Part shown: one piece after another, positions 1 to 64,000 of the stretch | How the letters are laid out: each line of letters begins with the position of its first letter | Numbering within the stretch: the stretch's first letter is position 1 | Assembly: GCF_013343005.1 (NCBI RefSeq) | Contig: NZ_CP054491.1 | Coordinates: 124,001 to 188,000, forward strand | DNA length: 64,000 nucleotides | DNA from: Candidatus Reidiella endopervernicosa | GTDB taxonomy: Bacteria; Pseudomonadota; Gammaproteobacteria; GCF-013343005 | Direction of reading: 5' to 3' | The notes under the pieces: model-generated | What the model was told of the DNA's origin: nothing | Seen by the model: only the letters and a program-made list of their open reading frames with translations | Databases searched by the model: none | Translations under genes and position numbers: made by a program

Positions 1-432
1 ACCGATGAGACCACCTGCCGTGCTCATTGCACCACTACCAGGAATTCCACGATGAGCATCAGGGCGAAGGCCAAAACCCATCTGCGCTGCCACACTCAGC
101 TCAAAGATGGCGAAGACCAGACGCAACGAATCACCCGCCATCAGATCGGCAATGACCGAACCGATCAGCGCACCGACCACAATCCCCGGCGTCAGCCGCC
201 AGAACAGCTGCCAGAGCACCGCGCCGCGGCGATGGTGGGCATAGACCGATGAGATCGAGGTGAAGATGATGGTGGCCAGTGAAGTACCAATAGCCAGATG
301 CATGGCGTGGGCGAAATTGTGATCGGCGAAGAGCAGCGCCAGCACCGGCACGATCACCAGCCCGCCGCCGACACCCAGCAGACCGGCCAGCAGACCCGCT
401 GCCGCGCCCAGCAGTAACAGCGTGATCAACAT
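1..432 (-). CDS. TauE/SafE-family anion exporter, N-terminal part (cut by window edge)
   Basis: Translating the minus strand from the ATG at 432 gives 144 open codons running off the window edge. The protein begins with a hydrophobic helix ending in a glycine-rich LLGVGGG turn, then a VIVPVLALLF helix and an AIGTSLATIIFTS segment. These are hallmarks of the TauE/SafE (TSUP, DUF81) membrane exporters, which move sulfite, sulfoacetate or related anions across the inner membrane. Only about half of a typical 250-270 residue protein is visible. It starts 49 bp after the stop of the tandem thioredoxin gene on the same strand, so co-transcription is likely. Substrate cannot be told from sequence. 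Confidence 0.85.
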   Translation of the reverse strand, partial: MLITLLLLGAAAGLLAGLLGVGGGLVIVPVLALLFADHNFAHAMHLAIGTSLATIIFTSISSVYAHHRRGAVLWQLFWRLTPGIVVGALIGSVIADLMAGDSLRLVFAIFELSVAAQMGFGLRPDAHRGIPGSGAMSTAGGLIG

Positions 433-480
433 TTGAGGCTCAGTGAATCGTTCTTATCAAACAACGATGAGCGTGTTGAA

Positions 481-1511
481 CTATTTCCAAAGATCGACCT
501 CAATCCCCTGCTCGTGCAGTTGATCCGCCCGCCCCTGCACGAAGCGCTGGAATTCCGGTTCACTGTTATAGGCACCACTGGAGACGTAAAGCATCGCCGA
601 CTCAACATGAAAGGCACGCAGATAGGCCTCAGTACGGAACGTCTCACTGCCAGTACTATCGAAAAAGAGCAGACTCGGGGTGAACTGCACATTCATCTGC
701 TTGGCCCAGTTACGCGCCGTGGTGCGTTTGCCATCGGGCGTGATCAGCGGATCGTTCGACCAGATATCGACCAGCGCCACATCGAAATAGGCCATCGCCT
801 GCTGCAACGGCTTGCGTTTGAGCGTATCTCCATGCAGCTCATCACAGGTCGCACACTGCTTCTGCTCAAAAAGACCAGCAGTGGTTTGTCACCCGCCTTG
901 CGCTGCAGATCAAGCGTCGGCTGCAGATATCCCGGTTCGAGATGCAACTTACCGCTGGCCGGTTGTGGCGCAAGTCTGGCGTAGTAGTCGCGGAAGCTGC
1001 CGACCGACTCCTCTTTACCGGCCACATAATCGAGTGCAGCAAGCATCTTGTGCGGCGGGTAGAAGCCGTTGACCCGCAGCGCCACCTTACCCTGCTCGTC
1101 GAGGAACAGCAGGGTCGGGGTGAACTGCACCCGCAGCGATTTTGCAAACTGCTTCTCGGTGGTGACCTCTCCCTTGAGGCCGGTCACCTCCCGGTCACCC
1201 CAGAGGTTAATCGCAATCGCCTCAAAGCCGCTACGTGTCTTCTCGACGATCTCATGCTGGGCAAAGTTAACCCGCACCAGCCGCTCACAGTAGGGGCAGC
1301 CATCCTGATAGAAGTAGAGCATCACCCGCTTGCTCTCACTGCTCGCCTCTGCCACGTCTTCACGAATATCGAGAAACGACTGCTTGAACCAGGCCGGCCT
1401 ATCGACATAGCCGGGATTGACCATCCCCTCACCGAGCTGCTCATCTGCGGCAAAGAGCGGTGCTGACATGACCAGAAATAGAACGACGAACAGTTTTTGC
1501 ATTAAACGCAT
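481..1511 (-). pseudogene. Tandem thioredoxin-fold periplasmic protein (SoxW-like), single frameshift
   Basis: The ATG at 1511 opens a signal peptide (MRLMQKLFVVLFLVMSAPLFA) and a thioredoxin-like domain with a CPYC redox motif (YQDGCPYCERL) and a VQFTPTLLF cis-proline segment. The frame then breaks in a run of five A at 868-872. In the next frame the protein continues with a second redox motif, CATC, followed by VQFTPSLLFFD and a stop at 481. Restoring one base to the A-run joins both halves into a protein of about 343 residues with two thioredoxin domains. Such proteins reduce periplasmic disulfides; SoxW-type thioredoxins serve sulfur oxidation, but that role is inference. A homopolymer indel may be real decay or a sequencing error. 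It lies 9 bp after the aldehyde dehydrogenase gene, upstream of the TauE gene. Confidence 0.8.
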
Positions 1512-1520
1512 GGCTTAACC

Positions 1521-2888
1521 TCAGCGAATCCAGACCGTCTTGGCGCTCACAAATTCACGAATGCCATGGTGCGACAGCTCACGACCATAACCCGATGCCT
1601 TGATACCGCCAAAGGGGAGGCGTGGATCGCTCTTCACCATTCCATTAACGAAGGTACAACCACTCTCAACCTGTCGCGCCAACGCCTCACCCCGTTCACT
1701 ATCCTCGGTCCAGATGCTACCGCCAAGACCAAAGCGTGAGTCGTTGGCGATACGCATTGCATCCGCCTCATCTCTGGCACGAATCACAATCGCTACCGGA
1801 CCAAAAAACTCTTCACTGTATGCACGCATACCGGGTTCAACACGGTCGAGTATCGAGGCGGCATAGAAGGAACCGGGACGTACCAGCGGCCGACAGCCGG
1901 TTATGGCCTCTGCACCACTGGCGAGCGAATCGCTCACCTGCTTATGCAGCTCGCTACGTAGATCAGCTCGTGCCATCGGCCCCAGCGTGGTCTTCTCATC
2001 CAGCGGGTCTCCCGCCTCAAGCGCCTCGACCGCCTCTTTAAACTGGGTAACAAACTGATCGGCAACGACATCAACCACGATAAAGCGCTTGGCTGCGATG
2101 CAACTCTGCCCCGCGTTGAGAAAACGTGACGCGACCGCACCGGCCACGGCCAGATCGAGATCGGCATCTTCGAGCACCACAAAGGCATCGGAACCACCCA
2201 GTTCCAGCACCGACTTCTTCAACTCCTCGCCGGCCACGGCGGCCACCTTACGACCGGCAGGTTCGGAACCGGTCAGCGTCACAGCCGCCACGCGCGGATC
2301 ACGAATCACACCCTCCACCTCGGAAGCGGGGATCATCAGGCTACGAAAGACACCGGCCGGGAAACCGGCATCGTGAAAGACCGACTCAATCGCCAACGCA
2401 CACTGCGGCACGTTGGAGGCGTGTTTCAGCAATCCGGTGTTACCGGCAATCAGTGCCGGTGCGGCAAAACGGAACACCTGCCAGAAGGGGAAGTTCCACG
2501 GCATCACCGCCAGCACCGTGCCGATCGGTTGGTAGGCGACAAAGCTATTAGTCGCATCGGAGTCGATGCTCTCATCACGAAGAAATCCGGGACCGAACTC
2601 CTCGTAGTACTCACACACCAGCGCACACTTCTCAACCTCAGCCCGCGCCTCACCGATCAGCTTGCCCATCTCCTGACTGATCAGGGTCGCCAGCTCTTCA
2701 CTGCGTGAACGCAGTACCGTGGCCGCAGCATGCATCAACCGGCAACGCTCCTGTATTGGAGTTGCCGACCAGACGAGCGTTACAGCCGCCGTCTCGGCCA
2801 GTGCCGCCTCCAATTGATCCGCATCAAACGCCTGAATAACCGTCAGCGTGGCATCGTCTGCAGGATTGATCGATTTAAAGGGCATCAA
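1521..2888 (-). CDS. NAD(P)-dependent succinate-semialdehyde dehydrogenase family protein
   Basis: This 455-residue protein belongs to the aldehyde dehydrogenase superfamily and is the size of the short Sad/GabD-type succinate-semialdehyde dehydrogenases. The catalytic cysteine is Cys263 in NAGQSCIAAKR and the general-base glutamate is Glu229 in VLELGGSDAF. The MPWNFPFWQ segment (about residue 130) and the LTGSEPAG loop (about 205) form the cofactor site. It would oxidise an aldehyde such as succinate semialdehyde to the acid in the cytoplasm. It is first in a probable three-gene minus-strand unit with the tandem thioredoxin and TauE genes, and is divergent from the NDUFA9-like gene across a 137-bp region holding a perfect inverted repeat. 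Exact substrate is inferred from family resemblance. Confidence 0.85.
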   Translation of the reverse strand: MMPFKSINPADDATLTVIQAFDADQLEAALAETAAVTLVWSATPIQERCRLMHAAATVLRSRSEELATLISQEMGKLIGEARAEVEKCALVCEYYEEFGPGFLRDESIDSDATNSFVAYQPIGTVLAVMPWNFPFWQVFRFAAPALIAGNTGLLKHASNVPQCALAIESVFHDAGFPAGVFRSLMIPASEVEGVIRDPRVAAVTLTGSEPAGRKVAAVAGEELKKSVLELGGSDAFVVLEDADLDLAVAGAVASRFLNAGQSCIAAKRFIVVDVVADQFVTQFKEAVEALEAGDPLDEKTTLGPMARADLRSELHKQVSDSLASGAEAITGCRPLVRPGSFYAASILDRVEPGMRAYSEEFFGPVAIVIRARDEADAMRIANDSRFGLGGSIWTEDSERGEALARQVESGCTFVNGMVKSDPRLPFGGIKASGYGRELSHHGIREFVSAKTVWIR

Positions 2889-2916
2889 TTACTCCCGTGT
2901 TATCTATAATTGTCTG

Positions 2917-2961
2917 GGAACCGCTTATTTATCTGGACAGCAGCAACCTTAAAGCGGTTCC
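2917..2961. promoter_or_regulatory. Perfect 10-bp inverted repeat in a divergent promoter region
   Basis: GGAACCGCTT at 2917-2926 is repeated as its exact reverse complement AAGCGGTTCC at 2952-2961, with 25 bp between. It lies between the divergent dehydrogenase (start 2888) and NDUFA9-like (start 3026) genes. A TATAGT hexamer suitable as a -10 for the plus-strand gene follows a few bases after the right arm. There is no T-run, so it is unlikely to be a terminator. A two-site operator or a looping repressor site is the likeliest reading. Confidence 0.45.
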
Positions 2962-3025
2962 ATAGTATAGTTCACCACCCTATGAGTACACCGAGCACAA
3001 CAGCGTAAAAAGGATTGTTGAAGCG

Positions 3026-4000
3026 ATGAAACCAAGCACTATTTGCATTGTTGGCGGAACAGGGTTTGTCGGCAGCCACCTGGCAGCACGACTAGCCGCA
3101 AGCGGCTATCAACTACGCCTGCTCACTCGCCATCCACAACGTCATCGTGATCTCTCACTACTACCCGGTGTTTCACTGCATCAGGCCGATGTGTTTGATG
3201 ATGCCGCACTAGCAGAACACTTTGAAGGGTGTGACGCGGTGATTAGCCTGGTTGGGATTCTGAATGAGAAGGGACGCGATGGCAGCGGTTTCCGTCGCGC
3301 CCATGTTGAACTGCCACGCAAGATCGTCGAGGTCTGTCGCAAGGTAGGCATCAAGCGCCTGATCCATATGAGTGCGCTCAATGCCGCCACCATCTCACCC
3401 AGCTTCTATCTGCGCACCAAGGGTGAGGGCGAAAAGGTGATTATCGCCGCTGGACGTAATGGCATGGCGGTAACCCGCATCTGCCCCTCGGTGATCTTCG
3501 GTCCCGACGACTCCTTCCTCAACCGCTTTACTGCACTGCTTCGTCTCTCGCCCATCGCCTTTCCACTCGCCTGCGCCGAGGCACGCTTTGCGCCGGTCTA
3601 TGTTGGCGATGTAGTCGAGGCCTTTGCCGTCTGCCTCGACGACCCGACTACCATCGGTGAGCGTTATGAACTCTGTGGACCCGAAAGCTACACCCTCAAG
3701 GAGCTGGTCGAGTATGCCGCCGAGAGCGCCGGGCTGAAGCGCCTCATCATCGGCCTGCCCGATGCACTCTCAAAGTTGCAGGCATCGATCCTTGAGTGGC
3801 TGCCAGGCAAACCCTTCTCACGTGATAACTACAACTCACTGCAGATCGACAGTATCTGCAAACAGGATGGGCTGGCTGCGCTCGGCGTTTCACCGACCCG
3901 CCTCAAGTCGTTCCGCCCCGGTGCCAACTATCAGAAGTCTGATCGCGCACGCTATGACGACCATCGCCGCCGCGCCGGTCGCCACACGCTCTCGGAGTAG
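3026..4000 (+). CDS. NDUFA9-like NAD(P)-binding SDR protein (atypical SDR)
   Basis: The 324-residue protein opens with the Rossmann signature VGGTGFVGSHLA (residues 9-20), then has DVFDDAAL, VISLVGILNE and RLIHMSALNA segments characteristic of the complex I NDUFA9-subunit family of atypical short-chain dehydrogenases. In bacteria these are soluble, stand-alone proteins related to nucleotide-sugar epimerases. The true substrate is generally unknown, with roles suggested in quinone or lipid metabolism. The active-site YxxxK is replaced by YLRTKGEGE, as usual in this subgroup. It starts 65 bp after the inverted repeat and ends 9 bp before cca, so the two are probably co-transcribed. Confidence 0.85.
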   Translation: MKPSTICIVGGTGFVGSHLAARLAASGYQLRLLTRHPQRHRDLSLLPGVSLHQADVFDDAALAEHFEGCDAVISLVGILNEKGRDGSGFRRAHVELPRKIVEVCRKVGIKRLIHMSALNAATISPSFYLRTKGEGEKVIIAAGRNGMAVTRICPSVIFGPDDSFLNRFTALLRLSPIAFPLACAEARFAPVYVGDVVEAFAVCLDDPTTIGERYELCGPESYTLKELVEYAAESAGLKRLIIGLPDALSKLQASILEWLPGKPFSRDNYNSLQIDSICKQDGLAALGVSPTRLKSFRPGANYQKSDRARYDDHRRRAGRHTLSE

Positions 4001-4009
4001 TCACAGACG

Positions 4010-5233
4010 ATGCAGATCTATCTGGTTGGCGGTGCCGTGCGTGACAAAATCCTCGGCCTGAAGCCGAAGGAGCGTGACTGGGTGGTGGTTGGTTCCACAC
4101 CCGATGAGATGCTTGAGCAGGGGTTCAAGCCGGTCGGCAAGGAGTTCCCCGTCTTCCTTCACCCCAAAACCGGCGAGGAGTACGCGCTGGCTCGCACTGA
4201 GCGTAAGACCGCACCCGGCTACCACGGCTTCGCCTTTCACGCCGATCCAGGCGTGACACTGGAGGAGGATCTGATTCGTCGCGACCTGACCGTCAACGCG
4301 ATAGCAATGGATGATGCGGGTAACATTATCGATCCCTACAATGGCCGCGAGGATCTCGATAACGGCCTGCTACGCCACGTCTCCGACGCCTTCGCAGAGG
4401 ACCCAGTACGCATCCTGCGCGCCGCCCGCTTCGCCGCCCGCTTTGCCAAGTTCGGCTTCCGAGTGGCGCACGACACCAATGCGTTAATGCGCCGCATGGT
4501 CGAGAACGGTGAGGTCGATGCGCTGGTGCCTGAACGCGTCTGGAAGGAGCTATCACGCGCACTTGCCGAGGAACGTCCACAAGCCTTCTTCAAGGTACTA
4601 CGCGGCTGTGGTGCGCTGGCACGTCTCTTCCCCGAGATCGACGCCCTCTACGGCGTACCACAACCCGAACAACACCACGGTGAGATCGACACCGGCATCC
4701 ACGTAATGATGGTGCTGGAACAGGCGGCCAAGCTTTCACCAGAGCCGGTAGTCCGATTCGCTGCCCTTACTCACGACCTCGGTAAGGGAACGACCCCTGA
4801 GGCGGAGTGGCCAAAACATATCGCCCACGAGCAACGCAGTGCCAAACTGGTCAAAGAGCTATGCGAACGCTTCCGTATTCCCAATGAGTTTCGAGATCTG
4901 GCGGTTCACGTCGCCCGCTACCACACCCACTGCCACAAGGTGCGCGAGCTAAAACCGAGCACGCTGTTAAAGACCCTCGAGTCGCTCGACGCACTGCGTC
5001 GCCCCGAACGCTTCGAGCAGTTTCTGCTCGCCTGCGAAGCCGACTCAAAGGGGCGCAAGGATATGGAGCAGACCCCCTACCCACAGGCCGACTACTTCCG
5101 ATCAGCTCTGGCCGCCGCCAATGCCATCGTCGCCAAGTCGGTGATTGAAGACGGCTTCAGCGGTAAGGAGATTGGCGATGAGTTACATCGGCGACGCGTG
5201 ACAGCCGTAGCCGGGATAAATACACAGATTTAG
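4010..5233 (+). CDS. cca: CCA-adding tRNA nucleotidyltransferase (multifunctional, with HD domain)
   Basis: This 407-residue protein begins with the class II nucleotidyltransferase signature [13 protein letters not shown] followed by the metal-binding ERDWVVVG (DxD-like) and the ALARTERK nucleotide motif. A C-terminal HD phosphohydrolase domain has the metal motif THDLGKG near residue 250. That combination matches the gammaproteobacterial multifunctional CCA enzyme, which adds or repairs the 3' CCA of tRNAs and carries phosphatase and phosphodiesterase activity in the HD domain. It is relevant to this window because the tRNA-Ile2 gene at 37790 does not encode its own CCA and must depend on this enzyme. 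It starts 9 bp after the NDUFA9-like gene. Confidence 0.95.
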
Positions 5234-5268
5234 CTTACGACGTGCACAGCAAACACTGAGGTCTATCG

Positions 5269-5904
5269 ATGTTCAGCAACACCTCACTCAATAGTCGGCA
5301 ATCACTGACCTGGTTAACACTCTTCCTCTCCACACTGCTCTGGTCAGCCGTCGAACCACTCGATTATTTTATCTGGGGACTTGAGGTTGCACCTGCGCTG
5401 ATCGCCCTGGTCCTGCTCGCATTCACGTTTAAACGTTTTCCACTGACCCCTCTCAGCTACTGGCTGATCCTCATTCACTGCATCATCCTGATGGTAGGGG
5501 GTCACTACACCTACGCAGAAGTACCGCTTTTCGATGCCATAGGAGAGCTCTACGACTCGGGACGAAACGACTACGACAAGCTTGGCCACTTCGCTCAGGG
5601 ATTTATCCCCGCCATCATCGCCCGAGAGATTCTGCTGCGTCGATCACCACTCGAAAACGGCAAGTGGCTATTCTTTATTGTGGTTTCGATCTGCCTGGCG
5701 ATCAGCGCTTTTTATGAACTGATCGAGTGGTGGGTGGCCGCTGCCACAGGCACTGCCGCTGATGCTTTTCTCGGCACTCAGGGTTATGTGTGGGATACAC
5801 AGTCCGATATGGCAATGGCACTGATCGGCGCTATCATCGCAAACATAACTCTCAGCAAGCCACACGACCGGCAACTCTCCAGACTCGAGAGACCGCTAAC
5901 GTAG
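5269..5904 (+). CDS. DUF2238 / YjdF-family inner-membrane protein
   Basis: This 211-residue protein has about six hydrophobic segments. The pattern DKLGHFAQGFIPAIIARE, followed by ISAFYELIEWW and a FLGTQGYVWDTQSDMAMA segment, is the conserved core of the DUF2238 (YjdF-like) integral membrane family. Conserved His, Glu, Asp and Gln within or beside membrane helices suggest a chemical or metal-binding role, but no function is established. It begins 35 bp after cca. The next gene is 157 bp further on, so transcription probably ends or restarts there. Confidence 0.8.
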   Translation: MFSNTSLNSRQSLTWLTLFLSTLLWSAVEPLDYFIWGLEVAPALIALVLLAFTFKRFPLTPLSYWLILIHCIILMVGGHYTYAEVPLFDAIGELYDSGRNDYDKLGHFAQGFIPAIIAREILLRRSPLENGKWLFFIVVSICLAISAFYELIEWWVAAATGTAADAFLGTQGYVWDTQSDMAMALIGAIIANITLSKPHDRQLSRLERPLT

Positions 5905-6061
5905 CACGGATGAAACGGCGTGGAATTCGAGCAATGGCGATAGAGTGTGATTATGATCGTGACCCTATGCCAAACTGATAATCAAAGCTGCAGAACAGCT
6001 CTGTCCTGAAAGCGTGAATCGATTAAATCAAAATAATAATTAAGTAGTAAGGGAGATAATA

Positions 6062-7966
6062 TTGATACCGATCCCACCATCGACACACTCACAACAGGGA
6101 CGCTCTATCATCGGCTTTCTCTTTGGTCTTATATTCGCGGCTGCTGGCTTTGGTTTCATCACTTTCCTCGCTCTGCCCGATCTCACCGACTGGCAGCAGA
6201 TGAAGTCGTGGCAGCCGGCCAAGATGGTCGTCACCTCAACCCGACTCGAGTCTCACAGTGGTGACAGCACCACCTACGAGGCACACGCCACCTATCGTTA
6301 TCACTTTAACAATCAGCTCTTTCACGGCCAACGTGTCGGCATCAGCACAGAGGCGGACAACATCGGTAGTTGGCAGCAGCAGACCTATAAACGTCTTCGC
6401 GATGCTGAACAACGTGGCTATACCGTTAACGGCTGGGTGAATCCAGCTCAACCCAACGAATCGGTCATCGATCGTGAGATACGCTGGGGGTTGATGGCAC
6501 TGAAGGGAATACTCGGTGGCATCTTCGCCCTGGTCGGTAGTGTTGTGGCCATCGCTTCACTCAGTCGCACAAAAACAAAAACCACACAGAGTTCAACTAC
6601 ACCTTGGATCGGCAACCCAAAGTGGCAGAGCAATCCCATTCGTTCCAGCGCCGTTTCTCAACTCAAGGGGATCTGGCTCTTCACCATTCTCTGGAACGCG
6701 ATCTCGATGCCCGCCCCCTTTCTCGCCTTCGATGAGTTCATGGCGGGTGACTATGCTGTCGCCTTTGTTCTGCTCTTCCCTATTGTTGGCGCTGGTTTTC
6801 TCTACTTTGCGATCAAGAAATCACTGGAGTGGCATCGCTTCGGCCCTACCCCACTGACTCTGTCGCCAATGCCCGGGTCGTTAGGTGGCAAGGTGGCGGG
6901 GCATATTGATATAAATCTCCCCTACAGCGAATCGCGTGGCATTGAGATCACCCTCAAATGCATCCATACCTATACCAGTGGCAGCGGTAAAAACCGTACC
7001 ACTCACAACGACACCCTCTGGGAATCAACACAGTCGGCCACCATCGCGCCCGGTATGAATGGCACTCGTCTGCAGTTCAACTTCATCACACCCGACAACC
7101 TTCCCGAATCGAGCAACAAAACATCGGGCAACCGCCACCGTTGGGAGCTGAGCGCCAAGGGCGAGATGCGTGGTCCTGATCTTGATCGAAGCTTCGATAT
7201 CCCGGTTTACGACACCGGTGAGGCGAGTAGCGACAAGGTCAGAACCGCCGATCAGGCTGCTTTGCACATTGATGATGAATCGGCAGCAGTAGAGCTCGAC
7301 AGCGACAAAGTGGTCATCACCCCGCAAGCCGACGGGACCAACCTCTTCTACCCGGTAATGCGTGATCTCGGCTTTGCCATTGGCATGATGATATTCGGTA
7401 CTCTATTCGCTGCCCCCGTGTTATTGATCAACCACTTCACTGGTGGTGACGTGCCAATCACCTTTCTCATCATCTTTGTCTTCATCGGCGGCCTACTACT
7501 TCTCTCTGGTCTCTATATGGTAACCAACAGCCTTGAGGTACATGCAGGACGCACAGCCATCACCACCACTCGTCGCATACTCGGCTTTCCACTGCGCACG
7601 ACTATAGCCACTGAAGAGATCGTTGATTTTGAGCAGAAGGTGGCGATGAGCAGCAGTAGCGGCAGTAAACGAAAGATCAGAATTAAGATTGAGGCGATCA
7701 CCCGAGACGGAAAAAAACAGACCCTCGGCGACACCTTGCCCAATGCCAAAACGGCCAAACACCTGATTGAGATAATCGAACATGCAACGCACTTCAAAGG
7801 TGGAGATCTGCCAGCCAGTGACAGCTTCAAACATCGAAAACAACAGATCAGCGAGAGCAGTAAACGAAAATTCCGTTACGCAGCAAACATCATCGCTTTT
7901 ATTATCTTTGTTTTTATCATGTGGGACTTCTTTGGCGACATTATTCCACCACTGCTTTCTCGCTAG
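6062..7966 (+). CDS. Large DUF3592-like membrane protein
   Basis: This 634-residue protein starts at a TTG (6062) preceded by a GGGAGA ribosome-binding site. It has an N-terminal membrane helix, then a domain with ATYRYHFNNQLFHGQRVGI and VNPAQPNESVIDR, which is the DUF3592 pattern (a small beta-rich extracytoplasmic domain between helices). Pairs of helices follow around residues 140-170 and 190-260. A long soluble beta-rich part precedes a second pair of helices near 450-500, and a basic C-terminus ends in a further helix. No catalytic residues are recognisable. Proteins of this type are poorly characterised and often found in predatory, symbiotic and environmental proteobacteria. It is followed by 190 bp and a dispersed repeat. 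Confidence 0.65.
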   Translation: MIPIPPSTHSQQGRSIIGFLFGLIFAAAGFGFITFLALPDLTDWQQMKSWQPAKMVVTSTRLESHSGDSTTYEAHATYRYHFNNQLFHGQRVGISTEADNIGSWQQQTYKRLRDAEQRGYTVNGWVNPAQPNESVIDREIRWGLMALKGILGGIFALVGSVVAIASLSRTKTKTTQSSTTPWIGNPKWQSNPIRSSAVSQLKGIWLFTILWNAISMPAPFLAFDEFMAGDYAVAFVLLFPIVGAGFLYFAIKKSLEWHRFGPTPLTLSPMPGSLGGKVAGHIDINLPYSESRGIEITLKCIHTYTSGSGKNRTTHNDTLWESTQSATIAPGMNGTRLQFNFITPDNLPESSNKTSGNRHRWELSAKGEMRGPDLDRSFDIPVYDTGEASSDKVRTADQAALHIDDESAAVELDSDKVVITPQADGTNLFYPVMRDLGFAIGMMIFGTLFAAPVLLINHFTGGDVPITFLIIFVFIGGLLLLSGLYMVTNSLEVHAGRTAITTTRRILGFPLRTTIATEEIVDFEQKVAMSSSSGSKRKIRIKIEAITRDGKKQTLGDTLPNAKTAKHLIEIIEHATHFKGGDLPASDSFKHRKQQISESSKRKFRYAANIIAFIIFVFIMWDFFGDIIPPLLSR

Positions 7967-8159
7967 AACTCACACTGTCCAGCCACATAGTTGAACAACC
8001 AAGAGCCAATTGAGATGACTAACAAGACCCAGACAGCCACACTGGACTTGCGGGTGCCCCGATGACCGGCAGAGTAATCAGTGAACTCATCACCGGCAAA
8101 ACGCCCTCTATCGACATCGCACCTTTCGATCTCTATCGGTTTTAGACATAAAGCAATTC
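7967..8159 (-). other. Possible truncated small membrane-protein gene beside repeat copy 1
   Basis: On the minus strand an open frame enters from repeat copy 1 (8160 upward) and ends at 7963 with a run of acidic and polar residues followed by a VAVWVLLVISIGSWLFNYV membrane helix. Its first 15 or so residues are repeat-encoded. The non-repeat part (about 65 codons) may be the 3' end of a gene cut by the repeat, as seen at copies 2 and 3, but no matching 5' part is visible on the far side, where the ATP-grasp gene ends immediately. Function is unknown. Confidence 0.3.
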
Positions 8160-8439
8160 GGGAGTCGCTATTTTTCGGAAGCTTGTTTTGGGCATCCAAG
8201 CCCAAGCAAGCGGCAAATACTAACGCGACCGTTTATGCCTACGGCGCCCCGACCGTCCTGCGTTCGTTGCGTAATCACCTCTTCGCGGCTCTACACAACT
8301 CCCTCAGTGACTCTACGCCGACATAAAGCCGCTGCTGCATATTCTTCGTCGTCCGCTCGCGCTCTCAACTACGAATATGCAGACGGCGTCGACTATCGCG
8401 GACTAACCGCCCTCACTTCGCTCTCCATGGCGGTCAGCG
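8160..8439 (+). repeat. Dispersed ~280-bp repeat, copy 1
   Basis: The copy begins GGGAGTCGCTATTTTT and ends CCATGGCGGTCAGCG. It contains the left hairpin (GCTTG..GGGC / GCCC..CAAGC) and the right hairpin (ACCGCC..GGCGGT) shared by all five copies. It diverges from the others at scattered bases (GCGTTCGTTG, ATATTCTTCG). Its right end lies 10 bp from the stop codon of the ATP-grasp gene. Short open frames within it exist in several frames and look incidental. Confidence 0.9.
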
Positions 8440-8449
8440 AAAGAAGAGA

Positions 8450-9382
8450 CTATTCCTTCTCCATCAGATTGGTAGGCGACCACTCGACCTGACAATAGGG
8501 ATCGCTCCTATAGGGTTCAATATTGAAGGCGTCGCCATAGTAACGATCGAGCTCCTTTGGATCAGCCATTGAAAGTCCGTTATTCGGCGTAAAGGTTAAT
8601 TCACTAAAGTAGATCTTTCCGGCCACGTTATAGAGATCGACACGCACAAAAGGAAAGCCAGCTGAAAGTTTCTCACTAATCGCCAACATCTCATTCAGGT
8701 TATCGGGCCGATCTATTCTTTGTGTTACACGATCAGCGTGGCTGTCATGCTTTTTAAACTCCTTCCATTCAGTATTGAACACCCTGAAGAGATCGCCGCC
8801 AGGTCGATCGATACTCACATGGATCGCCACCGGCTTACCGTCGAAGCAGTAAAATCTGAAATCAAGTAGATTACCGCTCGGATCACGCAGATATTTCTCG
8901 ATAATTATCCGACCCGTAATATTCCTGTAATTTGCCTCACCACTTATGCGCGAGTAATAACTACTCCTCAACCAGCCACGCACCTTGTTCCCCGTTTCAT
9001 GCCAATCGAGCAACCGTTTGTCTTCCACGCGAACATTCCAGCCGCAGCCGTGCGTCGCCTTCAACATAAAACGGCTTGGAAGCCCACCATAATCGATCTC
9101 TTCAAAATGACTGTAGAGGCCAAGTAGCGGTACGAGCACCTCCTCTCCAACCCTTTCAGCGACAAATTCACGTACGGTGTATTTATCAACGAAGTCTGCC
9201 AGCGAGGCCAGATCACAGTTGGCCTTCACCCAATGAAGTTTTTCAGTGAATGTTCGGGGATTATCGAGATTGAGCGGATAGCCGTGGGCCCGAAAGAAGC
9301 GCTCCCGTATGTATTGATCCAGACAGCAACGCTTGAGCAGGCTCTTCCTGAATCTGGACAACCGTCTACTGACAATCCCCAT
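8450..9382 (-). CDS. TupA-like ATP-grasp amidoligase family protein
   Basis: The protein (about 310 residues) contains the signature NPRTFTEKLHW, DKYTVREFVAE and FMLKATHGCGWNV, followed by IIIEKYL, DFRFYCFDG and a metal-binding SELTFTPNNGL stretch. This is the TupA-like ATP-grasp family, whose prototype takes part in teichuronopeptide synthesis and whose members usually sit in capsule and polysaccharide clusters. It likely ligates an amine or amino acid to a carboxylated sugar or peptide. I place the start at 9382 because a GGAGG ribosome-binding site precedes that ATG; an earlier ATG at 9448 would overlap the VanZ gene by over 80 bp. With the start at 9382 the overlap is 17 bp, implying translational coupling. 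Repeat copy 1 abuts its 3' end. Confidence 0.8.
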   Translation of the reverse strand: MGIVSRRLSRFRKSLLKRCCLDQYIRERFFRAHGYPLNLDNPRTFTEKLHWVKANCDLASLADFVDKYTVREFVAERVGEEVLVPLLGLYSHFEEIDYGGLPSRFMLKATHGCGWNVRVEDKRLLDWHETGNKVRGWLRSSYYSRISGEANYRNITGRIIIEKYLRDPSGNLLDFRFYCFDGKPVAIHVSIDRPGGDLFRVFNTEWKEFKKHDSHADRVTQRIDRPDNLNEMLAISEKLSAGFPFVRVDLYNVAGKIYFSELTFTPNNGLSMADPKELDRYYGDAFNIEPYRSDPYCQVEWSPTNLMEKE

Positions 9383-9788
9383 ACGCCCCCTCCGCCTGAT
9401 CCACCCCAGCCCCGTTCTGCTCCAAATGCAACAGAAGCTCCGTTCCACAACAGCGGATCAACAGATAGCCTAGCCCTACACCCACGCCATTGGCCACCAT
9501 ATCGAGATACTCGAACCGACGTAGACTCCCCATCCCCTGCAACAGCTCAAGCGAGGCACCCATAGCGATCAGTAAAAGTGCTAGTAGCAGTCGCCGCCGA
9601 CCGCCTCGATAGAGCACCATGAACCAGCCCATCAATAGTGCATAGGCCGCAGCGTGCCCCAGCTTGTCACTGTAGCCGAGTGTTGGTATGGGATCGGGTA
9701 GTGGAGGCAGCAGCGAAAGCAGTACTAATGCCAACACCAGCAACCACCCGATTGCGAGCCAGACCCGGCGAAACTTCAGCTCGCGCAC
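9366..9788 (-). CDS. VanZ-family membrane protein
   Basis: This 140-residue protein starts at a GTG. Four hydrophobic segments are visible, with the motif GYSDKLGHAAAYALLMGWF in the second and SLELLQGMGSLRRFEYLDMVANGVGVGLG in the third and fourth. This is the VanZ-like family, named after a teicoplanin-resistance accessory protein but widespread as small membrane proteins of unknown role. The conserved D, H and E/Q pattern is present. It lies 15 bp after ppnP and overlaps the ATP-grasp gene on the same strand. Confidence 0.85.
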   Translation of the reverse strand: MRELKFRRVWLAIGWLLVLALVLLSLLPPLPDPIPTLGYSDKLGHAAAYALLMGWFMVLYRGGRRRLLLALLLIAMGASLELLQGMGSLRRFEYLDMVANGVGVGLGYLLIRCCGTELLLHLEQNGAGVDQAEGAYGDCQ

Positions 9789-9803
9789 ACCTACACCAGG
9801 CGG

Positions 9804-10085
9804 TTATTTATAGAGGCAGAGGTAGGCGCTCTCAACAGCGACCTTCACCCCGAAGCTCTGGTTAGCCTCTACGGTAAAGCTTGTGCCGGGACCGAAGCTC
9901 TGCCAGCTATCGCTACCAGGTAGCTTGATATCGAGCCCACCGCTAACCACGCTCATGATCTCCTGCTGCGAGGTGCCAAACTCATATTCTCCAGGCGCCA
10001 TTACGCCGACGGTGGCGGGACCATCACCGGTCTCAAAGGCAATTGACTTCACCTTGCCATCAAAATACTCATTGGCCTTGAACAT
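9804..10085 (-). CDS. ppnP: Pyrimidine/purine nucleoside phosphorylase
   Basis: This 93-residue protein is a single cupin barrel of the DUF1255/PpnP family. It has [14 protein letters not shown] at the start, [23 protein letters not shown] in the middle and [14 protein letters not shown] near the end. The E. coli homologue (YaiE/PpnP) phosphorolyses a broad range of purine and pyrimidine nucleosides to base plus ribose-1-phosphate. The length equals the family norm. It lies between uppP and vanZ on the minus strand with short gaps (23 and 15 bp). Confidence 0.95.
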
Positions 10086-10108
10086 GGTTAACTCCCGTTA
10101 TTTATTAG

Positions 10109-10906
10109 TCAGAAATAGAGCGCCAGTAGAACTGCGCCAAGCGCTAGCCGGTAGATCACAAACGGCACCATACCGATCCGTTCCAGCAGCTTGAGAAAGA
10201 GGTGAATACAGAGGTAGGCACTCACAGCCGACAGTACCGTGCCAAATAGCAGTGCCTGCCAGTCGACACCACTGCCCTGCTTGATCAGTTCAATACTATG
10301 CAGACCACCGGCGAGCACAATCACCGGGATCGAAAGCAGGAAGGAGAAGCGTGCCGCAGCGGCGCGCTCCAGTCCCAGCATCAGGCCAGCGGTCATGGTA
10401 ATACCGGAACGCGAGGTACCCGGGATCAACGCGATAGCCTGCGCCGCACCGATAAAGAGCACATCACCCCAGCCGAGGGAATGCTCATCGCGCACCCGCT
10501 TGCCCTGTCGATCGGCCCACCAAAGTAGCAGACCAAAGCCGATGGTCGTCCAGGCGATGACCAGCGGTGAGCGTAGCGAGGTCTCGACAAGATCCTTCAG
10601 TAAAAGACCGGCTATACCGACAGGAATGGTGCCCAGCAGCACCGCCCATGCGAGTCGACTCTCACCCACCATACGACGCTCGACAATCGACACGCCCCAA
10701 TCACGCGACATCTTCAGCAGCTCGCAACGGAAATACCAGACCACTGCTGAGAGCGTACCGACATGAACGGCGACATCGAAGGCGAGCCCCTGGTCACTCC
10801 AACCGCCCAGTTTGGGTAACAGAATCAGGTGGGCAGAGCTGGAGATCGGCAGGAACTCGGTCAGCCCCTGCAGGATCGCCAGTGCGATAATCTGGATCGT
10901 CTCCAC
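10109..10906 (-). CDS. uppP: Undecaprenyl-diphosphatase
   Basis: This 265-residue polytopic membrane protein carries both family signatures: the N-terminal LQGLTEFLPISSSAHLIL and the central PGTSRSGITMTAGL. UppP (BacA) removes one phosphate from undecaprenyl diphosphate to recycle the lipid carrier for peptidoglycan and surface glycans. Around eight membrane segments are visible. It is separated from the upstream lipoprotein gene by 87 bp and followed 23 bp later by ppnP on the same strand. Confidence 0.95.
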   Translation of the reverse strand: METIQIIALAILQGLTEFLPISSSAHLILLPKLGGWSDQGLAFDVAVHVGTLSAVVWYFRCELLKMSRDWGVSIVERRMVGESRLAWAVLLGTIPVGIAGLLLKDLVETSLRSPLVIAWTTIGFGLLLWWADRQGKRVRDEHSLGWGDVLFIGAAQAIALIPGTSRSGITMTAGLMLGLERAAAARFSFLLSIPVIVLAGGLHSIELIKQGSGVDWQALLFGTVLSAVSAYLCIHLFLKLLERIGMVPFVIYRLALGAVLLALYF

Positions 10907-10993
10907 TATCGGTGGTCTCGCTTAGAAAAGTGGTGCGAGGGTACGACGGCTGGTACGAATAGACAACTGCGGTCCACCTTCTCACCCATTGAT

Positions 10994-11689
10994 TCAGATC
11001 GGCAGGAAGACCGCCCCTGCCACCCGCTGAATGACACCCTTGATGGTGCGATTGGTCTTGTCGGACATGATCTTGGCCATCAGGTCGTGGCTGGCGATCA
11101 GCTTGCCGAAGAGGCGTTCATAGCTGAGATTGATCACCCGCCCCTCGGTCGCATTGCTGAGCAGAAACAGCTCGCCGCGGACATTGCGAGAGTGACCAAG
11201 GCGCCAGGCGGCTATCTCGTAGTTACGCGCTGCATTGTAGAGACTCTGTGGCTCTATCGAATCGAACATATAGAACTCGGTCTTACCGCCATAGGCATCG
11301 ATACTCATCGTTGCCAGACCAGCAATGAAGGCAAGCACCCGGTCGTGGCCATAATCCTCACGAAAAGCCTCTTCGATCAATGCGGTGCCACGCTTACCGC
11401 CAACATTCGGTACCGCCCACCCCTGCTCATTGGCGAAGAGACGTGCGACCGCCGCCTCCATGCTCTCGAATCCGCCCCGGCGCCACTCCTTCGGATTACG
11501 CTTGTAGAGCTTCACCATCAGGGTGCGCAGGTAGTCGAGCGAGCTGTTGAGATGGTACTCCGAGACCATATCGATATCGGACTTGGCGATCGACTTGAGA
11601 TTAAAGCTACTGGTATCGCCCGGTTTGGTCTCGGTGGCGACGCAACCCGCGAGCAGCAGCACCATCAACAGTGCAACAAAACCTCGCAT
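10994..11689 (-). CDS. Conserved hypothetical lipoprotein
   Basis: This 231-residue protein has a lipoprotein signal peptide ending in the lipobox LLLAGC (Cys16). The mature part is mostly helical, with blocks LNSSLDYLRTLMVKLYKRNP, GKRGTALIEEAFREDYG and ARNYEIAAWRLGHSR, and no recognisable catalytic motif. Its ATG overlaps the TGA stop of the SAM-methyltransferase gene (11689-11691), so the two are translationally coupled. I do not recognise a named family. The role is probably outer-membrane or periplasmic. Confidence 0.75.
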   Translation of the reverse strand: MRGFVALLMVLLLAGCVATETKPGDTSSFNLKSIAKSDIDMVSEYHLNSSLDYLRTLMVKLYKRNPKEWRRGGFESMEAAVARLFANEQGWAVPNVGGKRGTALIEEAFREDYGHDRVLAFIAGLATMSIDAYGGKTEFYMFDSIEPQSLYNAARNYEIAAWRLGHSRNVRGELFLLSNATEGRVINLSYERLFGKLIASHDLMAKIMSDKTNRTIKGVIQRVAGAVFLPI

Positions 11690-12903
11690 CAGAGCTCCAG
11701 CTGCCCACTGTAATCACGCAACGAGAAACCGCGCAGCGGTTGTTTATAATCGCGTGTCAGCGCCAGCGCCTTGAAACGCTCCCCCATCTCACCCGGCATG
11801 GTCAGCTTCTTGATCTGCTGGGTGGCGCTCATAAAGCGCTGCGTATCGTTAATATCAAACTCCGCCAGCAGCTCCTCCAGCCCGCATCCGATCAGCAGGT
11901 GCATCTGGTTGGTGTAACCACCCAGCTCAAAACCGGCATCCAGAGCTGCCTCGGTTGCTGCACTGAAGTCGACAAAGCTGGTGATGTCCTGCAGCCCCGG
12001 TAGATAGAGCGGCGCCTCATGGGCGCGATGGCGGTAGTGGCAGATCAATGTGCCGCTGCTGCGCTGTGGCAGATAGTACTCACGGCGTGGATAACCGTAG
12101 TCGATCAACAGTGCGACACCCGCCTTCAACACCTCAGAGAGTGCCGAGAACCAGGGGGAAAACTCGAGACAACACTCCGACTCATACCCGACCGGCAGCG
12201 GCTCCTCAAGTTGACTCTGCAGCCGCTCAACCGCCCCACGTAACGACACCTCGGCAGGCTCTGTTGTAAGAACCAGGCCACCCTCTGCCACCGTAACGCG
12301 TACCTGCTCAACCCCATGTTCCGCAATTCGAAAACGCTCTACCGGCATCGCATCGAGCAGCTCATTGCCGAGCACTACGCCCCGCAGCTCAACACCATCT
12401 AGTCCATCGAGCCACTCAACCCTCTCCAACAGATGCGGTGCCTTCGCCTGAATCGTCTCACGCTGCCGCTCGCGCAGCTCGCCACTTAACTCCTGGATCA
12501 GATAACGTTGCGGCAACTGCCCCAGCTGCTCCAGCTCGAGCAGGATATCGCTCGCCATCACCCCACTACCGGCACCGAACTCGAGAATATCGCCGCCACC
12601 TAGCGAGCCCAGCACCTCGGCACACTGCCTGGCCAGCGCACGGGAGAAGAGCGCTGAGATCTCCGGTGCGGTGGTAAAATCGCCCGCTTCGCCAAACTTG
12701 CGCGCCCCACCACTGTAATAACCGAGCCCCGGCGCATAGAGTGCCAACGCCATATAACGGGCAAAGCTGATGCTCTCCTCGCCGATCTCACTCGCGATCA
12801 GCTCCACCAGCGCATGGCTCTGTGCCAATGCCGCCGCCTCAGGCTGCGGTAGATCGGCCAGCGCTCGCTGCGCCTCGCGTGCTCTTGTTTCGATAGTTGC
12901 CAT
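11689..12903 (-). CDS. MidA/NDUFAF7-type SAM-dependent methyltransferase
   Basis: From the ATG at 12903 this gives a 404-residue protein of the DUF185/COG1565 family. Features are SFARYMALALYAPGLGYYSGG, GDFTTAPEISALFSRALARQ, the SAM-binding GDILEFGAGSGVMASD, VLGNELLDAMPVERF and LLIDYGYPRREYY. The eukaryotic homologue NDUFAF7/MidA methylates an arginine of a complex I subunit; bacterial members are protein methyltransferases of uncertain target. An upstream frame extension to 13032 lies inside the divergent SDR gene and is not credible. The start is 43 bp from the GTG of that divergent gene, and the 3' end is coupled to the lipoprotein gene. Confidence 0.9.
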   Translation of the reverse strand: MATIETRAREAQRALADLPQPEAAALAQSHALVELIASEIGEESISFARYMALALYAPGLGYYSGGARKFGEAGDFTTAPEISALFSRALARQCAEVLGSLGGGDILEFGAGSGVMASDILLELEQLGQLPQRYLIQELSGELRERQRETIQAKAPHLLERVEWLDGLDGVELRGVVLGNELLDAMPVERFRIAEHGVEQVRVTVAEGGLVLTTEPAEVSLRGAVERLQSQLEEPLPVGYESECCLEFSPWFSALSEVLKAGVALLIDYGYPRREYYLPQRSSGTLICHYRHRAHEAPLYLPGLQDITSFVDFSAATEAALDAGFELGGYTNQMHLLIGCGLEELLAEFDINDTQRFMSATQQIKKLTMPGEMGERFKALALTRDYKQPLRGFSLRDYSGQLEL

Positions 12904-12946
12904 AATTAGGGTAGAGTTTCGATAAAGCAGACGAAGGTAAAGAAGT

Positions 12947-13702
12947 GTGAGCGATACGACAACCCTACACCCTAACCAGACCGCCCTGATTACCGGCGCG
13001 GCACACCGCATTGGTGCAACCACCGCACGCACCCTGCACGCTCACGGCATTGATCTGCTGCTCCACTATCGCCACTCAACAGAGGCGGCCGAGAAGCTGG
13101 CGAACGAGCTAAATGCGATGCGCGCCGACTCGGTTCGGCTACTACAGGCCGACCTGCACGAAACCGGTAAGCTGCCGGTACTGATTGAACAGGCGGTCTC
13201 TGCCTGGGGACGACTCGACATCCTGGTCAATAACGCCTCATCCTTCTATCCCACCCCAGTGGGGGAGGCCACCACCCACGAGTGGGATGACCTGATGGGC
13301 TCCAACCTCAAGGCTCCCTTCTTCCTCTCGCAGGCAGCCGCTCCTCACCTGCTTCAGCACCGCGGCGTGATTATCAATATCGTCGACATCCACGCCGAAC
13401 AGCCGCTGAAGGGCCATCCGATCTACAGCATGGCCAAGGCGGGGCTGGTGATGATGACCCGCTCTTTGGCACGCGAGCTGGGTCCAGAAATCCGCGTCAA
13501 CGGTGTCGCCCCCGGTGCCATCCTCTGGCCTGAGCAGGGCCTGGAGGAGAGCGACAAGAGCGATATCATCGACCGTACCGCGTTGAAGCGTCAGGGCCAG
13601 CCAACCGACATCGCCCGTGCGGTGCTATTTTTAATTCGTGAAGCAGACTATATGACCGGTCAGATCATGACCGTCGATGGTGGTCGCTCTCTCGGCTACT
13701 GA
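12947..13702 (+). CDS. Pteridine reductase-like short-chain dehydrogenase (FolM-like)
   Basis: This 251-residue SDR starts with GTG at 12947. It has the cofactor motif TGAAHRIGATTARTL, an RxS/T-type NADP determinant (HYRHSTEAAE), the structural NNAS (LVNNASSFYPT) and the catalytic YSMAKAGL (Tyr-x-x-x-Lys). The Tyr-Met-x-Lys and SSFYPTP segments match bacterial pteridine reductase/FolM proteins that reduce dihydromonapterin or dihydrobiopterin. It is divergent from the methyltransferase gene and precedes ppk1, from which it is separated by a 66-bp region with a Pho-box-like pair. Confidence 0.85.
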   Translation: MSDTTTLHPNQTALITGAAHRIGATTARTLHAHGIDLLLHYRHSTEAAEKLANELNAMRADSVRLLQADLHETGKLPVLIEQAVSAWGRLDILVNNASSFYPTPVGEATTHEWDDLMGSNLKAPFFLSQAAAPHLLQHRGVIINIVDIHAEQPLKGHPIYSMAKAGLVMMTRSLARELGPEIRVNGVAPGAILWPEQGLEESDKSDIIDRTALKRQGQPTDIARAVLFLIREADYMTGQIMTVDGGRSLGY

Positions 13703-13705
13703 CGA

Positions 13706-13723
13706 ACGTCATACCGATTTCAT
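13706..13723 (+). promoter_or_regulatory. Weak Pho-box-like pair before ppk1
   Basis: ACGTCAT (13706-13712) and ATTTCAT (13717-13723) start 11 bp apart, the spacing of PhoB half-sites (consensus CTGTCAT). Each matches 5 of 7 positions. A TGCTGATAA extended -10-like sequence follows about 5-8 bp later, and ppk1 starts at 13769. The individual heptamers are weak, so this is suggestive only. Confidence 0.4.
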
Positions 13724-13768
13724 CGACTGCTGATAAGCTCAATACCAACCGATAACAACAGGCTCACC

Positions 13769-15844
13769 ATGGATACCATCGATCTCAACCAACCCGAACT
13801 CTATATCAACCGCGAACTGAGTCTGCTGGAGTTCAACCAGCGAGTCCTCGAGCAGGCGAAGGATGAGTCGATTCCGCTACTCGAACGCCTACGCTATCTC
13901 TGTATCTCCAGCACCAACCTCGATGAGTTCTTCGAGATCCGTGTTGCCGGCTTGAAACAGAAGGAGGAGTTCGGCTCCTTCAAGAGCGAACCCGACAACC
14001 TCTCCCCCCAGGATCAGCTCAGAGAGATCCAGAAGCGCACCAAACCGCTAATCGAGGAGCAGTATCGACTGCTCAACGAGGAGCTCTTTCCACTGCTGGA
14101 GAAGGAAGATATCCGCTTCATCCGTCGCGCCGACTGGAGTGAGGCGCAGGCGAAGTGGCTGCACAACTTCTTTGAGGAGTCGCTACTACCGGTACTCAGC
14201 CCGCTGGGTCTCGACCCGGCCCACCCCTTCCCGCACCTGCTCAACAAGAGCCTCAACTTCATCATCTCGTTGAAGGGGCGTGACGCCTTCGGCAGAACCG
14301 GTGCCTACGCTGTGGTGCAGGCGCCGCGCGCACTGCCGCGCCTGATCCAGCTGCCACCCGAGGATGAGGGGAATGGCGAGCACGACTACGTCTTCCTCTC
14401 CTCGGTCATCCACGCCTATGTCGATGCGCTCTTCCCCGGCATGAAGGTCACCGGCTGTTACCAGTTCCGCATCACCCGTAATAGCGACCTCTACGTCGAT
14501 GATGAGGAGATCGACGATCTGATGCGTGCCGTCGAGGGCGAGCTCGCCTCACGCCGCAACGGTGCAGTGGTGCGTATCGAGATCGACCACAAGTGCCCGG
14601 AGGATCTACAGCGCTTCCTGCTCGAGACCTTCCAGCTGACCGAAGGCGACGCCTATCTGGCCAACGGCCCGGTCAACCTCAACCGTCTGATGTCGGTCTG
14701 CGATCTGGCCGATCGACCACACCTGACCTTCAAACCCTTCACCCCCAACCTGCCCGGCAAACTCAACAGCAACCCCGATCTCTTTAAGCTGCTAGGCAAA
14801 CAGGATGTGCTGCTGCACCACCCCTACGAGTCGTTCCTGCCGATCGTCGATTTCCTCAAGCAGGCGGCGCTCGATCCCGAGGTGCTGGCGATCAAACAGA
14901 CCCTCTATCGCACCGGCCCCAAATCTGCGGTGGTCGATGCATTGGTAGCGGCGGCACGCGCTGGCAAGGAGGTGACGGTGGTGATCGAGCTGCGCGCCCG
15001 TTTTGATGAGGCGGAGAATATCGCCCTGGCCAACCGCCTGCAGGCTGCTGGTGCCCACGTCGTATACGGCGTGGTCGGCTATAAGACCCACGCCAAGATG
15101 GTGCTGGTGATTCGCCGCGAGGGTAAGAAGCTACGCCGCTACGTGCATCTCGGCACCGGCAACTACCACCCTCGTACCGCTCGGCTCTATACCGACTACG
15201 GCCTGATGACCAGTAACAAGGATGTCGGTGAGGATGTGCAACAGATCTTCGGTCAGCTCACCAGTCTGGGACGGGTGATCAAGCTCAACAAGCTGCTCTC
15301 TTCACCCTTTACCCTGCACGATGCGATGATCGAAAAGATCGAGCGCGAAATCGAACACGCCAAGTCTGGAAAAGATGCACACATCATCATTAAGACCAAC
15401 TCACTGACCGAGCCACAGAGTATTCGTGCGCTCTATCGCGCTTCAATGGCGGGAGTAAAAGTCGATCTGATCGTGCGTGGTGTCTGCCGTCTGCGTCCTG
15501 GCATCGAAGGGGTTTCGGAGAATATCCGCGTGCGTTCGATCATCGGTCGCTTCCTCGAACACACCCGTGTCTTCTACTTCCACAACGGCGATGAGCCGGA
15601 GGTCTTCTGCGCCAGCGCCGACTGGATGGATCGAAACTTCTTCCGCCGTGTCGAGACCTGCTTCCCGGTAATCGCCAAGGATCTTCGTGCGCGGGTCATC
15701 CACGAACTGGGTTACTACCTGAATGACAGCGCCCAGGCGTGGCTGCTCAATAGCGATGGCAGCTACCAGCGCGCTGTCCCCGAAGGGGATGATGAGCCGT
15801 TCAGCGCCCAGCGTACCCTGCTGGCAGAGCTGGGTGACAGTTAA
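13769..15844 (+). CDS. ppk1: Polyphosphate kinase 1
   Basis: This 691-residue protein is full length for Ppk1, which reversibly makes polyphosphate from ATP. The N-terminal domain begins YINRELSLLEFNQRVLEQA. The phosphohistidine region is GYKTHAKMVLVIRREG, followed by YVHLGTGNYHPRTARLYTD. A second conserved histidine lies in EHTRVFYFHNGDEPEVF. The C-terminal PLD-like domains complete the fold. It follows the pteridine reductase-like gene and overlaps the convergent halogenase gene by 4 bp. Together with ppx and the pst operon just beyond, it forms a phosphate-storage block. Confidence 0.97.
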   Translation: MDTIDLNQPELYINRELSLLEFNQRVLEQAKDESIPLLERLRYLCISSTNLDEFFEIRVAGLKQKEEFGSFKSEPDNLSPQDQLREIQKRTKPLIEEQYRLLNEELFPLLEKEDIRFIRRADWSEAQAKWLHNFFEESLLPVLSPLGLDPAHPFPHLLNKSLNFIISLKGRDAFGRTGAYAVVQAPRALPRLIQLPPEDEGNGEHDYVFLSSVIHAYVDALFPGMKVTGCYQFRITRNSDLYVDDEEIDDLMRAVEGELASRRNGAVVRIEIDHKCPEDLQRFLLETFQLTEGDAYLANGPVNLNRLMSVCDLADRPHLTFKPFTPNLPGKLNSNPDLFKLLGKQDVLLHHPYESFLPIVDFLKQAALDPEVLAIKQTLYRTGPKSAVVDALVAAARAGKEVTVVIELRARFDEAENIALANRLQAAGAHVVYGVVGYKTHAKMVLVIRREGKKLRRYVHLGTGNYHPRTARLYTDYGLMTSNKDVGEDVQQIFGQLTSLGRVIKLNKLLSSPFTLHDAMIEKIEREIEHAKSGKDAHIIIKTNSLTEPQSIRALYRASMAGVKVDLIVRGVCRLRPGIEGVSENIRVRSIIGRFLEHTRVFYFHNGDEPEVFCASADWMDRNFFRRVETCFPVIAKDLRARVIHELGYYLNDSAQAWLLNSDGSYQRAVPEGDDEPFSAQRTLLAELGDS

Positions 15845-17385
15845 CCACCGTGCATATGCTTGAGCAGCTCGTAGTGTGAGGGGAGGTGTCGGCGCAGTTG
15901 ACGCTTGGTCTCGGCCATCTTCTGCGAGTACTTCACCCAGTCGGGCTTGGCCAGGTACTTCTCGGTCGGGAACTGCACCCCCTCAAAATAGCCCTGCCCA
16001 TTGAGCAGCGAGATGTAGTCCCAATGGTCGAAGAGGAACTTGCCCTCCACATCGTGGGCTGAGGGCATAAACTCCTTCCACAGTTCCAGATTCTCCTGCA
16101 GCAGCGGTGGGATATCGATATCGTTGCGCGCCGCCTGCCAGAACGGTTCGGGGCGGTTAGAGGTGTAGTAGGTCATGACGATGAAGTTGAGGATCTCGTC
16201 ATACATACGATTCATCACCTGGTTGAAACGGTTGATGATCGGATCGGTAATACCCTTCTCCGGGAAGTAGGTGATCAGCATGCGCGCTGTCATCTCGATG
16301 GTGTAGATCGCCGAGGCCTCCAGCGGTTCGACAAATCCGGCCGCTAGACCGGTGGCGATACAGTTCTTCACCCAGGTGTTGCGCACCCGCCCGACCTTCA
16401 TCTTGATCACCTGCGGCGTGACATCCTTCAGCTCAGGATCATTAATATGGGTCAACAGCTCATGTAGCGCCTCATCCTCAGACTTGAACTGGCTTGAGTA
16501 GACATAGCCGCTACCCATACGGCTATAGATCGGCACGTCGAAGATCCAGCCGGCACTCTTTGCCGTGGCGGTGGTGCAGGGTCGCATCTTTTCGATATCG
16601 CGATGCGGATGGGGGACCGGAATTGCCCGATCGCAGAGCAGATGGTTGCCAAACTCCTGGTAGGGCTCCTTCATGATCTGCTGCAGGATCAGCCCCTTGA
16701 AGCCGGTGCAGTCGATCACCAGCTTGACCGGCACCTTTCCCTTCTCTTTGAGATTGAGCGCAGTGATCCACCCCTTCTCATCGAGATCGGCATCGACAAA
16801 ATCGTCAAGGATATGGACCACGCCACGCTTCTGCGCGATGTGCGCCATCTGTTTGGAGAAGGCGTGGGCATGCAGATGGTAGGTGTAGGGCATGACACTG
16901 TCGTAGTCGCCCTGGCCGATCTCCTTCGGACCCAGCGCGTTCTCTACCATCATCTGGGTGGGTAGCACGTTATCGACGTAGCTCTTGGCATCACCGTGCG
17001 GGCCAAATTTGTGATAGTAGTAGCTGCTCTCAAAACCGTTAATGTAACCGCCATTGTTAAACGGGTTGTAGAAGCTGCGATCATTGCCCTGTTTATCGAC
17101 ACTCCAGCCGACAAACTTTCCAGCACACTTGTAGGTTGCATCGGAGCGGCGCAGGAAGTCGCGCTCCTTGATACCGAGCTGGCGCAGCAGACGCGGGAAG
17201 CCGGTCACCGTTCCCTCACCGACTCCGATGGTCGGAATATTGGGCGACTCGATCAGCGTCACCTTCACCTTCGACTCACCCTTGTTGAGCATCGTCACCA
17301 GCGAGAGCGCCATCAACCACCCGGCAGCACCGCCGCCCACTATTGTTATGTCGTCGATGCGTTCATTCATATCGATCATCCCCAT
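15841..17385 (-). CDS. Flavin-dependent tryptophan-halogenase family protein
   Basis: This 514-residue protein has the FAD-binding GGGAAGWLMAL motif (residues 17-27), GVGEGTV near 55 and a lysine-containing stretch YKCAGKFVGW (Lys86, Lys90) at the place of the catalytic lysine of PrnA/RebH. It also has GFVEPLEASAI (Glu353), matching the catalytic glutamate region. The WxWxIP hallmark is present only as W280-I-F-D-V-P, with the second tryptophan replaced by phenylalanine and Ile by Val. It is clearly in the flavin-dependent halogenase fold family and would act with a separate flavin reductase, which is not seen nearby. Activity as a true halogenase is uncertain. It starts 43 bp downstream of a TauE gene on the same strand. 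Confidence 0.8.
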   Translation of the reverse strand: MGMIDMNERIDDITIVGGGAAGWLMALSLVTMLNKGESKVKVTLIESPNIPTIGVGEGTVTGFPRLLRQLGIKERDFLRRSDATYKCAGKFVGWSVDKQGNDRSFYNPFNNGGYINGFESSYYYHKFGPHGDAKSYVDNVLPTQMMVENALGPKEIGQGDYDSVMPYTYHLHAHAFSKQMAHIAQKRGVVHILDDFVDADLDEKGWITALNLKEKGKVPVKLVIDCTGFKGLILQQIMKEPYQEFGNHLLCDRAIPVPHPHRDIEKMRPCTTATAKSAGWIFDVPIYSRMGSGYVYSSQFKSEDEALHELLTHINDPELKDVTPQVIKMKVGRVRNTWVKNCIATGLAAGFVEPLEASAIYTIEMTARMLITYFPEKGITDPIINRFNQVMNRMYDEILNFIVMTYYTSNRPEPFWQAARNDIDIPPLLQENLELWKEFMPSAHDVEGKFLFDHWDYISLLNGQGYFEGVQFPTEKYLAKPDWVKYSQKMAETKRQLRRHLPSHYELLKHMHGG

Positions 17386-17428
17386 CTATACTGGAAAAAC
17401 AGTGTTTTGAATACGTAGAATTCTCGTG

Positions 17429-18409
17429 CTACGACTCTTCCGGCCGATAGCGTTTTTCACGATACATCATCAAATAGAGCAAGGCGAACCCACCGCCGAC
17501 CGAGAGGCTGACCCATAAAACATCACGGCTAAGCGGTATCAGCCAGAGCGATGTAACGAGTTCGATGGCGATCAGAAAGATCAGAAACCGTGCAATGGCA
17601 TGACGGTCGAGCCGACTACAGACGATGGCACCGAGCGGTGCGCCAATGACTACCACCGGAATTGCCGCCAGCCACCACGACTGCACCTGAGGCGTGAAGG
17701 CATCGGTAAAACCGAGATGGAAGAGAAAACCAACCATCGAGTTAAAGGCCATCAGGATTACCGAGGTGGGAGTGGCTACCTTCTCACTCATGTGGAACAG
17801 CAGCACCATCACCGAGAAGGTGATGATATCGATACCGTTACCCACCAGTCCCGACATCACCCCGCCGATGAAACCGGCCAGCGCGATAATCCACTGCTCA
17901 TTCTGTCCGGTCTGCGGCAAAGAGAGATGGGTCAGGCGAATACCTCGGTTAAACATGAAGAGGGTGATGGCAAAGCTGCTGACCAGGAAGGTAAAACTCA
18001 TCTTCAGCACAGGCGGTGAGAGATCGGGTGCCAGCCAGCCTGCACCGAGCAGAATACCGGGCACACCGCCCAGTCCGGCCCAGCGGATCACGCGCCAATC
18101 GACCCGTACCCCCATGGCGATGATCACCACCGAGGCGGCCGTCATACCAACACTCTGAATCGCCAGCGAGAAGACCTTGGCATCCATCGGTGCGATCTGC
18201 AGCAGCTTGGTAAAGACGGGAAAGGCGATCGCCCCACCACCCTCGCTGGTAGCACCGGCGATAAACGAACCGAACACCATGGTCAGCGCCACCTGCCAGT
18301 TATTCATCACCAACGCAAAGGCGTCGAGGCCGCCATTGAGACCGAGCCAGATCAGCCAGACGACCCCAGCGGTAAGCAGATGAATAAGAAGGATGGAGCG
18401 TAGTGCCAA
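17429..18409 (-). CDS. TauE/SafE-family anion exporter
   Basis: This 326-residue protein has eight or more hydrophobic segments. Two repeats with glycine-rich turns, GATSEGGGAIAFPVF and GGVMSGLVGNGIDIITF, are the inverted-repeat signature of the TauE/SafE (TSUP) exporters. It is longer than the partial TauE protein at the left window edge and belongs to a different subgroup. It is likely to export sulfite, organosulfonates or another anion. It lies upstream of the halogenase homologue, 43 bp apart on the same strand, so the two may share a function. Confidence 0.85.
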   Translation of the reverse strand: MALRSILLIHLLTAGVVWLIWLGLNGGLDAFALVMNNWQVALTMVFGSFIAGATSEGGGAIAFPVFTKLLQIAPMDAKVFSLAIQSVGMTAASVVIIAMGVRVDWRVIRWAGLGGVPGILLGAGWLAPDLSPPVLKMSFTFLVSSFAITLFMFNRGIRLTHLSLPQTGQNEQWIIALAGFIGGVMSGLVGNGIDIITFSVMVLLFHMSEKVATPTSVILMAFNSMVGFLFHLGFTDAFTPQVQSWWLAAIPVVVIGAPLGAIVCSRLDRHAIARFLIFLIAIELVTSLWLIPLSRDVLWVSLSVGGGFALLYLMMYREKRYRPEES

Positions 18410-18512
18410 GGTGTTAATCCCTTTTTGTGTCGATGCATCCTAGCATGGCAGTCGGGTCTTCAATCCACCCCAACAGCAGGAGAATTTCCCACTGCAGATC
18501 ATCTGACAACCA

Positions 18513-20024
18513 CTATTCGAAACGGAGCGTGGCGCCGACCTGCTTCAGGTAACTGCACTCCTGTTTGAGATCGGCACTGGTCAGTGGATGGCGTTCGAGC
18601 CAACCCTCAGGAAAAGTGAGTATCAAGGTGTTCTCATCGCCCGTTTTCACACCGATCTCAGGCAGTTTCTGATCGCCTCTACTTCGGTGCAGTAGTACCG
18701 ACACGCGTAGCAATATCGCCAGCCGTGTCAGCTTGTTGGCCCGTTTGGTGGGGAACGGTTTGAACAGGGTCGAGGGTATTTTGCGCCGGTGTGCTCGTAC
18801 CAGCACCGAGAGCTGCAACTGGTTCTGATGAGAGAAACCGGGCATATCGGCGTGCTCGAGGATGTAGGCGCCGTGTTTATGGTACTGGTTATGCGCCAGA
18901 TCGAGTCCGATCTCGTGCAGATGTGCCGCCCAACTCAGCAGCTGTCGATAACTGCTGTTCTTGAGCTTCCAGGCAGCGGCAACGTTATCGAGTAGCTGCT
19001 CAGAGAGCAGATCAACACGTGCCGCCTGTTCAACATCGGCACCGAAGCGCTGCATCAGATTCTGCACGGTGCGCTCACGCACATCCTCGTGGCTACTGCG
19101 CCCCTGCATGTCGTAGAGCAGCCCTTCGCGCAGTGCGCCCGAGGAGGGATACATACGCTTGATACCGAGGGTGCGGAAGGTGGCACGCAGAATCGTCAGC
19201 CCACCCATGAATACCGGTAGTCGCTCGGGTGCCAGCCCGGAGAGTTCCAGCTCATCGATATGACCCGCCTCGAGAGTCATATCGATGAGCTTATCGAGCG
19301 CCTTGAGGGTAATACCGTCATCGCTCAGCCCTTCACCCTGCACTACCTTGGCAATCGATTTGATCGAACCGGAGGCACCCACCGCTTCCTCCCAGCCGAG
19401 CTGGCGGAAACGTGAGACGTGGGGTTCGAGCTCCATCATCGCTGTCACCTCGGCATTGAGAATGCGCTGTGCGGTAATTCGACCATCGGCGAACCAGCCG
19501 CGGCTCATACTGACGCAGCCCATGTAGAGACTCTCGAGATGCAGTGGTTCAAAACTCTCACCGATAATCAGCTCGGTACTACCACCGCCGATATCCATCA
19601 CCAGACGCCGCTTGGCATCACTCGGCATACTGTGAGAGACACCGAGGTAGATCAGGCGTGCCTCCTCAACACCGGAGATGATCTCGATCGGGTGGCCGAG
19701 CACACCATTCGCTTCTTCAAGGAAGGCGGCGCTCTCACGGGCGCTACGCAGGGTGTTGGTGCCGACTATGCGTACATGTTCGGGGGAGAGATCCTTGAGG
19801 CGCTGACCGAAGCGGGAGAGGCAGGCGAGCGCACGATCAGCGACCGCACGATCAAGATTACGTTGATCGTCGAGCCCCTCGGCGAGGCGCACCATTTCAC
19901 GAAGTTTGTCGATGACGACCAGTTCACCCTCGCGGAGGCGGGCGACGATCATATGGAAACTGTTGGAGCCGAGATCGATGGCAGCCATCGATTCGGTGCT
20001 GTGTGCGTTCTCTTTCTCTGCCAC
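18513..20024 (-). CDS. ppx: Exopolyphosphatase (Ppx/GppA family)
   Basis: This 503-residue protein has the ASKHA phosphatase motif AAIDLGSNSFHMIVARL near its start, a nucleotide-binding-type DIGGGSTELIIGESF around residue 150, and a C-terminal HD-like helical domain with AAHLHEIGLDLAHNQYHKHG. This is the architecture of E. coli Ppx, which processively hydrolyses polyphosphate, and of GppA, which also hydrolyses pppGpp. The length (about 500) and the pst/ppk1 neighbourhood favour Ppx. It lies 173 bp after phoU on the same strand. Confidence 0.92.
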   Translation of the reverse strand: MAEKENAHSTESMAAIDLGSNSFHMIVARLREGELVVIDKLREMVRLAEGLDDQRNLDRAVADRALACLSRFGQRLKDLSPEHVRIVGTNTLRSARESAAFLEEANGVLGHPIEIISGVEEARLIYLGVSHSMPSDAKRRLVMDIGGGSTELIIGESFEPLHLESLYMGCVSMSRGWFADGRITAQRILNAEVTAMMELEPHVSRFRQLGWEEAVGASGSIKSIAKVVQGEGLSDDGITLKALDKLIDMTLEAGHIDELELSGLAPERLPVFMGGLTILRATFRTLGIKRMYPSSGALREGLLYDMQGRSSHEDVRERTVQNLMQRFGADVEQAARVDLLSEQLLDNVAAAWKLKNSSYRQLLSWAAHLHEIGLDLAHNQYHKHGAYILEHADMPGFSHQNQLQLSVLVRAHRRKIPSTLFKPFPTKRANKLTRLAILLRVSVLLHRSRGDQKLPEIGVKTGDENTLILTFPEGWLERHPLTSADLKQECSYLKQVGATLRFE

Positions 20025-20197
20025 GGTCAGCTACATTCTCAAACTCTACGGAGCCGCTACTGTAGCGTTTTGCACACCTGAGGTCACGGGCCGCAAGTGA
20101 TCTGGATCGATTCTTAATTCCACTGAATCTGGGCCGCTTAATAGCACCATAAAACCGGGGCATCACTGATCCGCACTCTGCAAACAAAGCGGAGAGA

Positions 20198-20923
20198 TCA
20201 GTGCTCGCTACGCGCCTCCTCCTCCATCTGCTCCAGACTGATGTGGCGCACATCCTTGCCCTTGACCAGATAGATCACGTACTCGCAGATGTTGCGGGCG
20301 TGGTCACCGACGCGCTCCAGCGCACGTGCCGACCAGAGCAGATCGAGAGAGACGGTAATATCGCGTGGATCTTCCATCATGAAGGTAATCAGCTGACGGG
20401 TGATCGCCTCATACTCCTTGTCGATACGCACATCCTGTTTGGCCACCTCGATGGCGGCCTCAACATCCATTCGGGCAAAGGAGTCGAGTGCCTCGTGTAG
20501 CATCTGCCGCACCTTGGTACCCATATGCACCAGATCAACATGTTTGGTCAGACTCTTATCGGCCTCGGTCAGCTGGATCGACATGCGGGCAATACGCTCG
20601 GCCTGATCACCGATACGTTCCAGATCGGTGATGGTCTTAATCACCGCCACGATCAGGCGCAGATCCGATGCCGCAGGCTGACGGCGGGCAAGGATCGTAC
20701 TGCACTCCTCATCAAGCCCCACCTCCATCGCATTGACGTTCACATCACGCTTGATGACCAGATCAGCGAGTCCGGTATCGCCCTCATCGAGGGCCTTTAT
20801 TGCATCACCAACCTGCTGCTCGACCAGACCGCCCATGTTGAGCACGCGGTTACGCACATCCTCCAGCTCATCGTTAAACTGCTGCGAGATATGTTGACCC
20901 ATTCCTGAACTATTCTTTGCCAT
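20198..20923 (-). CDS. phoU: Phosphate signalling protein PhoU
   Basis: This 241-residue all-helical protein has two PhoU repeats. The first contains [19 protein letters not shown] and [25 protein letters not shown], and the second contains [26 protein letters not shown]. The paired E/DxxRxxD metal-cluster motifs are intact. PhoU links the Pst transporter to PhoR and represses the Pho response when phosphate is plentiful. It lies 14 bp after pstB, as in most pst operons. Confidence 0.97.
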
Positions 20924-20937
20924 TGCCGTTCCCTCCC

Positions 20938-21777
20938 TCAGCCGTAACGACCCGTGATGTAGTCTTCAGTCTTCTTCTTGCCCGGATTGGTAAACAGCGT
21001 ATTGGTGCTGCCGTACTCGATCAACTCCCCCATATACATAAAGGCCGTGTAGTCAGAGACACGTGCCGCCTGCTGCATATTGTGGGTAACGATCAAGATC
21101 GTATAACGATCCTTGAGCTCGTAGATCAGCTCCTCAATCTTCAGCGTCGAGATCGGATCGAGAGCCGAGGCGGGCTCATCGAGCAGCAGCACCTCAGGTT
21201 CGATGGCGATGGCACGGGCGATGACCAGACGCTGCTGCTGACCGCCAGAGAGGCCAAGCGCGTTATCCTGCAGCCGATCCTTCACCTCGCCCCACAGCGC
21301 CGCACCCTTGAGTGCCTTCTCCACCGTCTCGTCGAGCACGCGGCGATTCTTCTCACCCATCAGGCGCAGCCCATAGGCGACGTTCTCATAGATCGACTTG
21401 GGGAAGGGGTTGGGCTTCTGGAACACCATGCCGACACGACGACGCAGGCTCGAGACCTCGACCGACTTGGCGTAGATATCGTTTCCGTCGAGCAGGATCT
21501 CACCCTCGATCCGACAGCCGTCGACCAGATCATTCATGCGGTTAAAGCTGCGCAGCAGGGTCGACTTACCACAGCCCGAGGGGCCGATGAAGGCGGTGAC
21601 GCGATTGCGAGGAACCTGCAGATTGATGCCGTGCAGCGCCTGGTTCTCACCGTAGAAGAGCTTGAGGTCTTTAACCTCGATGCTGATATCTTCATTCTCG
21701 AGACTCATCTTCTCGACACCGGCCTGATCGATATTGCCGATATCGACTGCGTGGGTCCTACTCATACCACTCTCCAT
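20938..21777 (-). CDS. pstB: Phosphate ABC transporter ATP-binding protein PstB
   Basis: This 279-residue ATPase has a Walker [10 protein letters not shown], the signature LSGGQQQRL, and Walker [13 protein letters not shown]. The family-specific [17 protein letters not shown] segment follows the Walker A motif. It drives phosphate import through the PstC/PstA channel at the inner membrane. It starts 2 bp after pstA ends and is followed by phoU, so expression is tightly coupled. A short N-terminal extension of about 25 residues precedes the ATPase core. Confidence 0.97.
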
Positions 21778-21779
21778 TA

Positions 21780-23456
21780 CTAATTCTCCAGCGCACGATA
21801 CTTCTCGCGCAGGTGGTTACGTATCGCGATCGCCGCAAGATTCAGGGCGATGATGACCACCACCAGCAGCAGTGAGGTGGCGTAGACCAGCGGTCGCGCC
21901 GCCTCAACATTGGGACTCTGGAAACCAACATCGTAGATGTGGAAACCAAGATGCATAAATTTGCGTTCCAGGTGCAGGAAGGGGAAGTTGCCATCGAGTG
22001 GCAGGGTCGGCGCCAGCTTGACCACACCGACCAGCATCAGTGGTGCCACCTCACCGGCGGCGCGCGCCACCGCCAGGATCAGGCCGGTCATCATCGCCGG
22101 ACTTGCCATCGGCAGTACCGTACGCCACAACGTCTCCGCCTTGGTCGCACCAAGTGCCAGCGAACCCTCACGGATCGAGCGTGGGATACGTGACAGCCCC
22201 TCCTCGGTCGCCACAATCACCACCGGCAGGGTGAGGATCGCCAAGGTCAGTGCTGCCCAGAAAATACCGGGGGTACCAAAGGTCGGGGCGGGCTGCGCCT
22301 CGGGGAAGAAGAGATCGTCGATGTTGCCACCGAGGAAGTAGACGAAGAAGCCGAGACCGAAGACACCGTAGACGATGGAAGGAACACCGGCGAGGTTGTT
22401 CACTGCGATTCGGATGGTACGAGTCATCGGCCCCTGCTTGGCGTATTCACGCAGGTAAACTGCCGCGATGACACCAAACGGGGTCACCACCACCGACATC
22501 AGAATCACCATCATCACGGTGCCGAAGATCGCCGGGAAGATACCGCCCTCGGTGTTCGCCTCGCGCGGCTCATCGCTGACAAACTCCCACAGCTTGGTAA
22601 AGTAGAAGCCGATTTTCTGCAGCAGAGACATCGCGTTCGGACGGTAGGCGCGCACCACTGTCGAGACCTTCATCTCGATCTGCTGACCACCACGCTCCTC
22701 GAGCACCAGACTATCGCGCTCAACCTGCCCATAGAGCTTGCCAAGCTGTTCGTTTAACACCTCGTAGCGCTGATCCAGCTTGGCGCGTTCCGCGCTCATT
22801 TCAGCAAGCGCCTCATCGGTCAACTTACCCTCCAGCTCCAGCCCTCGCTGCTTCAGGCGCAGACGCTCCAGCGCATAGTTGATCGCACCACTATCGTGCT
22901 TCTCAATCCCCCTGATCTGCTCATGCAGTGCCGTGGCATGCTCGATGCGCTCCTGCATCACCGTCCAAAGCGCCTCGCCCTCCGCCTCGACCGCCTTGCC
23001 GTCGATCTTCACACTGCGCAGATAGCCGTAGTAGTTGCCCCACTCGTGACGCTCCATCGCCAGCAGATCAGCCGGTGTCTCATCCCTGCTAACACCCGAG
23101 CTGACCAACCAGCGGAAATCGAAACCATCAACATCACGGTTACCAGTCTTGAGTAGATAGCGCTCAACTGTCTCAATCGAGGTGTCGACCGGATAGCCGG
23201 TCTCACGCACGGTGGACGCCAGTACGCTTTCGATCTCGACGACCTCACCGATCACTCGCACCTGCTTACCATCCGACTCCTGGTAAGCCATCTCATGGAT
23301 TGATGCTGGCCAGTAGTGGCCCAGACCTCGAATTGCGATCAGGATTAGCAGACCGACGACCATAATCATGCTGGCGGCCACCGCCGCAGCGGTCATCCAG
23401 ACCCAGGGATCACCGCTCTTCCACCAGTTTTTAAGATGCGAACCCGTTGAGTGCAT
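21780..23456 (-). CDS. pstA: Phosphate ABC transporter permease PstA (long form)
   Basis: The protein has 558 residues, against about 300 for E. coli PstA. After a first membrane helix there is a roughly 240-residue insert with a predicted coiled coil ([22 protein letters not shown] and following). The usual permease core follows, with the ABC permease EAA-type loop [20 protein letters not shown] and an [17 protein letters not shown] helix. The long form is known from other gammaproteobacteria such as pseudomonads. Its periplasmic insert may contact PstS or the long PstC. It starts 12 bp after pstC ends. Confidence 0.95.
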
Positions 23457-23468
23457 AGCATCGGCCCC

Positions 23469-25724
23469 TTACAGGTTGCTGTACTTGCGGCGCAGGCGCT
23501 GACGCACCAGCTCGGCAATCGTGTTGAAGACAAAGGTGAACATGAACAGCACCAACGCGGCGAGGAACAGCACCCGGTAGTGGGTGCTGTGCACCTCAGA
23601 TTCGGGCATCTCCACCGCAATATTGGCCGAGAGGGTACGCATGCCCTGGAAGATACTGAAGTCCATCACCGGCGTATTACCGGTGGCCATCAGTACGATC
23701 ATCGTCTCGCCCACGGCACGACCGAGGCCGATCATTACCGCCGAGAAGATACCGGGGCTGGCGGTGAGAATAACAACGCGAATCATCGTCTGCCACGGTG
23801 TAGCACCCAGCGCCAGTGAACCGAAGGTGAGGTGTTTGGGCACGCTGAAGATCGCATCCTCGGCGATCGAGAATATGGTCGGGATTACGGCAAAGCCCAT
23901 CGCCAGACCGACCACCACCGAGTTACGTTGATCGAAGGGAATACCCAGCTCACTGCCGATCCAGCTGCTCATGCTGCCGCCGAAAAGGGCAACCTCCATC
24001 CAGCCACCGATGACAAAGGATAGCCAGGCCCAGAAGATCACCACCGGCATCAACAGAGCCGCCTGCCAACCCTCAGGCACACTCTGACGAATAGCGGCCG
24101 GCAGTCGACTCCAGAGGTAGGAGGCGAGAAAGATACCCAACGGCATCATCACCAGAAACAGCGCAATACTGGCCAGACTCTCCTCGATCGCAGGGGCCAG
24201 CCACAGACCAGCGAGGAAGCCGATGATCACAGTCGGCAGTGCCTCCATGATCTCAATACCCGGCTTGACCAGCTTGCGCATGCCTGGCGCCATAAAATAG
24301 GCGGTATAGACGGCACCGAAGATCGCCAGTGGCACCGCAAAGATCATTGCGTAGAAGGCCGCCTTCAGGGTACCGAAGGAGATCGGGGTGAGGCTGAACT
24401 TGGGCTCGAAATCGTTACTCGCCGAAGAGGATTGCCAGATATGTTTCGGCTCCTCATAGCTCTCGTACCAGACCTTACCCCACAGTGACGACCAGGAGAT
24501 CTCGGGGTGCTCGTTGTGCACCACCGTAAAATGGAGTTGTTCACCTGACTGCGCTATCAAGGCGTTACCACGTGGTGAGAAGGCGAGACGGCTGATCGGT
24601 TGATCGGTGATCTCGGCCACCAACAGACGGCGCTCAGCAGTGGTGTGGAAGATACCCACCCGACCGGTTGAATCGGCAGCAGCAAAGCCCTTACGACGAC
24701 TCTCCGGTGCGATCACCTCAACCGGTGCACTGCCCAGCTGGAAGCTGCGAATCTGGGTAAGCACGCGGTTGTTCTGTGCATCACGCACCGGGAACCACTG
24801 GCTGATGGCACCGTTACTGCTGCCAACCAGTAGTGAGATGCTGCCGGTTAGGAAACGCAGCGCACTGATCTGCTCCCCGGCGGGTACTACATGGGTCTGC
24901 TGCAGTAGCTGTGGACTCTCGGCATCGCTGACATCGTAGAAGCCGACCTCACCCTTGCGACTGGCCGCATAGACGATACGCAGATCCTTATCGATCAGCA
25001 GATAGTCAACCGGATCGGCAATCGCCGGCATCTCACTGCTCTCACCACTCCAGCTCAGCTCATCATCTAGCATCGACTCCTCGGCCTCGAGCAGCTTGAA
25101 GAGCATCTCTCCTTGTTGGGTAGTGGCGACAAATGCAGCGCTCTCCTCCTCCAGATGCATCGCAACCTGGCTCAACGCAGCACCACTCGGTGCAAGCTCA
25201 ATCGGTGCCTCACCCATCGGGAATTCAATCTTTGGCGTGATGGTTCTCGTGCCCTCGGGGAAGGTGATGCGGAAGGTGTGTTTGACCACCACCACCGTAC
25301 CGTCGTCGAGACCAAAGAGGACCATCCCGGTCGCCTCATCGGCAGCACTAAAGGCGGTAACACGTCGATCACTGGGGATCAGATCGACCACCTTACCCGC
25401 CTTGCCATCTGCCACACTGAAAAAGCGCGCCTCTCCCTGCTCGGTGTAACGAACGCCCTGCTCATTCAGCTCTTCAACCGCTAGATGAAGGGTTCGCATC
25501 TCACTTTGGTGGGCACCGGGAACAGTGTAGTGAACCGGCTCTTCAACCTCGGCGGAATAGAAGAGTGGCACCACTTCATAAAACAGATAGAAGGCGATTA
25601 GCAGAATCGCGACAATGACGCTGATACCGCCAAATCCGACGAAATTACGCGCCAGACGATCCTTAAACAGTCGCCAGTTATCGCGCGAGTTAATGTCTGT
25701 TTGATGTGGGAGTGATTTCGACAT
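23469..25724 (-). CDS. pstC: Phosphate ABC transporter permease PstC (long form with beta-propeller-like insert)
   Basis: The protein has 751 residues, more than twice E. coli PstC. An N-terminal helix (about residues 30-52) is followed by a roughly 400-residue periplasmic part with repeated beta-rich blocks (VADGKAGKVVDLIPSDRRVT, YAASRKGEVGFYDVSD, AADSTGRVGIFHTT) that look like propeller blades. A permease core follows, with the EAA-like loop [21 protein letters not shown]. Known long PstC proteins of gammaproteobacteria share this plan. The gene starts about 120 bp after the terminator that separates it from pstS, and three Pho-box-like heptamers lie just upstream. Confidence 0.93.
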   Translation of the reverse strand: MSKSLPHQTDINSRDNWRLFKDRLARNFVGFGGISVIVAILLIAFYLFYEVVPLFYSAEVEEPVHYTVPGAHQSEMRTLHLAVEELNEQGVRYTEQGEARFFSVADGKAGKVVDLIPSDRRVTAFSAADEATGMVLFGLDDGTVVVVKHTFRITFPEGTRTITPKIEFPMGEAPIELAPSGAALSQVAMHLEEESAAFVATTQQGEMLFKLLEAEESMLDDELSWSGESSEMPAIADPVDYLLIDKDLRIVYAASRKGEVGFYDVSDAESPQLLQQTHVVPAGEQISALRFLTGSISLLVGSSNGAISQWFPVRDAQNNRVLTQIRSFQLGSAPVEVIAPESRRKGFAAADSTGRVGIFHTTAERRLLVAEITDQPISRLAFSPRGNALIAQSGEQLHFTVVHNEHPEISWSSLWGKVWYESYEEPKHIWQSSSASNDFEPKFSLTPISFGTLKAAFYAMIFAVPLAIFGAVYTAYFMAPGMRKLVKPGIEIMEALPTVIIGFLAGLWLAPAIEESLASIALFLVMMPLGIFLASYLWSRLPAAIRQSVPEGWQAALLMPVVIFWAWLSFVIGGWMEVALFGGSMSSWIGSELGIPFDQRNSVVVGLAMGFAVIPTIFSIAEDAIFSVPKHLTFGSLALGATPWQTMIRVVILTASPGIFSAVMIGLGRAVGETMIVLMATGNTPVMDFSIFQGMRTLSANIAVEMPESEVHSTHYRVLFLAALVLFMFTFVFNTIAELVRQRLRRKYSNL

Positions 25725-25746
25725 GGCGGCATGTTAATCGCTCAAT

Positions 25747-25775
25747 ATGACGATTTTGTTACACCTTTATTACGG
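25747..25775 (-). promoter_or_regulatory. Pho-box-like array before pstC
   Basis: Read on the minus strand, CCGTAAT, GTGTAAC and TCGTCAT start exactly 11 bp apart (plus-strand 25769-25775, 25758-25764, 25747-25753). Each matches 5 of 7 bases of the PhoB half-site CTGTCAT. The last ends only 22 bp before the pstC start, closer than in a typical sigma70 Pho promoter, so the site could be regulatory without a classical spacing. Confidence 0.5.
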
Positions 25776-25808
25776 TCTTATTTCTCGATTGATTGCAGTT
25801 TCCACAAC

Positions 25809-25832
25809 GATCTCACCCACAACGGTGAGATC
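25809..25832. other. Perfect 9-bp stem-loop between pstS terminator and pstC
   Basis: GATCTCACC (25809-25817) is repeated as GGTGAGATC (25824-25832) around the loop CACAAC. There is no T-run, so it is not a simple terminator. It would form in the pstS-pstC read-through transcript, upstream of the pstC start, and could protect the processed mRNA end or bind a protein. Confidence 0.5.
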
Positions 25833-25845
25833 CGGCGACCACGCA

Positions 25846-25875
25846 CAAAAAAGCCCCGCCAAAGCGGGGCTTTTT
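25846..25875 (-). terminator. Rho-independent terminator downstream of pstS
   Basis: The stem AAGCCCCGC / GCGGGGCTT with loop CAAA is flanked by A-runs on one side and T-runs on the other, so it works in both orientations. It ends the pstS transcript about 40 bp after the stop codon and would leave the permease genes at a lower level than the binding protein. Confidence 0.9.
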
Positions 25876-25914
25876 AACACCATCCCTGGTGATTAGATCC
25901 TGACTACGCAGAAC

Positions 25915-26892
25915 TTAGTTCAGCTTGGCCAGCTCCTGCTCAACAACCCTGGCAGGCAACGGGATGTAGCCATCCTTCACAACAACCTGCTGCCCCTGCT
26001 TGGAGAGCACCAGCTTGATGAACTCACGGGTGATTGGATTAACCGGCTTGTTGGGGTGTTTGTTGACGTAGACGTAGAGAAAACGTGACAGCGGATAGGT
26101 TCCGGCTACCGCCGTCTCTGGTGTAGCTTCAATGAAGGGCTTGCCGGGTTTCTTGGTCAGAGGCACGGCACGCACACCCGAGGTCTTGTAACCGATACCT
26201 GAGTAACCGATACCGTTGATAGAGCTGGTTATAGACTGAACCACTGAGGCTGAACCGGGCTGCTCGTTCACGGTGCTCTTGAAGTCACCCTTACAGAGCG
26301 CCTTCTTCTTGAAGTAGCCGTAGGTGCCCGATACGGAGTTGCGACCGTAGAGCTGAACAGTTCGACCCTTCCATGCACCCGTAAGGCCGGTATCGCCCCA
26401 CTTGGCGATATCAGTATCGCCACCGCACTTGCGGTTGAATGAGAAGATCGCATCGACCTGAGGAATGGTCAGACCCTTGATGGGGTTGTCCTTGTGCACG
26501 TAGACGGCCAGCGCATCAATTGCAACGCGGATCGGGGTCGGCTTGTAGCCGTGCTTCTTCTCAAATGCCTCGAGCTCCTTGCTCTTCATTTTGCGGCTCA
26601 TTGGGCCCAGGTTTGAGGTTCCCTCAGTCAGTGCAGGTGGCGCAGTCGAAGAGCCTGCCGCCTGGATCTGGATGTTGACGCTGGGGTAGGCACGTTTGTA
26701 ATCCTCGGCCCACAGGGTCATCAGGTTGGCCAGGGTGTCTGAACCGACACTAGAGAGATTGCCTGAGACACCGCTTGCCTTGGTATATGCAGGGATGGAT
26801 GAGTCGACCTTGGCACCAGCCAGGGCGCTACCGGCAAACAACGCAGCTGAGAGCGCGACACCAGCGATATTGAGGGTCTTGAGAGAATTCAT
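25915..26892 (-). CDS. pstS: Phosphate ABC transporter substrate-binding protein PstS
   Basis: This 325-residue protein has a Sec signal peptide ending [11 protein letters not shown]. The mature protein has the phosphate-binding signatures [20 protein letters not shown] and [27 protein letters not shown], plus [19 protein letters not shown]. PstS captures periplasmic phosphate and delivers it to PstCA. It is preceded by the best Pho-box array in the window and followed by a strong terminator, giving it a separate, abundant transcript. Confidence 0.96.
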
Positions 26893-26945
26893 TAAGGCAC
26901 TACTCCTAATCAGTTAATTACTGAGACGAATAGTGACCAATAAAG

Positions 26946-26985
26946 ATGACAGAATTATGAAACCGCCGTGAAGGCTTTGTTACAG
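26946..26985 (-). promoter_or_regulatory. Four-heptamer Pho-box array before pstS
   Basis: On the minus strand CTGTAAC, CCTTCAC, GTTTCAT and CTGTCAT lie at plus-strand 26979-26985, 26968-26974, 26957-26963 and 26946-26952, each exactly 11 bp apart. The last is a perfect PhoB half-site and the others match 5 of 7. This is two overlapping Pho boxes in tandem, ending 53 bp before the pstS start, as expected for a strongly phosphate-regulated promoter. Confidence 0.85.
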
Positions 26986-26991
26986 AATCGC

Positions 26992-28287
26992 TTATGAGCT
27001 CTCACTGAGAGATATCCGCTCGAGCGGGAAGTCACAGTTAAAGCGACTCCCCTTACCGAAGGTACTCTCGATATGCAGGTCGGCGGCGTGGCGGTTCAAG
27101 ACATGTTTAACGATCGCCAGTCCAAGGCCGGTACCACCACTATCGCGCGAACGTCCCATGTCGACACGATAGAAACGCTCAGTCAGACGTGAGATATATT
27201 CGCGCGGGATACCGACACCATCATCCTTAATCTCAAAGTGCGCCCCCTCATGGTCACCGAACCATTCAATCTCAATCTTCCCCCCTTCGGGCGTGTATTT
27301 GACCGCGTTGATCACCAGATTGGTAAAGGCGCTACGCAGCTCACCCAGATCACCCTGAAGCGTTACTGTCGGATCAGCATGCAGATTAATCGTGTGCTGG
27401 CCACCGCTCATCGCCTCCGCTTCATCCTTAATACCCTCGAGCATCTGCGCCACATCGACCGCCTGCTGCGTGGCACTCTCAGGCTCATTCTCCAGTCGCG
27501 AAAGGAATAGCAGGTCATTTACGATTAACTGCATTCGTGATGACTGCTCGCGCATGCGGTTTATCGGCCGCTCCATCTCGGCCATGCAGACCTCGTTATC
27601 CTCGAGCGCCTCGAGATAGCCGTTTATTACCGTCAGCGGGGTACGCAGCTCATGCGACATATTGGCAACAAAATCACGCCGCATCTGCTCCAGATGCTGG
27701 ATGCGGGTCACATCACGAACCACCAGTAGGCGCTGATTCTTGGCATAGGGAACCACACGAATGCGCAGCGTTTTGCTGGCATCGACTGGAGAGGCCATCT
27801 GCAACGTTTCACTATAGTTGCCACTGGCCATGTAGTGGGTGAAGTAAGGGTAGCGCACCAGATTATCGATACGCTGACCGGCATCGCGTTTGTGCAGTCC
27901 GAGTAGTCGTTTAGCAGCGGCATTGAACCACTCAATCTCGCCCTGTTCCGCAGTGATCACCATCGCATCGGGCATCGCTGCGGTGGTCTCCTGAAAGCGT
28001 TTGAAGAGCTTCTTCATCTTGCGACGATTGCGACGATCTCGCTGACGCATGCGGTGTAGATCGTTAAACAGCTCGCCCCAGATGCCATCGCCCTCAGGGG
28101 GTTCACTGCTTCCACCCTGCCTAAACCACCTCTCAAGCTGATACAGGTGACGAAGATGCCAGACCAGATAACCCGACACAGTGAGCAGTAGCAGCATGAG
28201 CGTTTCGCCCGTCAACAGCCCCAGCAGCAGCATCACAACGATCACTGCAACCAGACGCCAGATCTCCTCCGCCCATCGGTTTGCCAA
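26992..28287 (-). CDS. phoR: Phosphate-sensor histidine kinase PhoR
   Basis: This 431-residue protein has two N-terminal membrane helices within residues 8-45, a charged linker, a PAS domain (about 100-190), and a HisKA box DFVANMSHELRTPLTV with the phosphorylated His212. An HATPase_c domain follows with the N box NLVINAVKYTPEGG, G1 DDGVGI and G2 GTGLGLAIVKH. It lacks a large periplasmic domain, as usual for PhoR, which senses phosphate through Pst and PhoU. It lies 51 bp downstream of phoB on the same strand. Confidence 0.95.
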   Translation of the reverse strand: MANRWAEEIWRLVAVIVVMLLLGLLTGETLMLLLLTVSGYLVWHLRHLYQLERWFRQGGSSEPPEGDGIWGELFNDLHRMRQRDRRNRRKMKKLFKRFQETTAAMPDAMVITAEQGEIEWFNAAAKRLLGLHKRDAGQRIDNLVRYPYFTHYMASGNYSETLQMASPVDASKTLRIRVVPYAKNQRLLVVRDVTRIQHLEQMRRDFVANMSHELRTPLTVINGYLEALEDNEVCMAEMERPINRMREQSSRMQLIVNDLLFLSRLENEPESATQQAVDVAQMLEGIKDEAEAMSGGQHTINLHADPTVTLQGDLGELRSAFTNLVINAVKYTPEGGKIEIEWFGDHEGAHFEIKDDGVGIPREYISRLTERFYRVDMGRSRDSGGTGLGLAIVKHVLNRHAADLHIESTFGKGSRFNCDFPLERISLSESS

Positions 28288-28338
28288 GATTACACCTTAG
28301 GCCGGATAAGGGGATCAACGCTGGGAATTCGCATGGTG

Positions 28339-29043
28339 TTAACCGGCCTTATTTGAGAAGCGGTAACCCGAACCGCGCACGGTCTGAATCAGACGATCAT
28401 AACCACCGGGCTCGAGCACCTTACGCAGACGACGGATATGGACATCGACGGTGCGCTCTTCGATGTAGACGTTGCCACCCCAGACCCGATCAAGCAGCTG
28501 ACTGCGACTATAGACACGCTCGGGGTGGGACATAAAGAAGTGCAGCAGTCGATATTCGGTTGGTCCCAGGGTGAGCGGAGCCGCATTGACTGAGACTCGT
28601 TGCGCCACTGGATCGAGTTCAAGCCCATCAACCACGATCAGCGCCTCATCCTCGTGGGTACCGACACGGCGCAGTACCGCCTTGATACGTGCCAGCAGTT
28701 CGCGGGTCGAGAAGGGTTTGGTTACATAGTCATCGGCACCGGATTCGAGGCCACTGACCTTATCCTCCTCCTCGCCACGTGCGGTTAGCAGAATGATCGG
28801 TAACTCACGGGTTGCATCGTCGCGCTTGAGACGACGCGACATCTCGATGCCACTCATACCCGGCATCATCCAGTCGAGCAGCACCAGATCGGGCATCCGG
28901 TCGGCGATCATCGCCACCGCCTGCTCCGCATCACCCGCCTCACTGCACTCGTATCCATTACGAATCAATGTGTCGGCAACCATTTCACGAATCGCCGTCT
29001 CATCTTCAACTACCAATATATGTTTGATCACGCCTGTCGCCAC
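28339..29043 (-). CDS. phoB: Phosphate regulon response regulator PhoB
   Basis: This 234-residue OmpR-family regulator starts at GTG 29043. The receiver domain has the acidic pair in VVEDETA, the phospho-acceptor Asp57 in [10 protein letters not shown], and the lysine in DDYVTKPFS. The C-terminal winged helix contains [24 protein letters not shown] and [20 protein letters not shown]. PhoB activates Pho-box promoters on phosphate starvation. A Pho-box-like pair upstream suggests autoregulation. Confidence 0.96.
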
Positions 29044-29077
29044 TCTGTTAATACATTGACCATTGCAGCAGAGAAAT

Positions 29078-29095
29078 ATTACAACTCAATGACAA
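29078..29095 (-). promoter_or_regulatory. Pho-box-like pair before phoB
   Basis: On the minus strand TTGTCAT (29089-29095) and TTGTAAT (29078-29084) are spaced 11 bp apart and match the PhoB half-site at 6 and 5 of 7 bases. The pair ends 34 bp before the GTG of phoB, with TATTAA-like -10 sequence between. Confidence 0.6.
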
Positions 29096-29120
29096 CGAGT
29101 GGTGGAACTGACATGGGAGA

Positions 29121-29615
29121 TCAACCAGAGAACTCGAAGTCGACCGGCCAGAGACGCTGCCCCTGATCGCCAAAGGCGGTCCAGAGATCGGCATATCGCT
29201 GCTTACTAACCGGATGACGCAGATCGGGGGCGATCTCGGAGAGCGGTAGCAGGACAAATGCGTAGTCGTTGATCTCGCCGCGTGGAAGCTGCATGCCCGG
29301 CTCATTAACAACCAGATCGTCATAGAGCAGCAGATCGAGATCGAGGGTACGCGGCGCGAAACGTTTTGAGCCACGCAGTCGACCCTGCTCCTGCTCAATA
29401 CGATCGAGGGTCTCAGCCACCGCCTCTACCGTCATATCGGTATCAAAGCCGACCACCGAGTTGTAGAAGAGGTCTCCCTCGAAGCCGACCGCCTCACTCT
29501 CGTAGACCCTGGAGAGGGTCAGCTCACCAAAGCAGCGCGCCATCTCGCTGACGGCGGCACGAATACGCTGCTCTCGTTCAATGTTGCTACCGAGACTGAC
29601 AAAGACGCGCGCCAT
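29121..29615 (-). CDS. folK: 2-amino-4-hydroxy-6-hydroxymethyldihydropteridine pyrophosphokinase
   Basis: From the ATG at 29615 this gives 164 residues starting MARVFVSLGSNIEREQ, the standard HPPK N-terminus. The family signature FAPRTLDLDLLLYDD and the ATP/pterin site LPRGEINDYAFVLLPLSEIAP are present. It transfers pyrophosphate to 6-hydroxymethyldihydropterin in folate synthesis. An upstream frame extension to 29675 lies inside folB and is not needed. It begins 1 bp after folB ends, so the two are coupled. Confidence 0.95.
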   Translation of the reverse strand: MARVFVSLGSNIEREQRIRAAVSEMARCFGELTLSRVYESEAVGFEGDLFYNSVVGFDTDMTVEAVAETLDRIEQEQGRLRGSKRFAPRTLDLDLLLYDDLVVNEPGMQLPRGEINDYAFVLLPLSEIAPDLRHPVSKQRYADLWTAFGDQGQRLWPVDFEFSG

Positions 29616-29616
29616 T

Positions 29617-29973
29617 TCAGTCGCGACTACCACGTTCAATGATGATGCCGACACCCGCAGCGCCACGCACCGCACCCACCTTATTCAGTGTGACCCGCAC
29701 CCACGGCACACCAAACTCTTCTCGAACGATCTCCGATACACGCTCGGCAAGCGTCTCAACCAGATTGAATTCGCTCTCGCCGACAAACTGGATCAGGTGT
29801 TTGGCGACACTTTTATAGTCGAGCGTATCTTTGATGTCATCGCTCGCCGCAGCGCGGCGTATATCGGCGCCCATCTCAATATCGAAGCTGACGGTCTGCT
29901 TGATGCGCCGCTCCCAATCGTAGATGCCGATGACGGTGTCGATGCGCAGGTCGCGCAGGAAGATGGTATCCAT
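29617..29973 (-). CDS. folB: Dihydroneopterin aldolase
   Basis: From the ATG at 29973 the protein has 118 residues beginning MDTIFLRDLRIDTVIGIYDWER, the typical FolB start. It continues with the conserved YKSVAKHLIQFVGESEFNLVETLAERV and ends VRGAAGVGIIIERG. It cleaves dihydroneopterin in folate synthesis and directly precedes folK. An open extension to 30069 overlaps the divergent plsY 5' region and is unlikely to be translated. Confidence 0.94.
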   Translation of the reverse strand: MDTIFLRDLRIDTVIGIYDWERRIKQTVSFDIEMGADIRRAAASDDIKDTLDYKSVAKHLIQFVGESEFNLVETLAERVSEIVREEFGVPWVRVTLNKVGAVRGAAGVGIIIERGSRD

Positions 29974-30077
29974 ATAAATTGTTGTCTGACCCTCAAAACC
30001 AGCTGTGATGGTAAAGCAGCCTCTACTAAATAACCAACCGCTTGACCCACATCGACGCAGCGTTTCCAATAGCCGCC

Positions 30078-30677
30078 ATGAATATTGAACTCCACCAGCT
30101 CTTCATCCCGCTCGCCTACCTGCTCGGCTCACTCTCCAGCGCCATTATCGTCTGCAAGGTGATGGGGCTACCCGATCCACGTACCGAGGGTTCCAACAAC
30201 CCTGGCGCCACCAATGTGCTGCGTATCGGTGGCAAAAAGGCGGCGGCAATCACCTTGGTAGGAGACATGTTGAAGGGTTTGATTCCGGTGCTGGCAGCCA
30301 ATCTATATGGTGTCGAAGCACTGGTTCTGGCGCTCACCGCGCTGGCGGCCTTTCTTGGCCACCTCTACCCAATCTTCTTTGGGTTCAAGGGTGGAAAGGG
30401 TGTAGCCACCGCACTGGGTGTGCTGATCGGCATTCACTGGATGGTCGGTGGGCTGACCATTCTCACCTGGCTGGTGATGGCGAAGTTGTTTCGCATCTCC
30501 TCACTCTCGGCACTGATCGCCACCCTGCTGGCACCCGGCTACATCTACTGGCTGCTCGGCTCACTCGAGCTGACCATCGCCAGTGGCGTGATGACGGCGA
30601 TCCTATTTTGGCGTCATCGCAGCAACATTCAGAACCTGCTCAACGGCACCGAATCGAAGATCGGCAAGAAGGACTAA
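30078..30677 (+). CDS. plsY: Glycerol-3-phosphate acyltransferase PlsY
   Basis: From the ATG at 30078 the product is 199 residues with five membrane segments. It has the three PlsY motifs: [34 protein letters not shown] and [14 protein letters not shown]. It transfers acyl groups from acyl phosphate to glycerol-3-phosphate, starting phospholipid synthesis. A 12-codon extension to 30042 has no family support. Its 3' end overlaps tsaD tail to tail by 3 bp. Confidence 0.95.
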
Positions 30678-31687
30678 ACCGCGCTCAGCTCATCCATCGG
30701 CCAGCGTGGCGTTGCGCCGATTGCGGCGGGCTCGTGCTCACCAGCCATCAGTCGCTGACACCCCGCGTAGGCGATCATCGCACCGTTATCGGTACAGAAC
30801 TCGGTGCGCGGATAGAAGATCTGCGCACCCTCCTCCTCAGCCAGCTCGGCCAGACGGGCACGTAGTGCCTTGTTGGCACTCACACCACCGGCCATCACCA
30901 GGCGTGGAATACCAGTTTGGCGCAGGGCGCGACGGCATTTGATAGCGAAGGTATCGACCACTGCATCCTGAAAGGAACGTGATATATCGGCCTGGGTCTG
31001 CGTATCGATGCCATTTTTCTGTGCGGTATTGAGGGCGAAGGTCTTGAGGCCACTAAAACTGAAGTCTAGCCCTGGGCGATCGGTCATCGGACGCGGGAAC
31101 CTGAAGCGTGTCGGGTCACCCCGCTCGGCACACTGTGCCAGCACAGGACCACCGGGGTAGCCGAGCCCAAGCAGCTTGGCGGTTTTATCAAACGCCTCAC
31201 CGGCGGCATCGTCGAGTGTTTCACCGAGCAGTTTGTAGCGCCCCACCCCATCCACCTCAAACAGCTGTGAGTGGCCGCCTGAGACCAGTAGCGCCAGAAA
31301 CGGGAAGGCGGGCTGTTCGGCCTCAAGCATCGGCGCCAGCAGGTGCCCCTCCATATGGTGCACTCCCACCGCCGGCACACCGAGACTCCAGGCGATGCTG
31401 CGCCCCACCGAGGCGCCGACCAGCAGCGCACCGACTAGCCCGGGACCCGCTGTGTAGGCGACACCCTCAATATCGGCGCGGGTGAGTTCACACTGACTGA
31501 GCAACGATTCGAGTAGCGGCAGCAGCTTGCGCACATGGTCGCGTGAAGCGAGTTCTGGTACCACACCGCCGTACTCGGCGTGCATCTCCACCTGACTGTA
31601 GAGCTGATGACCGAGCAGTCCTCGCGCAGAGCAGTAGAGCGCCACACCCGTCTCATCACAGGAGGTTTCGATACCAAGCACTATCAT
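30674..31687 (-). CDS. tsaD: tRNA N6-adenosine threonylcarbamoyltransferase TsaD
   Basis: The protein starts [18 protein letters not shown], the invariant TsaD beginning. I use the ATG at 31687 rather than the in-frame GTG at 31693. The metal-binding HHMEGHL motif, the [15 protein letters not shown]-binding segment and FSFSGLKTF are present; [13 protein letters not shown] lies near the C-terminus. Length (337) is normal. TsaD with TsaB and TsaE makes t6A37 on ANN-decoding tRNAs, including the tRNA-Ile2 in this window. Confidence 0.97.
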
Positions 31688-31732
31688 TTGCACGCCTTTG
31701 GACTACGGTTAGTTGATCGGAGAAGGGTGATT

Positions 31733-31761
31733 TTGCCATAAGCGGGGAAGATGTGTAGAAT
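31733..31761 (+). promoter_or_regulatory. Sigma70-type promoter for rpsU operon
   Basis: TTGCCA (31733-31738) and TAGAAT (31756-31761) are separated by 17 bp, a near-consensus sigma70 promoter. It lies 77 bp before rpsU and is the obvious start of the rpsU-yqeY-dnaG unit. Confidence 0.75.
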
Positions 31762-31837
31762 TCGCTCTCTTTCGCCGTGCCGGGTGGCGCGGATGATTTA
31801 TATTCAACCGATATATTTAAGGATTAGGTGTTAACCG

Positions 31838-32056
31838 ATGCCAAACGTTCGTGTAAGAGAAAACGAGCCCTTTGAAGTTGCCATGCGTCGCTTCAAGCGC
31901 AGCTGTGAAAAAGCTGGAATCCTCTCTGAGGTCCGCAGCCGCGAGTACTATGAGAAGCCCACCCAGGAGCGTAAGCGCAAGAAGGCTGCTGCTGTTAAGC
32001 GCCACATGAAGCGCTCTTTCAAAGAGAACGCACTGCGCCGTCCTCGCCTCTACTGA
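31838..32056 (+). CDS. rpsU: 30S ribosomal protein S21
   Basis: This 72-residue basic protein begins [20 protein letters not shown] and contains the conserved [21 protein letters not shown]. It is close to E. coli S21. S21 binds the small subunit and helps initiation. It heads the macromolecular-synthesis cluster with yqeY, dnaG and rpoD. Such placement couples translation, replication priming and transcription genes. Confidence 0.98.
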
Positions 32057-32083
32057 TCCCTCCGACTCCCCGTACCGCAAGTT

Positions 32084-32542
32084 ATGTCCCTCAAGCTACA
32101 GATTACTGAGGAGATGAAAACCGCCATGCGGGCGGGGGATAAGTCGCGTCTGGCGACAATCCGCCTGATTCTGGCCGCCATCAAACAGATTGAGGTCGAT
32201 TCTCGTATCTCACTCGATGACGATGACGATGACAACCAGACCCTGGCGGTACTCGACAAGATGGTCAAGCAGCGACGCGAGTCGATTGCCCAGTACCAGA
32301 AGGCCAAGCGTCAGGAGCTGGTCGATATCGAAGCGGCCGAAATCGAGATCATCCAAACCTTCCTACCCCAACCCCTCACTGATGGTGAAATCAACGACAT
32401 GATCAATGCTGCGGTCGAGCAGACCGGTGCTGCATCTATCAGAGACATGGGCAAGGTCATGGGCATTCTCAAACCGCAGATGCAGGGTCGTGCCGACATG
32501 GGCGCAGTCAGCGGCATGATCAAGGCGCGTCTAAACGCCTGA
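32084..32542 (+). CDS. GatB/YqeY domain-containing protein
   Basis: This 152-residue protein has the YqeY family pattern: KTAMRAGDKSRLATIRLILAAIKQ, MVKQRRESIAQYQKAKRQEL, IIQTFLPQPLTDGEI and DMGKVMGILKPQMQGRADMG. The domain resembles the tRNA-binding tail of GatB, but stand-alone YqeY lacks amidotransferase activity and its exact role is unclear. Its place between rpsU and dnaG is widely conserved in proteobacteria. Start is 27 bp after rpsU. Confidence 0.93.
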   Translation: MSLKLQITEEMKTAMRAGDKSRLATIRLILAAIKQIEVDSRISLDDDDDDNQTLAVLDKMVKQRRESIAQYQKAKRQELVDIEAAEIEIIQTFLPQPLTDGEINDMINAAVEQTGAASIRDMGKVMGILKPQMQGRADMGAVSGMIKARLNA

Positions 32543-32638
32543 TTCCGGGGTACCGCCCCAATGCTTTACCAAATCCACCTAACACACACGCTGTGGTAAT
32601 CTGCCAGCGACCGCAAACTTGCGCATCTCTTTGAGACC

Positions 32639-34417
32639 ATGGCAGGCCTGATCCCACAACACTTCATTGATGAACTGGTTAATCGTGTCGATATAGTCGA
32701 TGTGATCGACACACGTGTGCCGCTGAAGAAGGCGGGCCGCGATTTCACTGCCTGCTGTCCCTTCCACAACGAGAAGACACCCTCCTTTACCGTCAGCCCA
32801 GAAAAGCAGTTCTACCACTGTTTCGGCTGTGGCGCACACGGCACCGCCATCGGCTTTTTGATGGACTATGAACATATGGAGTTCGTCGATGCGATCGAGA
32901 CTCTAGCATCGCAGATCGGACTCGAGGTGCCGCGCGAGGCAGGCGATAACCAGCCGACCCGCAGCCATCAACCACTCTACGATCTGATGTTGCAGTGCAG
33001 TGAACATTTTCAGCACCAACTACGCGAACATCAACAGTCAGAGCGCGCCGTTAGCTATCTCAAACAGCGCGGCCTAAGTGGCGAGGTGGCACGTGATTTT
33101 GGCATCGGTTATGCCGCACCCGGCTGGGACAACCTGATCAACGCTCTTGGTAGCAGTGCTGAACAGAAAAATTTGCTGCTTGAGGGTGGCATGCTAATCA
33201 AACGCGACGACGGCAGCGGTCTCTACGACCGTTTCCGCGACCGCATCATGTTCCCGATTCGCGATAGACGCGGACGCACCATCGCCTTTGGTGGACGCAT
33301 CCTTGGCGATGAGAAGCCGAAGTACCTCAACTCGCCCGAGACGCCCGTCTTCCACAAGGGTCAGGAGCTCTACGGCCTCTACGAGGCGCGTCAGGCAGTG
33401 AGAAATCTCGAACGGCTGCTGGTGGTTGAGGGATACATGGACGTAGTGGCACTGGCACAGTTTGATATTCGCTACGCCGTTGCCACCCTCGGCACCTCCA
33501 CCACCAAAGAGCATCTGGAACGGATGTACCGCGTGGTACCGGAGGTGGTCTTCTGCTTCGATGGGGATCGCGCCGGACGCGAAGCGGCCTGGCGTGCACT
33601 GGAGAACGCCCTGCCGGTGATGCAGGAGGGGCGCGAGGCACGCTTCCTCTTCCTTCCCGACGGTGAGGATCCCGACACCCTGATTCGCCAGGAAGGAAAA
33701 GAGGCGTTTGAGGTACGCATCAGCAACGCCTTGAACCTCTCCGACTACCTCTACGACAAGCTACTGCAGGAGGTCGACATGAAACGGGTAGAGGGGCGCG
33801 CCCGACTTGTCGAGATCGCCAAGCCGCTGCTCGCCAAGCTGCCTAAAGGGGTGTTCCACCACCTGATGCAGGAACGACTGGCACGACTCAGCGGTATAGA
33901 CAGCGCACAGCTGGCGTCTATGATTGGTGGGGAGAGTGGAAGTGGCCCTCAGCGCCGCACCGAAACAAAAATCAGACCCAAAGCAGACCGTGGTGGCAAT
34001 CAATCGCCTTCAATGGTGCGCCACGCCATTACTTTGTTGCTGCTGCGCCCGGAACTTGCCAACCAGGTTGGTGATCAAACCGGACTGGAGCAGATCGATA
34101 TGGCGGGCATTCCGCTGTTACAGGAGCTGATCGGCGTGGTACAGAGTGGCGGCGTTTCCAGCACCGCTGCAATCCTTGAGCGATGGCGCGATCGTCCTGA
34201 GGGGAGACACCTCAATAAGCTGGCCAGCACACCACTCGACCTGCCGGAAGCGGGTGCTGAGCAGGAGTTTCTCGACACCCTACAGGGGCTGAAACGCCAA
34301 TATGCCGACCAACGTCGAGAGGCACTACTCTACAAACAGCGTGATCAGGAGTTAAGTGGTGATGAAAAAAATGAGCTTCAACAACTATTTAGAGAGAAGG
34401 CTGCTCGCCATAAGTAG
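32639..34417 (+). CDS. dnaG: DNA primase
   Basis: This 592-residue protein has an N-terminal CHC2 zinc ribbon (Cys40, His43, Cys61, Cys64), an RNA polymerase core with RDRRGRTIAFGGRILGDEKPKYLNSPET, and a Toprim segment VVEGYMDVVALAQFDI and VVFCFDGDRAGREAAWRA. A helicase-binding C-terminal domain completes it. It synthesises RNA primers at the replication fork with DnaB. It lies between yqeY and rpoD. Confidence 0.97.
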   Translation: MAGLIPQHFIDELVNRVDIVDVIDTRVPLKKAGRDFTACCPFHNEKTPSFTVSPEKQFYHCFGCGAHGTAIGFLMDYEHMEFVDAIETLASQIGLEVPREAGDNQPTRSHQPLYDLMLQCSEHFQHQLREHQQSERAVSYLKQRGLSGEVARDFGIGYAAPGWDNLINALGSSAEQKNLLLEGGMLIKRDDGSGLYDRFRDRIMFPIRDRRGRTIAFGGRILGDEKPKYLNSPETPVFHKGQELYGLYEARQAVRNLERLLVVEGYMDVVALAQFDIRYAVATLGTSTTKEHLERMYRVVPEVVFCFDGDRAGREAAWRALENALPVMQEGREARFLFLPDGEDPDTLIRQEGKEAFEVRISNALNLSDYLYDKLLQEVDMKRVEGRARLVEIAKPLLAKLPKGVFHHLMQERLARLSGIDSAQLASMIGGESGSGPQRRTETKIRPKADRGGNQSPSMVRHAITLLLLRPELANQVGDQTGLEQIDMAGIPLLQELIGVVQSGGVSSTAAILERWRDRPEGRHLNKLASTPLDLPEAGAEQEFLDTLQGLKRQYADQRREALLYKQRDQELSGDEKNELQQLFREKAARHK

Positions 34418-34461
34418 CACTAAAGTAGTACTTTAAAAGTGGCAAAATAAGCCCCATATGC

Positions 34462-34467
34462 TATAGT
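34462..34467 (+). promoter_or_regulatory. Extended -10 element before rpoD
   Basis: TGCTATAGT contains an extended -10 (TGnTATAGT) with TATAGT at 34462-34467, 44 bp before rpoD. The matching -35 (TGGCAA, 16 bp upstream) is weak. It would allow rpoD expression independent of dnaG. Confidence 0.45.
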
Positions 34468-34511
34468 GCGCGGTTCTGTTTAACGTTAATTAATTTCGAG
34501 TCATTCGCCAA

Positions 34512-36353
<1,842 letters not shown>

Positions 36354-36374
36354 ACAAACACCTGGCACCTAAGA

Positions 36375-36399
36375 AAGCTCGCTTCGGCGGGCTTTTTTT
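36375..36399 (+). terminator. Rho-independent terminator after rpoD
   Basis: The stem AAGCTCGC / GCGGGCTT with a TTCG tetraloop is followed by a run of seven T. It ends the rpsU-rpoD cluster. Confidence 0.92.
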
Positions 36400-36479
36400 A
36401 TGCGCATAAGAGACAAGCCAGGCCACACAAATACAGCAAGATCGTGCCACCCTCGACTGGAAATAGGTAACAACAACCC

Positions 36480-37592
36480 GTGACCACACTGCCCTCTTTT
36501 GCAAAACGCCTTCTACAGAGATTCAACAAACAGAATCGGCGTCGTCGACGGAAACAGCGTAAACACGTACAAGAGGGCGCCGAGAGATATGGACTCGACC
36601 CCGCAGCCTGCGACGAACAGTATGCAGCCGAGATCAACCACTATTGGCACAAGCACTACGGCCGTTCTGTCCACCCCCTCTGGCACACACTCTACGACAA
36701 GAGACTCAAACACAGAGACGTTCGCTTTGTACCTAGCTACAACTGGTGGGAGGAGATCATGCCCTTCTTTAATGATCTCACCCTACGCCCCACCTATCTT
36801 GATAAAAATCTCAGCGACTCGTTTCTCAGCATCACACAGTCGCCCGCCACCCTGATAAAACGTATGCATGGTCACTACTACGATGCAGACAACCAACCAC
36901 TCACCTCATCAGCCGCCCATCAAAGGCTCATCGATGCCTCACAACCACAGATCATCAAGGGCAGCCGTACCGACAACGGTGACAACATTCATCTATTAGA
37001 GAGTCACAACGGTTGCCTGGAGATCGACGGGGAAACCACCCCTTTCACAGATCTCGAAAACCATTTTGGTAATAACTACATCGTCCAGGAAAAGATCACT
37101 CAACACCCTCTAATCGCCAAACCCCACCCAAGCTCAGTCAACACCATCAGGATCGTCAGCTTCCGTTGGCAAGATGAAATCCACATTCTCCTCTCGATAC
37201 TCAGATTTGGCATCGACGGAAACATCTTTGACAATGCCAGCAATGGCGGCATCTTTTGCGGTATAGACCGAAATGGAGAGACTCACAAGACAGCCTTTGA
37301 TAAGAAAGGGACGGCCTACTGCGTACACCCAACCAGCGGCTACGAATTTTCCAACCAGATCACTATTCCCAACTATCCACAGCTATGCGAACTTGCCGTC
37401 GAACTACACAGTCAAATCTTCCACTTCGACATCGTCTCTTGGGACTTCTCGATCAGCCCGCAGAGTGAGCCGATATTTCTTGAAGTCAATTTTCGCGGCA
37501 GTGCCGACACTTACCAGCTCGCAAGCGGGAAACCTCTTTTTGGCAACCTAACCGACGAGGTCCTCAAAACAGTCCGAGAAAGCCGCAAGTAA
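36480..37592 (+). CDS. Sugar-transfer-associated ATP-grasp family protein
   Basis: This 370-residue protein starts with GTG at 36480. The N-terminus is very basic (RRRRRKQRK), then a helical region precedes an ATP-grasp core. In it PQIIKGSRTDNGDN, IVQEKITQHPLIAKPHPSSVNTIRIVS and DIVSWDFSISPQSEPIFLEVNFRG match the sugar-transfer-associated ATP-grasp family, whose members are found in glycan clusters and probably ligate amino acids or other acids to sugars. It stands alone after the rpoD terminator and marks the start of accessory DNA. It is only distantly like the TupA-type ATP-grasp gene at 8.5 kb. Confidence 0.8.
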   Translation: MTTLPSFAKRLLQRFNKQNRRRRRKQRKHVQEGAERYGLDPAACDEQYAAEINHYWHKHYGRSVHPLWHTLYDKRLKHRDVRFVPSYNWWEEIMPFFNDLTLRPTYLDKNLSDSFLSITQSPATLIKRMHGHYYDADNQPLTSSAAHQRLIDASQPQIIKGSRTDNGDNIHLLESHNGCLEIDGETTPFTDLENHFGNNYIVQEKITQHPLIAKPHPSSVNTIRIVSFRWQDEIHILLSILRFGIDGNIFDNASNGGIFCGIDRNGETHKTAFDKKGTAYCVHPTSGYEFSNQITIPNYPQLCELAVELHSQIFHFDIVSWDFSISPQSEPIFLEVNFRGSADTYQLASGKPLFGNLTDEVLKTVRESRK

Positions 37593-37789
37593 CAGCCTTC
37601 ATCCGCACAATGCGAAACTCACTCATCAAGATTCAAGCACTCACACATGATTGCTCCTAATGAGTTGTCAGGTATAATTCTGCCGGCGGTAAACTTCTGG
37701 AAAGCCCAGAAAAGCATGCATCTGTCCTTCTCACTCCAACAGAGCATCGATAGCAAAGTTAACCGTCCCAAAGAGAGCGATCTCAAATT
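37593..37789. other. Intergenic region before tRNA-Ile2
   Basis: I see no gene here. It must hold the tRNA promoter. A TATAAT-like hexamer (GGTATAATTC) occurs around 37672-37679, about 110 bp before the tRNA, with an upstream AT-rich stretch. Confidence 0.3.
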
Positions 37790-37863
<74 letters not shown>

Positions 37864-37873
37864 CAAATAATTC

Positions 37874-37909
37874 AATGCCTTACACTGGAGATGGTGTGAG
37901 GCATTTTTT
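37874..37909 (+). terminator. Terminator of tRNA-Ile2
   Basis: AATGCCTTACAC (37874-37885) pairs with GTGTGAGGCATT (37894-37905) and is followed by T-rich sequence. Recognisable relatives of this hairpin follow each displaced tRNA 3' end downstream (about 41770, 43715, 44025). Confidence 0.9.
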
Positions 37910-38389
37910 ATCCACATGTAGACACAACACACTGGCAAACACACGGCTACGAACAGCTTTCAAGTAACTTAAAGTCTCCTTAGTATTGTGATATCACACA
38001 CAATTAGCCTTAATAAGGCGTCACACTCCAGCACATGCACCATTGTTAATGTTAGTGATTAGGTCTAGAAATGACATAGACCCTTTCATACTATTCAAAG
38101 CATACTGGTTAGACATTACCAGAACCTCATCTGTGATAAGCCTACATTTATTAATACAGCTATCAGCTACCTTTTTCGTCTGGACTTCCCACAATCCCGC
38201 TAACAACACTTTTATCGTCTTTAACAATTACCCCATTTTGAGCCCCGCCCTACCAAACAAGCACATAACAGGATTTTTAAAGAGACAGCCGTGAAAGAGA
38301 TGAGGTAAAAATACAAGAAAGTTGGGTAACAGGGAGGTCATCATTCTAATTCACAGAAAACAATACTTGATAGTAGTCCATGATAATTA
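37910..38389. other. Non-coding stretch after tRNA-Ile2
   Basis: AT-rich sequence with no convincing gene. If an integrase once lay beside the tRNA, no trace of it is recognisable. Confidence 0.4.
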
Positions 38390-40441
38390 CTAGAAATACC
38401 TAGCTACCGACAACTCAAATTTTGTTTCTGCTTTAGAATGAGCATAATCGACGTGTTTTAGTTTGAAAAAATACTAGTACTTTTATTCGCATAGTAACCT
38501 TGGGTTAACGCCCAGCCTGTTCTAGCATCAAAGTTAAAGGCCTAGTATACTTAATTCTTAATATCGTTTTCATATCCCAGATCTCCTTAACTATCACCCC
38601 CCCTTCTGGTTGCAAAATGGTTCAAAGTTAGCAAGATTCGCCCAAACACCTGCGTTCAATAATGCATAGGCATTGACATCCGAATGCAAGTCATAACCAA
38701 CACCCACCCCTCCTGTAATATCGACAAAATGGTCTTCTTCGCTTGAAGAAAGCCCTATTTCTTTTATCCCTAATTGCCATTGCCAAGACAAGTCTTTAGT
38801 GTACCTATCATAAGGAGTAAGTATTTTAGCTGCATAAATTGTCCAGTAATTAAGACTTACCGATTGGCTTTTATATCGAAGTCCAATTTGATATCTGATA
38901 AACGAAGTTCATTTTCGGTAAAATACTGTCGATTATCATCTTTTAGCATGTGTGCAGCAAGCATAACTCGAAATGATATCTTGCCCACTGATGGTGAGAG
39001 CACCATTTCCCATTGACTGTCATTAGAGTATTTTCAGGTGACTTGTAGTCACCCAGAGTGATTTTGTTTCAGGGGCCCTTTCATCAAGATATTGCCTGTA
39101 TTTCTTCCACTGTTTCTTACTAATTAATGCCTTCTCATACAAATAATCGGTATATGTTGATGCAAAAACCAGTCGAACTCATCCTCAATATCACCAACCA
39201 ATTCTAAAACACCTTGATTATCGCTTTTATACTTTCAGAAATATCCCCGTGATTCCTAGACTTCTTCCTTAACAACTTAAGAGCCCATTTTGGAGATGGA
39301 ATAAGACGCTTGCTTGTTACGACATCTTGTTCAACGACATGCTTAATGACATCAGCCGGAGTAACCCAAAGGTCTTTATGATTCAGCAGTTCCGGGGATT
39401 TTATTGCCATCAAAAATGGGTCAAGGCTGCACAATTATAATCAGTAATATAACCGGGGAGTCGCTATTTTTGCGAAAGTTTGTTTTGGACATCCAAGCCC
39501 AAGCAAACAGCAAAAACTTCACGCGACCGTTTATGCCTGCGGCGCCCGACCGTCCTGCGTACGTTGCGTAATCACCTCTTCGCGGCTCTACACAACTCCC
39601 TCAGTGACTCTACGCCGACATAAGCCGCTGCTGCATCTTCTCCGTCGTTCGCTCGCGCTCTCAACTACGAATATACAGACGGCGTCGACTATCGGGGACT
39701 AACCGCCCTCACTTCGCTCTCCATGGCGGTCAGCGTAGGTTGATGGAATCCCTTTAATTCCCAAAGATGCAAATTGATAAGCGTGCGCTCGTAATCATTT
39801 AAATCTAAGCTGTACTCCCAAACATTTCTGCCCTCTTTTTGATGATACTTAGCAAGCTGTTCTTTGTATGGCAGCAAGGCAAACATACCATCCATTCCTT
39901 GATACAGACTTCTATGAGCAAGACTTACGGGATTGTAAGTATCAATCACAGTAAAATAGCTAATAGCATGCTCCAGATTTCTATCGTCTTTGCTTTTCCC
40001 TGCGATTTTCAAAAGCGTGGCCCATCATACTTGATGGCGAAGATAGGTTTTCTGAAGCAAAAACTAAGATTATTTCATCTGCTGGTGCTTTAATTAAAAC
40101 TCACCTAATCCATCACAGGCTTGTAATCGATTTAAAGATATCTTCTTGCCCAACATGTTACTTAACCAGTAGGCTCTTGCAGGAAAGTGGCATACATACT
40201 GAGGGGCATTTTGTAGAGCTACGATGTTTGCGATCAATTCATCTTTCGGCGTCGCTTTATCACCCAGAAGGAATTTAGAAGAATCAACATAAAACTCCCT
40301 TTTTGTAGTGTATCAATGCATGCCATTGTTGATCTTTACTAAGCCTATCAATTAGCGAATCTGAATTAGCAAAAGACTGCACTGAAAAAGGGCAAAGAAA
40401 AGCCAGGCAATTGCCTGGCTTGGAAAACCACTTAATACCAT
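38390..40441 (-). pseudogene. Lnb/DUF4105-family periplasmic protein, frameshifted and split by repeat copy 2
   Basis: Pieced together on the minus strand from an ATG at 40441. A signal-peptide-like MVLSGFPSQAIAWLFFALF leads into SDSLIDRLSKDQQWHALIHY, then PQYVCHFPARAYWLSNMLG, LVFASENLSSPSSMMGHAF and AISYFTVIDTYNPVSLAHRS. MDGMFALLPYKEQLAKYHQK and YERTLINLHLWELKGFHQP follow. Repeat copy 2 interrupts here, and the protein resumes with ITDYNCAAL, WVTPADVIKHVVEQD, ITGGVGVGYDLHSDVNAYAL and FELSVARYF (stop at 38390). This is the DUF4105/Lnb N-terminal family plus its C-terminal barrel-like domain. At least three frameshifts accompany the insertion, so the gene is dead. It begins 2 bp after the upstream lipoprotein gene, as a coupled operon. 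Confidence 0.8.
39456..39735 (+). repeat. Dispersed ~280-bp repeat, copy 2 (inside the DUF4105 pseudogene)
   Basis: Begins GGGAGTCGCTATTTTTGCG and ends CCATGGCGGTCAGCG, with both end hairpins. It splits the minus-strand DUF4105 gene between HLWELKGFHQP and the ITDYNCAAL segment, so the empty site can be inferred as an intact gene. No direct target duplication is visible at the junctions (left ATATAACC, right TAGGTTGATGG). Confidence 0.92.
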
Positions 40442-40443
40442 GT

Positions 40444-41096
40444 TTATTTTTTACAGCTAACTTCAACAGAATCATCGTAGCGCCACATCTTTTCTGACGC
40501 GTAATCAGTAGTGGAGCCAAATGGGCCGCCTGTAAGGATGTTTATCCAGAATACTGTGTCAACTTCATTGTTTGCAATTGTTTCGTCGGCACATTTTCCA
40601 TCTACGGACCTAATCACAAGTGGATTTTTTGAGCGAGGGACATCAATAACTGCCGGAGCTGTGACCTTTCTTCCATTTTCGGGGAGTCGCTATTTTTGCG
40701 GAAGCTTGTTTTGGGCATCCAAGCCCAAGCAAGCGGCAAATACTTAACGCGACCGTTTATGCCTACGGCGCCCCGACCGTCCTGCGTACGTTGCGTAATC
40801 ACCTCTTCGCGGCTCTACACAACTCCCTCAGTGACTCTACGCCGACATAAAGCCGCTGCTGCATCTTCTCCGTCGTTCGCTCACGCTCTCAACTACGAAT
40901 AGGCAGACGGCGTCGACTATCGCGGACTAACCGCCTTCGCTTCGCTATCCATGGCGGTCAGCGACTGATAGATCGGCCTTTTCACCCGTAGAGGTTGTGA
41001 TATTAACCTTTGACTATCGTCGTTAAGAATCGTTGCACAACCAGAGGTAATAGAAACTAGCAGAACTGCACTAGCCATAGAAATTGCTTTATTCAC
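40444..41096 (-). pseudogene. Small lipoprotein gene split by repeat copy 3
   Basis: A GTG at 41096, preceded by AAAGGA, opens a lipoprotein signal with lipobox SITSGC and then ATILNDDSQ. After a one-base frameshift it continues VNITTSTGEKADLS, where repeat copy 3 interrupts. On the far side the same protein resumes ENGRKVTAPAVIDVPRSKN, then VDTVFWINILTGGPFGSTTD and YASEKMWRYDDSVEVSCKK with the stop at 40444. Without the repeat it would be about 120-125 residues. The GCAT start and the INILTGG.FGS..DYA.EKMW block recall a widespread small proteobacterial lipoprotein family of unknown function. It is coupled to the DUF4105 gene, which starts at 40441. Confidence 0.8.
40681..40963 (+). repeat. 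Dispersed ~280-bp repeat, copy 3 (inside the lipoprotein pseudogene)
   Basis: Begins GGGGAGTCGCTATTTTTGCGG and ends CCATGGCGGTCAGCG; it closely matches copies 4 and 5. It splits the minus-strand lipoprotein gene, with recognisable protein on both sides. The left flank is CATTTTC and the right flank ACTGATAG; there is no evident target duplication. Confidence 0.92.
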
Positions 41097-41711
41097 ATTA
41101 TATTCCTTTTAATTTGGCGCATTCGTACATGCAGCACTAACCGCACTCATTATTATCTAGTCATGGAGGAGCTCGTCGTTAGAGCTGCTTGAAGCATTGC
41201 GATTACTCTTCCTTGAATTAGATTCCACACAAAACAATTGTTATAAATTGCAAACAACCGCCAGTAATAGTAACCACTTTATTAGTATGGTCAAGTCATT
41301 GCCGCCATTATTTATACCTGCATCACTAGCTTCTATTGAACTTTTCTAAGACACCCATTAATTCCAGCATATTGAAGATGAGCGGGTGACACTCAGATCT
41401 TGCAGTAGCATTGTGTTATGCCCACCTACCTACCAAAGTGCTGCAGGATTCGGTTGACAGTGCATCAGTGTTGAATAAGGGTTCATCTGATACGACCGGG
41501 TAACAGTTCGGTATAGCTGAACCAGTGAACAGGAAAGTTCGGCGCTGTTCGGTACAATTTCAGTATAAATACTGACAACCTCTTACAATTCTTTGACTTA
41601 CACATAGTTGACAAGCTGCGAAGTTCGGTTGGGGTTCGGCAACAAGGAGCCACCAAGGAAAACACACAGAATTCATCAGCTTACAGATGTATAATCACCG
41701 GCTCCGTGGTG
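41097..41711. other. Accessory region without an intact gene
   Basis: The first part holds the promoter region of the decayed lipoprotein operon. The segment around 41350-41170 on the minus strand has a short hydrophobic frame (TILIKWLLLLAVVCNL) and a serine-rich frame that may be remnants of a small membrane protein. From about 41500 to 41690 there is a GTTCGG-rich block that recurs before the third tRNA-end copy at 43480-43620. No intact gene is seen. Confidence 0.4.
41500..41670 (+). repeat. Block preceding the displaced tRNA end, copy A
   Basis: Contains ACAATTTCAGTATAAATACTGACAACC, then GTTCGGTTGGGGTTCGGCAACA and AGGAGCCACC; the same order of words occurs at 43520-43605 before the next tRNA-end copy. 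It appears to be the terminal part of related integrated elements adjacent to their attachment site. Confidence 0.6.
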
Positions 41712-41757
41712 CTCATAATCCCTTGGTCCTTGGTTCGAGTCCAAGTAGGCCCACCAA
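41712..41757 (+). repeat. Displaced 3' part of tRNA-Ile2 (candidate att site), perfect 43-bp copy plus CCA
   Basis: Bases 41712-41754 are identical to 37822-37864, covering the anticodon loop, variable loop, T arm and 3' acceptor strand of tRNA-Ile2. Unlike the functional gene, this copy continues into CCA. It is followed by a relative of the tRNA terminator hairpin (GCCTTACAGCG..CGTTGTGAGG). There is no 5' half, so it cannot make a tRNA. Confidence 0.9.
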
Positions 41758-42062
41758 CTAAATCAAAAGCCTTACAGCGTTTTTCGTTGTGAGGTTTTGT
41801 TTTCTCTTAATTAGGCATGGAGACAAGTTTAGCCTCACAGCCATCTCAGTCGACATATCCCCTACACCCGCAGTTTTCACACACTCTCTTCTACTCTCAT
41901 CAGATCGAGTTGGCCTGAATGAGGCCACATAGAACACGAAAAATTAACTCTGGCTTCATGCTTGAATGAGCAGCTCCGCATTGGCATGTATCAATATTGC
42001 ACTGATGTTGCAATATTGATACTCTTGCCAACGAATACAATTTTCTCAAGGAATCATAATTC

Positions 42063-43193
42063 ATGAATAGGAAGCTACTCTCACTGCTAGTCGCCAGCCT
42101 GGTATCTGCACCAGCCATCACATCTGCGGACGTCTCAATCTCTGGAACGATGCACATGTCTATCGATTCCACCGATGACGGAGGAACCTCCGATAGCGAC
42201 AACTCATCTGTCTCAAGCAATTTTTCAAACATTGTTTTCAGCGGTGATGAGGATCTTGGCAGCGGTATGAAGGCCGTTTGGCAGGTTACCAGCGTCACTA
42301 CTCTTGATGAACAGAGTGGTGACACATGGGCTACTGGACCCTCTTATCTGGGACTCTCCGGCAACTTCGGTACTGTTATTGCCGGTAAAGCAGACACCCC
42401 ATACTTCACCTTCCAATCGAAATTTGATGTCATGGATGGCACCCTCGCAGATCTGGCGACCATTATGGGTACCGATGCCGAGGGCAACGAGCTATTTGAA
42501 GATGACTACGCCGATAACTTTAATCTGACAACTCCCAACACGATTGCCTATATCTCACCGAACATGGGTGGTTTTACTGTGGTAGGAGCATACGTCACTG
42601 ACTGGGCGGCTGCGGGTGATGAGGACAGCAACAACTTTGATGCCTTCAGCGTTAGCGGCACCTATGAGAATGGAGGCCTGATGATTGGTGCAGCCTTTGA
42701 GCGTCACAACCACGATCCGAGCGGTTGTCAGCTTTATGACGATTGGCCAGGTGCTTTTGATGCGGACGTCTGGTGTGATGATGCCACCACCAACGATGCG
42801 CTTGAGATTGGCGCCGCCTTCACCACGGGTGATACAAGCGTGGGTCTGCTCTGGGAGAATATCGATGGTACTGGTGCGATCGACCGTGATGCCTGGGCTG
42901 CCTATCTGACTCAGGGGTTTGGCAACAACACCTTCAAGGTTCTCTACAGCACGGTAAGCCAGTCGAGCCTGCCTGACAATGGTGAGGAGGACGAGGATGA
43001 GGCCAGCATGTGGGCGATTGGACTTGATCACGCTATGAGTCCACGTACCACCATCTATGGCATGTATGCATCACTTGAGAATGACGATGATTCAGAACGT
43101 TATCTCGGCGGTGTCGATCATGGCGATCGACTCGGTGATGGTGGTGGTCGCGATCAAAGTGGTTTCTCTCTAGGCATTGTTCACAGCTTTTAA
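42063..43193 (+). CDS. Gram-negative general porin
   Basis: This 376-residue protein has a Sec signal peptide (MNRKLLSLLVASLVSAPAITS) and starts its mature part ADVSISGTMHMSID. It continues with the typical porin strand pattern: SNIVFSGDEDLGSGMKAVWQV, SYLGLSGNFGTVIAGKAD, NTIAYISPNMGGFTVVGAY. It ends FSLGIVHSF, with the terminal phenylalanine needed for outer-membrane assembly. Long acidic loops (DSTDDGGTSDSDNSS, EEDEDEAS) are notable. It forms a 16-strand trimeric channel by family analogy. It stands alone between two displaced tRNA ends, so it is probable cargo of the island, and a terminator follows. Confidence 0.9.
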   Translation: MNRKLLSLLVASLVSAPAITSADVSISGTMHMSIDSTDDGGTSDSDNSSVSSNFSNIVFSGDEDLGSGMKAVWQVTSVTTLDEQSGDTWATGPSYLGLSGNFGTVIAGKADTPYFTFQSKFDVMDGTLADLATIMGTDAEGNELFEDDYADNFNLTTPNTIAYISPNMGGFTVVGAYVTDWAAAGDEDSNNFDAFSVSGTYENGGLMIGAAFERHNHDPSGCQLYDDWPGAFDADVWCDDATTNDALEIGAAFTTGDTSVGLLWENIDGTGAIDRDAWAAYLTQGFGNNTFKVLYSTVSQSSLPDNGEEDEDEASMWAIGLDHAMSPRTTIYGMYASLENDDDSERYLGGVDHGDRLGDGGGRDQSGFSLGIVHSF

Positions 43194-43219
43194 TATACCG
43201 TTGTAGTTATGCTGCGCAG

Positions 43220-43239
43220 AAGGCCTAGCGGGCCTTTTT
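43220..43239 (+). terminator. Terminator after the porin gene
   Basis: AAGGCC / GGCCTT with loop TAGCG, followed by a T-run, 27 bp after the stop codon. Confidence 0.8.
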
Positions 43240-43479
43240 ATGCCTAAGTAACGGACCACCATCTTTCTATTACCTTCACTTATCCATCAACATAAGACCC
43301 TTTACAAGAGATGACTAACTCAATTTTCTGGGCCTGACTCCTGAGGGATCATCACGCATATCAACCAGTCTCACTGCTTCTAAACCAGCCCACTCTTCGA
43401 GGCGTGCATTTTTATGCCCATAACAAGTTGATGGTACTTCGGTAATAATCAGAGGTATCTGGGAAGACCGGCTAGCGAT

Positions 43480-43620
43480 TCAGTACGGCAGGAGCAAAAC
43501 AGAGAAGCTCGCCATGTCTCTGCACAATTCAGCTTCGATACTGACAACCCCTTACTGTTAGGAAAGCAACAGGTTCGGTTAGGGTTCGTCAACAAAGAGC
43601 CACCGATAAAACCACTCGGA
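43480..43620 (+). repeat. Block preceding the displaced tRNA end, copy B
   Basis: Shares ACAATTCAGCTTCGATACTGACAACCCCTTAC, GGTTCGGTTAGGGTTCGTCAACA and AAGAGCCACC with 41500-41670, in the same order and directly before a tRNA-Ile2 3' end. Divergence and small indels suggest an older or different element. Confidence 0.55.
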
Positions 43621-43659
43621 ATACTACGTTCCACCATCACTCAATCAATGACTCCGAGG

Positions 43660-43704
43660 TAATCACACCCTTTGGTCCTTGGTTCGAGTCCAAGCAGGTC
43701 CACC
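43660..43704 (+). repeat. Degenerate displaced 3' part of tRNA-Ile2 (second candidate att copy)
   Basis: TTGGTCCTTGGTTCGAGTCCAAG is identical to the tRNA variable loop and T arm, followed by CAGGTCCACC in place of TAGGCCCACC. The CCA-type end is kept. A terminator-like hairpin (GCCTTACAGCAG..TTGTAAGGC) with T-rich tail follows. Confidence 0.8.
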
Positions 43705-44213
43705 GACTGTATCAATGCCTTACAGCAGTTTTGTTGTAAGGCTTTTATTTGTCCGTATGCAGACAGTTTGTGGAATGCATGGGGATCACTAACAATTATT
43801 CAAATAATTGGCAGATCTAATAATTACTAACAATTTGGGGCGATTACAACAAGAGAAGGTTAAGCGGACCGCATAGTCATTGTTTTAATTCATAAGTCGA
43901 GGAAGCCCGACTCATCTATTGTTAACGTTGCATGCCTCTTATTAAATCTAGAAATTATTTATAGACGGAAGCCGATTGACTACTAACTCCTTGCCCGGTT
44001 CGGGCTCTGGTGAGCCAGTCATCTATGCCTCGCAGTGGAGACGGTGTGAGATTATCTTCAATACACCAACAAAGCACGACTTCACATACCGCTTTTTCGT
44101 AACCATCTGATCGCCTCAAGCAGCGTTGCTGTCAAGCGTCTACAGCTCTAACAGCCGTGCATATGTAAAATGCTTCATCAGGACAAACAGCATTGATGAG
44201 AGAACCTATCTTG
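43705..44213. other. Accessory remnant with a fourth tRNA-end relic
   Basis: No intact gene is seen. At about 43997-44052 a further degraded copy of the tRNA end and its terminator is recognisable: GGTTCGGGCTC..GAGCC, then ATGCCTC..CAGTGGAGACGGTGTGAG, which parallels the hairpin after the functional tRNA. Confidence 0.5.
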
Positions 44214-47200
44214 TTACCCTTGCTGTTCTAATTCCTGCATCTGCTTTAGCAACTCATCTCGCAATTGATAGAGCTCTTCCAGCCTCGGAACCGGATCACC
44301 ACCTTGAGACTGAAGCTCAAGCAGATCCGCTGCCAACAGGTGAACCTGTCGATGCAGAGTGACAATGGCCTGGAAGCTGGACTGCGCAGCATAACGAGTC
44401 TGCCCACCCCTTCCAACCAATGGCCAAATCGGCACTGCTGATGATCCAGCGGCGGTGGATAGGCTCGTTCACCTTTGATGAATGCTTCGATCGCAACTAT
44501 CCAGGCACGATGCTCAACATGGGCAAATAGCAGTGGAAGATCCTCATGGCTAACAGGGTGTTGATCAGCCCACGTTGGATCAGGCCGCCAGCTACCGATC
44601 CAGTCCGGGATATCTTCGGCAGGCATGGGCCTGGCGATAGCGTACCCTGCCCCAGTTCACATCCGAGACGCAGCAGCATCTCGCCATGCTGAACAGTCTC
44701 CACACCCTCTGCAATGGCCTGACGTCTGAAGGCCGTGGCCAGCCCCATTACACCCTCCAGGATAGCCAGATCTTCCGGATCATCGAGCATGCCTCGCACG
44801 AAGCTCTGATCGATTTTGAGTTGATCGGCAGGTAACCGCTTAAAGTAGGTGAGTGACGAGTAACCGGTGCCAAAATCGTCAAGTGCAAAGCGTACGCCCA
44901 TATCCAGACAGGAGCGCATCAGATTGGAGACGTATTCAATATCTTCCAAGGCACTCGTCTCAAGCACCTCCAGCTCCAGATCACCAGGATCGATGGCTGG
45001 GTGGGCCTTCAGCAATTCGCTCAAGCGATTAACGAAATCTGCCTGCTGTAGCTGATAACCATCCACGTTCACGCTTACCGAGAGATTTAGATCGACCGAA
45101 CGCCATAATTCCATTTGCGTCAATGCGCTCTCAATCACCCATTCACCCAACTCTATCGCTAATTTGTGGCCCTCTATTACCGAGAGGAACTCAGCTGGCG
45201 GTAACAGTCCACGCTCTGGATGTTGCCATCGGATCAGCGCTTCGGCACCGATAATTTCACCGCTACGCATATTAACTTTGGGCTGGTAATAGAGGACAAA
45301 TTGCCCCGTCTCCAGTGCATGACTGATATGTTCCAGGCTTTCATGATGCCCCTTGCACTCTGGTCCTTCTCGGCATCGAAGATGTGAAAGCGGTTCTTAC
45401 CAGATAATTTTGCCTGGTACATAGCCTGATCCGCCTGTCGTAGCAGCTGATCCGCGTCGATATTATCCGCCTGGGGATAGAATGTTACACCGATACTGGC
45501 GGATGCTTGCAGCACGAGATCCCGCACATGCACCGGCTGTGCTACGGATGCCTGCATGCGTGCAAGCATGGGCACAACATCTTTTGTTTTGTTTAAATCG
45601 ATCAATACCGCGACAAATTCATCCCCAGACGTGCGATAGAGTCACCATCGCGCATGACCATCTTCATACGCGCGGCCAGCGCCACCAGAAACTGATCGCC
45701 GACATCGTGGCCGTGGCTGTCATTGATCTCCTTGAAACCGTCCAGATCGACATAGGCTACCGCAAGTTTCTTGTTTCGCCGCCGCATCTGGAAAATAGCC
45801 TGACGCAGTCGGTCAGCCAGCAGCACTCGGTTAGGCAGATTGGTCAGCGCGTCATAATGCGCAATGTACTCCAGCTGCTGTTGATGCTCTTTTGCGCCGT
45901 GATATCCGAGAAGAGGCCGACGTAGTGCTGGCTCTTACCATATGCATCGTGCACGACAGTAATAGTGAGCATCTCGGCATACACCGTGCCATCCTTGCGC
46001 TGATTCCAGACCTCTCCTGACCAGTAGCCCTTTTCGGTCAGTTCGCTCCACATCTCAGCGTAGAATTTCGGTGCCTGGCGACCAGAGCTGAGGATTCGCG
46101 GATCCTTCCCCATAACCTCATCGCGGCCATAGCCGGTGATCCGGGTGAACGCTTCGTTCACCTCAATATCACCGTTGCTATCGGTGATCATGATCCCTTC
46201 ACGACTATGCGAGAACACCTTGGCCGCGAGCTCCAGTCTCTCCGCGGTCTGCTTACGCTCGGTAACATCATGTCCGACACCGATGATCGAGATGACCTCA
46301 CCGTGCTCATCCAGGACGGCTCGATGCGACCAGGCCAGCCAACGCCAGTCATCACCGGTTTTCGAGCGCTGCTCCACATATGTGGTGAAGGGTGGCTGAT
46401 AAAGGGCTGACAATGCCTGGCGCACAACCTCCTGGTCTTCCTCGTGCACCATGGACAGCAGGGGCTGTAGATACAGCTCCTCCTCATGCTTGCCGAAGGT
46501 TTCGCAGTAGGCCGGATTGGCGAACAAAAGCGCCCCTCTGTATCAATCTTTATCACCATGTCACTCTGGTTTTCGACCAGAAGCCGGTAACGCGCCTCGC
46601 TCTCTTCCAGCGCCGAATAAGATGCGGCCAAATCACGTCCCATATGGTTCAGCGCCTCTTCAATAAGACCCCATTCATCCTCGCGATTGAGGTTAATGGG
46701 ACGATCCAACCCCTGCCCCATACTGGAGATAGCAGTGACGATCTTATTGAGTGGTGCATCAATATGACGACGTACGATGAATATGGTGGTAAGCCCCATA
46801 ATCCCGACAACCAACAAAGACAGGGCGATACCCCAGAGCCCGGTCTGGAGAATTAGCGCCTCTATCTCATCGCCCACCTCTTCCGCCCTGCTCTTGGCCT
46901 CCCTGTCGGCGCGTGCCATCTGGGCGAGCACGCGCTGCAGGCTGGCATCCAAAACACGTCGGTGCCCACCCTTATCGATCCACGCACGCTGCAGCGCTTT
47001 AACCAACTGACGATAACGATCGACATACTCTGCAAGCTGATGACCATGCAGAGTGACTTCAGGGAGGAGGCTGTAATCGTCTGCAGGCGCAGATAGAGGG
47101 CATCAAGCTCGTTCCCCACCGTGAGATCGCGGGCGTCGCTACCCAGCCCCAACGACGCCCCTCCTGCTCCGCCAACAACTTACCGATCAACAGCAGGCTC

Positions 47201-47753
47201 TCCCGATAACCCGTGATCAGGCTTAGAAGTTGGTCTACATAATTTGTGTCCCGGCCGGCGAGAGTCGCCTCAATCAACCAGGCGCTGATTAGATCTTCTA
47301 GCGCCGTCAGCTCGTTGTCTGCAAGGTCATCCACTACCTGGATTTCATCATTTGTGCGGTTAATTACAGAACAGCTCTCACATAGCGCACAAAGTGCGTC
47401 GTCAGCATATCTAGCGCGCGGCGCACCGTACCGTTCTGCGTATTGCTTGCGATCTTCCTTAACGCAGCCTCAATGCGCTGACTATCGCCCGCAAGCGTGT
47501 CGCGTTTGAGGTGAAACGTGTAATTGAACAGTTCAATCTCGGATGAGACCGCAGTCAGCGCCTTGATTCGGTCTGCATTGTCGACGACCTGATTAATCTG
47601 GGTCGTTGCGACCTCGGAGGCCAGGCGCTGTGTATCGAACAGGGCTACGCCGACCAGCGTTATTACCATGCCGAACGCTGCCAGTATCAGGAGTACCAAC
47701 AGCCATAACCGGGTACGGATACGTAGACGGCTATAGATGCTCATATTTTCCAC
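44214..47753 (-). pseudogene. Membrane-bound HAMP-PAS-PAS-GGDEF-EAL-CZB signalling protein, multiply frameshifted
   Basis: Joined across frames on the minus strand. The order is an N-terminal membrane helix (LWLLVLLILAAFGMVITLVG), a helical sensor region and a second helix with HAMP (SLLVVGIMGLTTIFIVRRHI). Two PAS domains follow (ESEARYRLLVENQSDMVIKI; MITDSNGDIEVNEAFTRITG). The GGDEF domain has VAYVDLDGFKEINDSHGHDVGD, but its GGDEF loop has lost four bases (RLG then DEF in another frame). The EAL domain has GAEALIRWQHPERGLLPP and FALDDFGTGYSSLTYFKRLP. A C-terminal zinc-binding CZB-type domain carries HVEHRAWIVAIEAF and CRFGHWLEG. At least seven frame changes make it non-functional. An intact version would turn over cyclic di-GMP. 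It is coupled to the binding-protein gene upstream. Confidence 0.85.
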
Positions 47754-48764
47754 ACACCAGGCTTACTGGTGCTCTTTATGCGGAGTGGTCCGTACCAGAT
47801 CCGTACCGCGCAGCACCATGGGGCGCGGGTGGATTCCGAGTTTTCAAGGGTAGTGACATTTATCAGCCGACGTCCCTGATAGTTACGGGTAACCGGCAGC
47901 TCGGCAAGCGGCGTTCCGCAGGGCGCGCAGCAAATATCGGCGGCAATCCTTCCCTGCTCCTGCCCCGTTTTGACGACGGCACTCAAGACCCCTCTTCGAC
48001 GTGGTAGCGATTGGCACCGATAGTCGGCCCTGGATAGAAGCTGGAAAAGCGGGAGATAATCTCTCGATTAGTCAGCGCACGCCCCTCTTCATCAACAACC
48101 CCTTCAAGACTATCCATGTAGACGGCTCCACAGCTCTGATCGGCCGATTCACCGATGCGCCGTAGCTCTTGAATGGAGTTGATCAGATAGAACTCCCCGA
48201 CCGGCACGATGTAGTTATCTCGTTCTGCTAACACCTGTTTCTGCAAGGCCTCTCCCGAGGGGCTGGCCTTCGCGATGAAGCAGACCTGTTCAAACTGCGG
48301 AACCAACTGTTTGAGAAAGGCGATAGACTCCCTAACGTGGCCACGCTCCAGGGTTCCTGAGATATGCCGGTTTGGATAACCATAGTCGCCGGCATCGGCA
48401 TTTACGCCACAAAAAGATCGGGGTATCAACCTTATCTTTTAGATAGGGGACCACCAGCATGGACTGCGCATTATCGTCCACGGTGATCACTCCATCGGGC
48501 TGGAGACGCTGATAAAGCTCATAGGCCTGGTGCGCCTTTTCCGGCCCCCGGCCAGATCAGCCTTGGTATCCATGTAGAAATAGGTGAGATCTGCGTGTTC
48601 ACCAAGAACACCTTCGATTCCCTCCTTTATCTCCTCGCACCAAGGATTGTGCTGCTCGTAACTCATCACCACCAGCACCTTGAAAGGCCCTGACCAGGCG
48701 GGATAGGAGCAAGCAGGCCAATGGCCAACAGAAGCGTGATTAAAGAGACATTCATAATTCGCAT
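47741..48764 (-). pseudogene. ABC-type substrate-binding protein (ABC_sub_bind family), frameshifted
   Basis: An ATG at 48764 starts a signal peptide (MNVSLITLLLAIGLLA). In other frames follow FKVLVVMSYEQHNPWCEEIK, EKAHQAYELYQRLQPDGVIT and VDDNAQSMLVVPYLKDKV, then FCGVNADAGDYGYPNRHISG, VCFIAKASPSGEALQKQV and EEGRALTNREIISRFSSFYP. The C-terminal GRIAADICCAPCGTPLAELP is near 47.9 kb. This matches the periplasmic ABC_sub_bind family, here without a transporter. Three to four single-base deletions (near 48705, 48545, 48415 and 47985) break it. Its end overlaps the start of the GGDEF-EAL gene, suggesting it was the sensory partner of that protein. Confidence 0.75.
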
Positions 48765-49094
48765 AGCACCACCTACACTGCAAGAAATTGAATCCCTTCA
48801 CCAATACAACTCATCTGCATCATAGCAAAAACAGTACGTTACAACCTGTTGTTGGCATCAATCACCCTCTGCCGCTTCAGCGATGCACCTCCACCCTATA
48901 ACGGTACCCCGCCAGAGTGATAAAAACGCAACAAACCGTTGTAATTGATGGTCATAAACAATGGCTAAGCACGCTAACTCCAACTCAATTGCAAATATCG
49001 ACTACCTGTCTATAACAGAGTATTTATTAACAAGTCACGCTGCCACAATCGTAAGCAATATCCAGTCTGGAATATCAACCAAGCTGCGATCTTC
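48765..49094. other. Intergenic region before repeat copy 4
   Basis: Holds the promoter region of the binding-protein gene. No gene is recognised. Confidence 0.35.
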
Positions 49095-49372
49095 GGGAGT
49101 CGCTTTTTGCGAAAGTTTGTTTTGGGCATCCAAGCCCAAGCAAACAGCAAAACTTAACGCGACCGTTTATGCCTTCGGCGCCCCGACGTCCTGCGTACGT
49201 TGCGTAATCACCTCTTCGCGGCTCTACACAACTCCCTCAGTGACTCTACGCCGACATAAAGCCGCTGCTGCATCTTCTCCGTCGTTCGCTCGCGCTCTCA
49301 ACTACGATTAGGCAGACGGCGTCGACTATCGGGGACTAACCGCCCTCACTTCGCTCTCCATGGCGGTCAGCG
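49095..49372 (+). repeat. Dispersed ~280-bp repeat, copy 4
   Basis: Begins GGGAGTCGCTTTTTGCG (missing the A of the others) and ends CCATGGCGGTCAGCG. It carries small indels (CGACGTCC for CGACCGTCC). It lies in an intergenic region and does not visibly break a gene. Confidence 0.9.
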
Positions 49373-49583
49373 CGGGAACCCTGCTTAGGGCGCATCCATT
49401 AACACGCGGCTGCGATACCCAATCAATCACATACCATTCCAATCAACAGCGGCTACACTCATGGAAAGAGGGGCAGCTAAATAACATCTGTCTTTCGAGG
49501 GTATTTGGCTGGTGAGGGGTTGTAGCTGTTGTTGACGATTCCGGCACCAATGTTCAACGACCAGATACACAAAGGAGAGAATC

Positions 49584-49853
49584 ATGAAGAAATTAGTCTC
49601 AACTGTTCTTGCCGTGTTCATGCTCTTTGGCTCTCTTCCACTCTACGCCTCAGAGGCTGGTCCGGCTCGAGTTAGCGGCACCCCAGTCACACAGGCTCAC
49701 TCCTTGAGTGGCAGCGAATTGAATGCTCTCGCATCTCTGGAGCGAAAATCTCAACAGGCAGCTACCGTTAAGGCCGGCGAGATGAGCGACGAGGCGATCA
49801 TCGCCGTTACGGTCATTTCTGTCGCCGTACTGGTGTACGCTATCTCCGAGTAG
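49584..49853 (+). CDS. Small secreted protein with C-terminal membrane helix, upstream of C39-like peptidase
   Basis: This 89-residue protein has a clear Sec signal peptide (MKKLVSTVLAVFMLFGSLPLYAS) and a polar mid-part with HSLSGSELNALASLERKSQQ. A C-terminal hydrophobic segment IIAVTVISVAVLVYAI ends in SE. It is preceded by an AGGAGAG ribosome-binding site and followed by a strong terminator before the peptidase gene. I do not recognise a family. Pseudomonads have an analogous pairing of a small membrane-anchored protein with a cysteine peptidase (PA2779/PA2778 type), so this may be the partner or substrate of the peptidase. That is inference from position only. Confidence 0.7.
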   Translation: MKKLVSTVLAVFMLFGSLPLYASEAGPARVSGTPVTQAHSLSGSELNALASLERKSQQAATVKAGEMSDEAIIAVTVISVAVLVYAISE

Positions 49854-49877
49854 CAACCATTAAATATCTTCACTATT

Positions 49878-49913
49878 GGCCATCGTGTTGAGTCTCACCA
49901 CGATGGCCTTTTT
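49878..49913 (+). terminator. Terminator/attenuator between the small protein and the peptidase
   Basis: GGCCATCGTG (49878-49887) pairs perfectly with CACGATGGCC (49899-49908), followed by five T. It sits 25 bp after the small gene, with the peptidase start 33 bp further on, so read-through would yield much more of the small protein than of the peptidase. Confidence 0.88.
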
Positions 49914-49945
49914 CAATCCACCACCCGAGTAGCCAGATCACGCCC

Positions 49946-50563
49946 ATGACATTACGCACACTCACCCTTCTGCCCATCGTGTTGATCAGCCTGCTAATGA
50001 GTGGCTGCATCAATATGCCAATCAAAGAGAGCGGCGAGAGGGCGTTTCAGAGAGAGTTTGCTGGCATGACCTATATAAAGGTCCCTTACGTCGAACAGGA
50101 GAGCGCTGTGACCTGCGGTGTTGCGGTCATCCAGAGTGTTTCCGACTTCTGGGGCTCGCCCATCGATCAGCAGACCATGCTTGTGGATCACCCCCCTGCC
50201 GACACCGAAGAGGGTTACTCTCTGGCCGAACTCAAGACAATTGTTAAGAGGCACTCGCGTTTGAAGGCCTTTGTACTGAAGGCAAATGGTAAGTTGCTCG
50301 AACAGATGATCGCCAAGGGTCGCCCGGTCATAGTCGCCGTGCGCACCGAACCGAGACCATATATCGAGACCCCTTTCGAATTTACGCGCAGGCTGGTGCG
50401 CATTCTCGCCGAGGAGTACAACCACTACATTGCGGTGATAGGGATTAACAAGGAGAAGGTCGCCATCATGGACCCTGCGCAGGGCTTCTACGTGATGAAG
50501 CGTGACCGATTTAACACCATCTGGGCCGAACTCGGTAACGCCTCACTATTGATTGCGAAGTAG
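49946..50563 (+). CDS. C39-like cysteine peptidase lipoprotein
   Basis: This 205-residue protein has a lipoprotein signal ending LLMSGC (Cys21). The peptidase domain has the C39 pattern: Gln51 and Cys57 in QESAVTCGVAVIQSV, His160 in YNHYIAVIGI and Asp176 in IMDPAQGF, giving a complete Cys-His-Asp set with oxyanion Gln. C39 peptidases cleave double-glycine-type leaders in bacteriocin exporters; lipoprotein versions without ABC domains process or degrade periplasmic peptides. No transporter is adjacent. It follows the small secreted protein after a terminator. Confidence 0.85.
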   Translation: MTLRTLTLLPIVLISLLMSGCINMPIKESGERAFQREFAGMTYIKVPYVEQESAVTCGVAVIQSVSDFWGSPIDQQTMLVDHPPADTEEGYSLAELKTIVKRHSRLKAFVLKANGKLLEQMIAKGRPVIVAVRTEPRPYIETPFEFTRRLVRILAEEYNHYIAVIGINKEKVAIMDPAQGFYVMKRDRFNTIWAELGNASLLIAK

Positions 50564-50706
50564 CGATAGTTTGATCTGCATATTATTAAAATCGCTCTAA
50601 TAATCAGCAAGAGACTCACTCTCAACGACTCAATAAATAATACCTATGCAATCACGCACTCGAATCAAAATATAATAATCGCCTTCGCCAGCAAATCGAC
50701 TGAAGA
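50564..50706. other. AT-rich gap
   Basis: Short AT-rich convergent intergenic sequence; no clear terminator hairpin was found. Confidence 0.3.
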
Positions 50707-51626
50707 TCAACTGCAAAGTTTGATAATGCTCTTTCTTGCCGACCACGGTAACGATGATAGTCGGTAGGGTGAAGGCAGGCGAAGCTCACCCTTGACACTC
50801 TCAAGATACTCAATGACACGCAGCCCCTTATCAAAGGCCTTTGCATTTCTCGCCAACATTAATTCCGGGGGTGATTCAGACAAACTTTTATAGGCGCCGT
50901 TTTTATAGGTGTAGGGATACTCTCTTCCCTTTTGATGGAGTAGGAATAATACCGAACCTCCAAAATAGGGAAGAATGTTTGCTCCACCACCCTGCACCGC
51001 CACATACACCTGTGCATCGGCGAGCAGGTTGAGTTTTGTACGATTGTAATCACCGCCAGACTCCAGCGTTGATTGCTCAAGGTCGGTCACATGATTATAT
51101 CGATTTATAATCTCACGATCCGGATAGTGACAGGCCGAGTTATGATCATCGGAATAACCCGAAAGGGGAATTCTAGGACAACTATAGATCACTTGATAAC
51201 GATCGGCAGTGAGATCCATCAATCGTTCAAGCGCATATAGCGGCATGTAATTTATCGGGCCAACATCCCACTCAACCGTGAATTTATTCTGAACAAACAG
51301 TGTCGGCCGCTCACCCCGGGATTGACTACTTCGGTAATGCCCTCGGTAATCGATATAGACTTTCCAGGGATTAACTACGCCATCAAACTCATTACAGTAA
51401 GGCCAGTATCGCTCGTGCACGGGCAAGCACCGACGGGGCTCATCCTTCTCCTCAAACTCATCCTCATCGAGAAAGAAATAGTATGGACGCATTCCATTGT
51501 AGGAAACTATTCTCCGCCCCCTGAGATGCCCCTCCTGCTTCAGCCAAGCGACAAAGGGACAAACTGAACCTCCCCAGTTTAACGGGTACTTTTAATAAGC
51601 GACAATGTCGCCATAGGAGTATCCAA

Positions 51627-51998
51627 ATGACTAGAAAACGCAAGCCATATAAGACCTACACCAAAGAGTTCAAATTAGAAGCGGTTCGCCTGATGGATGA
51701 GTCTGATAGACCAGCCACTGATATCGCTATGGAGCTTGGTATTCGGCGTAATCAACTCTACAAATGGAAAGAGCAGTTATCCAACAAAGGAAACAAAGCC
51801 TTTGAAGGTCCGGGAAGGCCAAAGAAGCAGGATCAAAGCGAAGTCACCACCCTTCGCCAAGAGAATGAACGGCTGAAAGAGGAGCTTGAAATCCTAAAAA
51901 AAGCCGCCGCGTACTTTGCGAGGATCTCAAGTGAAGTACGCCTTTATTCAATCGCTCAGCACAAAGCATCGAATTATACGGCTCTGTCATGCGCTTGA
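51627..51998 (+). CDS. IS3-family transposase OrfA
   Basis: This 123-residue frame has an N-terminal helix-turn-helix (KPYKTYTKEFKLEAVRLMDE, ATDIAMELGIRRNQLYKWKEQ) and a leucine-zipper-like region (VTTLRQENERLKEELEILKK). These are the DNA-binding and multimerisation parts of IS3 OrfA. It overlaps orfB by 83 bp; the AAAAAAG-type slippery run near 51896 suits a -1 frameshift producing OrfAB. Confidence 0.93.
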   Translation: MTRKRKPYKTYTKEFKLEAVRLMDESDRPATDIAMELGIRRNQLYKWKEQLSNKGNKAFEGPGRPKKQDQSEVTTLRQENERLKEELEILKKAAAYFARISSEVRLYSIAQHKASNYTALSCA

Positions 51999-52782
51999 TG
52001 TATCAGTGAATGGCTACTATTCATGGTGCAACCGACCTGAAAGCAAGCGCTCCATTGAGGATCGCCAGCTCACCGCTAAAATAAAGCTGTTTCACAAGGC
52101 AAGTCGGCAGATCTATGGATCGCCTCGCATCCATAAAGATCTGCAAGAGATGGGCGAACGTGTTGGTGTTAATCGTGTGGCCAGACTGATGAGGGCAAAT
52201 GACATTGCCTCTAAGATGGCTAGAAAGTTTGTCATAACGACTAACTCAAAGAACACGATGCAGCCCGCGCCAGATCTGCTTAAGCGAGAGTTTGATGTGG
52301 AAAGACCTGATAAAGCCTGGGTCTCTGACACCACCTTCATACCGACGCGGCAAGGGTGGCTTTATCTGGCCGTCATCATTGATCTCTATTCAAGGCATGT
52401 CATTGGCTGGGCTATGAGCAACCATAACAACACTCTACTGGTGAAGGACGCACTCACGATGGCTATCTGGCGAAGAGGCCGAGTAGAGTCTGTAGTTGTG
52501 CACTCAGACCACTATACTTCAGGTGACTACCAGAGGCTGTTGAAAGAGAGCTCATTACGCTGCAGCATGAGCCGTAAAGGTGAATGCCTGGATAATGCGG
52601 TGGCGGAAAGTTTCTTCGGTACACTTAAGACCGAACTGGTAGATTACGAAGATTACAAAACCAAACAGGAAGCAAAGCAGAGTCTGTTTGAATACATCGA
52701 AGTCTTTTATAACAGACGCAGGCGTCACTCGTACTTGGGGTATGTAAGTCCTGCAGAATACGAGGCAAAGTGTGCCTCTTAA
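51916..52782 (+). CDS. IS3-family transposase OrfB (DDE integrase)
   Basis: This 288-residue frame has HTH_21 (YGSPRIHKDLQEMGERVGVN) and an rve/DDE core. The catalytic acids are in KAWVSDTTFIPTRQGWLY (Asp), VVHSDHYTSGDYQRLL (Asp) and NAVAESFFGTLKTELV (Glu), and the C-terminus has FYNRRRRHSYLGYVSPAEYE. It is full length. It is normally made as an OrfAB fusion by frameshifting. Confidence 0.94.
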   Translation: MRGSQVKYAFIQSLSTKHRIIRLCHALDVSVNGYYSWCNRPESKRSIEDRQLTAKIKLFHKASRQIYGSPRIHKDLQEMGERVGVNRVARLMRANDIASKMARKFVITTNSKNTMQPAPDLLKREFDVERPDKAWVSDTTFIPTRQGWLYLAVIIDLYSRHVIGWAMSNHNNTLLVKDALTMAIWRRGRVESVVVHSDHYTSGDYQRLLKESSLRCSMSRKGECLDNAVAESFFGTLKTELVDYEDYKTKQEAKQSLFEYIEVFYNRRRRHSYLGYVSPAEYEAKCAS

Positions 52783-52968
52783 TTAATTCATCCGTTAAAC
52801 CTGGGGAGCCTCAAACGTCATCATCTCAGAGCCATACTCACCTACATACTCAAGTCTCGACTCTTTTTTTAGTAGACCCAATGCATGATCAAGCAACCTA
52901 TCATTGATACGGCGGTTATCTCTATTTTTCATTCGCAAATGCTTTACTCGTAGAGAGGCGTATCGGAA

Positions 52969-54081
52969 TCAAAGCGTAGACGCCAGCTTCAAGGCTCTGG
53001 CGACAACCTGATCCATATTGTAATACATGTAGTCACCCAGTCTGCCCGCAAACAGCACAGACTCACTGATCTTTTCTGCCTCATCTTTATAGCGACGCAG
53101 CAGCGATCTATTTTCCCTGATTGGCATCGGGTAGCAGGGGGTATTCATGCCAGGTTCATGTTGAACTGGATATTCATACAACAGCGTAGTGGATGTGGAT
53201 GATTGTCCCGTCAACTGGGTAAACTCTGTCACCCGCGTGTAGTCATGATCATTCGGATAGTTGACCACTCCAGCTTTTTGAAATCTGCTTATCGGCAGTG
53301 TTTGATATTTAAAGTCGATGCTCCGATAAGGCAGCCGTCCAAACTTGTAGCCAAAATATTGATCAATCGAGCCGGTAAAAACCAGCCGCTTATACTCAAC
53401 CCTACTTTGTATCTCTTCCCATTCAGCCCCTAACATTACTTCGATATTCGGATGATCGAGCATATTATTAACCATCGCGGTATATCCACCCACCGGAATC
53501 GCCTGGTAGGTGTCTTGGAAGTAACCATCATCACGAGAAAGCGAGACTGGAACACGCGCTGTAACCGATGGCAACAACTGCTCTGGCTCCACCCCCCATT
53601 GTTTGAGTGAGTATTGCTCAAACACACGCTGATAGACCGATTCAGCGAATGCCCTAATATCCGAATCACTACTCTCCATCAACTGAAGAATCGGTACCCT
53701 TTCACCATTGCAATATGTGTTTAACAGCTTTTCGATGTAACGTTGCGACATCTGTTTGGGAAACAGCTTTTCTATACTATTCAGATTTACAGGTAACGGC
53801 ACATACTCACCATCAATAGAACCAAGCACATGGTGCCTGTAGCTATGCCATTCAGTAAATTTCGAAAGATAGTCCCACACCACACGGCTATTTGTGTGGA
53901 ATATGTGGGGGCCGTATCGATGCACGGTTATCCCACACTCATCCTCTTCATCAAAGGCATTTCCAGCCACATGATTGCGCTGATCGACAACCAGCACAGA
54001 CTCTCCACGCCTGGTTGCAATCTGCTCTGCCAATGTCGCACCGGTCAAACCCGCACCCACGACAAGCCACTCTGTCTTCAT
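52969..54081 (-). CDS. glf: UDP-galactopyranose mutase
   Basis: This 370-residue protein starts with the FAD-binding VVGAGLTGATLAEQI, then RNHVAGNAFDEEDECGITVH and RYGPHIFHTNSRVVWDYL, which are UGM signatures. FEQYSLKQWG and the arginines in ITARVPVSLSRDDGYFQDTY and the C-terminal YYNMDQVVARAL complete the active site. It converts UDP-galactopyranose to UDP-galactofuranose for surface glycans. It precedes the disrupted gene in the minus-strand glycan locus. Confidence 0.95.
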   Translation of the reverse strand: MKTEWLVVGAGLTGATLAEQIATRRGESVLVVDQRNHVAGNAFDEEDECGITVHRYGPHIFHTNSRVVWDYLSKFTEWHSYRHHVLGSIDGEYVPLPVNLNSIEKLFPKQMSQRYIEKLLNTYCNGERVPILQLMESSDSDIRAFAESVYQRVFEQYSLKQWGVEPEQLLPSVTARVPVSLSRDDGYFQDTYQAIPVGGYTAMVNNMLDHPNIEVMLGAEWEEIQSRVEYKRLVFTGSIDQYFGYKFGRLPYRSIDFKYQTLPISRFQKAGVVNYPNDHDYTRVTEFTQLTGQSSTSTTLLYEYPVQHEPGMNTPCYPMPIRENRSLLRRYKDEAEKISESVLFAGRLGDYMYYNMDQVVARALKLASTL

Positions 54082-54117
54082 CTGCCGTCCTCAACCGGAT
54101 AAAAGATCATATCCACA

Positions 54118-55041
54118 TCAAGCCCAGTCCGTTCTCGCCTTTTCCGACTCAGCAACTCGTTTCTGGATATCGGCCATTTGTTCGCCAAACTTCTCAACCA
54201 GTAACTTATGATTCGTAATTAGCTGCTGTTTACGCCTATCCAGATTGCCAAAGCTCTCTGTACCTCTAGCTCCGGCCTGACGAAATCCCGCGTCATACCA
54301 TGCCACCTGGCCGCCCTGCAGCCATACCTGTAAAGAGAGCGCGACGTCAAAATGGATACCCGGCCAACCCACTTGAGAAAAATCCAGATCGAAACCCCCC
54401 ATATCAACAAACGCCTTCCGGCGTATAAACACGGGTCCTACATTGATCGCCTCGACAAACCGGTGCATTGGTCCTCCACCTTCGCTGTGTAACGCCTCTT
54501 TTTTGTACTGGTTAGTAAGATCACCAGCAGACCAATACTGCTTCTGTTCAACACTATCTGACTCAATACCTTGAAAACCGAGCCAGCCACCGAGCACGAT
54601 CAGATCTGGATAGCGATTGAATAACGATACCGCTTCATCGAACCAAGCGGACGTTGAGGGCGGGGCGTCATCATCCTGCAACAGGCAGACAAGCTCACCA
54701 TTGGCATAACGAAGCGCACGGTCATAGGTTCTAATCTCGTGCAGATCGTTTGAGTGAATGACAAAGTCGTTCGGGCGGTTGAAATATTTCAGCCACTGCC
54801 GAAGGGAACCATCAACCGAGCCATCCTCACAGACGATGCACTCCTGATAGGGAAGACTCTGTAGCCTTTCGGCCAACATCTTAATATTGTCACAGTGGTT
54901 GAACGACTGGATAACGAAGGTGACTTTCGGTGCCTCAATGTAACGCTCCTCACTCTCACTTCGCTTTCGTTTCTTCTCTCTTACTTTGAAATCAAACCAC
55001 AGTTTTTTTAAATTAAGCCATTTCTTAACCGTTCTAATCAT
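54118..55041 (-). CDS. Family 2 glycosyltransferase
   Basis: This 307-residue protein has a basic N-terminus and then a GT-A fold: VTFVIQSFNHCDNIKMLAER, ECIVCEDGSVDGSLRQWLKY and the metal/nucleotide motif LVCLLQDDDAPP (DDD). Later FIRRKAFVDMGGFDLDFSQ and WPGIHFDVALSLQVWLQGG match GT2 enzymes. It transfers a sugar to a glycan acceptor at the inner membrane. Its start overlaps the stop of the NodZ-like gene (55038) by 4 bp, so it is translationally coupled. Confidence 0.85.
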   Translation of the reverse strand: MIRTVKKWLNLKKLWFDFKVREKKRKRSESEERYIEAPKVTFVIQSFNHCDNIKMLAERLQSLPYQECIVCEDGSVDGSLRQWLKYFNRPNDFVIHSNDLHEIRTYDRALRYANGELVCLLQDDDAPPSTSAWFDEAVSLFNRYPDLIVLGGWLGFQGIESDSVEQKQYWSAGDLTNQYKKEALHSEGGGPMHRFVEAINVGPVFIRRKAFVDMGGFDLDFSQVGWPGIHFDVALSLQVWLQGGQVAWYDAGFRQAGARGTESFGNLDRRKQQLITNHKLLVEKFGEQMADIQKRVAESEKARTDWA

Positions 55042-56135
55042 TCAGTCTTACTCTTTCGGTAGCTCAGAAAAGAGACTCGGCCATGTTTTCGGTGCCACTT
55101 ATCCCACTTACGAAGAATCTTGTATCTCTGTTGTGCCCAGTAGTGGCGAATCTTATCTACGAACGAAACGCCCATCATTTCATGATTCAAGTCGATGCAA
55201 GGCAATTCTGGATTAAAGTAGATTGCAAACTCTCCAACCGCAGAACAGCACTTCAACAAAAAGTCACAGCGCGACAGAAGCAGGCAATCTAGCAACACCT
55301 CTTCACCCTTGATGTAGCCACTCCCCTGCTTGCGTTGCTGGAATGCATTTATAGAGCGTCTTGAGCGCGACACATCGAGCGAGAGAACGCGATCACCATA
55401 TCGCGTACGCATCTCATCTAGATATTGAACCTGATCGGTTGCAACAAATATTTTACATTCTGGATTTTCCAGGACATATCGATCGATATATGGAAAATAT
55501 TGCTTAGGTGGAATGATTTTCATCAACTGCGTTGCAGAGTCAGCCGTGCCTTTATCGGTACCACGCATATGTATACCTAGCACTTTGTGACCCGCAAACA
55601 GCCGCTCTACGAACGACTCGAGCAGTTCAACCAGATGCGGCTTGAGATGGATGTATTTCTGAATAACAGCATGAGCCCGCTCTCTGTTGTCCCGATACCA
55701 CGCCTCATCAAGCTCGACCTTATCTTTGAAGACTCCATACGGATAGGCAAAAACGCTTCGCTCATCGCCTGCATGCAGATGCCATAGCTCACTGTTCGTC
55801 AGCCGATGCAGATCACCACCCTGCAAAGAGTCATCCGGATCAACCAATCGCCGCTCAACATCCTCATAGGTAACGCCTGCCACCGGCTCGAAATAGTAGT
55901 CCCATGTGTTTTCGCCATACTCAGGATCGTAATAGGCATTGCTACCATTTTCAGACCATGAGCCAAAATGGACCACAGGCGTATACCCCTCACGTTCACA
56001 GTGGAGTAACTGGTTAATAACAAAAGTCACATACGCAAAAAAACCCGCATTAGCATGATTAATACGGATCTCGAACAAGCCCTGCTCGCAATCTTCCTGA
56101 ATTTCACTACCACCCTTCACTACGGCACCTATCAT
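55038..56135 (-). CDS. NodZ/fucosyltransferase-like protein
   Basis: This 365-residue protein has a central VLGIHMRGTDKGTADSA (the HMRGTDK motif of the nucleotide-binding loop), IFVATDQVQYLDEMRTRYGD and VLLDCLLLSRCDFLLKCCSA. These match the alpha-1,6-fucosyltransferase/NodZ-type GT23 and related O-fucosyltransferase folds. The N-terminal part has NHANAGFFAYVTFVINQLLH, common in this group. It probably transfers fucose or a similar deoxyhexose from GDP. The GDP-mannose-epimerase-like gene at 56317 is divergent and could supply a GDP-sugar. Exact donor and acceptor are unknown. Confidence 0.75.
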   Translation of the reverse strand: MIGAVVKGGSEIQEDCEQGLFEIRINHANAGFFAYVTFVINQLLHCEREGYTPVVHFGSWSENGSNAYYDPEYGENTWDYYFEPVAGVTYEDVERRLVDPDDSLQGGDLHRLTNSELWHLHAGDERSVFAYPYGVFKDKVELDEAWYRDNRERAHAVIQKYIHLKPHLVELLESFVERLFAGHKVLGIHMRGTDKGTADSATQLMKIIPPKQYFPYIDRYVLENPECKIFVATDQVQYLDEMRTRYGDRVLSLDVSRSRRSINAFQQRKQGSGYIKGEEVLLDCLLLSRCDFLLKCCSAVGEFAIYFNPELPCIDLNHEMMGVSFVDKIRHYWAQQRYKILRKWDKWHRKHGRVSFLSYRKSKTE

Positions 56136-56316
56136 AACGACTCATTGTTGCTTGCACTTGGAGCTGATATCACTTGCGTTGATCACTATACCGATCACGC
56201 GCCAAGTTACCACGCACTCTGAAACAATCATCTTATCTGTATCAAAACCGTGATATCAGTTAGGCTATCCGCTCGAAAAAAAAACATCATCCCATCTAAA
56301 ATCGGAATAACAACAT

Positions 56317-57282
56317 ATGAAGAGTGCTCTGGTGTGCGGTGCTGGCGGATTTATTGGCAGTCATTTAGTCAAACGCCTTAAACGAGAGGGTTTTTGGGTT
56401 CGCGGAGTCGATCTGAAATTTCCTGAATTTGCAGCAACAGAAGCCGATGACTTCGTCGTCGGCGATCTACGCGACCCACACCTCTGCAGTCATGTAATTG
56501 ATCGGCCTTTCACCGAGGTATACCAGCTTGCTGCCGACATGGGAGGGGCTGGCTTCGTTTTTATCGGCGACAACGATGCCGACATCATGCACAACTCTGC
56601 CATGATCAACCTCAACGTGCTCGAAGCCTGCCGTAAGCGCAACAATAAACACATCTTTTATTCATCATCAGCCTGCGTTTATCCGGAATTCAATCAGGAG
56701 ACTGCCAACGACCCCACCACCGAGGAGAGCACGGTCTACCCAGCCCAGCCTGACAGTGATTATGGTTGGGAGAAGCTCTTTAGCGAACGCCTCTACCTCG
56801 CCTACCAGCGAAACTATGACATGCAGGTTAGAGTCGGCCGATACCACAACATCTTTGGCCCCGAGGGTTCATGGAATGATGGTCGCGAAAAGGCACCCGC
56901 CGCACTGTGCCGCAAGGTTGCCGAGGCTGATGATGGAGGTGAGATTGAGATATGGGGCGACGGGGAACAGACACGTTCATTTCTATATATAGATGAGTGC
57001 CTTGAAGCAACCACACGTTTCATGCGCTCAGACTGGGCGGGGCCAGTCAATATTGGCTCCGAGGAGATGATCACTATCAACGGTTTAGCTGAGATGATTA
57101 TGGCGGTCGCTGGAAAATCATTAACGCTACGTCACATCGAAGGCCCTCTTGGAGTACGTGGACGCAACTCAGACAACCGACTCTATGAAAAAATGATTGG
57201 CTGGAAAGTGAGTGAACTGCTTAAAAAAGGCGTTGAACTGACCTATCCGTGGATTGAAGAGCAGTTACAAACCTCGTCATAA
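56317..57282 (+). CDS. GDP-mannose 3,5-epimerase-like nucleotide-sugar epimerase
   Basis: This 321-residue extended SDR starts ALVCGAGGFIGSHLVKRL. It contains YQLAADMGGAGFVF, FYSSSACVYPE and DSDYGWEKLFSERLYLAYQ (catalytic Tyr-x-x-x-Lys), then RYHNIFGPEGSWNDGREKAPAALCRK and FLYIDECLEAT. The Met-Gly-Gly-Ala-Gly and SSACVYPE blocks match plant and bacterial GDP-mannose 3,5-epimerases. It would interconvert GDP-mannose and GDP-L-galactose or a related pair. It is divergent from the NodZ-like gene and may provide its donor. Confidence 0.85.
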   Translation: MKSALVCGAGGFIGSHLVKRLKREGFWVRGVDLKFPEFAATEADDFVVGDLRDPHLCSHVIDRPFTEVYQLAADMGGAGFVFIGDNDADIMHNSAMINLNVLEACRKRNNKHIFYSSSACVYPEFNQETANDPTTEESTVYPAQPDSDYGWEKLFSERLYLAYQRNYDMQVRVGRYHNIFGPEGSWNDGREKAPAALCRKVAEADDGGEIEIWGDGEQTRSFLYIDECLEATTRFMRSDWAGPVNIGSEEMITINGLAEMIMAVAGKSLTLRHIEGPLGVRGRNSDNRLYEKMIGWKVSELLKKGVELTYPWIEEQLQTSS

Positions 57283-57374
57283 CCGTGACGACAATAGAGA
57301 CGCCACTCAGATCAAGAGCCTAAAGAGGCAGAACCGCTCAAATGAATGACTGGCATCGCTATTAATCTACCACC

Positions 57375-58213
57375 TCAAACGAGTACAAACTCACTGACAT
57401 CATCCTCAAGGTCGCTGTAATCCAGGCTGGTTAAACCTAGCGCTTCCAACACACCATCCTTTACCCACAGCCACTCCGAATTCGAGTGAAAACGACGGGT
57501 TCGCTCAACAATATTCTCTGCCATCTTCAGAATGGAGTACATCGTGACAAAAGCCTCGTCACTCGACTGATCAAGCGCATCCTCTTCATGGTGTCGGAGG
57601 ATCAGTTCGCAGAGTCCACGCGGTAGATCCCATGAATTAGCGATGAAGTAACCAACGACCGCATGGTTGGTATTATATCGCTCCTCCTCCAGCTCAGAGA
57701 TCGTCGCATCGTGCTTCTCATTCGCCTCAATCAATAGACTCTTGTAGTCATCAAACCTGTTTGCCATTGCTGGGATACCACAATCATGGAAAAGCCCCAC
57801 CGCATACAGCTCCTCGAATTGCACTTTTTGATCGGTCTTTTTGCCAATGTAAACCATGGTCTTTGCAACATCTGTCGCCTCATCCCAGAACCGCTCATGG
57901 GAGATGCACGACTTTTGATTCATTGCATGTCTGATCTCGTGGGTCGCAACCAGATTGGCCACTGAACGTGTACCCAACAGCATGACCGCCTGCTGGATAT
58001 CGGAGATCATGCGTGAGAGTCCATAGTAGGGTGAATTAATAGTCTTCAGGATCGCGGCAGACAGGCCCACGTCACTCGCCACACACTCAGCCACCTTGGA
58101 TGGATCGGGGTTTCTTCATTCGCAAGCCGCTGAATCTGACTCAACACCTCGGGTTTTGCTGGAATATGGAAACCACGAATAATCTCTTCAGCCGTCTTGT
58201 CATCAATCAGCAT
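57375..58213 (-). pseudogene. HDOD-domain signalling protein with a single frameshift
   Basis: An ATG at 58213 opens LIDDKTAEEIIRGFHIPAKP, then EVLSQIQRLANEETP. In the other frame the HDOD core follows: VAECVASDVGLSAAILKTIN, SPYYGLSRMISDIQQAVMLLG and LYAVGLFHDCGIPAMANRFD, with a C-terminal YSILKMAENIVERTRRFH part. The frames change at a GGGG run (58107-58110), consistent with loss of one C on the coding strand. HDOD proteins are non-catalytic HD-fold regulators in signalling and chemotaxis. Either a recent pseudogene or a sequencing error. Confidence 0.8.
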
Positions 58214-58410
58214 TGCTGTCCTCCAACCTATCAAACAGAGCCACCCGTACGGCCCATGGCATCACGAATAGCGTGATAGAGAGCTGACCACAGTATTGGT
58301 CGCTCTAAATTTCACATGAAGATTTTACAACCCAGACAATCAACAGGTTGTAAACAAGCGTTAAATGGCGTGCTTGAATTCAAAAATCAGTAGTAGATCA
58401 AATACAGACA

Positions 58411-58442
58411 ATAATAAAGGCTGCCGAAGCAGCCTTTTTTAA
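58411..58442. terminator. Bidirectional terminator
   Basis: AAAGGCTGC / GCAGCCTTT with loop CGAA, flanked by TTTTTT on the plus strand and TTATTATT on the minus strand. It lies 15 bp after the PhnD-like gene (minus strand). Confidence 0.85.
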
Positions 58443-58456
58443 CATTGAAGATGTAA

Positions 58457-59305
58457 CTATCGTTCGAGCTGGAATCCCCAAATAGGATCGAGAAGCTCGC
58501 CAACACCGTCATAATCATCCTCGCTGGCCGCGACGAAGTTCTTGCGCTTAAAGGTCTCCAGCAGACCCGCGGCCTTTGCCAGACCCTCTTCACTCAGAAG
58601 CGCCGTGGTCAACTTTTCGTGAAGCTCCTCATCAACCTCATCGGTAATGGAGATGGTGCGTTCTGGGTAGCTGCGTTCAGGTGCGTAGAGCAATTTGAAG
58701 CCAGCCTGATCCATCTTTTCCCAGTGTTTATCACGAAGTACTGCTGCCTCGGCTTTGCCCGCCTTGAGACACTCGACCAGCCCCTTGAAGCCCTTCACCG
58801 AGAGCATTACTGGCTGACGCACCGGATTATCGAACTGTTGTAGGAAGGCCATAGTAAGCATGTTGGGTGATGCGAAAGAGCAGACCTTCTTGCCGCTCAA
58901 TTTTTTGATGTCAGTAACACTAGAGCTCTCAGGCACCACCACTACGATTCGGATTGCGCCCGGCAGACGTACCAACGGTGCATGACCCAGCATCTCCATG
59001 CGCCAACCGACAAAGTGAGGACCATCAAAGACGATATCGTACTCACCCTCACGCATGTTATTGGTGTATTCGAGGTAGTTGCGAGCCGGTTCGATAGCGA
59101 TCTTCTGTCCAGAGACCTCGCTCAGGTAATTAACCAGCGGCGTGTAGAGCTGCACCGTCTTCTCCGGCGAATGGGTCGGTGCGGTCGAGAAGACCAGCGC
59201 CTCCTCATCCTCCGCCTGTACGCCCTGTGAAACGGTGACAGCTACCGAGAGAAGTGCAAGAGAGAACCAGCGCGAGAAAAAGCTTCTTATCATTATCATC
59301 CCCAT
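58457..59305 (-). CDS. PhnD-like phosphate/phosphonate substrate-binding protein
   Basis: This 282-residue protein has a Sec signal peptide (FSLALLSVAVTVSQGVQAED). It continues with ALVFSTAPTHSPEKTVQLYTPL, YDIVFDGPHFVGWRMEMLG, KVCSFASPNMLTMAFLQQFD and VECLKAGKAEAAVLRDKHWE, the PhnD-type periplasmic binding fold. No permease or ATPase lies beside it, so it may feed a distant transporter or act as a stand-alone sensor ligand-binding protein. Codons 3 and 5 are also ATG; the ATG at 59293 has a better upstream GGGG sequence. A terminator follows. Confidence 0.82.
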   Translation of the reverse strand: MGMIMIRSFFSRWFSLALLSVAVTVSQGVQAEDEEALVFSTAPTHSPEKTVQLYTPLVNYLSEVSGQKIAIEPARNYLEYTNNMREGEYDIVFDGPHFVGWRMEMLGHAPLVRLPGAIRIVVVVPESSSVTDIKKLSGKKVCSFASPNMLTMAFLQQFDNPVRQPVMLSVKGFKGLVECLKAGKAEAAVLRDKHWEKMDQAGFKLLYAPERSYPERTISITDEVDEELHEKLTTALLSEEGLAKAAGLLETFKRKNFVAASEDDYDGVGELLDPIWGFQLER

Positions 59306-59426
59306 CCATCTTTATCTATTTTTATCGTGGTATCCGCCATCATTCAAAGACCCAATCCATGGCGGCGATTCCTATCAAATCGCGCGACATAGAACTGATA
59401 CCGAGCGAGTTGTACACTTTTACCAA
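59306..59426. other. Intergenic before repeat copy 5
   Basis: Promoter region of the PhnD-like gene; no gene recognised. Confidence 0.3.
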
Positions 59427-59708
59427 CGCTGACCGCCATGGATAGCGAAGCGAAGGCGGTTAGTCCGCGATAGTCGACGCCGTCTGCCTATTCGTAGTTG
59501 AGAGCGCGAGCGAACGACGAAGAAGATGCAGCAGCGGCTTTATGTCGGCGTAGAGTCAGTGAGGGAGTTGTGTAGAGCCGCGAAGAGGTGATTACGCAAC
59601 GTACGCAGGACGGTCGGGGCGCCGTAGGCATAAACGGTCGCGTTAAGTATTTGCCGCTTGCTTGGGCTTGGATGCCCAAAACATGCTTCCGCAAAAATAG
59701 CGACTCCG
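59427..59708 (-). repeat. Dispersed ~280-bp repeat, copy 5 (inverted)
   Basis: Reverse complement of the other copies: reads CGCTGACCGCCATGG at 59427 and ends in CGACTCC at 59707. It lies between the divergent PhnD-like and RND-adaptor genes. It supplies an in-frame but probably untranslated extension upstream of the adaptor. Confidence 0.92.
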
Positions 59709-59773
59709 ATAATCGCTGTCCAAGGAAAGAGATGATTGCTACGCTCCCGGTAATAAGAAGAACCACCAGCCCT

Positions 59774-60841
59774 ATGCAACGACTCATATACCTACTCACA
59801 CTCTCAACAGCATTGCTGATCACTGCCTGCGGTGATCAGCAGGCCAATGGCGACAAAAAACGCCCCAAACAGGCGCATCTGGTCGAAACGATCGATGTCA
59901 GCCTTGAGACGGCGGGGCACCGCACCACCCTCACCGGCACCCTGCAGGCGCGCCGCCAGGTTGAGATACACAACCAGGAGGATGGTCGTATCGTTGAGCT
60001 ACCTTTCTTTGAGGGTGATCAGATCAGCGAAGGCGATCGCCTCGTTAGCATGGAGCGCGATCTCCTCAAGGCACAGCTCGACAAGGCGAGCGCTACTCGC
60101 CGCCAGGCTGAACTTGATCTGAAACGCATTGAACGACTGGTAAAACAGAAGCTTGCCGCCGATGACCAACTGGCACGCACACGCACTGCGCTTGATGTCG
60201 CCCGCGCCGAGGAGCGAGTACTCGAGACACGCCTGCAGTACACCCTGATCAGCGCCCCCTTTGATGGCATTCTCAGCGCACGCCTCGCCTCACCCGGCGA
60301 CATCGCACCTCGCCACACCCACCTGTTGACCCTGATCGACCCCGCCTCGCTGATTACGCGGGTAGCCGTCTCCGAACTGATGCTACCCGCACTGCAGACC
60401 GGCGATACGCTCGATGTACGCATCGATGCACTTGGTGAGCGCACCTTCCCCGGCACTATCCTCCGCATCCACCCCACCCTTGATGAGCAGAGTCGTCAGG
60501 GCATTATAGAAGTTGAGATCAAACCCGTTCCCGCTGGTGCGCGTGCCGGTCAGCTCTGTCGTATCACCCTCAGCACCAATCTCGCCGAACGACTGCTGCT
60601 ACCAGCCACCGCAATCCAGAGTGGTCGTAGCGGCAGTTTCGTCTACCGTGTCGATGGCGAAGGCAAGGCTCGGCAGGTTGAGGTGGTCACGGGAATTCAT
60701 CTCGGCAACCGTATCGAGATTCTCGACGGACTCGGCGCGGGCGACCAGATCATCACACGCGGTTTTCTCGGTCTACGTCCCGGCAAGGCAGTCATCGAAC
60801 CCGGCAAATCGAAACCAGAGAAGGGTAAGGCAGCAAACTAG
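59774..60841 (+). CDS. RND efflux periplasmic adaptor (membrane-fusion lipoprotein)
   Basis: From the ATG at 59774 the product is about 355 residues. It begins with a lipoprotein signal (MQRLIYLLTLSTALLITAC) with the lipidated Cys in LITAC. It then has HlyD-family barrel-sandwich and hairpin parts: LTGTLQARRQVEIHNQEDGR, LPFFEGDQISEGDRLVSMER, a coiled-coil hairpin and TLISAPFDGILSARLASPGD. An open frame reaches upstream to 59588 but that part is encoded by repeat copy 5 and has no family support. Its TAG stop overlaps the permease GTG by 1 bp. Confidence 0.92.
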   Translation: MQRLIYLLTLSTALLITACGDQQANGDKKRPKQAHLVETIDVSLETAGHRTTLTGTLQARRQVEIHNQEDGRIVELPFFEGDQISEGDRLVSMERDLLKAQLDKASATRRQAELDLKRIERLVKQKLAADDQLARTRTALDVARAEERVLETRLQYTLISAPFDGILSARLASPGDIAPRHTHLLTLIDPASLITRVAVSELMLPALQTGDTLDVRIDALGERTFPGTILRIHPTLDEQSRQGIIEVEIKPVPAGARAGQLCRITLSTNLAERLLLPATAIQSGRSGSFVYRVDGEGKARQVEVVTGIHLGNRIEILDGLGAGDQIITRGFLGLRPGKAVIEPGKSKPEKGKAAN

Positions 60842-63800
60842 TGGCTACCATTCAGCGCGCCATCTCTGAACGAAGCGGCGGTCTCGCTGCCTGGGCGATA
60901 CGCCATCCGATCGGCATCATCATGCTGGTATTAGCGCTAGTGGTTCTGGGCATGACCGCCCTGCAGCGCCTTGCCGTCGATCTGTTGCCGCATCTGATCT
61001 ACCCCGAAGTAAGAGTACGGATTCTCGACAGCGGCGTCCCCGCCAAGGTGATGGAAGACCGTGTTACCCGCCAGCTTGAAGAGCAGCTGGCAATCACTGA
61101 GGATGCGATCAGCGTCCAGTCGCGCACCACTGAGGGACGCTCCTCAGTCGACCTCACCTTCCCCTACGGAAAAGATATCGACCTGGCGCTGCGCGATGCC
61201 AGTACCCGTCTCGACCGAGCCAAACGCTTTCTGCCCGATACCATCGATGCACCGGTGATCTACAAACGCGACCCGGCGCAGATCGCGATACTCGAATTCA
61301 TTATCAGCTCCAATGAACGCAGTACCGTCGAGCTGCGCAGCTGGACCGACTACACCTTCTCCAAGTGGTTCCTCAATCTGCCGGGGGTCGCGGCGGCTGA
61401 GGTCGGTGGTGGACTGGTACGCGAGATCCAGATACTGCCCGACCAGGGACGTCTTGAAGGACTGGGGCTAAAACTCGACGACCTTATCGGCACCCTCGAG
61501 GAGGGCAACCTGGAGGCACCGGGGGGGCGTCTCTACCTACCGCAGCGTGAACTGCCGACCCGCACCAGCGCACGCTTCACCTCCATCGAGCAGATCACTG
61601 CCCTGCCGATAAGTCTGCCCGATGGCAGCACCATTCGCCTCGATGAGGTCGCTCAGGTGGTCGACAGCCACGAGGATGAACGACTACGGGTACGCCTCAA
61701 TGACCGCCCTGGCCTCAAGCTCTCAATTCAGAAACAGCCCGGCGCCAATACCCTTGATGTCGCCGAGATGGTCCACACACGCCTCGACTGGCTCCGCTCG
61801 CAGCAGCTAATTCCCGAGGATATCGTCATCGAGGCGGTCTCCGATCAGAGCATCTACGTCAGTCAGGCGGTCAACAATACGGTCATTGCTGCTAGCAGTG
61901 GTGCGCTGCTGGCGATGATTGTCGTCTACCTCTTTCTTGGCAGCCTGCGCCGCACCCTGATCATCGGCAGTGTGATTCCAATTGCCGTCTCAGCAACTTT
62001 TATATTGATGGACGTCGGTGGACTGACCCTCAATATCATGACCCTGGGTGGCCTGACCGTCGGTATCGGAATGCTGGTCGATAACACCATCGTGATGCTG
62101 GAGAACATCTACCGCCATCAGCGCGAGGGGGAGCGGTGGGATGAGGCAGGCCGCCATGCTGCCGGTGAAATCAACAGCGCCATCGTCGCCTCCACCTCAA
62201 CCAACCTCGCGGCGATCCTCCCCTTTCTCTTCATTAGCGGTCTGATCGGGCTACTATTTCGCGAGCTGATCTTCACCATCTCGGCGGCGATCTTCGCCTC
62301 ACTACTGGTAGCACTCACGCTGGTACCCTCACTTGCGGTGCGGGTGCCCCTCGGTCAGATCAGTCCTCTGCGAAAACACATCGATACCCTGATCAGGGCG
62401 CTGCAACTACGCTACGGCAACACCCTGGAGCGAGTCATCGCGAGCACTGGACGCAGAGTGTTCATGGTCGCACTCTTCTGTTCCGCCCTCTTCATCTCGC
62501 TGCAGGGCATCCTTGGCGAGAATCAGACCTTCCTGCCGCGCCTTGATGATGGCAACGTCAACATCCACATCACCGGTGACAGCGGCATCACCATGACTGA
62601 GATGGATCAGCAGGTCGCCACCATTGAGGCGCTACTCAATGAGCAACCCGAGGTGGTCTCAATCTTCTCTACCGTCGGTGGTTTTATCTTTGGTCGCTCA
62701 CAGTATGAGTCGAGTAATCGCGGCAGCCTGGTGGTACAGCTCACACCACGCAGTCAACGCGACAGCAACACCGATAGCTGGGTGGCGAAGATGCGCAAAC
62801 TGGTCGCCAAACAGCAGCTGCCCGGCATTAAGGTGCGCATCCGAACCCGAGGGGTACGCGGCATCCGCATCAGCAGCGGCGATGACGACATCAGCATGCG
62901 CCTGCAGGGACCCGACCTTGATCGACTCGATGAGCTCGCCTATCAGATCGTAGATCAGCTGCAGGGGGTTGAGGGTATCAGCAACCTGAGCCACTCCTCT
63001 GAGGAGCTGCGCCAGGAGCTGGCAGTCACCATTGATCGTGACCGCGCTGCTACCCTGGGGCTAAGTGCCAAAGAGATCTCCGATGCGATCCAACTCGCTA
63101 TCACCGGGCGTATCGTCACCGACTATCTTGAGGGCGACCGCAGCTACGATATCCGCGTACGACTTCCACGCAGCGAGATCAGCGGTATCGAATCGCTTCA
63201 GCAACTCCTGCTCTACACCAATAATGGCGAACAGCAGGCGATCCATCTGCGTGAGGTGGCACAGATCGCGCTGGTCCCTGCCGCCGCTCAGATCATGCGC
63301 GACAACCAACAGCGCATCGTCGAGGTAAGCGCATCACTAAGTGGCAGCGCCACGCTGGGCGAGGTGTTGCAGCATATCGATTCACGACTCAGCGAACTTC
63401 AGCTACCCGAGGGTTACGTGATCTACGAAGCGGGCGCCTCTGAAACCCTTAAACGCGGTCAGACAACCACCACCATGCTGCTCGGTCTGGCGCTATTTCT
63501 CGTCTTTGTGGTGATGGCGGTCCAATATGAGTCGCTACGTAATCCACTGATCATCCTGCTCGCCATCCCCTTCACCCTGATCGGTGTCGCCACCGGCATC
63601 AATGCGCTTGAGCTGCCCCTTTCAATGCCGGTCTGGCTCGGGGTGATCATGCTGGTCGGTATTGTGGTCAACAACGCCATCGTGCTGGTGGAGACCATTG
63701 AGCTGTTGCGGCAACAGGGAAGCCTGCTGCTGGAGGCGATTGTTGAGGCGGCTCGCATCCGCCTGCGCCCTATCCTGATGACCACCCTCACCACCATAGT

Positions 63801-63969
63801 CGGCCTGCTTCCGTTAGCACTCGGGCTCGGTGAAGGGGCTGAGATGCTACGCCCTCTGGCGGTCTGCATCGTCTTTGGTCTCTCCTTCTCGGCACTTGTA
63901 ACCCTCTTTCTGCTACCTGCTATCTATCACATACTGCACAGCGACAACGAGGCTGCATACCAGCGCTGA
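60841..63969 (+). CDS. RND-family efflux pump permease
   Basis: This 1042-residue protein starts with GTG at 60841. It has a first helix HPIGIIMLVLALVVLGMTAL, a large periplasmic loop with FPYGKDIDLALRDASTRLD, then helices with GGLTVGIGMLVDNTIVMLEN. After the second half it repeats the pattern, with LGVIMLVGIVVNNAIVLVE and a C-terminal helix set. The paired Asp in helix 4 (LVDNTIVMLE) is that of proton-coupled AcrB/MdtB-type pumps. It should export lipophilic or amphiphilic compounds with the adaptor and an outer-membrane channel not seen here. It is translationally coupled to the adaptor. Confidence 0.95.
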   Translation: MATIQRAISERSGGLAAWAIRHPIGIIMLVLALVVLGMTALQRLAVDLLPHLIYPEVRVRILDSGVPAKVMEDRVTRQLEEQLAITEDAISVQSRTTEGRSSVDLTFPYGKDIDLALRDASTRLDRAKRFLPDTIDAPVIYKRDPAQIAILEFIISSNERSTVELRSWTDYTFSKWFLNLPGVAAAEVGGGLVREIQILPDQGRLEGLGLKLDDLIGTLEEGNLEAPGGRLYLPQRELPTRTSARFTSIEQITALPISLPDGSTIRLDEVAQVVDSHEDERLRVRLNDRPGLKLSIQKQPGANTLDVAEMVHTRLDWLRSQQLIPEDIVIEAVSDQSIYVSQAVNNTVIAASSGALLAMIVVYLFLGSLRRTLIIGSVIPIAVSATFILMDVGGLTLNIMTLGGLTVGIGMLVDNTIVMLENIYRHQREGERWDEAGRHAAGEINSAIVASTSTNLAAILPFLFISGLIGLLFRELIFTISAAIFASLLVALTLVPSLAVRVPLGQISPLRKHIDTLIRALQLRYGNTLERVIASTGRRVFMVALFCSALFISLQGILGENQTFLPRLDDGNVNIHITGDSGITMTEMDQQVATIEALLNEQPEVVSIFSTVGGFIFGRSQYESSNRGSLVVQLTPRSQRDSNTDSWVAKMRKLVAKQQLPGIKVRIRTRGVRGIRISSGDDDISMRLQGPDLDRLDELAYQIVDQLQGVEGISNLSHSSEELRQELAVTIDRDRAATLGLSAKEISDAIQLAITGRIVTDYLEGDRSYDIRVRLPRSEISGIESLQQLLLYTNNGEQQAIHLREVAQIALVPAAAQIMRDNQQRIVEVSASLSGSATLGEVLQHIDSRLSELQLPEGYVIYEAGASETLKRGQTTTTMLLGLALFLVFVVMAVQYESLRNPLIILLAIPFTLIGVATGINALELPLSMPVWLGVIMLVGIVVNNAIVLVETIELLRQQGSLLLEAIVEAARIRLRPILMTTLTTIVGLLPLALGLGEGAEMLRPLAVCIVFGLSFSALVTLFLLPAIYHILHSDNEAAYQR

Positions 63970-64000
63970 GGATCGTGCTATATCTATAGTCAGCCACACC

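Follow-up and report, generated by a model that had tools for sequence, protein, structure and literature searches.

A candidate periplasmic processing pair formed by a small Sec-exported protein and a C39 peptidase lipoprotein

Introduction

In the stretch of DNA analysed here (the window, 64 kb), a gene for a small exported protein is followed on the same strand by a gene for a C39-type cysteine peptidase lipoprotein. This arrangement raises the question of whether the small protein is a precursor cut by the peptidase encoded beside it, as a first-pass annotation of the same DNA had suggested. The layout of the locus, the peptidase, the small protein, the recurrence of the pair and its likeness to known C39 systems are considered in turn, followed by the processing route that they suggest and the explanations that compete with it.

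Gene Layout

The small gene (49584..49853, +) encodes a putative exported precursor of 89 aa that belongs to no known family and occupies the same place in 42 genomes, and the peptidase gene (49946..50563, +) encodes a protein of 205 aa. Both ORFs lie on the + strand where they had been annotated. A Shine-Dalgarno-like AAAGGAGAG (49571..49579, +) is situated 5-13 nt 5' of the ATG of the small gene; judged by eye, the Shine-Dalgarno sequence of this gene is good and that of the peptidase gene is weak. The first-pass annotation also placed a strong terminator between the genes, and a terminator-like hairpin with a T run (49878..49913, +) is indeed present. The hairpin at 49878-49908 contains ten outer pairs, is followed by five T, and reaches -20.9 kcal/mol (z -6.5; equalled in 0/200 shuffles), though a separate pattern scan did not list it. 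Nevertheless, the hairpin is not a general feature of the relatives, several of which have genes that abut or overlap. No Rfam match to an RNA element was obtained within 48800-50700.

On one side the pair is flanked by an IS3-type transposase and surface-polysaccharide genes, and on the other by a broken PAS/EAL gene. The transposase pair (HTH_Tnp_1, rve) occupies 51627-52782 (+), ~1 kb 3' of the peptidase gene. The PAS/EAL gene (44246-48804, -; EAL E 1e-57, PAS E 5e-24), which probably also encodes GGDEF, is split into many overlapping short frames and thus looks frameshifted or decayed.

The C39 Peptidase Lipoprotein

Judged from its sequence, the 205-aa protein has the fold and active site of a C39 peptidase. 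It matches PF03412 (peptidase C39) with E 2.3e-14 and 53.8 bits, against a Pfam gathering cut-off of 22, and its ORF ends with the C39 domain, lacking fused ABC transmembrane and ATPase domains. Among solved structures, its profile matches LahT, ComA and PCAT1, the best PDB match being 6mpz (the LahT double-glycine protease with leader; E 6.7e-11). The VIA-align neighbours of its AF2 model (pLDDT 85) agree: ComA (Z 18.3, 1.9 A over 133 residues) shares first place with PCAT1 and LahT, ahead of other C39-like and papain-like enzymes. Q51, C57, H160 and D176, which had been read as retained catalytic residues, align with the oxyanion Gln and the catalytic Cys, His and Asp of LahT and ComA, and their spacings of 6 and 16 equal those reported for LahT Gln21/Cys27/His101/Asp117. 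In a 20-row peptidase alignment, Cys21, Cys57 and His160 are found in 20/20 rows and Gln51 in 19/20. Position 176 is D in 3 rows, E in 12 and S in 5, thus Asp176 is no family constant.

A lipobox-like MSGC is located at Cys21, and the next residue is Ile in the window protein and Ala in 19/20 alignment rows. By the Lol +2 rule, Ile or Ala at this position predicts an outer-membrane address for the lipoprotein, from which a cut site within a few residues of the inner membrane would be hard to reach, and this counts against processing of the small protein.

In NCBIfam, the window peptidase passes no named model. Neither the PA2778 model NF033920 (150 bits needed) nor the FapD model NF058616 (330 bits needed) appears among its matches at E up to 1, and the nearest relative, L006, scores 19.8 bits against the NF033920 threshold of 150.

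The Small Protein and the Candidate Cleavage Site

The small protein carries a signal peptide in residues 1-22 (LYA|SE; 49584..49649, +), recognised by eye, and a C-terminal helix in residues 69-88, as first annotated. The helix is taken from a low-confidence model (pLDDT 66) containing a signal helix, a helix at 43-64, a break at 65-68 and the helix at 69-88. Searches against Pfam, NCBIfam, PADLOC and PHROGs gave no match to the small protein except one at chance level, and a profile search found a single copy in the window's genome. As a rough background, five ORFs of the window fit a loose signal-plus-tail rule, and GG, AG or GA is found nearby in 2/5, namely in the small gene and in a fragment of a seemingly larger membrane protein.

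Three features follow the signal peptide: a leader-like motif, LSGSEL (residues 41-46; 49704..49721, +); Ala64-Gly65 (49773..49778, +), the proposed P2-P1 of a cleavage site; and the C-terminal 24 residues, including the hydrophobic helix (49779..49850, +), which may be a mature peptide or a membrane stub. Gly65-Glu-Met-Ser coincides with the break between the two helices of the model. The same plan recurs in the relatives: a signal peptide, in most of them a [LF][ST]xx[DE][LMV] motif, Ala/Gly-Gly next, and hydrophobic residues at the C-terminus. For this comparison, near-copies were thinned by manual selection from the 42 genomes, giving a set of 28 proteins and a set of 19 window-type proteins. 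A script located the motif in 26/28 proteins, the two misses being L007a, where it lies beyond the searched stretch, and L056, where N replaces S. In 28/28 proteins, [AG]G is present with 21-26 residues behind it (mostly 23-24), L076 having a second such site at 28. The site Gly is invariant and P2 is solely G or A in 18/18 rows of one alignment, P4 is hydrophobic or aromatic in 18/19 (V, M or Y in relatives, with one Q), and Lys or Arg occurs in the last 12 residues of 0/19 proteins. In a position test, for which the length window and the six representatives were picked after the lengths had been seen, the site lies 22-25 residues from the end in 5/6 group representatives, a result reached by 0/20,000 shuffles. 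Between clades, the profile similarity of the small proteins is only weak and local (43-62% probability), which counts against a shared processing plan. This comparison nevertheless matches the AG site of the window type with that of the g400/g553 type, and it pairs LSGSELNAL of the window with a MTDAEIAQL-like stretch of PA2779.

C39 domains of exporters cut after a glycine-type motif and bind the leader helix through positions -4, -7 and -12 (PMC6363468). The same study gives GG, GA or GS as the classical cleavage motifs, L-12/E-8/L-7 for ComA substrates and Val-4 for the LahT leader (PMC6363468). The window protein also has Val at -4 relative to the proposed cut, which, together with this mode of recognition, suggests that the two genes form a processing pair. 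Yet its site reads AG, which is not one of the classical double-glycine precursor motifs, and its leader motif lies at about -25, farther from the site than the L-12/E-8/L-7 of ComA substrates.

Recurrence of the Pair

Window-like peptidases were found in 43 genomes, comprising the window's own, G299, G315, 14 of genus g400, and G986 with 25 of its relatives. A small gene lies directly upstream on the same strand in 42/43, each encoding a signal peptide and a C-terminal hydrophobic helix; the one remaining locus, L050 of g400, starts right at the edge of its contig. The first-pass annotation had left co-occurrence in other genomes to be checked, and the pairing is established at the level of gene order and sequence, as are the conserved motif and its spacing. 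In addition, the small gene of g400 (13 sequences) is under purifying selection, with a pooled dN/dS of 0.15-0.31 by segment, which together with the recurring pair points to more than chance.

The matches came from peptidase searches and from growing alignments, one of these searches matching 31/200 genomes. A first neighbour check recovered the small gene in 14/15 loci (13 of g400 and G986) and a second in 25/26 (L070 repeats G986), the 26th, L078, being settled by eye. At L079, where the script misassigned the peptidase frame, the small gene was accepted by position before the search match. Of these 31, G1352 (E 6.8e-9) gave no locus and was left out, and G738, G890, G892, G893 and G986 had already come up in an earlier search. 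Also excluded from the 43 were weak exporter, FapD-type, PA2778-type, Cys-less (L008, L009), orphan (L063) and partial matches. L063, a distant relative, encodes a C39 protein without a visible partner, which speaks against a processing pair.

The pair is patchy, as 145/146 genomes around G315 are without a match at E 1e-8. Close relatives of the window's genome are missing from the collection, the 93 other genomes searched all belonging to other families. A scan of genome contigs with the window peptidase alone gave no match, and one with the alignment returned L014 (the same protein as L006) and a weak Lachnospiraceae match. Plasmid records gave seven weak matches, including ABC exporters, one C39 peptidase and unannotated places, and led to L095 (Cupriavidus); with two relatives as queries, 0 and 5 records were found.

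Small genes occur in tandem in G315 and at L090 (n=2). At L007 (806-1395) and L090 (691-1486), one peptidase is preceded by two tandem small proteins with GG/AG tails. At L008 and L009 (1327-1932, -), the C39-like lipoproteins lack the catalytic Cys and His and are still preceded by a C-terminal-helix protein, and the GG before the helix is kept in the L008 neighbour and lost in the L009 neighbour.

Relation to Known C39 Systems

Among the closest parallels is the PA2778/PA2779 pair (NF033920/NF033919; PA2779 is Pfam DUF6627), in which a lipoprotein C39 peptidase is likewise encoded downstream of a signal-peptide protein, and PA2779 has PAG[GA] just before a hydrophobic C-terminal helix. The PA2779 gene is upstream, with an NF033919 match, in 9/9 PA2778-type loci chosen by hit range and protein length. 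However, PA2778 is longer, has TPR-like matches in its C-terminal part and carries S at the place of Asp176, and PA2779 (about 125-135 aa) has a FPF-type tail and a larger ectodomain. The window small protein gave no match to NF033919 (40 bits needed), and neither did the window's genome, where the result is weak because the same search was equally silent in 14 control genomes. In a tree of the peptidases, window-like and PA2778 types fall on one side and FapD-like and ABC types on the other (97/99). This tree has several weak inner branches and joins long ones, and it is not taken to unite the window-like rows in one clade. No study treating the PA2778/PA2779 pair as a processing system was found in the open-licence papers searched, none of which was found to name DUF6627, PF20332, NF033919 or NF033920. 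One PA2779 family gene appears in a tabulation of P. stutzeri DSM4166 promoters with strong constitutive activity (PMC10155442), which suggests that its product may be abundant in that strain.

FapD of the Pseudomonas Fap amyloid system and FilB are Sec-exported periplasmic C39 peptidases, as the window peptidase is predicted to be. In FapD, a C39 enzyme of the periplasm, the Cys is required for FapC secretion, and the target of the enzyme was described in the same study as unclear (PMC5557850). FapD differs in being part of a fibre-export operon, and the FapD-like loci examined have no tail-helix partner alongside, unlike the window pair. FapD-like periplasmic C39 peptidases at L002, L004, L011, L012 and L033 (FapD-model match checked in L002) adjoin a double-glycine protein in 5/5 loci by eye. 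The stretches are LRGGF, LRGGF, IRGGI, MRGGF and ARGGF, each after a leader-like run, and a signal peptide is visible in most of these neighbours, which are candidate substrates.

The C39 domains of PCAT/AMS exporters (ComA, LahT, PCAT1) share with the window peptidase the fold, the active-site residues and their spacing, and a glycine-type site after a leader. These domains form part of an ABC exporter and lie in the cytosol, whereas the window peptidase stands alone, as a lipoprotein whose partner is exported by Sec. By analogy, the window pair is best read as the periplasmic equivalent of the peptidase domains that PCAT exporters carry in the cytosol.

Proposed Processing and Alternative Explanations

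We consider it probable that the small protein is exported by Sec as a double-glycine-like precursor and that the C39 lipoprotein encoded with it carries out its maturation outside the inner membrane. The periplasmic processing pair that the first-pass annotation had ventured gains support from the 42/43 co-occurrence and from [AG]G directly before the hydrophobic tail; the cleavage itself we infer from these sequence features, and with it the site, the acting fragment and the role. First, the small protein would be exported by Sec and lose its signal peptide, its hydrophobic C-terminus keeping it in or at the inner membrane. The periplasm-facing C39 lipoprotein would then recognise the leader-like stretch LSGSEL...V-x-A-G and cut after Ala64-Gly65, yielding a soluble leader or ectodomain of ~43 residues and a hydrophobic, non-basic peptide of 24 residues. 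By analogy with C39 exporters, we take the C-terminal piece to be the product and the N-terminal one to be its leader. Given its length, conservation and lack of basic residues, the 24-residue tail is more likely a membrane-active or self-assembling envelope peptide than a mere anchor.

The peptidase might instead act as a sheddase, releasing an active N-terminal ectodomain from a tail that is a mere membrane anchor stub. We regard this as unlikely, although the ectodomain is conserved as well, with invariant F, Y-G-L and Q..GY positions, and PA2779 has an even larger one. In g400, pooled dN/dS is 0.24 in the signal, 0.20 in the ectodomain, 0.31 in the seven-codon linker and 0.145 in the tail, so the tail is the most constrained segment, and its invariant Gly and near-fixed length go beyond the needs of an anchor; basic residues at its end occur in 0/19 proteins.

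Less probable still is that the small protein is a membrane tether, chaperone or inhibitor of the peptidase, not its substrate. Strict pairing would appear identical under this explanation, and the GG-tail neighbour at L008 stands beside a C39-like protein without Cys and His; the tail-helix neighbours kept at L008 and L009 despite this loss count against processing. Where the active site is intact, however, the pairs have an invariant P1 Gly and a P2 G or A at a C39-type site, as expected of a substrate.

A sortase-like role, with the peptidase as a transpeptidase moving the ectodomain from the tail onto another molecule, is very improbable. A signal peptide followed by a Gly motif and a C-terminal hydrophobic helix does resemble the GlyGly-CTERM/rhombosortase system (PMC3237569), but there basic residues follow the helix, a cluster absent here (0/19), and the enzyme there is a rhomboid, in contrast to the C39 cysteine peptidase of the window. 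Moreover, only one or two candidate substrates adjoin the enzyme, with a single genome copy by profile. We know of no C39 transpeptidase.

A standard bacteriocin system with an ABC exporter was rejected, as already in the first-pass annotation, since no exporter is found among the scanned neighbours of the pair, the small protein has a signal peptide and the peptidase is unfused; a defence or phage gene was rejected since there is no PADLOC match and no phage record, and the PHROGs matches of the peptidase are weak only.

Implications

Maturation of the small protein by its neighbouring lipoprotein may also be one case of a broad, hardly described class, in which Sec-exported double-glycine-like precursors are paired with dedicated C39 lipoproteins that mature them outside the inner membrane. 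The chances of this wider proposal are slightly below even. It would include at least three partner families, namely the window type, the g400/g553 type (from another class) and PA2779, the near-uniform, non-basic hydrophobic peptides of 24 residues being claimed for the first two. Processing as proposed here would supply a concrete candidate cleavage site for the catalogued PA2778/PA2779 pair of Pseudomonas. If true, the reach of glycine-motif processing, known from cytosolic exporter domains and also suspected in the case of FapD, would be extended to a self-contained periplasmic unit of two genes that occurs in at least two classes of a single phylum.
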